This document shows, piece by piece, positions 1 through 64,000 of a stretch of DNA of 64,000 nt (position 1 is the first letter of the stretch; every line of letters begins with the position of its first letter). Source of the stretch: Datnioides undecimradiatus (lineage: Eukaryota; Chordata; Actinopteri; Lobotiformes; Datnioididae); the NCBI GenBank assembly GCA_008933995.1, contig WARS01000046.1:744001-808000 (forward strand). Reading direction: 5' to 3'. The position numbers and the translations under genes were made by a program. The notes under the pieces are model-generated. The model was not told where the DNA came from, made no database searches, and saw only the letters and a program-made list of their open reading frames with translations.

Positions 1-229
1 CAAAAAAAACACATTAACCATTAAACAGCCCTCCCCGACCTGTGCTCACAACACAACACCATAGCTGAGCATCAGTGCATCACAGTGACAGGTCTAACCC
101 CGACTTTAACCCTAAAATCAAGTCTAAAACCCATTAGTCCTCACAAAGACGCACCAGACACGTTTCATGGACCCCTCATCTAAAACTAGTGGTCTGGTAC
201 AACTATGAAAACATCAGGGAAATCAGCGT

Positions 230-286
230 ACACACACACACACACACACACATACAGTCTAACACACACACACACACACACACACA
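230..286. repeat. (CA)n microsatellite, two blocks
   Basis: Two CA blocks separated by a short TACAGTCTAA spacer. Both blocks are followed by CAGTCT, which hints that one arose as a duplication of the other. Confidence 0.95.
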
Positions 287-432
287 GTCTCCTCGGTGGT
301 TATTATCATACTGAGGTTTCTTTGTCTTAGCCGTAGCAGCAGTAATTAAGTTTGAGACAGGCTGTTTGATGGGATTGAAAGATGTGAAATTGCCTCTCAT
401 GAGTTCTTACAGAGTGCTAAATCACACTCTAC

Positions 433-459
433 TGTGTGTGTGTGTATGTGTGTGTGTGC
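433..459. repeat. (GT)n microsatellite
   Basis: Thirteen or so GT units with one TA interruption. Confidence 0.9.
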
Positions 460-1360
460 TCGTCAAATCCCTCCCTGAAGTCTAGTTCTTATTAATTGAG
501 CAGCAGTCAGCATTTACATTCTTGATCCTGCAGTATTAGTGTTGTTCTACCAAGATGCTTCGCTCTGAGAGCTTGACAAACAAGCCGCGGCCGTCCAAAA
601 TATCTTTAAAAAACCACGCTTTATTGGATTAAACTACGACTCTGATAAAAATAGTAGTTTTATTAATTAAAGTTAGATGTATAAATGTAAAAGGTTTCCT
701 TTGTCTGTTTTAATTTGTACATTTTCTGTCCCAGTCTCCTTCAGATATGAACGTGTTGCACTTCTTTGTTTAAGACTGTGATCCAAACACGTTTACAGCT
801 GATAACAGAGCAGCATTTGAACTAATCAGTGGATCTGACAGCAGCTTCATAATCAGTAAATATCATATTGTAGGTAGAAATTCACAAACATTTACTTTTG
901 CTCCAGTCGAACAACGTCGCCAACCTTCCTACATTCACAGTCAAAGTATATTCAGTTTGCAGAAGGCATCATAAACAATAAAAGAAACATGTGCGACTAC
1001 TAAGTAAACCTCATTTCCCACTTAAACCTGACATATTTTAAGTTAATGCAACAAACCGGCGCTCATTCACACATCCAGCACTTACGCACCAACGTTAGCA
1101 TTTATGTAGACTTCTGTTTCTGCCACTGGGGAATTCACGGCCGATATTTACCCTCTTTCAGCCCAGGTTTTGGTCTCAACCAGCCCGTTTGAAGCACACG
1201 TTTTCACGAGCTAGTCACTGACTGTCTGTTTGCTATGCGTGTACATGGAAACACATCAATCAGCTCACGTCGCCTGGTGTTCTGCCACTCCGTTGCTCGT
1301 GTCAATTACGGCTGCTGCTGTATGTGTAAGCAGAGTTTCAATGCTTTGATTTCTCTCCAG

Positions 1361-1496
1361 GACTTAACCAAGCAGCTGGACGAGGTCACCCAGAACTCAG
1401 AAATTGTGGAGATCCGTCAGAAGGAAGCCGAGTGCGAGCTAGAGGCAGCCAGGGACCGGGTTCAGCAGCAAGCGACTGAAATACTGCTCAAAGCCA
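1361..1496 (+). CDS. fam184a: fam184a exon, first in window
   Basis: Acceptor ttctctccag ends at 1360 and the donor gtaaga starts at 1497. The 136-nt exon enters in phase 0 and leaves in phase 1 (GCC A|). It reads DLTKQLDEVTQNSEIVEIRQ, then KEAECELEAARDRVQQQATE and ILLKA. The segment EAECELEAARDRVQQQATEILLKAS is close to the vertebrate FAM184A segment around ELAAARERLQQQAS. The spacing of Leu, Ile and Val is that of a coiled coil. An open frame continues upstream of the acceptor, but the polypyrimidine tract plus AG and the loss of similarity mark the exon start. The preceding exon is outside the window. Confidence 0.93.
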
Positions 1497-4400
1497 GTAA
1501 GACCCTCAATTGTTCTCTCCCGTGTATGGACCTGCATACATCAAGCTACTGAATACTTGCACCCACGCTACCCAGCAGACACTTCACCAGCTCGTCATGC
1601 AAACACATCAAACATATCCACTAACAGATCCTCTCATCTTGTAGCACTTTAATGGCCCAACGCTGTATATCCAAGCTAATGTTATTCCCGCTCCCTCAGA
1701 GGCAGAGGAAACCCCTCTCACATCAATTATGCCCATCTTAAGGTGTGTGTGTCTGTGCGCGCTCACACCGGGTAAACTGTTGCATGTTACAGTCTGATTT
1801 AACATCATGTGACGTCTCTCCGTCAGCGCTGTGTGAAACAACATTGCATGAACATAACTGTAACTGCTCCTGAGAGCCGCCCGTGTCCAATGAGAACGTT
1901 TTATCGGTTTCCACTGGAGCCGCTCGCACGTGAGGGAGACAAATCCAGCGAGTAGATGCAGCCATGGCAGTCACACTTACCACGCAGCGCAGATCATAGC
2001 TCTTCACTTATTTAGACTGTAAAGGGAACAAAGGATGTCTTTGGTAGAGTAAGTCACACATGTGCAGTCTTAAACTTCACGTTACTGTGGTGAGAATCAA
2101 GACGAATCTCTGCTGTTAGTCACGAGCCAAGTCGTACAAACCGATGATCCACCCCAGTTTCCACATTTAAATCAGTTTTATTTTCAGTGTTTCAAAACCT
2201 GCTGCAGCCTGCCTGCCTATAACCCTCCCCGATATTTGATCTTTGGCAGGCGGTAACATATCAATCACTGCTTAGAAAAACCTCATGTGCATTCAGCGAC
2301 GGCAAGAACACTAGGTCAAAGCCGAACCAGGAAGTTGGCCTGTAACCTACTGTGAATGCACCTCTGTGAAACATGTAAGGCTGTCTCGTAATACACTGGA
2401 CCACTGAGCCAGTCGTTGGCCTTAAAGGGTACGTTCAAGTAGATCTGGTGCGGTGCCCACCGACAGCTGCTTCTGCCAGCCGGGAAGACCGTCAATCAGT
2501 CAGAGCTTTGCAGGCGACATCATCCCTCTGCACAGTGAACTGACAGACTGCGATCATGGAGGATAGTGATGTAGTTACAGCAACAAAGGTGGTGATGATC
2601 ATTTATGAGATTAGCACAGCTGAGATAACTCAACAGGAAATGACATCATCAGGGTTGACACGTCACGACAAAATGCTGATCCAGCAAAGATTCATTGAAA
2701 ATCCAGAATTTAAAAAGTAAAAATTTGCCGACGCCACTTTATTTTAAGCGTCAGTCGCAACAACAAACCTCAAGGAGTGACAGTGCGCAGGCGGCGTCAC
2801 TCCGCCATTTGCGTTCCTCTCACGTCTGTCGGCTCCGTCCTGTCATAGGTCAGATAAGCAGCCTGCAGGCGACCCAGATGACCCAGGAAGCAGCCATCAG
2901 GGACCTGGACAACGAGCGGAGCCGGCTGAAGGACAAAGTGCTGAGGATGGAAGAAGAGAGGGAGTCTCTGCAGAGCCAGTGCCAGGCCCTGGACGAAAGA
3001 CAGAAACAACAGCTCCAGTCCCTGGAGAAGGTGTGTGTGTGTGTGTGTTTCTGTGTGTGTGTGTGTGGGGGGGGGGCTGCGTGATTTGTATTCACTTCAG
3101 ACCGGAACAACACTGTTATGAATAACCAATAAGCCATCAAGATGCTGTGACTCAAGTTTTTGGTAGACTTTGCGTCAGACCTGCTCATATTTGGACAATA
3201 GGTCGCTGCACAAAAGAACCTGTCAATTAATATCACCAAGAAGCCTCAAAGCCAGTGTTTTTATGCAGTTCAGGGTTTTAGATTAAATGAAATTGGTCCT
3301 CTTTCTCTGTGCCTGTTCTCTCTCCGTGCATCTTTTCAGAGTCATAGAGGCTCGATTGTCACATTAAAGATGAGGAGGTTTATTATTTCCTGTAGGAAGT
3401 CTGTATTCTCCGTCTTTCCCTCGCGGTTTTACCCGAAACTCTTCAGTAATTCTCCAAATCCAGGCTTTTGGAGAGAAAAGCCCAGAAGTAAAAGACAATT
3501 TTTGTGGGCTATGAAGCAATCCTAATACTTATTTTGGCCCAAAACAAGAGAGAAACTGGTTTATTCCTTCATCTCTATTTGTTTTGTTTTTCCTTTTTTT
3601 TATTTTAGCTTTGCAACGCTGACATTTCTGTGACTTTATAGAGACAGTAATCCCCCTGTGTGCTCGTGCGAGCTTGATGTTTTCTCCAAGGCCAGTCTTC
3701 ACAGGAAAGTAAAAGGACCATTTGACTTGAATTATTGATATATTTCTGGAAGTCCTTTATGGAAAACACAAAATAAGAATACAGCTGCACAGAATTCGGG
3801 AAAACCAAATGCACAGTCTTGTCTGTCTTTACCTTCCTGAATCCCAAGAGTTACTGTGCTGCACAAGAGCTCCTGCACATTAGGAAGAAAATAAATGTCA
3901 TGCATGCAAAAATGACTTATTAGCCAACGCGAGCATAAGTGGACCCATAAGCATCAAACTGTTGAAAGGGTAAAACCTGTCGATCACTGCGTTAACAAAC
4001 TTTGAAAAAAGAAAAAGTGCAAGCCGCTCCTCTTTCTCAAAACCAAGAAGCTTAAAGGTCAGATGATTTAAAGAACAGCGTAGTCAGCAGACCAACCACA
4101 GCCGACGGTAAATGTCAAGTGTTGCTGCTTCATGTGTGTTTTCCCATCCTTTTATCTCTGACATTTGTGCAGTGTAATCCTCTGGGACCTGGGAGAGTTC
4201 TCCCGCCGAGCGAGGCCGCTGTGAATTTGAATGTCGTCCTCCGGGATAATGGAGGATCTCGCGCCATATAAACTTCACGGCCGCTCGCCGCTCACGCCGA
4301 CCTGGTCTGTGCTCGGAATGGATTAATCACAGTTATCTGCGGCGGTTAGCGAGAGAACTGTGGTGGGTCTGACAATAAGGAGCGTTAAAAGAAAGAGAAA

Positions 4401-7400
4401 GAACATTTCGGACGATGTTAGCTGTCTGACTTAATTGTAAAAAGTTGTGGAAGAGTCATTAAGTTAATGCGAGGCTTGGTTTTCTTTTCCCCTCTGTCTT
4501 ATTACCGCTGTCTTTCTTATTTTATTTTTTTTCTTGTCCTCTGGCAGCAAAGGATGAAATTAGCCTCCAAGGATGTTTTTCGTGCCCTGTCGTTCACGTC
4601 GCGCTCCGAGGATGTTCCCCCTCTCGGGTTTGTTTGACCATATGATAACACAGCAGTCTCGCTCGGTTTGACCGGTTTGATGGACGCTTCTTGGTAGATT
4701 TCCAAAAAAACAACCCTTGATTTGCAGCAATTAGTGCACAGCAGTACGATTCCATCCCTGGTGGGAAATTAAGGTTTTTTCATGTTGCTGCCAACGTCTG
4801 ATTTATCCCGTAATAAGCCAGACACCCGCTATTTTTGAAATGACTGTCGAAGGCTAAATAGAAAATACATTGTGCATGTTTTGGGACAGGCTGATTTGAA
4901 GTGTGCTGGCAGAGAGGGAACACTGTGTTCGTATACGCTGTGAAGATGTGCAGCATCTGTTTGAGTTTAGCAGTTGTTAAAGGAGGGGCTCGGCGTACAA
5001 GATTTACCAGAACATGCCAACGATTTAATTAATAATTAGTGCTTTTAGTTGATACACGTGTCTGATTCATTCATTTTAATGCCTCAGAGTCTAAGGCAGG
5101 TCTTTGCTTTGTCCACCTCAGCCTGCTGGCGTTGCAGCCAGGCTTTACAGTGGAGCATTTCACTGCACATGAGAGTGGAAATTGGACCGAATGTGAAAAA
5201 TGATTTGGCTGCACCGGTGATTAACTCCCTGGATTGCAAAATTTAGAAAAACACCGACTGTAACGAATCCGTTATCTGTCGCTTCTCGCAGGTTGAGTTA
5301 ATGCTGGCGGATGTTCACATCGTCTGCTGCTAATTAATGTTAATTCCATGAGTGACTTTATGACAGATCAAAATAAAACATGGCTGCCGTCTGGTTAAAG
5401 CGCTCTCTGCAAGCTGATGCCCGTCCTCAGTCAGAGATTGTTTATGAGGTCGGTTGCAGGAAGCATCCCTCTGTACTGTGAATGTGACACCACGCAACTC
5501 TCCAATACAGTGATAGGAGTTATAGTATTCCTGTACTTAACTTAATATCACATCAACAATTAAAGCCCATTGACCATATAGTTTTGAATTAGGACCTTTA
5601 GTATTTGAATACACTGTTTTTGTTGTCGGCAGAATATAATAAACTCTACAACTCACTGGTAGTCAGATAATTCCTGTGCACACTTTAATAGAAAATGTTC
5701 TCACACAAAGTTTCTTGGCGCAAGTAATTGATATCATTGTCCCCGTGTGGCTTATTTGGCAAAGTTTGGCTAATTAAAGTTTTGTTAAACCTGCAAAGAG
5801 GAAACAGCTGCTCTGCTGATTGAGTGTGAAGCAAAATGGGCCACAGATTAGTGTCTTTTTTCCAGTTTCCCAGACAAATCGCCGCTTTTCTGCGACCTTA
5901 GCCTTGATTCACACCGTACCAGAGTTCACAATGTCAAACCCAGCGCACCGTCGCTTGGTCTAGAGGGCATTTGTTCTTGCCCGTCTGCTCTTAACACAAT
6001 ATATGGAGCTTGGTAACATTTTAAATCTGCAGGACTTCATTCTTTCTCCTCTGCGCCCTCTAAGATACATCTTTTGGCTGTTATCCATATCTATATCCAA
6101 CCACTTTCCTCTATCATCCATCAAGTTTAAAATCTATGAGGCAGCTCTCCTCTGGTTTAACTGCCACTCCTCTCACTTATCCACACACCGATCCCGAGCA
6201 AATCACTAATCATGCAGCCGTAACAAGGATCAGTGGGACTGTCGAGCTTTCATATCTGTCTGTGTGCAAAGTGTATGTACGTGCTAACAGATGCTGTAAA
6301 CATTTGCATACCAGGCTAACTAGCTTACAGCCTGCAGGAGTAAAACAGCATTACTTTAAGGCTAAGAGTTAGCATGTCATCAGCTAATTACAGTTTTTTG
6401 GGGATTACAGGTTACTTTAGATGCTGTAAACATTTGCATACCTGGCTAACTAGCTTACAGCCTGCAGGAGTAAAACAGCATTACTTTAAGGCGAAGAGTT
6501 AGCTCATCATCAGCTAATTACAATTTTTGGGGGATTACAGGTTACTTTAGAAAAAAGACATTCACAGCTAACGTATTCACTTTATTGAAGCCAAGATGCT
6601 ATTTGAGAGGTTTATTTGGGCTAACGCTAGCTGTTCTCTTTTTTTGTTGGATTTGAGTCTAAACTTTAAGAAACACTGCCAGAATAGCTTTTGAGTTGGA
6701 CGTTTAGCTTTAGCTTCAGTCTTTTAGCGTTAAATCATGCAAGCAGCTATCACGTGCACACCAAAGAACATTTTCTTGCTTTTATTGTAAAATGGGTGAG
6801 ATGAAACATTAGAAAGTCTGGCGTTTTCACCCACTAATTGATAAAACACTGATAAACAAGCTAGCTACAGCTAATAAAATCTACTATCAACTGATGGTTG
6901 TTGTCTGAAAACAAGCTTTTATTATCTTTCTCCCTAAAATCAAGATAAATAAGAATTTCAGGTGTTGCACTTATCAGCTCGAGGTATAGCAACAGTGAAT
7001 GAAAAGGTTGTGGCTCGGGAAAAGTGAAATTGAATGCATCTTTCACTGACATCTGACGAACACCCACCTCTGTCACGACACCGTCTGGGATCAGAATAAT
7101 TGTGAGGTTAATTTGCCGATTGACTGTCAGCTTTATGCATCAATAATCAATAAGCTCATTATCAAAACACCCACATGGAGCCTGCTACAATATGGTGGTT
7201 TTGGTGCGTTTAGAATAACAAATATGAATGTGAAGGGAATTTTAGATACAGACAGGATGCAGGATTGATTCCTTGGCTGTCACTTAGTAAACACAAGCAA
7301 TATGGCTGAATTATGCAGCATATGGTGTGAATGTCAGCCCGAGCTCTGTGTGAATCTGTGCGTATTCGTATCGTCTACTGTATCGTAACGTTCACCTTTT

Positions 7401-10400
7401 GAACGTGTTTAAAACGCATGCGCATTAATATTCATATCCTGGGGGGGGGGGGTTTGTCAGACGCTGCGTGAGGAGAAGGTGTCCCACGAGAAGGAGATGA
7501 GCAACATGCGAGCTCGATCCGAGGAGGAGGTCAACCAGATGAAGGAGAGCCAGGCTCGGGCTCTGGAGGAAGTCGCCAAGAAACACAGAGTGACCCTGGA
7601 GAATGCTCTCAACAACGCCGAGAAGGACAAGAACCGCCTGCTGGCTGTGAGTACACACACACCAACACGCTCACATCTGCTCATGGACGCCAAGGTTAGA
7701 CCAATATAACATAAACATGCTGAATCCTGACCATTAGATGGTGAGTGTGCTGGCAAAATGTCTGAAAATCCACAGAATTCATTTTCAGACCGCGGCGTGT
7801 TGTGTAATCAGCGTTTATTGCTCAAAGTCGGAGGAACAGCTGTATGTTTTAATTGATCCTGCATCAGCGAGCTCGGGGCTCATCTCGAGCTGCAAAGAAG
7901 GTGTCCTTGGGAAGTTTGTTTTACTCAGTTTGGTACGAGTATCACTCTCTGTAAGGAGACCGTAGAGACCGGCACTGGGCACAATATCAGCTAGTACTGT
8001 GCAACTTTGGCACTACATGTAAGTGATTGTAGCAGACGTTAATTACTTTAAGGATGAAGAAAAATGCATCAAATCATGTGATCGGCATCTAAAACATGAT
8101 GTTCTGGTGTTCCTAGGTATTTCCTTAGTTTATTATCAACAAAAAATAAGAATTGTTGTGTTTGTCTTAGCTTAGAATGAGCGCTATATGTCTAGATAGT
8201 GACATGTTTCTACAGGAACCCTTAAGGGACAAACCAAACCCCGGCTCTAGAGATGTTTTTCATAGACATCACAGGTTCTCATGGGCTGCTCAGATAAAGG
8301 GGTACCATAGCATTCTTTTTAAAGTAGGTTGAGCTGAATAGATTAGCAGTCAGCAACCAAACAATGAATTGCTAAGTCTGAGTCGCATTTCTGGAGGCTT
8401 GACCGATAAAAGGTTGTTATTTTTGGTCTCCACCAATCACAGAAGCTGTCAGTTATGTGTCTGACACTTTAGCCTCTGGGATCAGTTGCTAATATTTGGT
8501 GTAGCTAGTGGATCATCAGCTAACCAATATCCATCCCCGACTGTCCTCTTTCTTACATTGTTTACAGTCCAGTTAACATGAGTATTTCTTGTCTGGAGGA
8601 CATTATAGCTAATATCTATCAAGCATATGACCATAGGAATGCAGAATACATTCATTTCTATTAGTATTAAAACACTGAGCAATGCACCCTTTGCAATACT
8701 GGATGGATACAAGTCATGACACATTGATAAACCCACTTAAAACTTCGATATTTCCACTATTCCTGTTGTCGAGAATCCAAATCTCACCTCCTGCGTATCT
8801 TCTGGTTGTTGAGAGATGCTTCGTTTTTTTTAATTAACATAAAAGTGAATGTGTGATATGATATTCAGGAGTGACTCAGTCAGAATAAAAGCTGTCATCT
8901 CGCTCCGCCGCTCCGGATTCGCTGCCTGCCAAAAGATTTGGACCTGTCACGCCACTCCAGTCTGTTGGTGTTATACAGTATTTGTTAATGAATAAGCAGT
9001 GATTATGAATGACAGACGTCCCGGTGGTGGATGCATATGCTCCAGCCTGATCATCACCGCACCTCTGACCACAGTTATAGCGTGTGCGTATGGAGGTAAA
9101 ATGACGCCGGCGCCTGCATTGCTGCCCAGAAAAGAGTTATAAAGGTTATAAAGGATAGAAATGCAGCGAGTACAAACACAGTCCTCTTCTGTTCGCCGTT
9201 ACGGCTCATGAAGTTGTTTGGAGAGGAGACAGCGGCGCTCATTTACTCCCCCCGCAGACACTCTGTAAGCTGGTTGAGGGATTTCAATGGGCAACTGGTC
9301 ACAAGCCTGCCTCTCTAACCTCTAAACTGACTCTACTTTGTTCACTGACTGCACCATCTGTCGCAAGAGCTGTGAGGAACTCTGAGCCCTCTTCGCCTTG
9401 AGAATCGAACATTTGCAGGGTCTCAGGAAGGTCTAAACGTTGTTCCAGAAGCTTTTCTGTCTTGGTATGAATGAAACTATTGAATGACATGCTGAATTGT
9501 GAATTGGGCATTCAAGTAATTTGGCATTGAAATACAGGTAATGTCCTTAGATTATTGTTCACGCCTGAAACACCTCAGATCTCTTTCCTCCAACCTTTTC
9601 ATTTGGCAGCCTTGCCTGTAAAAGTTCATTGGTGGTGGAAAACAGGATTAATGCGTGTTTTTCACTGCCACCATGAGCCAAAGGGGCTTCTTCTACTGTG
9701 GACGTCAACACTAAGAGAGGTTTAACTGCGTTCGAGTGGGAACTATATAAGTTCATTTGTACTAAACCAGCAGTTGTGGTGCAACCCTGAGCCTGATGGT
9801 CTGCTGCAGGAACGGTTCACATGTTTCAGGGGGTGCTTGGATTTAACGAGCGGACTGATAACCCATAAAAGACCCTATAGGTTTCTACCGACGTTTACAA
9901 GGGATACCGTATGAAACCAAGATGAGCTCAAGTTGTTTTTCTTAGTTTATCTGCCTCCCAGCTTTATCAGACCAAGCTGCACTTCCTGTTCAATACGCGA
10001 GCGTGTTTATTAAATCCATAGTCGGGCTTTAACTTAATCGCTTTTACCTTCACTGCAAAAAGAGCAGTGGTATCTAAAAAACCCACAAGCTGTTGCTGTT
10101 ACAAACGCTGATCAGCTCTACACAGCAGGACAGAAATGAGTCAGAGATGAAGTTAATGCTGGCAGCAGTCGGACCCTTGAAGGCTTTAGCGGCACAGCAG
10201 GCGACAAAGAGACGAGATCAGAATCATGAAAGTTCACATCATGACTGTAATCACACGTGTCGGCGCGCTCTGATATCACGGGAATGTGAATTTCCAAAGA
10301 TACGGTTCAGTGAGCGTACTGAATAAAGGCTTGGGATTTGTAATCTCTCTCAGCAAGGTGGTATAAAACAGCACACATTGACACTGGAGTCTAAAATTAA

Positions 10401-13400
10401 TACAGCATCACACAGAGGCATAAAAAGAGTGCAGGTAGCTGTTTGTTTAGGACGTCTATAGACTAAAACACATCAAACAGGGGTTATGAGAGTGACTAAG
10501 AAGCTGGCAGACTCAAAGCAGGAAATGCAGCCTACTGACGTGGGAGCACATTTATATTTATCACTTGTAAATGTCATCCAGGACACCCCCGAGCTCACAT
10601 AACCTGATCCCGGTGAAGTGTGAGCAACCCCGGAGGAGTGATCTAACGCCGCGGAAGAGTAAAGTCAAATGAAAATAAGCAAAGTTCGGAGACGTGGCAG
10701 CTGATGGAGAAGCCACATGTGGACGCGGTTACGCGCAGCCTCGTCTGATGAGTCACACAGGTGATGAGAGCGACGCGACGCCCTGAGCTGCTATTTTTGG
10801 GGCGATGCTAAACCTGCCACTCCTCCTGTTTTAGCACAGCAACGCACGCAGCTGCTGAAGTGTGACGCCGTCGCTGAAGAGGAAGTATTTAGGCCCTTTA
10901 CCGAAGTAAATGAGTTAAAACCACTGCAGAGAACTGCAACTTATGATTGTTTTCTCCATTAACCAACTGATTGTTTTGGTTCCTCATATGTTTTGCATGT
11001 AAACAAAGCTTTATTAGTAACTAGTAACTAAAGCTGTCAGATAAACGTAGTTGAGTGGGAAGTGTAATATTTTTCTAGGACATACGGTGGAGTAGAAGTA
11101 GAAACTGGCATGAAAAGGAAACACTTGAGTTAAATACAAGCACCTCAGCGTTAAACAGAGGCAATAAAACACTAATTACAAGTGTGGAAGTGTGGGAAAG
11201 TGCAGTGGACGATTGCTTTTCCTATAAATTGTGGAAAAATGCGCAGAAGCGACTGTTGTCTACTTCACATATTTGAATCTCCGTCACTTTAAATGATGAC
11301 TTAGATCTATTCTCAGGGTTAATACAGGAAACATGACCCCGCGACTGATCATATCAAGCAGCAGTATCTTTAAAATAAATCAGGAAATGAAGGTTTGGAG
11401 TTTGGACGTTTAAGTGGGTGCGGGACCCCTTTTCGATTTATACCCGCAGTCCTGGTTGTACGCCGGTGACCTTTACTGCACATAAAACTGTGAGTGCAGA
11501 GCATAAAGCGAGCAAAGTAATCAAAATTAGGACAAAATGATGTGATGGGGAGAGAGACAGATGTGAGTGTTGGCTGATGTGACTCTGGCAGCCAACCTCT
11601 GCGCGCGCGTGTGTGTGTGTGTGTGTGTGTTTCTAAAGCTTCCAGCATAAATATTTCACCGCTACTTACTTAGCGCAGAGTGTGGCGACCCTAACAGGCC
11701 TTAAGCTCATACATACAGTACACACCCGCTTCTTGGATGGCGCTTTTACGCCGCGTGTCTTCTGCATATTCCATGCTATATATTTTTACTCCACAACCTT
11801 TTTTTTTTTAGCTCTTGGGAAGAACGTGAGAGTTTTTGTTTTTGAGCCGGGGAGAGATTTTATCCTGAAGTGAGTTCAGCAGAGGCAGTTTAAGAGCGAG
11901 CGTGAATTTCACTTGACGGCACTTCAAAGAAAACAGCTGATTCGTATTATTAGTATTCCTGTGATCTCGAACGTTTCAACCTCTTTGTGTGTGCCTGTGT
12001 GTGTGTGCGCGCATCAACCAGGCAACCTAGAAATCCAAATTTCATGAAGAGACAAGTCCTGAAAGTGCTCGAGGCCGCCCTGGAGTGAAATACCAGCAGT
12101 AGAAACCCTTCGACACTGTAACGCAGGTTCAAATACACATAAAATACAGCATTTATAATGTCATTTAATACTGCGTGTGTAATGTAAAGCAAGTTGGTTC
12201 AGCTCTGGGCTTTGGGGCTTTGAGATGGATGGATAAATGGATGAATTAATGAATTGATTAATGAATGAATTAATCTTCGGAATGGTTCATTACCGACTTA
12301 ATGTTGTAAGACCTTCATTAAAATCAGAAATGTTAATATGTGATCACGCAAACAGTTTACTAAATACAAAAATGTGCTTAACTGGCTCTCATTATGTTAG
12401 CCAGTGCCAGCGTGGTGGTGTGTTTAGGTTGAATAGGTTACATATATACGATATTGGAGTAGTGGTAAGGGGCAGTTTGGGCTCAGGAGGCAGAGCGGGT
12501 TCTTCATTAAACACGAGGTTGGCGGTTTGATGAGAGGCAAAATTATAAAGTACTTTGTCCCGTCAGGCGGAAAAGTAGTTTATAAGTGTGATCCATTTAA
12601 CATTTACCTGTGGTGGGTCTGTTTACACAGCACTTCTCAAGCATCTCAAAGAGCCCCACGATAAGAGCGAGTGAGGCGACAGACATTAAAGGCCGAGACA
12701 TTAATGCAAAGTCTCCGAATCAAACTAAGTGCTTTTTAAAGTGCACTTTAAGAGATATTCACTGAAATCTGAAGAGATGAGAGTCTCAAAGTTTAAGAGC
12801 CGCAGCCTCAAAGGCATAGTCTCAAATATAGATATTAACGCAGGATGATATGGAGGAGATAAAGGAGAATTTGCTTTCTAAATAATTACAGGCGGCTTGT
12901 TCCTGCTTGATCTCGGTGTCCAAATAGGACCAAAGAACCAAATTCGAGCATCATGACGCTTCCTGTATCAGATATGAGACGGTGAAATCGCCCCCTGGGA
13001 TCACAAACCGGTCCCGGGGAAACTTGTCTAATGAGCCTGAGGTCTTGCTGTTCCAAACCACAGCCTGCCACTAATTTGACTACAGCCGAGGCGCACGGCT
13101 CCGTCAGCCTGAAATAGCCTCGTGATGATGCCTAATCTCCGCAGAGTCCTTTATTCCAGTCACACGCGGCCATGTGAAAGCAAGTGATCAAGTATTCTCT
13201 TGCATCAAAGTTGCATAATGAGGACGTGTTTTAAATGATACTCCACAGCGGAGCCGATCAGAGCTGACAGCTACATTAAGAGAAGAGCGTTATGCATTAG
13301 ATATGCATTCCATACGCAGGCTTCCTCCTCTCCGGGCCTCTGTGAGTTTCCTGTTCTCCTATTCCCTCCCACCGGGTCCCGATGTGCACAATAACCCGCC

Positions 13401-16400
13401 TTTGTTCGCTCCCGTTCACGATAACGCGGCGCAGTAATGTCCAGATTGGGAGAGCGACGGCGAGGCAGCGTGGTTCGTTCGCCTTCACTCAGTTTTAGGT
13501 GTTTTCTGCCAGAATCAGAGGGCGGACAGATGAGAGGAAATGCCTCCCCGTCCCTCTGCTCCCCATCACGCGATTCTTTTGTCTGATCCCGGTTTCATCC
13601 AGTTAATCATCTTTTCTTTCAACACCTCCTATTCTTTCATCACTTTAAATTATAATGGGAGTTGTCTGTGCGAAGGCCAGGTTTGGAATTTAAATTAACA
13701 GGTCTGCAGCAGCTCGGTCTCGCCCCCTATATCGAACGGCGAGGCACGACATGAATCCTGATGTATCACATTAGATTCCTCCTCACCTGACTTTGTCTGC
13801 TCCTGGATCGACCAATGGGAAGAGAGTTCCTTCTGTCAGACTGACAGGAGTCACTTTAGGTTACAATGAATATTCAGTTTTCACATATGGAGGAAGATAT
13901 GACACATTTAGTGATTCACTGTTTGACTAAATTATTGTTTTCCGTTGGGATTTGGGTGAAATGATGCATTTAATGATTTGCTTGTGTGCATCTGTGGTAA
14001 AACAGTGTCAGGTCTGTGTGTGCTGTTAATTCACCTCATATTTAAAGCAAAGTACGTGAAACATATACATTTTTAAAGAGATGGCCAAGCCTTTGTGCTT
14101 GATGCTAATGCTTAAGACAAGTAGTTACACATTCAGTTGCATTATTATCACCACAGTCATTACAAGTCTAGCATAGAAGTATAGCTTTAACTGCGCCTCG
14201 AGTGCAGTTCTTCATTTTATAACTAGCTTCATTGTATTATTGTGTTTTATTGTTTGAATATGCAGGACAACATGTTTGGTATTAATTATTTTTGTTTTAA
14301 TTGAATATATAAATTAAAATTTTAATTTCTATTAATGAAAACCCTACTGGGAATTAGCTATGTGATGCATTGTAGCATCTTTTAGCTCGTTGTTTTGGTT
14401 TTATGGCACAACCTTATGTGTTTTCCTTGACTCTCATTGCTGTTATTAGTGGTGTTTCCAGCTACAGCAGGTAACAACAACAATAAAACAACCTTTATTC
14501 CACATCCTCAGCACCACACAGCAGATTGGCAAAGTTAGCGTCTAGCATTCGGCGAAGCTAAAGAGACAGAGCTAAATGAAGAATCTGTTTCACTGTGAAA
14601 ACGCAAGCACATAAGCTAACACACATTATCAAAAGGTAATAATGTGTCAGTAATGTATTTACAGTCTGTTTTGCTGCCCCAGGGGCCAAAATAATGAACT
14701 AATACAGATTTAATAACTAGCAATTAGTTTTATATAAGATTATGGACCTTAGGGATTATGCCTGCACAAGCAAAACATTAGTGCAGCAGGTGAAACAGCA
14801 GTGAGGTAGTAACCATCCCTGGAACAAACTCTGCAATGTCCAGAAACAGTTTTTGAAGTTAGTCATCCCGAGTCCCGACTTTTGCCCGAAACCTATTTCA
14901 CCGCTGGTTTCACAAGCAAGGAATAGTCTTTGTGAGGAGCTGTGGGAGCAGAGGGCTTCGGGCAAGCGGTCGATCAGAGAGATCTTGATGTTTCGTGGGG
15001 TTTCACCACGGCCCGGAGGACGCCAGGCACCGGCCCATCCTGCACGTCTCTAGGATCACAGGAGTGTTTCAGGAAACCCTGGGGGGGACGGCTGCAGTGG
15101 TCATTTTGACTGCAAATTTTAAATTAGTTTTATTATTGATGATTGATCTGTTGACTCAAATGAATCGATTTAGTTTTAGTCTATTTTTAATGAATACATA
15201 TCACAAGATTTTCATTGACTACATAGATTTTGTTTGTTTATAGTTGTTTTATTGTGACAAAAAGTCTCAACAATTGATTGTATTAATAACATTACATTAC
15301 ATGCTCATTATTTGTAGGTCCTGCAATTTACTGATGTTCCTGAATGCCTCATGTCCAGGCCTCTGCTGTTACCGTCCGTGTTTTTTGCTCAGCCGAGGTA
15401 CTTTTGCAGTAACCTTCATTACAGCAGCTAATCACCAGCTGTAGGTCTAAACTTACACCACTTGTGCTTAAGCACACGACTTTCTTGGCAATCCCGCGGC
15501 TCGTTCACACACTGTTTTCTTAGCTTAGCTGCTAGCGATGGTTTAATTGGAAAGCGTGATGCTGTAGTTCTAAAACAGGTAACATGCTTCTGTGTAGTGT
15601 TTATGAGGATTAATTGATAGTGTGCATCTGCTGCAACTACCCACAGCTCCACAGACAGATATTCATGCTTACCCCCACTTGTCCCTCCATCTCCATTGTA
15701 TTAATTCAGTGTCTCTTTCACCATCACGTCATTAAAAACGATTTCTTTGTAGTTTTTGTAAACACGAGTTAGTTTTTATTTAATTGTCGTGTCCATTTTT
15801 GCCCGTGAAAACCCCCGAAGGGTGATGAAAGCTGTCGCTCAGTGACATTAACGCTGGCCTGTTGGCAGGACTAACAGGAGTGCACTGGTTTGCGAGTGTT
15901 TGAGCAGGCTGGGAGAATTTCAGTAAAATGCGAAAACCGTTTGCTTCTCCGTTCCAAATTAAGCCCAACAGTTTTACAGATGCATATTTGTGTCAGAGAC
16001 AGTCCTCGCGGTCATTATCCTGCCAACAGAAAAGCTTCCTCCACCCTGTGACCCCCACCAAGGCTGGCAAAACGCAAGATGTCGTGGCGCATTACACGTG
16101 AATCACTGTGATTTTTCCACTCTTTCTTCCATTGAGATGAATTTCTGTGAGGCTCCATTCATTTTTATGGATCTATGTCACTGTAGTCAATGCACTGAAT
16201 GGTTTTTTTTTGTTTTTTTTTACAGCATTACAAACGCCATCCTCCTGTGTAATGAATAATGGTGGCAAGTTTCATTTGACATTACAGCAATTTCCCTCAG
16301 CTCTAATTGTCCTTGGAAAGCAGCAATCATTGCACACTATAACAGAAACCGTTCCCCATTCATCAGCAGGCATAATAAGCTTTATTATAGTAACAATGCG

Positions 16401-19400
16401 AGCGCTCTTTCTCTATTCTCTGTCAAGGACAATGAGATTGTTTGAAGTATTTTTAGAAATGTGTACAGATGACTGCAGCGAATGTGAACGCCTGACAAAG
16501 AGCAGCGAGAGAGTTTGGATCTGAACCGCAGCTGAGGAAACACTGCGCCAACATGGAGGATATCAGACAAGTGTGACGCTCAAACGCCGACGCATCCACT
16601 TCCTGTTATTAACCACACCAGCAGCAGGTCAACTAGTCAGCTTCCTGATCATCACTATGCTGCAGACTACTGTATGAACTGCTATGACGTTCATGTCCCC
16701 CAGAGGATGAACCACTTTGTTTATCCCTTATTCTCATCTGGTGCCGTTATCAAGTCAACGTTTGTCCAGTTTCACCAGATATCTCCAAAGTCATTCCCAT
16801 CAACCTCTGCTCCACTTATGTGTAGTTCTGTTGGCTGACGTTAGCATGCTAGTAGGCTAAGCTAAGACGATGTGCGTACAATGAACATGTTAGCATTTAA
16901 AATAACAGCAGTGCCTTATTACAGCCTCACGTAGCTGCTAGCATACTCGGAAACCACAAAAGTTGTACAAATGGAGATTTCAAGACCTTGTATCAAACAA
17001 TTAAAAGGAAAAACTGTGTGGTACTCGTAGCTTTGATAACAGGAACTGAGCATGAACGGGCTCCATACAGCTTGACACAACAATAAGGTCAGAGTGCGTC
17101 GCAAAGTCATGGCGGTTGTTTAAATCTTAGGAAGTCGAAGGAGGGCGGACTCAGCAGCGTTTTATCAGAATCATGAATAAATCCATCTGCGTCTGAGTCG
17201 TCTCTTTCAGGGATCCCATTACCTGTGAATCTCCACAGATGTAAAACACCATGAATACTAATAAAACGCCGCTGTTCGTATCCCTCGCTTGTTTTGACGT
17301 ATTGATGTCTGCGATTGGTTTCTGCAGGAGCTGGAGCAGCAGTTCGAGAGGGAGCGGCTCTCGCTGGAGGAGCAGAAGACGCTTCTCAGGCAGCAGCTGG
17401 ACGAGATGAGAGACGAGCTGACCTCCAAACTCACCGCAGCCAATGAGGAGGTAATGACACCTAGAACTTCACTGTGCACTGATGTCAGATCAGTGAATAC
17501 CTTTAAAAACATGTAAACTCCCTGTGGTTTCTTCAATATCAACCATATACCCAAAATAATGAATATAGTAGTTTTAGTTTAGTGTGTGGTGAAAGTGCTT
17601 TCAACCTGGAAACAAGGTCAGGAAAGACATCCCAAGGTCGATGCAGTGATCACTGTGGGCTTTTCAGATACATCAAATGATTGTTAGCAGATGGGGTTAA
17701 TTAGTTGTCTTGGAGTCAGTAGATCAAGCACCTGCACGGGTTCAGATCCAAGTTTTATACTGTCAGTCAGATCCAGTGGTATCTGGTTGTAATGATGCAC
17801 GTCCTGGGGCTGCTTAGCAATATCTGAATAAATCTAAAAAGACACCAGCGTGACAACACTAATCATGGCAGTAAATATTGATTATGATATGTCTAATTTT
17901 GCCAAATTTAACTGCTCCTATTGTGCATTTGCTTGCAGCGTAACAGCGAGCAAGCAGGGAGGTCAGGGTCAAAGGGCAGAGGTGGTGGCTAATTAGCAAT
18001 GCTAACAACGCCGGCGGTGGCAGCGAACTACCGATCGGTATTATAGTTCAAAAGGGTGGTCTGAGGTATTTTTATTATGCTGGATGCAACAAAACTGCAA
18101 ATGAATCCAGTTTGTCATTCATCATCGTGGCAGCATGTGGATTGGCTGCTGAGTGGGGACGAGGTGGCGTCACTGCGAGCCACAGAGAAGGCTGCTAACA
18201 TTGTGTAAGTTGTGTTTTTGACAAACTGTGTATAGGAATCAACTGTGAGCTTTAGGGTCTGTGTCTCCCAGCTGGGTTTGGGTCTTAAACGTCTCAGCTC
18301 TGCATAGGTCCAGGTCCCAGCTTTGGGTTCGGTTCTGGGTCGCCCACTTGGGTTTGAGTTTCAGAGTTCACCCTTGACCTGCTGATGAAGATCATGTGAC
18401 ACGTCTGAAAGCTCCGCAGCAGCCACAAAAATATGGGATTGTCTCGCAAACTATTAATTTTGTTTGTTTTTGTTTATAATTTCTCGCTCGTTACTCTGAA
18501 CTTCTTGCTGTTTGTGTCCCTGGAGTTCTCTGCTCCCCTTATAGCACGTGCCTCGAATGTTAAATAGCATTTACCATTTGAAGGATGAAGTAAACAGTAT
18601 TTTCCAGTCATATTACCAGCTGAAGAATGAGACGAGGGTCACATCCAAATGTGCAGCTCCCATCTTTCTTAAAGGACTCATTAACATTCCCTGTGAGGAG
18701 AGCAAACTGATTAAAACCAAATGTAGCTTAAGAGTTATAGCTACTCAACATCCCAAATGTTGCAGAGCACCTAAAGGGCTCATAGCGTTTTTAATTATAT
18801 TATTTATTAATAACATTTATCCTTTTAAACCAACAGCTCGAAGTCTGTGCTGTTGTTGGACCTGACACTGCACCTGAACGGCTCGGCCCAGCTGCAGAAA
18901 GGCGTTTTTAGAGCAGTTAGGAAGAAATGATATTGTTTTAGAATAAAGCCGAGTGTTTCGCCGCTCCACTCAGCACAATGCAAAGACGTACGGCAACACA
19001 AAGCGGAGTCCTGCTATGAGCCTTTGGTGCAACTTTACCATCACCTGTTGGTCATTTTTCCTAAATTTAAGGTATGAAAACTTGTTTCCTGTTTAGTTTC
19101 AGATTAAATTTGAGCCATTTTAAGTGAAAATATGAATAAATGTGGTGTTTCTATTAAAATGCACAGGGGAGGACAAAAAAAAAGCAAAGGTTTGTTTAAT
19201 CCTCATTCATTTCTGAAACGGGCACAGTGTTTGTTGTTGTTGTTCGTGCACTTCATCCACACTTTTCCTTTGTTTAACACTGAGGCAAATGAACATCTGA
19301 CAGCAAAACTACGTTGCCACATTAGCAAGTGTGGCGAGCGTACGGGCCCGGCTCGTTTAAAAATCAGGAGCAGAAATGGTTATTGAATGCATTTTTGATG

Positions 19401-19878
19401 GAAATTCCACTTGGCTGAGCAGAAAATGCTGATGCAGTTTCAAGGTTGCTGCCACGCTGAGATTCAGCCTGAAGTGCAACACAGTGGAGGGGCGTGGGAT
19501 GTGGTTTGGCTCCCTGTCTAACTCCGCCTGAATGTCTGCCTGTCTCACCTCCAGAGGCAGGTGACCCGGCTGCAGGAGGAGGTGCAGCAGGGGGAGCGGG
19601 ACATCGGGACGGCTGAGGGACAGATCTCCACACTGAAGGAGGCGCAGGACAAACTGCTGGAGGAGCCACGCCATCAGGCCCGGCTGAGAGAGACCAGCAA
19701 CCTGCTCACTGCCCTGCAGGTCAACAAGCAGACACACTTGTTTATTGTATACTTGTGAGGACGCTCATTAATACAATGCATTCTGTCTCCCACATATCTG
19801 ACCGTATCCATCACTGTAACACCAGCTTAAGGCTCATCTAAATGGTTTAACTTCAAGCCTGAAACCAGGTTTTAACTT

Positions 19879-19918
<40 letters not shown>

Positions 19919-20574
19919 TGCGTCTTCCTATGACTTGTTTACAGTTTGATCCAAAGTCTAAAATGCAAAGTATCTAATTTACAACGATATAAAACAGAGG
20001 AACACTGCAAATACCATATTTAAGGTGACTGCACCAGTGACTGATTGGTTAATCGTTTAATAAGGAAAAGCTTTAATAATCAACTTCGCTGGAATCTCCT
20101 AGTCATGTCAGTCGCATTTGACGAGACGGATTTGTCTGGCTTTGAAGGACTTTTAGTAATACCACTGCTTTTGGATTGACACTGCCGGCAGCAGACATGT
20201 TGTGTCGGCTGCTGGCGGTGTCACTCCAAAAGGCTTTAACCTTTTTTCACGCTACAAAGAATCCCCAAAAGTTTTCAGGGTCGCCTAAAGAGCTGGATTC
20301 TTGTCGGGGCGGAAACCTCCAGCTGCATTTAGACTATGATGGCACACTAACACTTTCCTGTGAGACCTGCCCGTCTGTCTGCCTGTCTGACCATCTGTCT
20401 GTCTGACTGCCTCACAGGGTGAAATTCCAGACCCAAAAGCGTCAGCATGAAGCCAAACTCTCATCACCACCAAAGAAGAAGAAAGCATAGATATGATGGC
20501 TCTGGAGTTGAGCTGAAAATGGACTGGAAACACTCTGTGGTAGGTGTTCATGTGTGTTCAGGTAGGTGTAGGTG

Positions 20575-20605
<31 letters not shown>

Positions 20606-20740
20606 TGCGCGCACATCAGGGAAAAAGAGTGTAACACCTCTATTGTCTTGTCTTTTCACAAAAGGGAGAGCATGAAATTAAGACTGGATGGGAAAAGGAA
20701 GTCTGTCTGTTTCCCTATTTTTGTTTCCCACACTTCGTAG

Positions 20741-20789
<49 letters not shown>

Positions 20790-23700
20790 CATCTGACTCA
20801 AGGTATTGACCGTGACAGAGCATTATCCTCGGCGGGCTCCGCAACTCCTCAGCTCAATCCAGTGTTAAAGCCCCCAGCTCAAAGTCTCCGTTAACGTCCA
20901 CGGACCCTTTTTGAAGTGTTATTATTCAAAAACCTCGGAGAATGAAATCGACTGTTTTGAGGTGTGAACCGATGCACTTTTCACACAGTAGAGTCGGCAG
21001 CCTCCAAATGACTCTGTTAGAGTTTATCACGGCATTAAATTGCATCTTAATGGTGGAAACCGCAGAAAGCTTTTCTACGTAAAAGAGGGTTTTTGTCTTT
21101 TTCATGCCGAGTGCCCGAGTGCTCTGACGTCTCTTTATTGTTTTACATCACTTCTGCTGTCGTGTGATGATTTAATTGACTTTTTAATTGACTGACTTTT
21201 CCCCGGTCTGCAAGAGCTACAGACAGCGACTCCTTACGCTGTCCAGACACTACCAGTGGCATGAGTGGACGCACTCGTAATTCAGCTTGTTGGCGAACAC
21301 CGTGGGAGGATAGGTGGTTAAAAAGCTGCACCAGGGTCGGTTTGTTTCCAGTGTCCCAGTTACGCTGGATAATCCACAGAACACATTGTCAACTGTTTTC
21401 ACCAGCACTGTATTTTTATTTTTTATTTTTTTTACGCTTTTGAAAGTAGTTCAAGTGAAAGCTGTTCGCAGTGAGGTCTGTGGATTAACCGGAGTAATTG
21501 GGACACTTTCTCTGCAGAGAATTTGCTGTTTTAAAGCAGTTTTTAATGCCGTGCACATCGCAGAGCGCTCCATTCGCGTCGCCTTCACTGGCGTGAAGGT
21601 AATGCCCAGCGCTGATAGAGATGATATCTGCTTGCGTGGTTCACCAGTGGACAGGAAGGGCTTTTGTGGTGAAGGTAGAAATCAGACAATTATCTCTGAC
21701 ACGGACGCATCATGAAACGACGGTCTCCTGGGCTCAGACATGGTTAAAGGTCATCCCTCGAACAAACAACAGCTGTTTGTAGCAGTTTTTTGCGTCCAAG
21801 TGACATTTTGCAGGTTAACCTCAGCTGTAATGCGTCGCTGGTCGTCGGGAACGTCGCCTAAATGTCAGTGTCTGTTGACGCCAGAGATGAAGAGAGCCTG
21901 TTCGGTCCTGTCCAAAGGTTCCTGCCACAGCGGATCCACACTGACAACCCTTCATTACAAATGTAGATATAGAGACCACTGTAACGCAGATTACACAAAA
22001 CCGTTAAAGCCTGCGTAATATTGTTTTTTACTCATTTTAATGCAAACGTGCAGGTTAAAGATTAAGATTAAGAATTACCAATTTGCAGAGTTGACAGCGG
22101 CAAGGTAGGATAGGCATAAAACAACAATAGATTTGGATTTGGAGGAGGTAAACAAATGATCAATATGGACAATGTAAACAACATGTACAGGTAGTACAAA
22201 TTGTTCACATCTGACCTTTAAATAGTCCAGATACTCATCATTAAAAGTCTTCAACTCGGGCCAATAGAAGAACATCTCTGCTTTGAATTGGGCTCTTTGA
22301 CGACTGTAGGGGCCTCTGGACCCCGTGGGACCTGGAAATAAGCCTGGTCTGCTCAGTGATACATGGTCTCAAATGCTGGATAAATAACACCAAACTAATT
22401 AGGGCCCGAAAGCTTTAGAGCTAAGTGAGAATGGACTGAGAGTTCACTGACCCTTACGCAGTTTATATGAGCTCATAACTCAGACTGTCAGAAGAGTTTG
22501 AGTCATAAAACCCAAGTTTAGCCTGTATTAAATCGTTATTATGCCACATAATGTTTCTAATGTACTGTAATTTGTCTGATGGAGGCCTTTTTGGCTGATA
22601 TTTGACTAATATTTAACCTTCAAAAATGCTAATATAACTTCTCGTCGGCCAATGGGTGACATCATAGTGGCTCCATCTACTTCTACATGCAGTCCGCTTG
22701 TCCCAGAGTGTATCCCCGTTACTTACTAAGCCTTGTTTCCACTGCACCGGTCTGCTCAGCTCAAGACGACTCCACTCACTTGTGGCGTCAGGCGCTTTTC
22801 TGATTTTCATTGTTTCCCTGTCAATAAAGGCAGGGTTCCCAGCTGGTCGTCATGGCAATGACAAGTGACATCATCTTCCAAGAGCATTTGAGGAAATCGA
22901 AGGGACGCTGGCGACTGACACTTCATACGCTGCCGTTTGTCGCAGCAAAGAGGCAAACTTTGCTTCCGAGAAGGCTGAAAACGACGGGAGAGTTTGGGAA
23001 AAACCTGCATCAGAGTGACGGCGTTGAGACGACTCTCTGGTCTGCAGCGTGTTTGAACCTCCGCCAGGATGAGACCAAAAAAAAAAAAAAAAGCCAACAA
23101 AGAACAGTCGAGCTGAGCTGTGTGTCGTAACATGCAGCGGAGATGAAGCGTTAGCTGACAGGAGTATTTTTCAGTTGTATATCCATTCAGCACACGTTTT
23201 GATCACTCTTCTTCAAGGACTCTTGAAGAATATGGGGTAAAAGACCACTGACATACCTCCATACCTTTGTTTATTCTGCTAATGCTCCAGCTCTTTAGCC
23301 TTTCCTCACTCTCGGAGCCCATGAACATGTTTGCTCCTCCATAGGCTTCTTGCCTGAGCTGTTTGTGTGGCATTATCTTGAATAAGCATCTTAAATAAGC
23401 CTCAGATCAGGATCCTAAAATATACAAAGAAAAGGTTTATACTGACTTCGTGATCCCATCTGTTTCAAGCTAAAGGAGAGACTTCTGAGAAGCACAGAAA
23501 CAGAGGGACAATAGGTGTCAAGTCTTGCATCAAATTATAAAAGAATCAATGTTAAAACACCAGGAAGCAGCTTAGGAACCTCGAGCATCCTTCTTCCTCC
23601 TATCTCAGGAATCATCACAACCTAAATCTGTCAGCCAGCCTCTCTCCAGACGGTTGTTTTCTTTTTATACCTCCCCAGTCCTATGAAGGGTTTCTTTTTA

Positions 23701-26700
23701 TACCCTAATCATTGCAAGCACAACCTTCCCTCTCCCATCGCGCACTTAGCTAAACATGTAACTTCATCCGATCGCACCTGCTGTTTCACTGGATACTACT
23801 AGTCTGGGCTGTTTCAAGCAGCGGTTTGAAGAGGGGTCTGCAGATTACATCCAATATCTGATGTGACAAAAGCACAAACACAACAGGAAACAGCATTACG
23901 CGCAGTGACGGGATGACATTAATGACTAAAAAATGGCTGCATCAAAGACAGATTAGGGAGCGCCTGTCCTGATTTTCTCTCTGCTGCGCTGACAGGCCGA
24001 CTGTGGCCAATTCAGTTTAATCACTAATGAATCTCATAATAAGAGTGGATCTGTAAGTGGAGGTCCGCGCGCTGTAGAAATAACAAGAAATAAGAAATAT
24101 AAAGCGGCGCACTCTCTCCCGAGCACCTGCCTATCTGTCATTAGTCCCCTCCTCTCAGTCGCCTCTTCATTACCTTTCATTCACCTTCCTTTGTCTCTCC
24201 GCACAGAGCGCTTTATTCTCAGGAGAACATCTATTCATTTGGTGGCTGGGGTGAGTACACTGTGGTTAGTGAGCCGTCTGAATTAAGGAGGCTGGCTTTT
24301 AATCCCTGTTTCACAGCGGAAACAGACGGTTTCTCTGTGATAGCGTAATCACGGAAAGAGCTCCCGGGATTACCAAATGAATAGAGGCGGTTCAGCGGAT
24401 CAGGAGACTAAAGCGCAGGCAGGGCCGCGCCCGTTTGTCATGGTCGTACAGGAGCTCTTGAGGAGCACGCTGGGGACCTGAAGCCTTTGTCTCCTGGTCC
24501 TGTCAGTCATCATGACCTGGTGTGTAAATGGTTGGATGGGTTGGGACACTCATGGTCCCCAGAAGATGAAGAATGATGATGCTTTTGATACAAACTCCTA
24601 ATCTGAGTCACGCACAGGTCAAAGTTTCACCTGCCCTGTAAATATCTCAATATTTATTAGATTCATTGGCATGTGTCCAAACTTTGATGATCCTCTGAGT
24701 CTTCTGCTAACCCAAAACATGTTGTTGTCATGGAAACTCTTGGAAGATTTGCCACGAGATTTGCAGACATGATGATTGATGAACTGTGTCATAGAGCGCC
24801 ACCGTCAGGTCGAACCTTTAATACATTCAATATTTAGTTTCATCTCCAAATAACTGGACAAATAGTTTGCATCAGCCTCAGCTGGTTTGTGTTTAGTGCT
24901 AATTAGCCTGTTAGCTACATATTACGTAAGATAACATTAGCAACTTTGTCAGCGCAGAGAGTACCGAGACAAATAAAATGTCCACCCAAAGGTGCGTATT
25001 CATAATCCAATCTGTGTGAATATGCTGAATATGCTGAATATGCTAAGACATATTAGCTATACCAAAGATGGAACATGGTCAACATTATCTTCTAAACAGC
25101 GGTCTGTTATCATCGCCACTGTGAGCATGCTAGCATGGTGATGTTAGCATTTAGGTAAAATCACCATTGTGTCCAAATAGAGCCTTACAAGAGCCTAGCT
25201 AGCAAGACTGGACTGACTTTGGGTTAGGGGATGTTAGCATTGTGGCGTTAGCATCTCAGTCTCTAACGTGGCTGAAGACTCTTTGTCTTGTTGCAGCCTG
25301 ATCTAGTGTCAGTTTGCAGGAACAAACAACATAAGTCTGACAAAATGCTATAAATGTAATTACTAATTGTCTTTGTTAGGTAGCTATAACAAGAGTACGC
25401 TCCACGAGTGGGAGATTACCCAGGAAACACTTCTTTCTCATGGATGTTGAAATTCAAGTCCTCTAAGAGAGCAGCGGCACCGAAGCTCCTGCGAGGTGGA
25501 GCGCTGATTTCCCCGCTGAGTGCTCAGGCAGCTCAAACTGCAGAGCAGAGTTTTGTGTGAGAAGCCGCCAGCACGTTTCGTCTACAGTGATATTTGCGTT
25601 TGGGAATATGCGTCTAAACTCTGTACGTCTGCCCGCGATCCGACATTGACATTGACAAGGTAAACAGCAGAAGGACAGCTAATATTTAATTACCCTCATT
25701 ACCACATACAGTAGCTCTAATCCCATCTGAGTGTTTGTGAGAGGCTTTTATTAGAACGAGACTTTGAACGACATGAAAATACAGGATAACTGGTGGTTTT
25801 TGAAAGTTGCAGCACTTTGTTGAAGCTCAGTAAATCATTTCCTGGTCCTTCTTGTTTGAAGCCATTGTTCAGATCTGTCAATATGTTTTCAGGGCCGTCT
25901 TTGTGAAGCTGCCGTGCTGTGAAAATAAACAATAATAATTTTTAAAAATGATAAAATGACTGACTTATTTAAACTGTATAGGAAGCTGTTACCAATGACG
26001 GCGTCGGCTCATTTATATGGTTATTTTAAATGGAGTGAATTATAATTTCTGGGAATCTGTGGGTGTGTTAAGTCACGAACAGTGTTTTACATCTCAGCTG
26101 GAGACTAACTGTGACTTCACCTTTGTTTCTATCAATGGTGGAAAGTAACTAAGTACACATACTCAAGTATTATACCATTTTAAAGTACTTTCTTTTGAAG
26201 TATTTCCATATTTTCGTTGCTTGGTAATGTTCTACTTCTTGTCTGCATTTATCAGTACTCTGCTACATTCACTAGTTACTTTACAATTTAATATTGAGCT
26301 ACACACAATATGTCAATTAATTCAAAAGAAACACACACCAGCCTCAACATTAAAGTACTATTCAATAACATAATGCAAATTATTCTGAAATGCACCATTC
26401 TGCATAATCAGTGCTTTCAGGTTCTTTATGTATTAAGTTTTGATGAGTATTTCTACACTGCAGTATTGCTATTTTTACTTATCTAATACATGTCAGATAC
26501 ACTAAAGAGACGTGCCAGGTGGTGATGAGACGTAATTATGGGCCCGTAACTGCGTCGCACACGTGATCAGAGGGATGCTGAGCACACGCAGGTCCACATG
26601 CATAAAGGCATATACCTGGGATGAGCATGCGGGCCTTATATCTAATAGCACAGACGGTAAAACGCAGCCAATTATTCCACATTTTATCAGGATGTGTCCT

Positions 26701-29700
26701 CCATCTTTGACAGCTCCTCCAACCCTCCGCTCCTCCACTCCCCCTTTCCTTTACCTCCCTCCGTCTGCCCTCGTCTCTCCTCTCATGTGCTATAGAACAA
26801 TGCTTATTAGGTACACCGGCGCTCTTTGAAGCCCAAGGCCTGTGTGTGTGTGTGTCTGTGTGTGTGTGTTTGAGAGAAAGAGAGACGTGGAGAGAGAGTC
26901 GGCGCATGCGTGCACCGACGTCCGCGGCCGTGTGCTTTTATACTGAACGAGGACATGAATGATGACACGTGTCAAGTGTGCTGCATGATGAACGTGACTG
27001 TCTGGTGTGTGACTGCACCGCTGTTGCTGCTGCTGCTGCTGTGTGTGTGCGTGTGCGTGCGTGTGTGTGTAAGAGAGAGCGAGCCGTGAGAGAGCCCGCC
27101 TTCAGTCTGACACTTTCTGGCTCTCGAAGTGACCAAAAAAAAAAAAAAAAGTGTTTGCCTCGATACTTCATTTAACAGCTGCCATTTCAACTCCCACACA
27201 CCTATTATATTGGCTGCACACACACACACACACATCATGCAAAGATGCAAAGAGGTGCGAGCAGCAGCTTTAAAGAGTAATGGTCAATAGATGCAATGCT
27301 GAGGTCTGATAAAGGACCGTTTACTGTTCCCTTAAAGCCGATGCTGAGCTCCCTGAAGCGCCTGTATCTCAGCCGGCTGCTTGTTTGAGTCTCCTCTTTC
27401 ACTGGATGTTGTTGTTGCAGCAATCCCGAGCGCCAGCGACGCGAGAACCAAAGCTAATTACGTCGTTATCTTGAGAAAATAAAGCTTATTTTGTTGTGAT
27501 AACGGGTTAATAAAGCCAGGTCTCCTGTCACGGCGAATGAGGGATAACTCACCCGTCGTCCTCTTCCTCCTGACCTGACGCTTCTCCTCTGTCTCATGTC
27601 AAAATCTGGTATGCATCAGAGGAGGCTGTGCATAAAAATCCAGGGCAGGTCTCCTCCTGCATCGATTCAGGAAGGGACGGTACATTTTATTGATTGGCTG
27701 CAAACATAACGAGGACCGATGTGAACTTTACCTCGGACAGAAAGATACGGCGCAGCTTCCTCCGGTGTTAGACCTTGATTAAAGTACGGCCTGATGTCTT
27801 GATCAATAACGGCTACTCCTTGATCTGACATTTTCAGCTTGAATCAGTCGCCGCCGTCGTCATGATGCCCCAAATGCACGCTGGCGTGGTGCCCCAGATC
27901 TCTGATAAACATTAAAAGTAATAAGGGGGACGCGACCTTTTGTTTTCTCCTGATAACAGGTTGATTATTTTGTTATCTAGAGAAAATAAAGCTTGTTTTC
28001 TCTGGAAAATTAAATAATTAACCCGAGATAACGGCATGCTGCCTGTCCTCGGTACGAAGACGGTTGAGCATTTAGCAGCTAAAGACTCAGACAGGTTGAG
28101 TCAGAGCTGGTGGAGACCAAACTAAAGCTAAAACAGATTGTTTATTGCTTTATTATGGCTGAACTGCTCAGGAACATCTCAATTTTACTGAGCCGTGATA
28201 CGTCATTACCTAAAAAATAATAATTTGGCTTCACCAAACCTCAGGATCAGCCATACTGAGTTAACGATGTTTTAAATTAAAGTTGTGAGAGCTCAGGTCT
28301 TATAATAAACTCACTCCATCCTCCTTCCCTCACACATTGATATTCTGTTTTGTTGTTGTTGTTATTATATTGATTATTCGAGTGTAAAGGCACTGACCCT
28401 TGCTCTCTCTTCTTCTGGCTCCAAATAAATAAAGTTTTCAATCAGTTCGGCAGTTCGACCCGACGCTGGTGCTGATGCAGGTTTGGCGACCCGGCAGCGT
28501 CAGACAGAAACGTCAATACACATATCCGCGTTTGTCTTTGCTGCCGCTGTAGGCAGGAGTGCAAGAAGCTGCGCGAGGAGCTGAGAGAGGAGCACGAGGA
28601 GGACAAGGCGTCGGCACTGGCTCAGCTGACACAAACCAAGGAGCAGGACATGAGCAACGCCAGGGAGAGCTGGCAGAGGAAAGTGGAGGACCTGCTGGAA
28701 CAGGTACGGCCGCCGCCGGTGGACCTGCGTACGCGTGCAGTGCAGTGCGTGCACGGGGGGGGGGGTTTACAAGCCCCTCGACTGCTCTGATGGAGTGTTT
28801 TTAATGTTTTAATACCCTGTGAAGTTACCCCCCGTTTACTGGTTACAGATTGGTTTAATCGTCAACTTGTGCTGAACACAAAATACCACATGCCTACAGC
28901 TTCTAGTTGAATGGCTGCAATTATACCGGTGGTATAAAAATCAATAGTCGGGTGGGGGGGAAGAGAGAGGATGAGTGAGCCAATAAGAGCAACTGCCTCG
29001 CTTCAAAGCTCAGGTTGCCCCTGTAAGACCTCCCGCCTGTGCCGCCCTGACTTGTGTCTTCCTCGCACTGGTGGACAAACTCGCTCACACATTCGTTATT
29101 TGGCGCCGTGGCGGACACACCGGAGCTGGCCTCTGTCGCTAATGACCGCCCGGTAATATTAATGTAGCGTGACTAAGCTCTCCTGTGGTCATCGTGCGCG
29201 CAGCACGCTGTGTCAGTGGCTTCATTTATGTTCATTTCTGCCTCTGATGATGATTTGTCGTCACGTCCGAGCTGTCCGTCAGCTGCCCGTCCAGGGATTA
29301 ATGGGAGCGCTCCATGCCTGGCGATCAGCACAACCATATTTATTTACTCTGATGTCAAATCAGGGCAGCGGTCAGTCTCTTGATGGATACACACTGACAG
29401 GAGATGTTTGAAAAGCAAGTCATTGTCTAGACTCTGGCCTGACAGTCTGCATATTTAACAGATTCCAGTGCCTTTAACTCTGTCCAAAATCCATTTTAGC
29501 ATCTGGGAGCGCACAGAAAAGGCAAAAGTCCCAAAAAATACAATAACAAATGTGTGTGTCATGTTTGCAAGTGTAAGTATGAGGATGAAGCCATGTTTGC
29601 ACCTTTAGTAATACAAGGAATAGGCACATCTGCACATTCAGCTGCTGTACGGAAGGTTTTAGCATCTTTCAGCTCATTGTTTTGACTCTACACCCTTCAC

Positions 29701-32700
29701 CAGCGTTGTTTCTGGTAGCAGCGGCTATATTGAAAGCCCTGACTGTGCAACACCTCCACCAAATGACACTTTTAGCAACGAGCTGGTGAACAAAAAGAAA
29801 CATTTAACAGCTCAAAGGGACTGTGCAGGGTTTTTGGAGTTGCTTATCCATAGTCGGTGTATTACCTACAGTAGATGGTGGTCAGCCTCCACCAAGATGG
29901 AGAGTGGAGCAGTTACACCCATCAGTGCAACTGTCTCCTTTAACAAGACCAGGACACATGAGCTACTGGTTTCTAGCTGCTTCAGTCAGTTACTGTGATG
30001 AACCTGCAGCATGACGCTTCATATCACAGTGAATACAGGAGGAAGACGTCACCTAAAAGGAAAGATGTCTCCAACTTTTCAAATGAAACCCGGTTGTTTC
30101 CAGCATCAACGCTTCACTTTAGAGGCCCCGTTGTACCAGCGAGCAAACATGGTAATTATGGGATCAGACTACAGCGTATATAACCATACGTTATCCAACC
30201 TCATGACACATCGTGTGACTCATGTCTTAGTCATCGTGCAATTTCCAAATTTGGGGACGGAGCTATTGAAGCTGAGCAGCATTCGCTTCTCCTCCTTTGT
30301 TGTGCGTGGTAATCCCATGCACGGTGACGTGCAAGTCCAAAAGGTGATGAATTCATCTATATTTATTCCAACTACGTCTCAGAGTGATGATGCATTAATC
30401 ATCCGGGGTGCAGCTGGTCTCACCTGAGCTCAAAGTTAAAGAATTCATTTCAGTCTTCTTCCTGTCGCTTTGCTCTGGGGGACCTGACGAAGCAGACAAG
30501 GTCGTGATCCGTGGGGAAGAGGAGCTTTGCGTCCTGTCAACAGGCGCTGCTGTTTCTGGACATGTGTTGTTTTCACACAGCAGCTGGGTTGACCTTTAGG
30601 TTGCATCGTAGCTCCCATACGCTCCTCCCCCTTTGTCAGAAACTTTATTGTTTGAGGCTTTGAACAATTACAACTAGATTAACATTTATGCCTAATTGAT
30701 CGCCGCCTCTATTCTGTTACTCTGCTGCAGCTCTGCGACAGCCTAACCTTCCTCATACTCGTCCTGCACCATCTACGCACATCCTTTTGCATAAGTTTAT
30801 GCGTCCAAAGGTGCAAACACAAGGTTTTTTCAGTTACCCCAGTATCAGGGGCTCCATCCCGGTCCAGCGCTTCATCATTTTGTCTGCTCTCCGTCCAGAT
30901 CTCCCTGTTGAAGCAGAGTCTGGAGATGCAGCTGTCCCAGTCGCAGTCGTCGCTGCAGCAGCTGCAGCACCAGTTCAGCCAGGAGAGGGAGCACCTGAGG
31001 ATGCAGCTGGACGAGCTGCAGGCGGAGCACCAGAGGCGGCAGCAGCGCCTGCAGGAGGTCCACTGCTGCTCCTTGCAGGACATGGAGCACGCCAGGCAGA
31101 GGGACCTGAAGGTAGGCGGTGGCGAATGTGCACGCACACACAAAAACAAATGTAATCACAATTGTTTCCTCATAAAACATTTTCAATAGTTGTTCTTAGT
31201 TTTTGACACCTGCATTGTTTACATCCACGTTTTTCTACTTGTAGCTTGTAGACTGCTGCCATGTGACTGCCACCGACTGTCAATCGCTACAATAGCATCA
31301 AACCGATGTTTTAAGCTTATACTGATGAAGTGTATAGCTATAAAACTTTGACCCTTGTTACAAAACCTCCTCAAACAAAGTTATCTGTCAGCCAACACGT
31401 GCACCGATATGATGCACCTGCGATAAGATAATATGGGTGAACTGATCTAACACAACAGCGACGTCTGTCCTGAAATACATACTGCATTTATCAACAATAC
31501 CTCCCTCCCTCTCAGTATCCTTCACATCTTGTAGTATGATGGTGAAAACCTGCATTTTCAGCGCGCTGAATAGTCAAACCAGTGCAGAGTGATTATCCTG
31601 TAATTACCCGCAAACACTGCACATGTTTTTGAAAAGATCACATGAACTGTGAGCTGCAGCGTTCACGTCGTCTCCGCCACCGGTTAGCGGAGCTCCTCGG
31701 GAGAAGCCACCCGTGACATTTTAATCCAACAGAGCGTCGTCAGAGTCAAGGTTAGACTGGCAGTGAGTCATCGCCGGCGTTACTCACGCTCGCTGACAGC
31801 AGACGGCTTCTATAGCGAGCATATACTGACAGCCCCGTGTTCCCGCTTTATAATGTCAAAATGTGCATGCACAAACACAACGTACACGCTCCTCAAGGTG
31901 CCAGGAAAATGTTCTTCAACGCTAATCCTCCCATTTCACAGTCAAGGTCGATTTGGATCAGCTATACATCACAATCCCAAATCCCCCCCTTTTTTTCAGA
32001 CTTGGACGCCGTAATTGTATTAATGCTTTGGGCAGAATGGAGGTCAGGAGGCGGCGTCCTTTATGATGTGTGTTTTTGGCAGCTCCTTGAGCACGAATGC
32101 GGCGAAAGAATATCACCTCTGAGTCACGCAGCACTTATGAAATCAGCGGCCTTCATTATTTTCCTGTAAACTAAGCCGACTGCGATAACAAACGCGCCCC
32201 TCCCCGTCGTCTTCCCCTCCTCCTCCGCTTGCTTCCTCTCTGACGCCAACATGCACAACAGCTGGTGCTCTGGCTCTGGAGTGCAACCGCAAAACTGACC
32301 AGCTTTATGTCAGACGCTCATCGTATTCCTCCTCCGTTCACGGTCTTAGTTAATAAGCAGGGAAGCAAAGTGTTAAAAGCTTTGCCGTGGGCTTTCATGG
32401 TGGCGGGGTGTTTATATTTCTGTCGGCAGCGCAGGGAGAGAAAACTCAATTATCCAGAGTGGAGGCATTAGAGGGATGATTTGTGCATGTGTGCTTTATG
32501 TGTGCTTGGGTGGATGGGAGGTGCGTTCGGATTGTCTGCCGTTATCAGTTCACAGTTCGCAGACGGCGACATCCAGGGAGTAATAAAGTTTTTCACAAAT
32601 CCCCGCCACGCAAACACATTCGCATAACCTAATTTGGCTCCTTCCGACTTCCCGCTGCAGAAAAAGATACAAATAGAAACGGCGGGCGTACACGGAGCAA

Positions 32701-35700
32701 TTGACAGCTTATTGATTTGCTTATCATCTTTTCTTACTTATCTTATTTCTCAGACTATTGCTCGCTTTCGTTTCCCCGCACGCTTCCAGAGAGAGAATTG
32801 TTTTACCATGAAAAGTCTGTTTGTTTTTCCCGAGGAGGTGCGGATATTAGTGCGAATTAATAGACGAAATGAATACAACCAGGTACCCGAGTGTCCGGCT
32901 AAAGGCGAGATTGCACTCATGAATAAGGAATGAGCAATATGTGATGACAAGTCTGCATCTTTTAGAGATACCAGCCACAGGGTTTCGGGATTTGCTTTGT
33001 TGGTTTACCCACCAGTTGTGCTCAGACTGAAATAAATCAAATCTCATATTAATACTCACGGGAGGATGAATTCTCCTGACTTCATCAAAACTGCCTCCAA
33101 ATGAGTCTGATCGGTGTCGGTACAGCTAAACAGGAAGACGTCAGGTGGAAAGAGAAACCCTCGATAGCTGCAAATGCAAGAACTGTTGGGTAGAAGTAAA
33201 ATTAAACAACCAGCAGAGAGAGTTAAACCCAAGGCGGCATTGATCCTGCTGATAAACGCAGTGGGTGCAAACTAACTGCCAGAGTACAGGTTCAGATCTT
33301 TACCTGCTCTTATTAAAAAGGAAATGAATCTGTGGCTCCCGATCCAGGAAATCTGTGGTTCCACCTTAAAGAACCCAGATCAGAGAGTTTATTCAGGAAG
33401 CGATGGTTATCAGAGGCGTTCGTGGTTCCTTTGTGGCCTAAAAACGTTTGTTCGTGACTCTCAGGTGTTGTGCCCTCAATAGAAAGCAGCTCTAGGTGCA
33501 ACCTAGTCCGAGTTTGAGAGGTAGTGGCAACCAAACCAGACCCTACCGAGCTAATAACCCACGTTAATGTGATCAGAAGCCTCCGTGTTTGTGCAATTAT
33601 TGTCGTCACCGTGGTTACAGCACGCCCATTTACTGTGATTACACACATGGACACGGCGTAAGTGAGATGACGATGAGTTAGATCGCTCTCAGCCTGATGT
33701 CAACGCTGTGTTTTTACTGAAAAGTCAAATAGGCTGGTACCTGGAATACCTGTCCATGGGGTTTAATGCTAGTTAGCATGCTAGCACGCTAACCTGTGTT
33801 GTTGAAATGTCGGCCAACTCCTTTTTTCCTTCGATCTGACATGAGAAACATATCGTTAAAGCAGCTTCTCTGGGATTTCTCCAGCCTCACTTCTCACGGC
33901 CAGGCTCTGCAGAAGGTTACATGTGCCTTTATCTCCAACAGGCTCTGCTAGTGTAGCGCTCTCTGTTCTGGTCTAAACCGAAAGAAAAGCTTTGAACAAA
34001 CCGCAGATCATCATAATGCAGCAGCCTGGGTGCTGACTAAGACCAGAAGAAGAAAACATGCTTCAAAGTCGACGCGTTTGGCTCCGGGTTAGCTCAGACA
34101 TTAAGATTCTGCTCTTGGGTTATAAATCGCTCAACAGCCGAGCACCTGAATACATATCAGACGCACTTTTAAGACGAATCCCCTTTTTAGACGCCCCAGT
34201 TCCTCCGGCTCGGGTCTTGAAGTTGTGCTGGGGGTCGGGATTAAGACCTGAGCTTGAAGCGGCTGGATCATGCCGCCGCAGCACCTGGGGGCCGCGGTCT
34301 CAGTTCATGTCTTTGTGTGTTTACCCGTCCCGTCTCTCTCGCTCTTGTTCATCACTGTCGCCCCCTTTTCACTTAGTTAAATGGATCCAGGCACCGGCAA
34401 AGTAACAAATATCGACCGTCCGATAATGGAACGAAGATTGAGCCACCAGGCCTCCACGCACGAAGACGCACAGGGACGAGGGAGGAGGAGGTGGATGTAA
34501 CAACATTACAGTCAATTTGTAATTATAGGAGTCACTGCGATTAGGAGTAATTAATGTTCTCTCTTTAATTAAAGGAATGGAACGTATGGTTTTTACTGAC
34601 CCACGGCAAGAAAGGGGCCGGTGATCAATAGCAGTGAATAAGAGGGACGAGCGGCTTTTAAAACTCACTTTTTCACACTGTGACGAACGTCTCACATTAA
34701 AACTCTATAACGTTTATTGTTTTAAAGCTTCTGTAATGGGACGAGTTTCTAAGCGGAATGGGATTCCCACATTTAACCCTTTAACACCCGAGCCTGTCCT
34801 GTCAGTGCTGTAGCCCATTTTTCCAGAATACCTGCAGCTTTCAACACCTGGCAGTTATTTCCTATTAGCTGCATGTTAGCAGAGTGTGATGACAGTTGAA
34901 AAACACAAGAACAGAATTGGATTTTAGAGTTTTAGTGAACAAACAACACAGATTTTGCATGTTATATTTGAAATTTGAAAAGTATAAAACTATTTTCCGG
35001 TAAAATTCGAGAGTCTGTGTCTCGTAATGTGCGACAACAGGCGCAACGTCTCAGCTTCCAGAAACCGTGACGTAATCACTGTAATACAAAGTCGTGCAAA
35101 CGTGTCGCCGGCAACACATTCGGAGTTGAAGAAGCACCATGTGCAGCTTTACGTGACTGTTCCTGTTGTTTATGTTGTTTGATAAAGACAAGGAGGGCGA
35201 GGGAGGAATGACGCTAACTGAGTTTCATTCCTCAGAAACGTAAACAGAGTTTTTGCCAGTTAACGTCCAAACACACACTTGTCATGAAGTTGCTTTGCTA
35301 GCCACTACGAATCACAAGCTAACGCATTGCCTACGTTTATGTATAAACCCCTGATTGCTGTAAAAATGAAGTTTCACAGTCTTCACAGTGCTTATCTGAA
35401 TGCAATGATTCGATCGGCTCATTATCACCACAGGAGATCATTTACCACACGTGCAGCTTGTGCGTGCGTGGGTGTCCTGCACATGTGATCCAGTGCCATA
35501 CAGGCTAGAGATGCTGCACTGAAACACGGATAGTTGTCCAGACCTTTACTGCACTGGGGGAGCTGACTGTCAGGGTTTGGCATCAGGTGCGCGGGTGGAT
35601 GTGGAGGTCAGGTGGTGGTGAATGGCAGGAGGAACCGGAGGGGGGCCGCTGCAGGACGAGGAGGCACTTGGAAACGCCGGGCAGGCAGAGAGATAGCGGC

Positions 35701-37000
35701 TGTCAGACTGAAGATAAATGATGCAAAATATTAAAACCTGCTTTTTGACGAGAGAGAGAGAGAGAGAGGAGAGGCTGCTCGTCATGCTCGATCGTATCAT
35801 TTTTAGAGGATACGCAACTAAATACAGCGTGAACAACATTATTATCCATCCACTCACAGAGATCTTGTCATTAATGAACTGTAACACTGTTGTTTTGCAG
35901 TCTGGGCTTTTCGAGTGTTACCATAAAAACAGCATGCGTGCTCCGTCAGACGAATCGGGGACTGCTGTCCGCCGACTCCGAGCGAGGGTTCATTTGAATA
36001 TTCAGGGCCCTCTCTCTCTCTCTCTCTTCGTTCCACGAATCATTTCCCAGAGGCATTACATATTGGTGAATTAAAATGCCACAGATGTTGCTGTCAGCCC
36101 TCTATGAATATCATTTCACATGTTCCTTGTTGATGGGCTCTAGTTATATTTCGCAAAATGGCATCCTAATATTTTACTGAAAAAGAAAAATGGGTTAAAC
36201 TCAGTGTGAACAGCAGTTTTCTGGCCCGTAATGGTGCTTTTAGGGCTCCGTGTGTTAATGAAACTGAGATCTCAGCTCTATTGAATATTCTAAGCCTGGC
36301 GATGGAAATAGCAGCTGTGTTTTCTCTCTTGATACTGAACATTTAATTTGACGAGTCTGTCTGCAAAGGCGCGTGTAACCTGAGAGCCGGCGTCGAGTCG
36401 GATTACACTCCAGACATTAATCCATCCAGATATTATTTTAGACACGGGTAATTCTCCGGTTTGCTTCAGACGGCGCAACATTGGAAAATATTGATTTGAA
36501 TTAGTGAAAACAGGGGCCGATATGCACGCAACGCCGTACGGCACAACAGGGGCGACACTGAAAACGTAACAGCAGAGCACAAAACGCAAACACAACACAG
36601 CAACACAGTTAATTTAATTATAATAATAATAAGAGTAGATAAGGAAACAGCTAGATTACATATTTCTGTTAATACACGCATCAGTTTGATTCTGACTCCG
36701 TTTGATCAATTATACAAACTTTGATCGTGCTTATGGTAAAGAGCGACTGAAACTGAAACATGCTGTCACGTCCGCAGCCGGCGAGCCAGCTCGACGAGCT
36801 CGACGGACGCTCGACACGCCAAACTGTTGAATCGTTAGACGAGTTCAAAGGTCGAATGACTGCGCTTCCAAAAAAGTGGCACCATATTTCCTGCGAACAC
36901 AAAAACGCTCGGGCGCACATTGTGGATCCTCACACATCAACAACAGCTTTTTGCTGCCAGAGTAAACGTTGGGCTGCCAGCAGTGTAACGTTAGTAGGTC

Positions 37001-37041
<41 letters not shown>

Positions 37042-40000
37042 ATGGCAGCCGTCCAGTCAGCAGTGCTAACGCCTGACGCTAATACCGTGCGCACACATAA
37101 GTGCTTGTCAGTTTCCTTTGCTAATAGTCTAATATGTTGCTCCGCGCGAGCTGTTTGTTAAATTCTTGTAATGAAGCCAACGACAGCTGGATCAAACACA
37201 GCGAACACACTTTTAATTAATCACCTTTGGAAAATACATACGTGCAATTAACAAAACGGCGGGAAACAGATGTTTTTTGTTTGGACTTGTTTTCCTGGCA
37301 GGAGAAGATTTGTTAATGGATATCTGTGAAGAATTCAACTCCAGGATGGTTTCACAGGTTGTAGTGGGACGTTCACAGAGATTAGCTGATTGATGGTTAT
37401 CCATGATGCATCCAGTCATCCTGCGTTAATCTAATCCAGCCCCTTCACCAACACCTTAGGTCATAAAAATAAGATTAAATTAGAAAATAGGGTCCACATA
37501 AATACTCTTTTTCTGCTCAGTGTAACTGTGGAGGACGTATATTTAATTTAGTATCAGTGTTGTGAATTTAATTAGTATAATGTGTTAATGTAATAAGTAG
37601 ATGAAGTTGCTTTTTCAAGTGTCAGTTGAGGCCGTTCTGTACACGAATGCATCGGAAACCTTTTAAGGAAACACTTGAATGCAGCTGTGAGTCTGAGAGG
37701 ACTGTCTGCGTCGTGCAGTGCATGTCGATTTAATTGTCGAGTTGACCTCCAAAACACTGTTCAGTAGAAACCGGGAGAAAAGTTGATATTCGGGGTTTTT
37801 TTAAAAAACATTTTCCTGCATCTTTACCTTTTTTTTCCCCGATTGAGTTCGGTGGCAGTCAAGGCCGGCCTGCGCAGGCACCCATTGAAACTGTCGGCAA
37901 ACCTTTTAAAGAGGAGCATTTCATGTGACGAGGGGCAGTTCTCTCTCTGTCTCAGCCTCATAATGCATTTTGACACAGGAGGTGAGAGCCGTACAGTAGT
38001 AATGGCCCGACACCGCCTCTCTTCTTGGCCGACGTGGATGATGATTGGCCGGTTTCAGCTTCAGCCCTTACAGAGGATTTAAAAAGCTGCTGAACCACCC
38101 TCCCTGTCTCCCCCTGCCTCCCTTTTCCATTTTCATGTTTATTTCACTCTTACTTCTCTCTCCCACTCCATCATCTCCACCTACGTCGTAAACTTTTCAT
38201 CACCAATGTATCCTTTTCCTCTCCCCCTCGTCTCCTCTACCCTACTTTTCCTCGATTCCCTTACACTCCTTCCCTCTGGCCCTCCCACTCTCTGTTCTCC
38301 TCTTTCCCCCTGTTTTGCTGCCCTCGCTGTGTTCCCTGCTGTTATCCTCTCTCACCCTCCCCTGTTCCCCCCCACTCTCGCCTCTCCATCAGGAGTTGGA
38401 GGAGCGTCTCCGCCATCATCACCAGGCAGAGCTGCAGTCTCTCAGAGAGGCTCACCGCCAGAGCATCGAGACGCTCAAACAGCAGTCAGAACAAGAGCTG
38501 CAAACACTTCGCTTTGAACTGGAAGACGAGGGCAAAGCCATGCTGGGTAAGGTCTTACGAGTGTGTGTGTGTGAGCGGGGACATGCATTAAAATGACTCA
38601 CCCTCCCATGATCCTTTGTCACGCAACAAACTTACTCAGGGATGCACATATTTTGGTAGGTTTGGTCGCAGCGTGCACTGATTCTGCTGTGCAAGCTGAG
38701 GTTAGGCTGGAAGAAAGCGCTGAAAAGCCACAAAAGACTTGCTTTAACGTACAAGGTTTCATTTTTGTGTCCAAATGCAGTTGAAATTCAAATAAGTACA
38801 GTTTTAAAGACTTAAAGACTTCAAATAAAAGAAAACATTCACACCGAGAGGCCGTCATGGTCGAATGGAAAGCAGTCAGCTAGCTTAATGCTACATCACC
38901 ATACGTAAACTCTTAAATATAAACTCCAGCTCAAGTTTGTGTAACACGTAGCTGCTTTCACACCAGTTCTTTATTAAAAGATAGTTTTAGCGAGCTAATC
39001 TGTGTGAGCAGTGTCTTGCTAGTACGTCACTGTAGCGCTGCTAGCTTTAGCATAGCTGCTAGATATTTGTGTCATGCTGCGTTTGTGTGTTATTTGTTTC
39101 TTCTGTCACTGGTTTAATCTTTAAAATGTGTTTTGTGATTGGTTTATAATTCAAAATCTTCCCGCTTTCAGTCACTACACACCTTGAACATCTCTTTGCG
39201 CTGCAACCCATTTCAATTTAAACCTAATTAAGATCTTTTGTTTCCTATCGAGCTATCAGCTTTAACGTTTGCTTTATAACAAGGCTACCTTTGGACAAAC
39301 CTTCTGTCTTTATCTTAATTTATTGGTAGAGCACCTTTCAAACAAAAAAAACACACACAATTTAAAACAATTTCCAGCAATAAAAGACACAAAAAAGTCT
39401 GATAACAGATAAACAACAGAAGGAAATTTCATAAAAATCAGTTAAACCGAATAAGAGTTGAGGCCAAAGGACATTGATCATTTTAGTTTAACACACTTTT
39501 TTCTTTTTATCTCCAAATACGGACTTTATTGAACAAATCTACAGAAAAGGTTATTGTGATGTTTCCATCATTTGCTGTTCTTAAATTCAAAGTTAATGTA
39601 CATATATACATACATATAATGTACATATAATGTACATTCTCACACTGACTGTAGTTTAGCCTACTGAAGAAATTCATAGAAACTTAAACTTATATATTTC
39701 ATATCAGTGAAAAAGTAGATTAAGAACAAGGCCTAAGAGACAAAATGACCTTACATCATAGGTTAAACTGAAATTAGAGTAAAACTAGCAAAAGGCTTCA
39801 GTCTGCGTCCTTGTTTAGAGTTAATATGATGCAGGAACAGCAGTTAATGATGTGCAATGAGAGCGTCGGTTGAAATCGGAGCCGGAGACAGACGGAGAAA
39901 AGTGCAGTGAAGTCTTGAGTCCAGTTTTTAGTGCTAACACGCCAGCGCTGTGCTGTGAAAAATGGTCTTCCATTAACCCTCATGTCATGGTCCCTGACAC

Positions 40001-43000
40001 CGGAGAGCTGCTTCCATCCATCTCTCACTTCCCACCTCCTGACATCCTTTCATTACCCTTTTCTCTCCTCGTCTCTCTCCCACTCTTACTTTGCTTCATC
40101 ATCTTCCTGTGTGTGAATCTGTGTGTGTTTATGTGTGTGTGTGCTCAGGTGGGAGTGTATGTGACCATTATGTGTGTTTCTTATTATATATTAGCATATG
40201 TTGAAAAAGAACAATCTGCAGCGACCACTCAGACATCGCTTCAGCTCCCACTGCTGCATTTCTTTATTCTGACATTTCAAATTGGTCTTATATTCAAATA
40301 GAAAGGTAATAGCAGTGTGTGTGTGAGTGTGTGTGTGTGTGTGCGTGTGTTTCCTCTCAATGCCTCTCCAAGCCATTATACTGTTTGCAGTGAAAGGTGT
40401 TCATTGGAGCGAGGATTAAAGGCCACTTGGGTAAAGGCAGCCGAAGCACTCTGCTTTATGTGCACAATAAAAAGAAAGACTTTTTTTTATTTATTTATGT
40501 ATTTATGTTGTAATAAAAAATGCCTTTGCATCTAATGAGCACTTTTTTTTTTTCACAAGCAGGCCGAAGATTTTCCAACAGGCCTTAAAAATCCCTCAAA
40601 CCTCAGTGCGAGGAGTGCGAGTTTCCTCCTGCGTGATGTCGTTTTGTACCGCTGAAATGCGACGTCTCTATGCTTTTCCCAATCAGCCTCTCTGCGATCG
40701 GAGTTGAACCACATCCACGCGTCGGCCATCGAACACCTGAGGCAAACCCACCAACAGGAGGCGGCCGCTGCCAAGATGGAGCTGGAGAAAACGCTGGAGA
40801 ACAACCGGACACAGGTAGGTGCTGCGGACATGTTGAGATAACAGTCTTAACTTTGATTTAATGAACAGAAATCAAAACATTACACGCACAGCTCTAATTC
40901 AGTGACCATCTGTGCAGTCACGAGCACCCTTTCTTGTTGGTACGCACCATCACTACGGCTTGGAAGCGAATCAGCTGTGATGAATGACTTTCTAGTCGAG
41001 TTTGAATCCTCCCACAACACAAACCAGCGCGGCCTCTTTCTTTCACGGCCACGGGAGTGAAGATTAAAATAAATAAAACAATGAATCCACAGTGCGTAGA
41101 CACCTCCGAATAGCCTTTCAGGACTTTCACACTATTAAACACATTAATCCAGGAAGCTGTTTGAGTGTGAAACACAGAGGGAGACTTGTTAAATGGTCAG
41201 GATCTACTCCACGAAATGTAGAGCGCTGTTGGGTGTTCGGAGTTTTAGATGATCACGTGTTGCTGCTGAAGCGGCTTTAGATGAAAGCTAAGCTACAAGC
41301 TAACCTGTACATTCAGCACTGTGCAGCACTGAGCACTGTGGTTTAATGCTGCAGGTTTCCTGGAGGCAGCAGACACACGTTGAGCAGGTACTTCGTCAGC
41401 TGTGCAACACTAGAGCAACTGATGGATCTCCTAACTTGATTTCTGGATTTCACACTGCGTACACTGCAACCGGCAGCGGGGCAGAGCAAAGCTGGTTGCC
41501 GCCTGCAGCTCTTCATCAAACATCTCACTGTGGCTGTTCCCTCTCGTTCTGTTTCTCCCCGCAGTGTTAGAAACTGACCCGCTTTCAAGAAACTGCTTAA
41601 ACGAACCGTGTTGTTGTTGTTTCCTCTTGTTTTCTAAAATGCAAATTTAAGAAACGACCGTGCACACCACGGCGGTTGATAAATAAACTTCCTGTTGACT
41701 CTTTCACAATAAGACTCGGCACGTGTTTTGCCAGCTGAGTGCTTTAAATGTGAAGCAGCGGTGCAGTAAACAGTTGCCAAAAACGGCGTTTGCCTGTAAA
41801 CAAGTGTTTAGTTTGGATGATCAGATATGGAAAACGTTATATCTTTGGACACTGGAAACTGTGATCGGCCAATTTAACACTGCTATATGTAATTATTATT
41901 AGACTAAATAATTAATATATCAATCAAAGAAAACATTGGAAGGTTAAACTGGCAAAAACAAAACTAATTTAACTTGGTTTTAAAGTGTTTTGCAGGTGCA
42001 GGGTTACCTGTGTCGACTCTCAGACAGACATTAGGGCATGAAGGCTGTGTGAGAGATGTAGCCAGAGTGCTTAACATAACACCTGCTGCAGCCACACACA
42101 CGCACACACACACACACACGCACACACCAACACCAACCAGCAGGCTACCCTCTTACCATCTCTTGTAACCAATTGCCCCAAACACCACGGTTTCTTCTCC
42201 CATCACCTTGTCATACAGATGTTCTTGCAGGGAAGCACAGCTGGTCGTCTTTAATAGCCCCCACGCCACCATCAGTCCCTTTCATCTTTAGTTGCCAAGG
42301 TAACAGGGAGTCAATGAAGGCTAATAGTAGAGCATTACAGTCTGAAGCGCCTGTCGGCCACGGGTGATGTAGCAAATGCGGTTCAGGCTGCGTCGCTCCT
42401 GCAGCACTCTGGAGTCACAGACCCTCAGTCAGTCCCACGCCGTCTCATGTGAGAAGATGTTAACTGAACACAGTGCATTGAAAACTGGTGCGTTGAACTG
42501 GTTAACTGAATATGAGGAGACTGAAATGACGTGGCGTGTTGTGATTTCACATCTTTTCTGTCTTGTCCCAACTGTTCTTCCCCATGTATTTACTGGACTC
42601 ACATGAAGGAAGCATGCAATAGACGGACTCTTTACTTTTAAACCAAATGAGCTTCTATCTGCAGCACTGGCTTCTGAATGCAAACATCTCAGATCCTACC
42701 ATACACAGCTACATCTGGTAAAATGCTCCTGAATAAATATGTTTTACTCTTCTTTAAGATTTGCTTTGGCCATTTTTAGCTTTATTTGACAGGTTACAAC
42801 CAATAATTAGACCTAAACAGAGAGAACGGGAATTAAATGCAGCGGGGATTTGAACAGGGAACCCTGGAGTGTTATGAGTCTCAGACAGGACGAACGGTGA
42901 CCTCACTGTTGGACCGTCCCAATGTGACAGGGGCTTTATCCTTTCTGTCCCTTTTCCATCTGCTGTTATCTCACTTTGTGCTTCAGAATAGAACAAAAAT

Positions 43001-43569
43001 AGAAATCCTCATTGTTACTGCGCTGCTGCTGCTGCTCCTGATCACGGCAACAACACAACACAAGAGCAAAACAACCTGCGCGAACTAGACATCCACAGAC
43101 GACGACACAGGTTGAAAATGATGACATTTGCTTTAGAATAATGTAGTTACTGCAACAGCATGAACGTGATTATTGGAGTTGACATGGTTTGCCAGAGTGT
43201 CTCTGTGTGCCGCCATCTTTAAAGCAACCCTGCAGGTTTAATGGCACAAGCTACAACCCAGCGAGTGAAACTAAACTTGTAAAACATGATGCAACAGCAC
43301 CTGAAAGTCTTCTTTAATGATTTATCGGTGTTAAAATCCTGCACGCACAGCGTTTTGAAGTCAGAGACGGAGACGTCGGGAGTTTGTGTTTACATTAATT
43401 CCTTGTTTACTATGCCGGAGCCCTAATGGCACATAAACTGAAACTTCCTGAGTTGAGTCATCAGAGGGGAAGAGCTCAGCAGCAGACAGTCGTCACGCTG
43501 TGTTAAATAATGTTTTTATACCTCCAATTACTTTAACAGACGGGGAGGGATAGGCTGATGAAGTACGGG

Positions 43570-43612
<43 letters not shown>

Positions 43613-46600
43613 CGTGCACACGGTGTCATCTGTCTCCCTGGATCTCTGGCGGTAACTTGTTTGATCTAAACAAAGCTGTCTGATCAATTATCACATCATC
43701 AGCATCATACCTCCTCTGTCCCGTTCCCACGATATTGTCCTGTTGTTAAAGTCAGTCTCTGCGGTTGTGACGAAGTGTTTCGCTCTTGCCTTCGCCTCCA
43801 CTTTGAACCTATTATTATTTTTATCGACGCGGGCGAACTATCCTGGAGGCGCCGTCATGTTCTCCGTCGTCTCAGCTCAGTGTTTCGTTTCTTCTCCTCT
43901 TGATCGGCTTGAAACGTGCGGCTGTGATTGGGACGATACAGTTACTCAAATCTAACGAACCCAGTTGTCTCGAACAACATTTCACTGATTTCCAGTCACT
44001 TTAAAGCCTCTGAAAGCGTGTTTATCTCAGGGGTGACTGTTTAGATGTTATCGGGGTGCTTCAATTGAAGCTGGAGACAGATGATTATTAAACGTGTCAC
44101 AGATGATCTAGCCAGGCTATAAAGGCCAGTGAATTGTCATTTAGTCCACTAAAAACAAGACTAACTATCTAATTCTACACTGTCTTTGGCAGACGCTTCC
44201 AAAGCGACGTACATACAGAATAAAGTACAACACAAGCAGAGATCTATGTAGGAAAAGAAGTGCTGAGGAACGTTTTGAGTCTAATAGGACAAACAGGAAG
44301 TGCATGATTAGGTGAGCAGGTGTTCTGAAAGCAACAGGGTCTTTAGCAGTTTCTCGAAGGTTGTGGGGGACCCTGAGGATCGAATTGAGCTGGGTAACTC
44401 GTTCCACCTCTGAGGAACGACTGAGGAGAAGAGCGGGATGGAGTTCAGGTGTTCTCATCAGCCTTATTCAGTCGACTCTCTGGATGAGTATTTGAATAAC
44501 TCGTGTATTTCACTGACTGTGCCGTGCTGTTTGCGTGTTTAACAAAGTTCTCTGGAGGGCGGGGTGAGGGTGAGATTACAGGACGAGGCGGCGAAAGAGA
44601 GAATATAAAGTGATGACAGAGCAACAGACACAGCCAGCCCACATCTCGCCGTCACGTCTGGTTTAATTTGATTAGATTAGACCTTGAGAAGCTCTCGCTG
44701 TACACACCGAAGGAGCTGAGAGGAACCACTTTTTTGTTTGTTTCCTTCTTCTTGTTTCTTTCTTCCTTTTCTTTTTCCCATGTCCCCTGTTTGTTTTTTG
44801 CTTTTTTGCGCCTCCCCTCTCCCCAGAAAGACGCCAGGAGTTTGACAAGAGCGTAATGAGTAAATGACTCATTAAATATTAATCCGCCCTGTCCCTGTTG
44901 TGCTTAATTGTGCTGCTTTATTGTTTATTGACAGCAAAAAAAAACAGCCAATGATATTAAATTAAATGTTTGAGCGAGACTCAGATGGAGACAGATAGTG
45001 AGACGGGAGCTTGCGACCACGAGGCGATTAAACAAGATTATGGCTTTTGGATACACGAACGTAGCCCTTGGCACAAGTTGTTATAGAGACGGGTGGAATG
45101 AGATCTTCGCGGAGTGAGGAATCATTAGCGGACAATAACTGGACAGTATTTAATCCAATTCTGAGTTAAGTGGCCCAATTCAGATCGCATCTAACCTCAA
45201 CGATCAGTTTGGCAGAGCAGAGCTTGGCGGTTTCGCGCGTTTGACGGCTGGTTAATGAGCAGATAAAACAACAGGTGCGCGGGTTCAGAAACTCTGCAGC
45301 TCACTTTGTTCGCAACATGTCAGCCCTCAGACCGTCATCAGCGCCAGTGGCCCCGCTGTGTGCAGGAATGTTTGTGGAATAAGGTTGTACTTGAAGTGTC
45401 TTGGATTCAGATCAGCTGTCCAGACTCCATCTGTCTTCGCACACATGGGTATTAGTGTTTTTGTATTAGTGTCCTAAAGAATAACATATGTTCATTTCTA
45501 CCTGTCACCAAATACCATCAAAGACCATAACTGGCAATATTTTAGCGCTCGATTCCTTATCACCAATCACAACCTAACGTACGTAAGACAGCTCCTCTGC
45601 TGTGGTTGTGGATGCTCGGAGGGAAAAGAGCAGCTCTGCAGGGAGGGTCATGAGTAATGTGGATGGTTGTTTACATTGACGTCACTCAGTGATTCGGAGA
45701 ACTTGGGTAATTCAGGAGTGATTCAGACACAGTTTAGCAGGTTGCTTTGTCATTAGCCACCAACGCGCCCCCTTTACACATCACAGCAAGGGCTTTTCAC
45801 CATCTTCTTCAACATTAAAGGTCGCAGAGATGTCATAATGTGGACTTTCATTCAGTTTTGGCCATTAAGTAATAAAGTCAAGCATTAGAGCACACCCACT
45901 TTAACAGCCAGAAGGGCCTGGGCAACACAAGGACATTTATGATGACAATCCACGTTTGGACAGTGAATGATAATGATTACCATTCACTGACAGTGCATTC
46001 ATTAACATTCATTGTCAGTTTACCAGCATTTAACAGCCAGCGTGGAGCTTTGACTCACATCATTGAACGAGATTAATCATCTCGTTCAATGATTGGTCCA
46101 CAGTCGATCCCTGAATAAACACCGTGATCAGGAACGTTGGCTTTACGGTCTGAGAAACAACTTTTAAGCATAAAGGAGGAGGTACATTTCAGTATAGTAC
46201 CAATATACTCATGTTTTATGTTTGAGGTTGTGTTTTAGAAAACTGTCAATTCAACTTTGATGCGATGTCAAGTGGGACAAAGTGCCTCCTCTTCCTCCCA
46301 TTGTACAAAAACAAGGCCAAAATATCACAAATATTACCTAGAAGTTCCTGCAAATTGCACCAAAATCTCTTGTGCACAGCTGTTTTCGTGTTGTTTTACA
46401 TGTTTTCTATGTAGTTAAGGGTCTGTGCTCCAACTGGGTCGTCCAAGCCTAGGTCCAATTGGATGTGTGCAGGTTTTGTTTGAAGCTGCTCACTATCCCT
46501 TTAATCTTGACGAGAGGTTTGCTTTAGATCTTCGTCTAAAATTGTCTGTTTTACAGTAAAGCACTAGCAACATGTCACATTATCAATCCATTTTAACATA

Positions 46601-49482
46601 AAGATTAGCCAAAGATTAGCTTTCAGTTACTGAATAAGACACATGGTGCCTCTCAGTTAATGTACAGACTCATTGTTGCTCTTCAGAAATGTGTTTTCCT
46701 TATGTTGCATGTTGGGGTTTGTGCCTAAAGTCGGTTTTCAGGGTGTTGCAGAGAGTTTAATTAAAAACCTGACATCATTAGTGGACTAATGACGCAGTGG
46801 GACCTCAACGCTTTAAACCGTGAAAGTGAGACAACCTTTTCCTTTTGCCCATCCCAGGAGCGTGAGCTGCTGGGCCGGATCACCGAGCTGCAGGAGGAGG
46901 TCTCCAGGAGGAAGAACCACATCGCTCAGCTGGACCACCAGATCCACACACTCAACGAGAACATCAGCACTCTGACTAAAGAGCTGGAGCTCAAGGGCAA
47001 GGAGGTGCTCAAGATCCGCAGCGAAGCCAATCAGCAGATCAGGTATGACTCAGAGCAGCGAACGAACCTGTGCAAAACACTAAAACTCCACTTCAGTGGA
47101 GAGGGTTTGATGCTTCCCGGGGGCTCTGCTGATCTGATTTTGTCCAATAACACTTGACAAGAGCAAAATACAGCGGAGGTTTATTACGACTGGCCTTCAA
47201 AACTCGTTCAAACACTTCCTGGTTCAGCGATCCGAGCCGCTCACACTGTGAATTGGTTTCTTTTATGGAAATCAGTGTGTCAGGACTGTCTCACTCAGCC
47301 CTTTAACACAGAGTAGACGGTAATACAGTCATTTTGTTTTCTATTCGTCAAGGTTAAGTCGGCGCAATCTGCTGCTAACGTGGATCTTAGAAAAGTGACT
47401 TCTCTCTCTTCAGGGGCTTTTTAAGAGCCGGCAGCTCCTTTCTATCCACGTGACGCGTCCTCTCTTTTCTGTCTGCGTCTAAAACTATCCACAGCTGCAC
47501 ATCCAAAAACCAACCGGAGACCCAAGAAGCACAGGCCCCATCGTGTTCACAGCGCACTTTATCTCCATGCATTGTAACCTGGCAACCGAACTGCTGAATG
47601 TGTTTCTCATGAATTCAGAGCTTTGGTCCTTGAGCTTCTTGTTTTCCATTTTCTTTGCCCCCATTTTGGGTAAAAGGCAGTTGCGCGGTGAGGGTTTTGT
47701 GTGGTTTCAGTGAACAGTCAAATAGTAACGGCTGGTATGACGTCTGTATCCGTGTCTTTTTGGCTTTAAATTTAGAAATGAGATGATTCATGCTACGTTT
47801 CAAGATGGTTTTACTCCGGTTCACCTCTTCTGTATTGCAAGAAATCGGGTCTGCACCCCAGGCTGGTGCCCACGATTATCTGGAGCTGTGAGGCGTTTAC
47901 AAATCCAGTCTTTGACCTTCTGATTTGCGATTTTGCATGTTCAGTATTTGGGATTTAAAATGTTAATGATTGCATGTCTACTTTCAGAGAAGGACCAATG
48001 AGAGACAAGCACAGATGAATCCATGTAAACAAGGAAACATGGAAGTGGCTAAAAGAATAAACAGCTGTCCTACGAGTGCGTTGGCTACAGCCCTGAGGCT
48101 AAAGCTAGCTAGCATGCTACCGCTGACAGACAATCAAACTTAAAACCTCTCTGAAGAGCGGACGACCCCTGAATTCTTCCTCCAGGCTCATTCAGCCTTC
48201 TGCTTTCCTTTCCCACAGCAAATCATCAGCACGTTGCTGTTGGTCCCCCCCTGTGAGATCCTGTGAAATAACGTGAGATCATGTGAGGCGGTGTATTATA
48301 GTCAGTGCTCCTGCTGGCGAGACAAGCTAACTAATTAACATCCTGTAGAGTGTGATGCAACGCTTTTTTAAAATCCTGTAGCGTGTGCTTGTTTGAGGAT
48401 CTGTGAAGAATATGCTGATGTGTGTGTGATGCAACCGGACTTCACAATCAGCGGGGATTTTAAAAGTCCTGCAGTCTGAGGAAAGCCCTAGCTTTGCATG
48501 ACGGCTGTACGTGGGGCAAACGGTGAGCTGTGCTGTGCCCGAGGTTCAAAAGTCTGCCTGCCAACACCTTTAACTGCACATTCAAACAGAACACGAGCCG
48601 AGCTTTAGAGGTGGATCAGAAGACGGGATTAGGCAGAAATTGACCCTGAGCACCGCAAATAACAAAAGATGTGACCTCAAAAGTCACGAAACTTGGAGCA
48701 ATGAGTGAAAGTTTACCCTGCATGAAACTGCCTCACGTGAGTGGAACCGGTGGCTCTCCTGCTGACGGCCACCCTGCGTCGTGTTATATGAAGAACTGAG
48801 ACGATCTCCGTTTAGTCCCTCGTGCACAACTCGTGCCCCTCCACGAGTGAAATAACACAGGACTATATTACACAGTGAGCTTTAACTGAAAAGTGAACTT
48901 ATATACATGGTTTAGCATTGTGTGGACAAGGAACCTGCTAACAATACAGCATGGCTCTCCCATGGAGTATGCTAACAAAGGGGAGAGTTACGGTGGGAGA
49001 CGCCCCTTTATACCATTATACCATTACTGTTTGTGGATTACACAACGTGGATATGATGTGTTGTTTGGCAGGAGAGGTGTGGACAGCCATGTTAGCTGCG
49101 CCCCCCACCGGCTTCCAGTCTCAGCGCTGAGCTAAGCTAATCACCTCCAGGCTCCGGCTTCGCGGTTTAACACATACACACGAGTGTGGCATCGACCTCC
49201 TCGTCTCGCTGCAGGAGACAATGTGAATACGAGTATTTCTAATCATGTTAAAAACTCCTTTTAGACAATCAAGCTCAGCGTAGCAACATGAGGGGCATTA
49301 ATAGGACACAATCGCACACAAGTGCCCACACACAACAGCCCCCTCTGCTCCCCCGTCATCAGTGCATGTTGCTCTATTTGACTTCTGTGATTATATTTGG
49401 ATGACGATAGTTTCTGCAATCCTGCCCCTGCTCCGGTCCTGAGGAAAACACACCGACATGAAAGAGAGACCAAACGAGGCAT

Positions 49483-49520
<38 letters not shown>

Positions 49521-49702
49521 CTTTCGGCCAGTGTCAGCAGCCCATAGATTAGGAGATCTGAAGGTTATTTAGGGTAAAAGCAGAATGGAATCTATAATCG
49601 TGTCGTTCCCTGCGGCATGTTATGAATTTTTTAAAGTGCTGTATGGCTAATGTGGTCCGGCTGCTCATTATAATCAATCTGTAGCCTCGGAGTTAAGTGT
49701 GT

Positions 49703-49739
<37 letters not shown>

Positions 49740-52700
49740 ATGAGCGCTCCCATGGTGCTTTATTCTCTATCGTTAATTCATGCGCTGCCGGCCTTCATGT
49801 ATACGCGTCCTGCGTCTCTCTGCTGGCTGGCAGGCCCATGCGCAGCACGTTGCTCCTCCTGTTACGTAACTCCCCGTCTGAATCCTGGTCACAGGGATAA
49901 AAATAGGCTTGATAAATAAATAAAGAGGAAGCAGGGAGAGATAAGATGTGCGCCCCTCAGGGAGAGTTGGCCCAGTCAGAGCGAGAGGCAGACAGACATC
50001 CATGTTTCTCCTCCATCCTCCTTCTCTCCCTCACATCGCTTTCATCAGCCTTTTTCTCCTCCTCATTTAATTATCATCATCTTTTATTCCCATTTCCCAT
50101 CATCCCCCGCTCTCCTCCCTGTCGAACAAACCCTCCACGCTTGCAAACCGAACATATTTGTCAAAGAGGAGCACCTCATCGCACGTTCTCCGCGCACGTG
50201 TTTCACTTAAATGTCATGTTTTGCACTTGAGCCGAGCCTCGTTCACACCTTGGTGCGTTTCCGTCTCGTCTCCCGTTGTGTTCTGCGGATAATTTGCGCC
50301 AACTCAAAAGTCAAATTTGTGTCATAATTACGTTCAGAGCATGCAATTATGTTCCAGGAATTCATTCTGTGCATCTGTCGGCTCTTTCTAATCTCGCCAC
50401 CGTTTCCTCCGCGGAACAATCCATTATGCTCGCTCCTGCGGTCGGAGAAGGAGAGTCTGCAGGTCCTGATTAAGTCTTAAAGGGAAATGTCACCAATTCT
50501 AAAAAAATAAATAAATAAACAAAACATGTGACCAACTGTACTTAACTGACAGTGTGCGGCAATAATACAAATATGCAACATGGTTGAAAGTAACTAAGTA
50601 CATTTACTCAGTACAACTTCACTGCAAGTGTCTCATTAATCTGACCATTGTAGTTACTGTTTGCAGAAAATGTTATATTATAAACTGCAGATCAGCAAAG
50701 TATTTTCTTTAAACTGTCTTTTATCCCCAGTAAATGTTTGTTTTTGTTTACAATGTGCTCGTACTCCTTTTTATCTGCAATAATAATCTAAACTGGGTGA
50801 TTTTATGACTCGGGTCTCTTAATTGGCTGCCTGTGGGGAGCACTAAACGTGGATTTTTAAAAGTACAGTATCAGTAAAGATTATTATCACTATTATTATT
50901 GTGTTGAAGTGAACATCGTGCATCTAAAAGTCTATAATTATTCAAATTTAGACCCACAGCGACAGGCTTTGACATGAAAATGCTGCATAAATGTAAATGC
51001 ATCAGTACTAATAATCTAATAATGTTGTATATGATAATGCAGCACTGATAATGCTCAAGAACTTTGACTAAAGCTGATGTTTAATGCAGGACTCACTAAT
51101 AATGAAGTATTTTAAATTGTAGTAAAGGATCTAATTCCTTCTTCTATCGGTGCTGAGTGTTATTGTTTATATCATCTCAGAGTGTATTATCACTCTAATA
51201 CCATAATTACCTACTAAAATGAGTTCATATTGCCATTTTTATGGTAAACTAGATTGATTTAAGTGCATTTAACTCGTGTTTTGGTCTGTTTTACCATGTC
51301 TGAGGCGTCCTGTCCATTCTTGTCTCTCCTCAGGGCTCACGAGCAAGAGTTGACGAAGAGGCACGAGAGGGAGCTCGCCGAGCTGAGCGCCGTCCACAGC
51401 AGAGAGACGCAGAACATGCTGTCCGACTTCAACAAAGCCCAGGAAGTGCTAAAAGACAAAATCTCCGCCCTGCAGATACTGTATGTACCGACTGCGAACA
51501 CACAATTTGTGCAGCAGACAGTGAAATCACACGAAACTAAGCTTAGCTCGTGATTCTCACGTGAGCAGGTCAGCCTATTCATCCCAGTGTAATGCATGTG
51601 TGTGCTGCCGGGTGCCAACTGGAAACTTAAAAACAACAGACAATGACACGTTCACACCCGCGTGAACACTCCTGGTGTCCCTGATCTGTGAAAAGCAAGT
51701 TAAACGCTGTGCTGCTCCTCTCTGTCCGTGCAGCGACCTACAAAACCACTGCCTCGTTTAGGCAATTAGGGCATATCTAAACAAACGTACAGTGGTTAGT
51801 CACGTAGGAGCAGGACTATTTTTATTTCCATATGCGTCAGGTGGAGGGGAGTGTATAAATAGGAGGCTGTGATGAATTATTTTCTCCTCAGCTAATCATA
51901 TTGCTTGTGTCATGCATTATAAACAGCGGCAGCGAAGCACGACGGCGCGTGACGAAAATGGCTCGGCATGAAAGGCGGCATCGGGAGAGATTTACCGGCG
52001 CACCCTCAATCTGCTCCCGAGCCGCATTCTTCTGGAAACAATGCATTTTCCATTCCCAAAACAAAGAAAAGCACAAAAAGATAAAAACGACTCCATGAAA
52101 TCGAAGATAGAGGGGCGCGCAAATGCCAGCGTTGTCTGGCGCCGCTTCGGAGTCTTTGATTAAAGTCGGTGTTTTTCAGACAACTGATTCCAACTTAATG
52201 AAAGATTGATATCAGAAGCTTTTGGGTTTATGAGTGAAAACCAATCTCCTGGATGTCTGCTCGCCTGATGTGCGTCAACACGGCTGCGTCACACAAACTG
52301 TAGCTAACTGTCCGGTCCGCCCCGACGCCCGAGCGCAGCCCGATGACTTCATCTGAGCGCTGCTGGTGGTTGTTGGCGATGATCTCAGTGTTATCGCAAC
52401 TGAAGTGCGAGCAACAGAGGAAACGCTGAGAGGAGTTGCGGTGACGGTAGGCGAGCGGAGAGCAAAGAGTGCAAAACATCATCAGTCATCAGACGAAAAC
52501 ATCTTCTCAGATTAAATCCTGGCCTCTGGCGGCGTCACTGGCGGCGTCTGGGTGCAGAAGAGGTCGTAAACATCTGTCCCACCTGTTAGCAGATCAGACA
52601 AAAGGAGAAAGTGGAGACCTGTCGTATTAATTAATTTACCCGTTCAAGTCTATTTTTGGTTAATTTTATCTCCCAAAATGAAGCTTTCAGACATTTTATA

Positions 52701-55700
52701 GTGAATACGCGCTGCCAAGATCATAACATCGATATTGTCTTTGTTAGACTTGAATTTAAGCTGATATTAACCCTGAATGTGTTGGATTGTTAAACCCAGT
52801 TTAAAGGGACACGGATAAAATTACAACAACCAGTGTCTCAAAACACACCTGAGGCGACGGGCTGCAGAACAGAAGATGCAGCAACAGCAACGATAGAGGG
52901 TTAAACAACAGTAGTGAGGGATAAAAGCATAAGCAACATGTAATCTGATAAAAGAGTGCATTCAGACTGTGGAGCACGGGGAAGGTGACAACACATGTAG
53001 GTGTTCAGATGCCATTTAACAGGAACAACAGACGTGCAGGGAGAATAATCCAGACGTGAGGACCAGCCACACTGAAGGCCCTGAGCCTGGAGGGGGGGAG
53101 CGGAGAGTGGGTGGTTAGAGGAAGGAAGTGAGTGAACAGGCGTCTAGGGATTGAGGAGACTGGACGAATGTGGTCTGTAACAGGGAGCGGGTGCAGCAGC
53201 TGGGGGGTAGGACCCTGTGAAGCAGGGACGAATGTGGACATCGCTGAAGTGGGTAAACTATCTGACGTTCCTCAGGTGGAAAAAGGTCATTTTGGTGATG
53301 TTTTCGAAATGACGGCGTCCACAGTTACACCTAAACTTTCAACCTCAGCAACAGAGGGCATCATGAAACCAGGGACGGCAAAGTTTAGATGGAGTTTATA
53401 GAGTTTAAAGAGGCTGGCCTCAGATTTGTCCTGGTTAAGTCTGGTAGGTAGGTAAATGCAGGTCATCCGAGCACTGATATCATTTAAGCAGGATATAGGA
53501 ATGCGTGCCGGCTTTAAAAGGAAATGGAAAAACTCGAGTTCCTTAGATGTTTGGAGTCCTGTAGCCATAAAACACCCATATAAGATGAATTACACATCCT
53601 CAAAGTCAGGACACGTCCTGCCAAATGCACAGTATGGAATAACTCCAGTGTAGATATCAAATAGCTGCGAGGATCAAAGGTAATGTATAGACTCGCCAGG
53701 ATCAAAGACATTTAGCTGCACTAGTGATGATGCCAGGGTCTAAGAATCTAATTAGTGGAAGGACATTAATGAAGACGAAGAGGGAGATGTGCATAATTGA
53801 TGACATATAGGACATGTATGAGAAAGAGGGGTCAGGTTAGGTACTGGGAGAAGCCTGAAACGCTGCAGCGTAGCTATAGGGCGAAAGGAGATGACAGGAA
53901 GCTGCAGGGATGCAGTTTGCTGAGGTCACAGCTGCAGGCGAGCGTGGATGGGACGCGACGTGAATGAGCGCAGGTGAAGACAGGCGGGGAGTCGGAGGAG
54001 AGGAAGATGGATGGAGAAATTAAAAAAAAAGGAAGAAGTGAGTTTGAAAAGTATGGTTTTCTTTTTTTTTGTGCCGGCGGGCAGTGGATGAAGTCATGAG
54101 GGAAATGAGCTGAAACCTGCGGAGAGCGTTTCAGAGATAGACGGGGGGGGGGACAACAGATAGAAACAGAGCGAGATGAAGAAAGAGGAGCCACATGGAA
54201 AAGCCGGTGCGGCGCAGAGTCGGCGAGAGAGCTTCCTCCTCAGAGCTGACCTCCTTTTAGCCCGACTCAGCTGAGAGCAAAGCGCCACCTGCTGGGCTGC
54301 AGAGGATGGGCGTCCAAGTAGAGCTCACTATAAAGAAGACACTTCCTATGAATAATCTAATATTTTCTCTGTTTTAGGATTCATGTTTAATCATCTCACC
54401 GTGCTCTGTGTTCAGGGTTTTGTCTCGTGTCATACTCTATCCTACTCTGACAAATGAAAATGTGTTAAAGCAGAGAATCACAGGCTTATACAGCAGGTCT
54501 TAAAGAAACAATGTAAACACATGCACTAGAGATTTTTAGCGCCAGGTCCACTTTTTAAGCTTCCCATGAAATGTGTAGACATCCGTGGCTCGGAGCAGAT
54601 GAGTGGTGATCCCCAGACTTTCCCTCCTGCCCATGAGTTTGACTCTTGTGAAACCTCTTGACAGCTTCTCAATGGGCTGCGATGAAATTTGGTGCAGGGA
54701 TCCATGCTCCTCTTTGGAGAAGCCCCATGACCGTGTCCAGTAGTTTGGCTCATGACATAACAACAGTCCCAGCAGCCAATAGCATGCTTACATGTAAAGC
54801 TAGCATGATGAACACAGCAAACTGTAAAAACAGCTGCATTAGCATTTTGAGTTTTCTCATTTAAAACCAGCTTAAATCAGTAGTATTTAGTGAAATGAAT
54901 GCATTACAGTCTGCTTTGTTGTGTTTCTAATGTTCAACAATACCTCTAAAAGTATAAATGTAGAAACATGATTAAAGTATAGTTTTCTAACAAATATTAG
55001 GCTAAACTTTGCACAAACTGTCAAAGCAACTAGCCGCTCAGTGAAGTCGAGTGAAGTCTGTCTGCGCGGTGAATTGACTTTACAGACTGAGCATGTAGCC
55101 ACGCAGTTCACTTTGTCTTGTTTCGACCAGTTTTCTGGGTCAAATGAACTTTAATGGTCAGCAGTTTGTATTTTCTGGCTGCGTCTTCACTCAACACACA
55201 CTTCTGGGTCCGTCCCCAGAGATGATCCACTGCCTAATTAACCAAAACACAGATCTGTCTCTTCGCACCTAATTAATCACCGTGGTGACGACCGCCTTGT
55301 CCCTCATTACAAATCCCACTGAGAACACTCCACCGTTTAAGTTTCATGAACATTTCAATATTTTGGCCCACGCCTGCGCCTTATTGGTTGATCCTCCGGG
55401 AGCTGGAAAGCGCGTCCGTCGGTTGAAGTTTGTGTTTGTTTGGGTTTGGGTCGCCATGCCAACTGGAGATGCAGTTTGCAGCCGTATCAGCAATGTCCCA
55501 GCTTGCGAGTGACGCCATCCGGAAAAGTAATTACAGGCAACACTTTTAACGACAGTCCTCAAATCAGCGTGTAAAGTGTATTAAACTGCAGGTAACCATG
55601 GCAACAATGCTTTCGCCTCCCTCGCTACATTTACCCGAATAAATCCCACCAGTTAAACATTTGCGAGATTAAACAAGACTCTCCGGGTGCAGGAACGTTC

Positions 55701-58700
55701 AAACAGCCAGAAACACCCATTTCTTCTCAAACGTCCAGGAGCCCAAATTCATCACGACGAGGAGAGCGATGGAGCTTAAATGTCCCTCTGTGCTGCGATC
55801 GGCGGGAATCTCACGAGGATGGAGTGCGGTGCCTCTAGACAATTGGCACAGGCCTTTTTAAAAGATGTGCAGATAGCACTGTGCTGTATGTACAGTCTCT
55901 ATTTAGACTGTGAAGTATTGTTGACGTGCGTTGTGGTTAATCTGGGACATCCAGAGTCAGATGTGACCCCTTAACCTCTCGTTTGCAGTCACGTTAAGTT
56001 GTGCGTACTCAATCCTTACGTGAGCAAAGCCCTAATCAGCATTAATGGTGCTTTCAGGGAGTTAGTGACGGCTGCTGCTGCCCCCATTGCCTCCTGTGGT
56101 GATGTAGGAGCTGCTGATGACATCGATTAAGATCAGATCCAGAGTTTGGTTTTTACTGAAATAATGATTTTTAAATTATTTAACTACCGTTGTGTCATGC
56201 TGTCATGTTGCTGAGCCGCTACATCTGGCTGCATGATCAGAGCGGAGTGGTGGATGCCATTAGCCTGCGGGTTATTAGGAGGGTCGGCTGGAGCAGAGGT
56301 TTGACCTGCCGCCGCGCAGACAAATTGCAGGGCAACACCAACCGCTGCTAATTACCTTCACAGTCCAGGTTCCCGTGCTTTGAGCTCATTGATTCGGCCG
56401 TGAAAGGGGGAGAACCGTTTATGTAATAAAAAGGCATCACATGTGGGTCAGCAGCAGCAGCAGCAGCAAGGAGAGAAACTGACGCAACGACCAGAAGGCA
56501 GCGATGATAACAGAAGCCACTTACCCACCTCTTCCTCCGCACCATCAGTCATTGTCGGTTTTAAGGTTTTGTTCAATCCCAGCACCTTGAAAGCAGACGC
56601 CACCTTCACCAGAAATGAAGTTCCCAGCTCCTTTACTGCTCAGAGCCGCCCGATGTCTCTCACTCTAAATCGGTTTGACGGCCTGTGTGTGAGCCTGGCA
56701 ACAGCAGGTGCGTTCGTCCAATCCCTCGAAAGACAAACTCAGGAGATATGATGGATGCTGTGTGTGACACCGGAGTCCCTTTGCCTTTCGTGCGTCTGAC
56801 ACCGACACTTCAGCTGGGCGACACAGAGGCGCCTCCTGCACAGTGAAGGGTTGCTGATGCTGCGGCAGTCGAGCGTAAAATAGTTGGATACTAAACATTT
56901 GGCCTCCGTGTGCTCCTGCCCAGAGGAGCCTCAGCCACACTTCAACCAGCTAGTATGAAGACATGCATGCACACGTTGGAAAAACCTGTTTTACATCAAG
57001 CAGAAACATCAAAAACCCGAATACTTGGATCTGATCACGAGCTACCCACCAGCTCCTGTGGGAGCACGCGAGCGAGTATCCTGAGCAAATGGTCTGAAAT
57101 AGGTTTTCCAAGCACTTCGTGTTCTGGTGCGGAGAAAACCCCACATCTACACCTCACGCTGTACAACTTTGCTTAAACCATATTTTCATAATGAGAAGCT
57201 TTAAAGCTGCATTACTGCACTCATTCTGTATCATAGCTCTGCAGTTCCTCACAGCTCTGTGGAGCAGTGCAGCATCTCTCAGCTCGCTTTCATCAACCTA
57301 TCTTCAAGCCAGTGTGGACGTTTAAAGTTAGCGACTAGCCGATGAGCATGGATGCAGAGGCTTTTGTGATTTTGAGCCCCGCTTCACTTTAGAGGCCAAA
57401 AAACTGATTAAAAAAACATTTTGATTAAGTTTAACATCAAACCTCCACTGGCATTGCTGATGTTGCTCCATGTCTGCTTGGACAACAGCATTTCTGTTGC
57501 CCTAAAGGTGCCAAAAAGACACTTAATACTGTTTTAAGTTGTTAAATAATTAAGACTAGTGCAGATAAAGTTAATTGAAGCTGATGCGTTCCTTTGTTTT
57601 TGTTGCAAAACAGTCCAAAAGCCAAACAACAACTCTGCTCGAGCAGCAAAAGCGATTCTTGAGCTCCAGCAGCAGAAAGTGTTCGACTGACAGGAGGAGC
57701 ACGATGCATCGGCTATCAGAAGGGCACAGAAGGACCAGCACAGCAGCACACAGATTATCTGATGAAACTGCAGATCAGTATGTATCAGTATCAGTGAGCA
57801 GTGCTCCAGTGGCTGCTCCTGTACGGCGGCGGACATTCAGCGCAGAGACCGGAGTGCAGCTGGGAAGACAAGCTGCTCCAGTGCTCAGCCTTTGAGAAAG
57901 TGTGATTTCACACTGTGGCATGAATGTCACAAAGATGCCCCTCGGTGGCTTGTGCTGTGGTAGAGTGGGAAGTGAAAGGCTGTTTAGCTCACTGTCACAT
58001 AAGGTATTGGAAAAAAAGAGAAAGCGGCTCGCAGCTAAACATGCTCAGAAACCTTGTTTTCATCACTGACAGTCTCTGAGAAGGACTCCGCAGCCGAAAA
58101 GGGACTTTGTAGCCGAACGCTGCGACTGTTTCACGCCTTGTTTTCCTCAGCTCTGTTCTTGTTTAACTTTAACCAGACCAGTTGGATCTCAGACGTCAGG
58201 CAACGTTGCAGTTCTTCAAAGAACGACAGGGCTCTCCAAAACTGTCGGTTTCATTTTCACCAAAACTAAAAATTGCAGCACTGTGAAAATATCTTACAGC
58301 TCAAACAAACAATTTCATTGTAACACAACAATTAGAAAGTTCATACGAGGGCTAGGCAATTAACTATAAATGTAAACCATAATCAGTGATGAGTACAGTG
58401 AAATTAACAATGCCACCAGTAGCTGCAGAAACCTGCCTATGAGGCGTTCAGGAACACCTGTAAATTCTAGCATCTACCAATAATCAGCACATGAGCTATA
58501 TATGAAGTAATCTTTGACACTTTTTGTTTAAATAATCATTGATGTTTGTAAAGTTGTGATATTAATTATAAGTCAAATCTCATGGCCTGAGCTCGTGCGT
58601 GATATTAATCTGTGGGCGAATCACTTTTTGAGTGTTTTTAACATTTAAAAGATGGATTTCTAAAACCGATCAAGCCGCCGCTGCCAAACGGAGGCTTTTA

Positions 58701-61700
58701 AAAGCTTTTTGTTTTATTTCATTACAGGTTAAAAGTAATTTTCCAGGCAACGGCGTCACTTATGATTGGTTGGGTATTTCACCTGGCTGATGTCAGTCCC
58801 GCTCAGCGATCTTTAGCACGCGTTGCATCAGGGGAAATGTCAGACTTTTAAATGAACCAGAAGTTCGGTGGGGATTTCTCTGAGGGCCCGTCGGAAAAAT
58901 AACAAAAATCCATAATAAGATTTTTGAAAGTTCTCATAACTCAGGGAACAAAAACAACCTCCGGAGGAAGAACGCAGCCCTGTTTTTGATTTGAACGTCC
59001 GACGCCTTAATGGTTTTTGTGATGAGAGGAGAAGAGGGCAGGGCAGGGCAGGGAAGGGACCGGAGACAATTACCGTCTTATTGATCAGAGGCTAATGAAA
59101 AAGGAAAGCCTGACTCACTCATCCTTTAACTTCCTGTAGTATGCAGGCATTTAATTCTCTTAACTCGCAGACGGTTGCATCTATTAGACTCTGAGGAGTT
59201 CACCTGACTCCTGCTGCAGGAAGAGCATAAGTAGCCTAACAGTGTATTTTCGTTCCCTCATTGTATTTACATAAGAAGCTGTGAGAAGTTTGAATGGTCC
59301 TGCAGACGATTAATGGATTTGTGTTTTATTCATGTTTCTCATCTCCCAGGCTTGAAGGAACAGAGGAGAAGTTCAGGAACAGGGAGAGTCGTCCTGAGGA
59401 TCTGCAGCTCATCGCTGAGCTGAAGGACATGGTGTCTGAGAGAGAATCTCTAGTCAAGAAACTGGTGGTAGGTAACAGCTGCTGAGGTAACGTGTGCTCG
59501 TATGGCGCAGGACAATGTTCCCTCTCCTGTTTGTGTTAAGCTCTCAGGTGTTGTAGAACATCTGAGACCTTCTGCTCCGGTTAATGACGTGACGGGTGTC
59601 TGTAACCGTAAAACCATTACAGCTGACAGTCAGACTTGATATAACTACGGGAAAATTGACAAATTAAGCAATTTTCTGTTTGTTTCAGTTACCCTGACAA
59701 TATTTTTGGGGACATATCATCTCCATTGTCATCAGCTTCTTCAGTTTGGTTTCAGTTTAGAACAACAGAAATTAGTTGTAAGTAAACTGACCTGACAAAA
59801 CCAAATGAGATACTAATGAGAATGAGACCGGACCCAAGGCAGAGCCCTGAGGTACACCACAGTTGATAACAACCATCAGTCTGCCTGAGAGACAAGGGAC
59901 TTTAATAACAATGTTAAAAAAGATTAAACAGACATTAGAGATTGTTCTTTCCAACAGCCCAGCAGCTTCTTTACCGTATGTTTAACTTGTTATAAAGGAT
60001 AAACTTGGAAATAGGCAAAATGTATTTTCATGTTGGCTGTCAGAGGCTCGGTAAATCATAAAAATGCTCACGGTTTAGTAAAATTGCACAGTTCAAGATT
60101 GTAATTATATCTTATTTGAAGCTTTATTTAAAGTCTGTTTAACTACTGCGCATCAATATGGCCGACCTTACTTCCTCCCTCTAAGACGGTTTGAGATCCG
60201 ATGCACTCCACCTCATTAACGCTGTGATTTTCACTGGGTTTCTCAGGGACACGGTTGACAATAACACAAGGCTACTGCAGTTCCACCGCGCTAATCACAT
60301 GAAGGTGACTTCATAAATCAGCTTACAGTTTGTCACGGTGTGGTGCTTTCGCCATTGAGGTCCCTGAGTCATGGGCTTGTGCCTGAGATCCACAGTCTGC
60401 AGTCATTTCGAGGTAAAGAGGTGACACTAGAGTGCTTAAAAGGTAACTTGCAGGTCCCAAATTCAGACAGGAAGAAGGAATGAAAGGTTTAAAATGGTCT
60501 GAATAAATGTTTTGAAGGAGTTTTCACGCAGTATGAAACTGTGCGCGCCTCTAAAAAAGAAGAAGTCTGCAGACAGAGCTCATTAAACGTGTGATTCTCA
60601 GTCTTTTCTCAGTCACTCGAGTCTTCCATGGCCTTCCTGGCTGCCAGCTAACGTGGTTTTCTTCTCCAGGACGATAAGAAGTTCTACCAGCTGGAACTCG
60701 TCAACAGGGAGACCAACTTCAACAAAGTGTTCAATGCCAGTCCTAACGTAGGCGTTATCAACCCACTCATTAAGGTAGGCCCCCATGTCCCGTGACACAC
60801 CACACACAGGGGCACTCCAATAAGCCTGTTGATGTATTTTGATGCAGTATCATAGCAGAGACGGTCCACTCCATCTCATCCCATATCCATCAGTGCTGAT
60901 TGGTCAGAAAAACAATCCCTAATAAAGTTCTTACACGTGCATCATTGCACTGTAACCACTATGAGTAACGACCACATTAATTACAGAACAGAGCTGTATT
61001 CGCTGTCAACAAATGAGACCGTTCAGAGCAGATCGTCAGCTTTTATCAGAGCATTTCAAGGCTGAACCGAGCGGGACAATTTGCTGCGGCGTCTTCTGCC
61101 GCAGCAACGCAACGGGAAGCCGCTTTACAGCTCCACACAGTTATATGACGTTTCAGGGTTCACAGCGATGGCAGATGGCAGAGGGGCGACGGAAAAATCG
61201 GTTTTAACGAGTTCGTTCTTTCTAGTACAAACAAAAACGAAGTTGCCAAGGACGGTGACAGAGGGCAGGAAGCAACGCTGCGAGATGGCCGTTGTTAAAT
61301 TACTGCACGGCTGTTACAGAAACAGGACGCAGCTGTACCTACCAAGGTCTCATTTCTTTACAGCTATTAAACCAAAGTGTCACGGTTTAAAAACTAAAAT
61401 TCAAGGCTGAAAACGTGAACTCAATTCAATCAATTAATTTATTTATATTTAATTAAAAAAAGTTTTTGTGTCCCACAGACGGGCATTTAATCTGAAAACA
61501 ATAGAGACACCAGTGCTTTTGTCTGAGTCGGTCTATTTTAATGGGGTCATTGCATTTATTTGTGACTGAACATGCTTTAAAGGCCCTGAAAGCTTGTATT
61601 TAAATAAGCAAGTACTCGCTTTAACTTTCTATATTCCAACATATGAAAACTTCCTCGATGAACCAAACAGGATGTGACATCACAGTTTTCAAACTGAGCC

Positions 61701-62736
61701 CCGCCCTCCTGCACGCCATCGTGAAATCTCCCCACTGAAGCGACCGAATGTTTCGAAGTCGTGCGTTCCGTTCGTGCGGGATCCTGTCGCATCGTAACGA
61801 GAAGCCGCTTTGAGAAAACGTGTTTTCAGGGTCTTTAACGGGAAAACATGACATCTGACTTCCCACAGTATGTGTGAGCTGAACGGTCCACCACTGCATG
61901 ATCAGTACATGACTGTTGACGCCATGTCTCAGGTTCTATAACTTCCAGTATTTGTGTTCCAGCCGTTACATGTATGTTTCCACATGTCTGCGTGTGTGCC
62001 GTGCGTTCGCCCTGTGCTGGTTTTTATTTACATCGTGTGTTTGTGCGTCTCTGTACGCCAGCGGTTCTTCCTCCCGATCTCGATTGTTCCTCCCGACTCA
62101 CCCCCACCCCCACCCCCTCCTCCTCCAGCTTTCCTTTGCTTTCCAAGCCATTTGTTAGTGTTGAGATGTTTTCTGCTCTGACACATCTCTCCTCATCTGC
62201 ATTCTGCTCAGAGCGACTGATGCTTTAAGACTGAGACTGATTGATGCCAGTCTTCAGATTGATCCATTCACTCTGCTTCGGTCAACGTTGAAATATGATC
62301 AAGTTAGCACGCTGCTCTTTACCTCTCTCTCGCTGGATGGACCTCCAGGGCTGTCCCTGTTCTCCATTTCCCCCCTTTAATCCCTCCATCTCTTCTCATC
62401 CTTTATTATTTTGTGCCCAACTTCCCTTTTGCTCCTTTTTTGACCTCCATGCCCCTCCTTTTCTTTTGTTTTTCTGTGTAGCAAAAGAGAAAGAATGAGA
62501 AAACAGCAGCCAGCAGATTCAGCAGCTCTTCTAATGTCAGGGCTATGGAGGCAGCAGGTATGGGCGTGGGCGTGGCAGGTTCAGGAAGTGGGCAGCCCCC
62601 ACAGCCCCCACCCCCCCCCAGCCCAGCCCAGCCGCCTAGAGCCCATCCCCAACTCCCCCCTCCACCACCTTGAACTCAACTCCAACAAACCTCTTCCCCC
62701 GCCGACCCCTCCCACCGAACCCAAGAAATTCATGAG
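1361..62736 (+). CDS. fam184a: fam184a, internal part (gene-level span, spliced)
   Basis: Gene-level entry for the spliced coding region described exon by exon below. The joined exons encode about 730 to 790 residues, depending on the 20418 exon and the 62558 mini-intron, against about 1140 for the human protein as I remember it. The product is rich in Glu, Gln, Lys, Arg and Leu with heptad spacing, so it should be a long coiled coil; no membrane segment is visible in the part seen. FAM184A has no well-defined biochemical role that I can state, so none is assigned. FAM184B is the paralogue; the conserved C-terminal block ending in the NPLIKQKRKN motif fits FAM184A better. Start codon and 5' exons are outside to the left, the stop exon probably to the right. 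Every intron phase is compatible with its neighbours. Confidence 0.9.
1497..2848 (+). other. intron
   Basis: About 1.35 kb. No repeat family recognised and no second exon seen; the open stretches here have no splice context or family similarity. Confidence 0.75.
2849..3030 (+). CDS. fam184a: fam184a exon
   Basis: Acceptor tgtcatag ends at 2848; the first two bases GT complete a Ser codon with the A left by the previous exon (phase 1 to 2). It reads S-QISSLQATQMTQEAAIRDL, then DNERSRLKDKVLRMEEERES and LQSQCQALDERQKQQLQSLEK. LQATQMTQE and the RDLxxExSRLK pattern are conserved FAM184A landmarks. The exon ends AAG in phase 0. The donor is the first GT of a (GT)n microsatellite (gtgtgt), so the splice site sits inside a length-variable repeat. 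Coiled coil throughout. Confidence 0.93.
3031..3077. repeat. (GT)n followed by G-run, at splice donor
   Basis: GT units from 3031 with one TTTC interruption, ending in about ten G. The first GT is the donor of the 2849-3030 exon. Confidence 0.95.
6291..6550. repeat. 130-bp tandem duplication (two copies)
   Basis: Copy one is 6291-6420, copy two 6421-6550. Both begin ATGCTGTAAACATTTGCATA and end GGATTACAGGTTACTTTAG, with a period of exactly 130 and only a handful of differences (for example CCAGGC against CCTGGC, GGCTAAG against GGCGAAG). No open frame spans both. Confidence 0.95.
7441..7452. repeat. G12 homopolymer at 3' splice site
   Basis: Twelve consecutive G, then tttgtcag and the exon start. 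Confidence 0.95.
7461..7646 (+). CDS. fam184a: fam184a exon
   Basis: Acceptor tttgtcag ends at 7460, directly preceded by a run of 12 G (7441-7452) where a pyrimidine tract would be expected. The 186-nt exon is phase 0 at both ends and reads TLREEKVSHEKEMSNMRARS, then EEEVNQMKESQARALEEVAK and KHRVTLENALNNAEKDKNRLLA. The donor gtgagt is perfect. EEEVxQxxExxxxxLEExAxKH matches the vertebrate FAM184A segment following LEKKVNE. It joins both neighbours without a gap in the alignment, so no exon seems to be missing in the 4.4-kb and 9.7-kb introns on either side. Confidence 0.93.
10874..11160 (-). mobile_element. AGTAC-rich teleost repeat, inverted copy
   Basis: Starts near GAGGAAGTATTTAGGCCC, then TTAGTAACTAGTAACTAAAG and GGAGTAGAAGTAGAAACTGG, and ends near ACACTTGAGTTAAATACAAG. 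This is the reverse complement of the family seen at 26131-26495 and 50579-51150. I recall the family as a very common teleost interspersed repeat, probably non-autonomous; the class is not certain. Degenerate, no coding capacity. Confidence 0.7.
11600..11631. repeat. (GC)n(GT)n microsatellite
   Basis: GCGCGCGCG followed by about eleven GT units; alternating purine-pyrimidine sequence able to adopt Z-DNA. Confidence 0.9.
12224..12274. repeat. ATGG/ATGA/TTAA-type tetranucleotide tract
   Basis: Degenerate array of GATG, AATG and AATT units in about 50 bp. Confidence 0.8.
16675..16960 (+). mobile_element. teleost interspersed repeat fragment (CCCAGAGGATGAA / TTAGCATGCTAG family)
   Basis: Contains GTCCCCCAGAGGATGAACC, later GCTGACGTTAGCATGCTAGT and TTACAGCCTCACGTAGCTGC. 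The same order of motifs occurs at 24520-25330, and partly at 54540-54860. I know this combination from spiny-rayed fish genomes; the element class is not clear to me. Confidence 0.6.
17328..17450 (+). CDS. fam184a: fam184a exon
   Basis: Acceptor ggtttctgcag ends at 17327 and donor gtaatg starts at 17451. The 123-nt exon has phase 0 at both ends and reads ELEQQFERERLSLEEQKTLL, then RQQLDEMRDELTSKLTAANE and a final E. It aligns with the vertebrate stretch DLEEQHNKDKLNLEEDKNQLQ, with the core RLSLEEQK versus KLNLEEDK. Coiled coil. The short size is typical for this gene. Confidence 0.92.
17451..19554 (+). other. intron
   Basis: 2.1 kb without a recognised repeat or gene. Contains an open stretch at 18548-18865 with no family similarity. 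Confidence 0.7.
19555..19719 (+). CDS. fam184a: fam184a exon
   Basis: Acceptor gtctcacctccag ends at 19554. The 165-nt exon, phase 0 at both ends, reads RQVTRLQEEVQQGERDIGTA, then EGQISTLKEAQDKLLEEPRH and QARLRETSNLLTALQ. The motif GTAEGQISTLKEAQ is the counterpart of GSAEGLIASLQDSQ in the vertebrate protein. The chosen donor after CAG is gtcaac, which is weak at positions +3 to +6. Reading through it would add VNKQTHLFIVYL and then stop at 19756. The weak donor and the broken next exon make this part of the transcript the least certain. Confidence 0.88.
19881..19916. repeat. (AC)18 microsatellite
   Basis: Uninterrupted AC tract upstream of the broken exon; complementary to the GT tract downstream of it. 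Confidence 0.95.
20418..20539 (+). pseudogene. fam184a: fam184a exon with broken reading frame
   Basis: Acceptor ctgcctcacag ends at 20417 and donor gtaggt starts at 20540. The 122-nt length and the phases (0 in, 2 out) are exactly those of the vertebrate FAM184A exon beginning GELEQERQQHEE and ending KWTENL. The entry frame starts GEI and later gives TKEEESIDMMALELS and KWTGN, recalling MKEEEKLKVDKMA and IKWTEN, but it has TGA at 20448 and at 20514. Between these, similarity moves to the +1 frame: QKRQHEAKLSS (20434-20466) recalls QERQQHEETIAA. At least three frame shifts are therefore needed, although net length is kept. Other exons are intact, so this exon is probably dead and skipped, or this stretch is badly assembled. 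Confidence 0.72.
20572..20612. repeat. (GT)n microsatellite
   Basis: About nineteen GT units with a GG and GC interruption, starting 32 nt after the broken exon's donor. Confidence 0.95.
20741..20786. repeat. (CA)22 microsatellite
   Basis: Long uninterrupted CA tract, opposite in sense to the GT tract 130 bp before it. Confidence 0.95.
24520..25330 (+). mobile_element. teleost interspersed repeat (CCCAGAGGATGAA / TTAGCATGCTAG family)
   Basis: Contains CATGGTCCCCAGAAGATGAA, then GATGATCCTCTGAGTCTTCT, CATAGAGCGCCACCGTCAGG, GAGCATGCTAGCATGGTGAT and finally GACTCTTTGTCTTGTTGCAG. The series in this order is the fullest of the three copies in the window, with a 9-bp triplication inside it (25018-25044). 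Strongly diverged; no open frame of note. Confidence 0.65.
25018..25044. repeat. three direct copies of GAATATGCT
   Basis: Perfect 9-bp unit repeated three times. Confidence 0.95.
26131..26495 (+). mobile_element. AGTAC-rich teleost repeat
   Basis: Begins ATCAATGGTGGAAAGTAACT and AAGTACACATACTCAAGTAT, contains CACCATTCTGCATAATCAGT, and ends with GAGTATTTCTACACTGCAGT and TATTTTTACTTATCTAATAC. It shares both ends and inner blocks with 50579-51150 and, inverted, with 10874-11160. Non-coding, degenerate. Confidence 0.75.
26841..27234. repeat. cluster of GT, CTG, A16 and CA simple repeats
   Basis: GT at 26841-26869, (CTG)n leading into GT/GC at 27021-27070, A16 at 27135-27150 and CA at 27216-27234. 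Long apparent open frames on both strands here are produced by these tracts. Confidence 0.9.
28553..28703 (+). CDS. fam184a: fam184a exon with tandem acceptor
   Basis: Reads QECKKLREELREEHEEDKAS, then ALAQLTQTKEQDMSNARESW and QRKVEDLLEQ; donor gtacgg starts at 28704. This matches vertebrate QECSKLREELRLQHEEDKK and the later ARDSWQKKVEDLLNQ. Two acceptors lie 4 nt apart: AG at 28551-28552 (exon begins with G, phase 2, as expected after the 122-nt exon) and AG at 28555-28556 (exon begins GAG TGC, phase 0). The second would join directly and in frame to the CAG ending the 19555-19719 exon, removing exactly 42 codons. Which is used cannot be read from the sequence. Confidence 0.92.
28704..30898 (+). 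other. intron
   Basis: 2.2 kb. A GC-rich start with a G-run near 28756-28765. The stretch 29655-29730 resembles 14371-14440 (TTTTAGCATCTTTCAGCTCA against AGCATCTTTTAGCTCG), a further repeat of unknown class. An open frame of 138 codons at 30011-30427 has no recognisable similarity. Confidence 0.65.
30899..31111 (+). CDS. fam184a: fam184a exon
   Basis: Acceptor ctctccgtccag ends at 30898; donor gtaggc starts at 31112; 213 nt, phase 0 at both ends. It reads ISLLKQSLEMQLSQSQSSLQ, then QLQHQFSQEREHLRMQLDEL, QAEHQRRQQRLQEVHCCSLQ and DMEHARQRDLK. ISLLKQxLExQLSQSQxSLQQLQ is nearly identical to the vertebrate FAM184A segment and is one of the best markers in the window. Gln-rich coiled coil. This is the largest exon without an irregularity. 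Confidence 0.95.
33946..34340 (+). mobile_element. L2/Rex-like LINE, C-terminal reverse-transcriptase-domain remnant
   Basis: Frame segments read HNAAAWVLTKTRRR, the usual QNAAARVLTxTRRR, then SDIKILLLGYKSLNSRAPEY ISD, which matches the DFKILLLxYKALxGLAPxYLSD motif near the ORF2 C-terminus of vertebrate L2/CR1-type LINEs. The linker normally found between these motifs (HITPxLxxLHWLPV) is missing. Frame breaks are present. Dead copy, same orientation as the host gene. Confidence 0.8.
37005..37040. repeat. (GT)18 microsatellite
   Basis: Uninterrupted GT tract within the intron. Confidence 0.95.
38393..38546 (+). CDS. fam184a: fam184a exon
   Basis: A long C/T-rich tract (about 38095-38390) leads to the acceptor ctccatcag ending at 38392. 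The 154-nt exon is phase 0 in, phase 1 out. It reads ELEERLRHHHQAELQSLREA, then HRQSIETLKQQSEQELQTLR and FELEDEGKAML. The final part, EQELQTLRFELEDEGKAML, is essentially invariant in FAM184A. The donor is gtaagg at 38547, leaving a single G that starts an Ala codon completed by the next exon. Confidence 0.95.
38547..40686 (+). other. intron
   Basis: 2.1 kb. GT tracts near 38562 and at 40314-40350, and an AT-rich partly palindromic tract with repeated ATAATGTACAT units at about 39593-39638. No gene seen. Confidence 0.7.
40314..40350. repeat. (GT)n microsatellite
   Basis: GT units with GA and GC interruptions. Confidence 0.9.
40687..40814 (+). CDS. fam184a: fam184a exon
   Basis: Acceptor tttcccaatcag ends at 40686; CC completes the Ala codon begun in the previous exon. 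Reads A-SLRSELNHIHASAIEHLRQ, then THQQEAAAAKMELEKTLENN and RTQ; donor gtaggt at 40815, phase 0. SLRSELNHxHAxAIxxLRxxHxQExAAAKMELE is the vertebrate FAM184A pattern. The end (ENNRTQ) is less conserved, as in the family. Confidence 0.95.
42092..42128. repeat. (CA)n microsatellite
   Basis: CA tract with two CG interruptions. Confidence 0.9.
43573..43620. repeat. (GT)n(GC)n microsatellite
   Basis: About sixteen GT units passing into GCGCGCGCGCG; alternating sequence with Z-DNA potential. Confidence 0.95.
44170..44460 (+). mobile_element. teleost repeat with TTTGGCAGACGCTTCC...AAAGCGACGTACA
   Basis: Starts with CTTTGGCAGACGCTTCCAAA and GCGACGTACATACAG, continues with GCAGGTGTTCTGAAAGCAAC, GTCTTTAGCAGTTTCTCGAA and AACTCGTTCCACCTCTGAGG. 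I recall this order from a widespread fish repeat; its class is uncertain. Non-coding here. Confidence 0.65.
46059..46093. repeat. perfect 15-bp inverted repeat, 5-nt loop
   Basis: Arm 46059-46073 (ATCATTGAACGAGAT) is the exact reverse complement of 46079-46093 (ATCTCGTTCAATGAT), loop TAATC. No T-run follows, and nothing identifies it as a terminator. Further shorter inverted repeats lie just before it: CAGTGAATG at 45961-45969 with CATTCACTG at 45981-45989. Confidence 0.9.
46858..47042 (+). CDS. fam184a: fam184a exon
   Basis: Acceptor ttgcccatcccag ends at 46857; donor gtatga at 47043; 185 nt, phase 0 in and 2 out. Reads ERELLGRITELQEEVSRRKN, then HIAQLDHQIHTLNENISTLT and KELELKGKEVLKIRSEANQQIR. 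The part LxENISxLTKELExKGKExLxIRSExNQQIR is strongly conserved in FAM184A. The last codon AG| is completed to Arg by the next exon. Coiled coil. Confidence 0.95.
49486..49516. repeat. (CT)n microsatellite
   Basis: About fifteen CT units. Confidence 0.95.
49697..49737. repeat. (GT)n microsatellite
   Basis: GT units with a TACG interruption near the start. Confidence 0.95.
50579..51150 (+). mobile_element. AGTAC-rich teleost repeat, longest copy
   Basis: Left end CATGGTTGAAAGTAACTAAG and TACATTTACTCAGTAC; inner AATGCATCAGTACTAATAAT; right end AATGCAGGACTCACTAATAA, GAAGTATTTTAAATTGTAGT and AAAGGATCTAATTCCTTCTT. Same order of blocks as at 26131-26495, but longer (about 570 bp). No coding capacity, so a non-autonomous element. 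Confidence 0.75.
51334..51480 (+). CDS. fam184a: fam184a exon
   Basis: Acceptor gtctctcctcag ends at 51333; the first G completes Arg. Reads AHEQELTKRHERELAELSAV, then HSRETQNMLSDFNKAQEVLK and DKISALQIL; donor gtatgt at 51481, phase 2. It corresponds to LHEQDLNKRLEKELDVM in the vertebrate protein, followed by a conserved DFNKxxExLK segment. Intron phases 2 and 2 on either side mean the exon could be skipped without a frame shift (147 nt, 49 codons). Confidence 0.94.
52995..53480 (-). mobile_element. L2/Rex-like LINE remnant with internal deletion
   Basis: On the minus strand the order is LNQDKSEASLF, ESLGVTVDAVISK, ITKMTFFHLRNVR, then SRLRAFSVAGPHVWIILPAR. These match the LINE reverse transcriptase landmarks LNxDKTEVLxF, LGVxxDxxLSF, ITKxAFFHLRNIAR and the ORF2 C-terminal LRAFSVAGPxLWNSLP. 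The part usually between FFHLRN and the C-terminus, about 100 residues, is absent. Frames are broken; a dead copy. Confidence 0.82.
54540..54860 (+). mobile_element. teleost interspersed repeat fragment
   Basis: Holds TGGGCTGCGATGAAATTTGG, TGCAGGGATCCATGCTCCTC and GCATGCTTACATGTAAAGCT AGCATGATGA. The GATGAAATTTGG...CCATG block and the AGCATG block belong to the same kind of element as at 24520-25330. Confidence 0.55.
56449..56466. repeat. (CAG)6 triplet repeat
   Basis: Six perfect CAG units followed by CAA; intronic. Confidence 0.9.
57610..57760 (+). pseudogene. decayed coiled-coil-like coding remnant, origin unknown
   Basis: One frame reads NSARAAKAILELQQQKVFD, a TGA at 57688, then QEEHDASAIRRAQKDQHSS and TQII before another TGA. 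The Ala/Glu/Gln/Lys-rich heptad-like content is unlike the surrounding intron. It could be a duplicated or obsolete exon of the host gene, a processed pseudogene piece of another coiled-coil gene, or chance. I do not recognise the source. Confidence 0.3.
59035..59058. repeat. (GGGCA)n tandem repeat
   Basis: Four GGGCA-like units, the last GGGAA; G-runs spaced regularly. Confidence 0.9.
59350..59467 (+). CDS. fam184a: fam184a exon
   Basis: Acceptor catgtttctcatctcccag ends at 59349; the first G completes Leu. Reads LEGTEEKFRNRESRPEDLQL, then IAELKDMVSERESLVKKLV; donor gtaggt at 59468, phase 0. The pattern EEKxxxRESxPEDxQxIxELKxMxxER is typical of FAM184A. A second GT lies at 59472 (gtaaca), four nt downstream, but would shift the frame into the next exon. 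Confidence 0.95.
59468..60669 (+). other. intron
   Basis: 1.2 kb with a LINE fragment at 59770-59960 (minus). The remainder shows nothing recognisable. Confidence 0.75.
59770..59960 (-). mobile_element. LINE reverse transcriptase fragment
   Basis: The minus strand reads VINCGVPQGSALGPVSFSLV, the classic LINE reverse transcriptase motif GVPQGSVLGPLLFSL. Only this piece of the domain remains; the catalytic block that normally follows is not present in an open frame. Confidence 0.85.
60670..60774 (+). CDS. fam184a: fam184a exon, conserved C-terminal block
   Basis: Acceptor ggttttcttctccag ends at 60669; donor gtaggc at 60775; 105 nt, phase 0 at both ends. Reads DDKKFYQLELVNRETNFNKV, then FNASPNVGVINPLIK. 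This is the best conserved block of FAM184A and the main ground for the gene name. The heptad pattern ends here, so the coiled coil gives way to a C-terminal tail of low complexity. Confidence 0.97.
60775..62481 (+). other. intron
   Basis: 1.7 kb; no repeat family recognised. The last 400 bases are C/T-rich, ending in the polypyrimidine tract of the next exon. Confidence 0.75.
62482..62736 (+). CDS. fam184a: fam184a exon, C-terminal tail, with possible internal mini-intron
   Basis: Acceptor tttttctgtgtag ends at 62481; reads QKRKNEKTAASRFSSSSNVR AMEAA in phase 0. Beyond that the same frame runs through Gly- and Pro-rich sequence to a TGA at 62671-62673. The conserved continuation RLEPIPNSPLHHLELNSNKP and PTEPKKFM lies in the +1 frame. 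Removing 62558-62621 (gtatgg...ccccag, 64 nt) as an intron joins G|CC and gives AAAQPSRLEPIPNSP in frame. Alternatively the run of nine C at 62611-62619 has a wrong length. Donor gtgaga follows at 62737, phase 2, so at least one more coding exon is needed. Confidence 0.9.
62558..62621 (+). other. candidate 64-nt mini-intron
   Basis: The segment starts gtatgggcgtggg and ends with a C-rich tract and cag. Its 5' half is G-rich and its 3' half almost pure pyrimidine, as in very short vertebrate introns. Its removal restores the conserved FAM184A tail frame exactly. At 64 nt it is at the lower limit for a teleost intron. The competing explanation is an unspliced Gly/Pro-rich insert with an uncertain C-homopolymer. 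Confidence 0.45.
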
Positions 62737-64000
62737 GTGAGACCTTTTCAGCCCCGACGGGCAGCAGCTGGTCAATCCACGCATCAATCATCCAATCACA
62801 GAGCTCAGCTTAATTGGAAAATCCTGCTTGTTGATTAAAGCACTTTACAGATTTGACGCACAGACTCGGTGAAACCTTGAACGTAGGAACTGTGTTTTAG
62901 GCTGTGTGTTCTCTCACAGAAGCCTCAAAATTACAGAAAAGCCCACACAGACTCTGTCGTTTCTGCCTTTGACTGGAAACTTCTCAGTGGGTCAGTAACT
63001 GGTGTTTTACATGCATCCCTTCCTGCCAAGTCTGGCCCTTTCATAAACCATAAGTGGCATGAAATCATTGTCATCACGAGCCGCAGAGTCTAAAATAAAA
63101 GCTTTAAACGCTCTGATGTGTTGTAATTGACCGTTCACTAATACCCACCACCCTTAGTTACTGTTGCTACGCCTGTCAAGCTCTCCATCCTCACTCGGTA
63201 ATAATAATGGAGGCAGATTTGCAGATGAAGTAGCCATTTTTAATTGATTAGCTGTCTAAGCTAACATTAGCGCCGGCAGCATTGTTCTTGTCTTACAGTG
63301 TAGAGAGGGTTACTCCAGCCATTGGAAGTAAGACATGTCATCCCAGTATAACCCCTAGTTTACACAACTTGGACAAGACGGAGGCCAAGGTTATGCTTTT
63401 TTCAAACAGACCTTTAAGACGAGAGCTGCTCCAAGTGTTTAAAGGAAACGCCAGTAGTAGGTGTAAAAGTGTAAACTTCTGAAACTCGACAGAGAACAGA
63501 GACGCTAATAACGGTTTCAACTCTGATGTAGTAACATTCAGATCAGCTCCCGCACCGTAGGAAGTACCATACATTACAATGTAACCATAAAGTTGCTAAG
63601 GTAGGCTAGCAAGCGAGTTAGCCAGGCATGCTAACTTTTGCAGCTAATAGTAGAGCAGATAAACACCTTACTGGGCGATTGCAATTGAAACAGAAGATGT
63701 CTGGCCCTGAGGCTTATGTCAAACATCAGCTGGACCTGACTGCATCCTCCCGCAGCACGTCTGAACGGAGAGACGTCGGCAGAGTCGCAGGGCTTTAAAT
63801 AAAACTGGTGAATATTGAGAAAAATCATTATTATGACCAGAACATTAATGTTAAGCTTCAAAGAATGGCCTTGGAATGCAAAAGTGGCATGTTGTTTTGT
63901 TTATTTATTTATCTACTTTGATTTTTATTTTTTTATTTTTTCCTTTCTCTGTGTCCGTCAGTCTGAACATGTTAACAGCGTGCATGCCGACAGGTTTCCC
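62737..64000 (+). other. intron sequence (3' end cut by window)
   Basis: The expected last coding exon of FAM184A (Ser/Pro-rich, ending in a short aromatic tail) was not found here. Two places have strong acceptors in the right phase, 63299 and 63962, but neither encodes anything like the known tail. Confidence 0.6.

Follow-up and report, generated by a model that had tools for sequence, protein, structure and literature searches.

Exon Layout of the Locus

The analyzed window is a stretch of 64,000 nucleotides from the genome of the fish Datnioides undecimradiatus (C307:744001-808000), the assembly of which comprises 581 Mb in 497 contigs, with C307 itself being 39.2 Mb long. Human FAM184A (1140 aa) was taken as the reference for exon identity and for all human residue numbers given here. 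By tblastn and frameshift-tolerant alignment, 15 exons of the window, from E1 (1361-1496) to E15 (62482-62736), are collinear with residues 341-1113 of this protein. All 15 chosen exons have AG/GT borders, and their total length is 2364 nt. The gene extends beyond the window on both sides, with six exon-sized matches upstream (starting at C307:689270 and covering human residues 1-339) and one match downstream (SPPETKDSAIDSPDAQRQEWFAQYFSF, L012:3609-3689), and no break was seen in either extension. Such a collinear series of matches (15 in the window, 6 upstream, and 1 downstream) is what an orthologue of human FAM184A should present, and the gene is probably FAM184A of this fish, a coiled-coil protein.

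Nine of the 15 window exons were also scanned singly for protein families. The Pfam FAM184 family (PF15665) did not reach its cut-off of 32.7 in any of them, giving two weak matches (17.2 and 14.9 bits), in one of which it was outscored by FBF1 (20.6 bits, cut-off 45). As single exons are short and the FAM184 domain is mostly encoded upstream of the window, this result says little. Pattern searches with E7 in viral contigs and with E8 in genome contigs returned 16 and 159 stretches, respectively, with no confirmed relative in either set. The neighboring genes MAN1A1 and ASF1A, tried as a quality control, matched nothing at E 1e-3 across 204 kb of C307. Two further features were observed along the contig: a run of N (729 bases, possibly an assembly gap) at C307:666479, upstream of the gene, and a 130-bp unit present as a tandem pair with 94% matches at window positions 6289-6551.

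Table 1. Features in and around the broken exon, the exons discussed, and the second FAM184A-like gene (window positions unless a contig is named)
Feature	Coordinates	Strand	Remarks
E5	19561..19719	+	Open, phase 0 out; one codon shorter than E5 of the C486 gene
(AC)17 array	19883..19916	+	Upstream of E6; TRF
Strong near-perfect fold-back, intron 5	20168..20232	+	Ends 186 bases before E6
E6, frame-broken exon	20418..20539	+	Homologous to human FAM184A 606-645; TGA at 20448-20450 and 20514-20516
+1 versus the intact exon of C486	about 20427..20428	+	Placement within a CC pair arbitrary
-4 relative to the C486 exon	between 20459..20460	+	Similarity back in frame 0 after it
+3 relative to the C486 exon	about 20524..20526	+	From the alignment to C486
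(GT)n array	20572..20607	+	Begins 33 bases after E6; the sole one of 12 dinucleotide arrays with TRF indels
(AC)22 array	20742..20786	+	Downstream of E6; TRF
E7	28553..28703	+	Intact; acceptor TAG|GCAG|GAG permits a second start at 28557
E15, second frame-broken exon	62482..62736	+	Leaves the frame at or close to a C9 run (62611-62619)
Second FAM184A-like gene	C486:5645000-5704999		21 matches, read as 22 exons, human 1-1046

The Frame-Broken Exon E6

E6 is 122 nt long, bordered by AG and GT, and has phase 0 in and phase 2 out. In these respects, and in its position, it is exactly as described in the initial annotation; the two TGA codons in the frame that E5 and E7 impose and the jump of similarity between two frames were likewise reproduced. 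Similarity passes from frame 0 to frame +1 and back: residues resembling the human protein or the second gene described below are GE in frame 0, QTQKRQHEAKL in frame +1, and TKEEE, MMALEL, and KW again in frame 0, with a short ELK match in frame +2. The lesion is present in the assembled sequence. The two in-frame stops are close to the random expectation for the composition of E6 (shuffle mean 2.3, P(>=2) 0.69), so they show loss of the frame and nothing more.

The homology of E6 is not a product of chance. Its frameshift-tolerant global score against human residues 606-645 is 73, as compared with a mean of -1.5 (sd 9.6) and a maximum of 35 in 300 dinucleotide shuffles. When the window was scanned locally with this segment, E6 scored 77, and the next place on the + strand (50) was E9. 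Within the intron 19720-28552, the best other place on the + strand scored 36, and the best minus-strand place of the whole scan (40, at 23293) lies in the same intron.

With a single pair of frame changes allowed, the gain in raw score is 41 for E6, 130 for E15, and 1-14 for the 13 other exons, the ends of E1, E9-E13, and E15 being accurate to a few bases in these scores and in the simulations below. A second pair in E6 adds 12, which is within the gains from a first pair in E5 (14) and E12 (12), and therefore only one frame-change pair of E6 is counted as sure.

E15 is the other exon in which the frame is clearly broken; it returns to the conserved C-terminal tail after the frame change. The C9 run near this change is the longest single-base run across the 15 window exons, and the change may be a homopolymer error, a polymorphism, or a true frameshift. 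The fourteen exons other than E6 had been said to need at most one frame correction; E15 has to be added to the broken exons, and its frame change is presumably the correction that was meant.

A Second FAM184A-Like Gene with an Intact E6

A search of the fish's own assembly revealed a place on contig C486 that is 75% identical to E7, and around it a second FAM184A-like gene. Stops occur in this gene only where three matches extend into presumed intron; its part beyond human residue 1046 was not found among the matches listed for its 60 kb. The two genes share the exon order over human residues 1-1046 and an E6 of equal length (122 nt) and phases (0 in, 2 out), but in the C486 gene E6 is intact (EEIETQRQQHEARVMSIRTEEKQKMDKMADDLDQKWRDAL) and E7 lacks the second acceptor at the corresponding position. 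The intact E6 aligns to the human sequence without gaps, 20 of 40 residues being identical. The 15 window exons also match human residues 341-1113 in order, with E6 aligning to 40 residues, whereas E6 and E15 are frame-broken in the window gene. The C486 gene is probably a fish-specific duplicate. It could in principle be FAM184B rather than FAM184A; it aligns, though, to human FAM184A from the first residues onward.

The protein encoded by the intact exon matches the window E6 in two pieces and two frames (20422-20484 and 20463-20522, each at E = 0.03). Relative to this exon, the window E6 carries a stop and three indels (+1, -4, and +3) that sum to zero. When the alignment is made to the human protein instead, the change at 20459/20460 reads as +2 and -6. 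The first two indels bring the TGA at 20448 into frame; that at 20514 may be a nonsense change or may reflect a further -1/+1 pair.

It is highly improbable that a working copy elsewhere has left E6 as a relic, or that E6 is read by means of alternative splice sites. No second copy was found by DNA in the stretches of C307 (204 kb) and C486 (60 kb) searched, and a protein search of the same sequence gave only the C486 exon and weak matches (E >= 0.13) outside E6. An intact copy between 19720 and 28552, which the initial annotation had raised, was not found, as the intron scores of 36 (+) and 40 (minus) against 77 indicate; an intact version does exist, but in the second gene. A repeat of 19720-21200 inside the window, which might have allowed error rates to be compared, did not turn up: self-blastn with a low-complexity filter matched this stretch only to itself. 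As for other splice sites, 108 stop-free, phase-compatible AG/GT choices lie near E6 (starts 20300-20639, lengths 25-260), which lends this explanation some room, yet the best of them has a combined site score of 2.1 versus 4.8 for the sites of E6 itself, and the leading candidates would translate into GT-repeat peptides.

Substitution Pattern in E6

We used the C486 gene as a yardstick in a frame-aware comparison of E6 and ten other exons (E1-E5, E7, part of E8, E11, E13, and E14). With the indels placed, mismatches in E6 number 12/39, 11/39, and 20/38 at the first, second, and third codon positions; the differences fall mostly at third positions, as in intact exons, and the codon pattern that a decayed exon would lose is retained. 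At the first two positions together, 23 of 78 sites differ in E6 (29%) versus 169 of 620 (27%, hand-summed) in E1-E5 and E7. Damage to the splice sites, another mark of decay, is also absent, AG and GTAGGT being in place.

The probability of 23 or fewer such mismatches is 0.26, 0.036, and 0.009 with 0.1, 0.2, and 0.25 extra neutral substitutions per site, respectively. Neutral vertebrate DNA accumulates about eight substitutions per indel; at this rate, three indels would come with approximately 24 substitutions, or 0.2 per site. In simulated decay (208 trials, run without a fixed seed), the score of E6 was reached with four indels by 2.9% of the trials at 8 substitutions per indel and by 21% at 4 per indel; the corresponding values with two indels were 23.6 and 56%. 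Indels without substitutions reached it in 70 and 78%. Starting from the five lower-scoring exons (E1, E3, E4, E5, and E12), decay at 8 per indel never reached the score, whereas indels alone did so in 22-44%.

Residue conservation gives a different shade. Of the residues common to the C486 gene and the human protein, E6 keeps 12 of 20, the lowest proportion among the 11 exons, which hints at a real relaxation of this exon; the other ten keep 206/245, and the intact neighbors E4 and E5 keep 27/43. The C486 E6, conversely, retains 12 of the 14 residues common to the window and the human protein.

Constraint on the exons following E6 appears no weaker than on those preceding it, judging from scores of 2.35-4.54 per residue in E7-E14 versus 1.46-2.82 in E1-E5. 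Since this constraint is undiminished and the substitutions in E6 are still codon-patterned, long neutral decay fits poorly: on these sequence comparisons, old decay is disfavored, whereas a recent lesion is compatible.

One such recent lesion would be a young null, i.e., an allele or copy inactivated by E6 and perhaps E15, with the other exons still undecayed and the C486 gene carrying on. We consider this unlikely. Two of the 15 window exons are clearly frame-broken and a second gene is present, which speaks for it, but disabling changes should be spread along the gene, and all except that of E15 sit in 122 of 2364 nt, while the matches outside the window, both upstream and downstream, are without a break.

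Splicing around E6

In splice-site matrix scoring, the acceptor of E6 ranks fifth lowest among the 15 with 1.8, and the donor, at 3.0, is mid-range. With its sites present and mid-range, E6 is expected to be included and then to bring about a premature stop. Long-standing skipping is thus not suggested by the sequence, because an exon that looks splice-competent would end translation.

Direct joining of E5 to E7 at 28553 shifts the frame. The alternative acceptor at 28557 is the only one with which the flanking exons can be joined in frame: the splice from 19719 to 28557, proposed earlier as a junction to look for, is arithmetically sound, removing 126 nt (42 codons, or six heptads). The AG of this acceptor (28555-28556) stems from a CAG codon of E7, and the C486 gene has no AG there.

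A true and recent loss of E6 in a living gene, with transcripts joining E5 to 28557, is conceivable in its arithmetic, and we regard it as a possible but doubtful account. It would remove 126 nt with the frame kept, the coiled-coil register could be kept as well, and the second FAM184A-like gene, with its intact E6, may have eased the loss. The reading frame from E5 into 28557 is open as far as the frame change in E15, the acceptor at 28557 scores -0.6 versus 0.9 for 28553 by matrix, the exons that follow are conserved, and the low proportion of shared residues in E6 points the same way. Against this stand the mid-range splice sites of E6, from which inclusion and a premature stop are expected, as well as the substitutions, which should be more numerous per indel in a long-lost exon; nor does E7 of the C486 gene, lacking the matching AG, give any sign of a family habit. 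The more specific claim is harder to credit again, namely that a living fam184a has just lost E6 while moving the next exon's acceptor by four bases (122 + 4 = 126 nt, six heptads), leaving frame and register unbroken, with the segment kept by the sister gene. If the lesion is true, a coiled-coil protein would have been shortened by whole heptads via a tandem acceptor, and the change caught soon after the event.

A Possible Local Fault of the Assembly

The likeliest reading of E6, to which we assign a probability of about 0.5, is a local assembly or consensus fault. Both readings offered initially, loss of a segment in a living gene and a local assembly fault, survive, and the evidence leans toward the fault in view of the splice sites that are present, the codon-structured substitutions, the undiminished constraint downstream, and the homopolymer-associated frame change of E15. 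Such a fault does require clustered errors, as no more than one further clear frame change was observed in the gene. General sequencing error had been held to be a poor explanation; this is fair for evenly spread error, as the errors would have to be clustered here, but does not extend to a local patch of low quality.

Under such a fault, fam184a of this fish would be normal and the deposited sequence wrong in a short patch around E6. The patch, lying between microsatellites and a fold-back, may have been filled in, or its bases called, with insufficient or unpolished reads, which would have left short indels uncorrected in it, and the frame change at the C9 run of E15 would be a separate, ordinary homopolymer error. 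The real protein would then have the 40-residue coiled-coil segment, as do the C486 copy and the human protein.

Errors of this kind are described in two sources. In vertebrate assemblies based on CLR, short indels were the most frequent errors prior to polishing and caused frameshifts, and an unpolished locus accounted for frameshifts remaining in TLK1 (PMC8081667); InDel errors are listed under PacBio-based assemblies (PMC5632298). The frameshifts described in the former source resemble E6 in that short indels break one stretch of an otherwise good gene. Two properties of E6 fit less well. It has no single-base run longer than 4, which counts against a fault, and its indels differ from the usual single-base error of long reads, -4 and +3 being larger; these sizes are not known to be the commonest among long-read errors.

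E6 lies within a 904-base stretch that contains three dinucleotide arrays (Table 1), but a triplet this tight has a P of 0.10 under uniform placement, so this setting is neither striking nor proof of a fault. The fold-back upstream has an MFE of -49.9 kcal/mol, compared with -23.75 +/- 3.15 in shuffles (z -8.3). No Rfam family matched it at cut-off, the best sub-threshold matches being microRNA families far below their cut-offs, and no second copy of it was present in the sequence searched.

Should the deposited sequence prove faulty, the protein predicted from it would be incorrect too, as would any report of exon or gene loss in this species. The locus would then be useful for learning to distinguish clustered errors of assembly from genuine exon decay, by way of the codon-position pattern against an intact sister gene. 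In the FAM184A literature surveyed, nothing on this exon came up; in PMC8535871, Fam184a appears as an entry in a table listing genes with alternative splicing.

Splice Sites and Frame of Other Exons

E5 admits a -2/-1 pair of frame changes both against the human protein (score 77 without the pair) and against the C486 gene (132 to 134). As the gain is small and the exon is open, it is not counted as broken. Its donor, CAG|GTCAAC, is the lowest of the 15 by matrix score (-0.5, followed by -0.3 in E12). Two in-phase acceptors precede E5, at 19555 and 19561 (window 19555-19566), of which 19561 corresponds to the point where the C486 exon begins. The acceptor of E3 (window 7440-7461) follows a G run and has the fewest pyrimidines (4/15) among the 15 acceptors.
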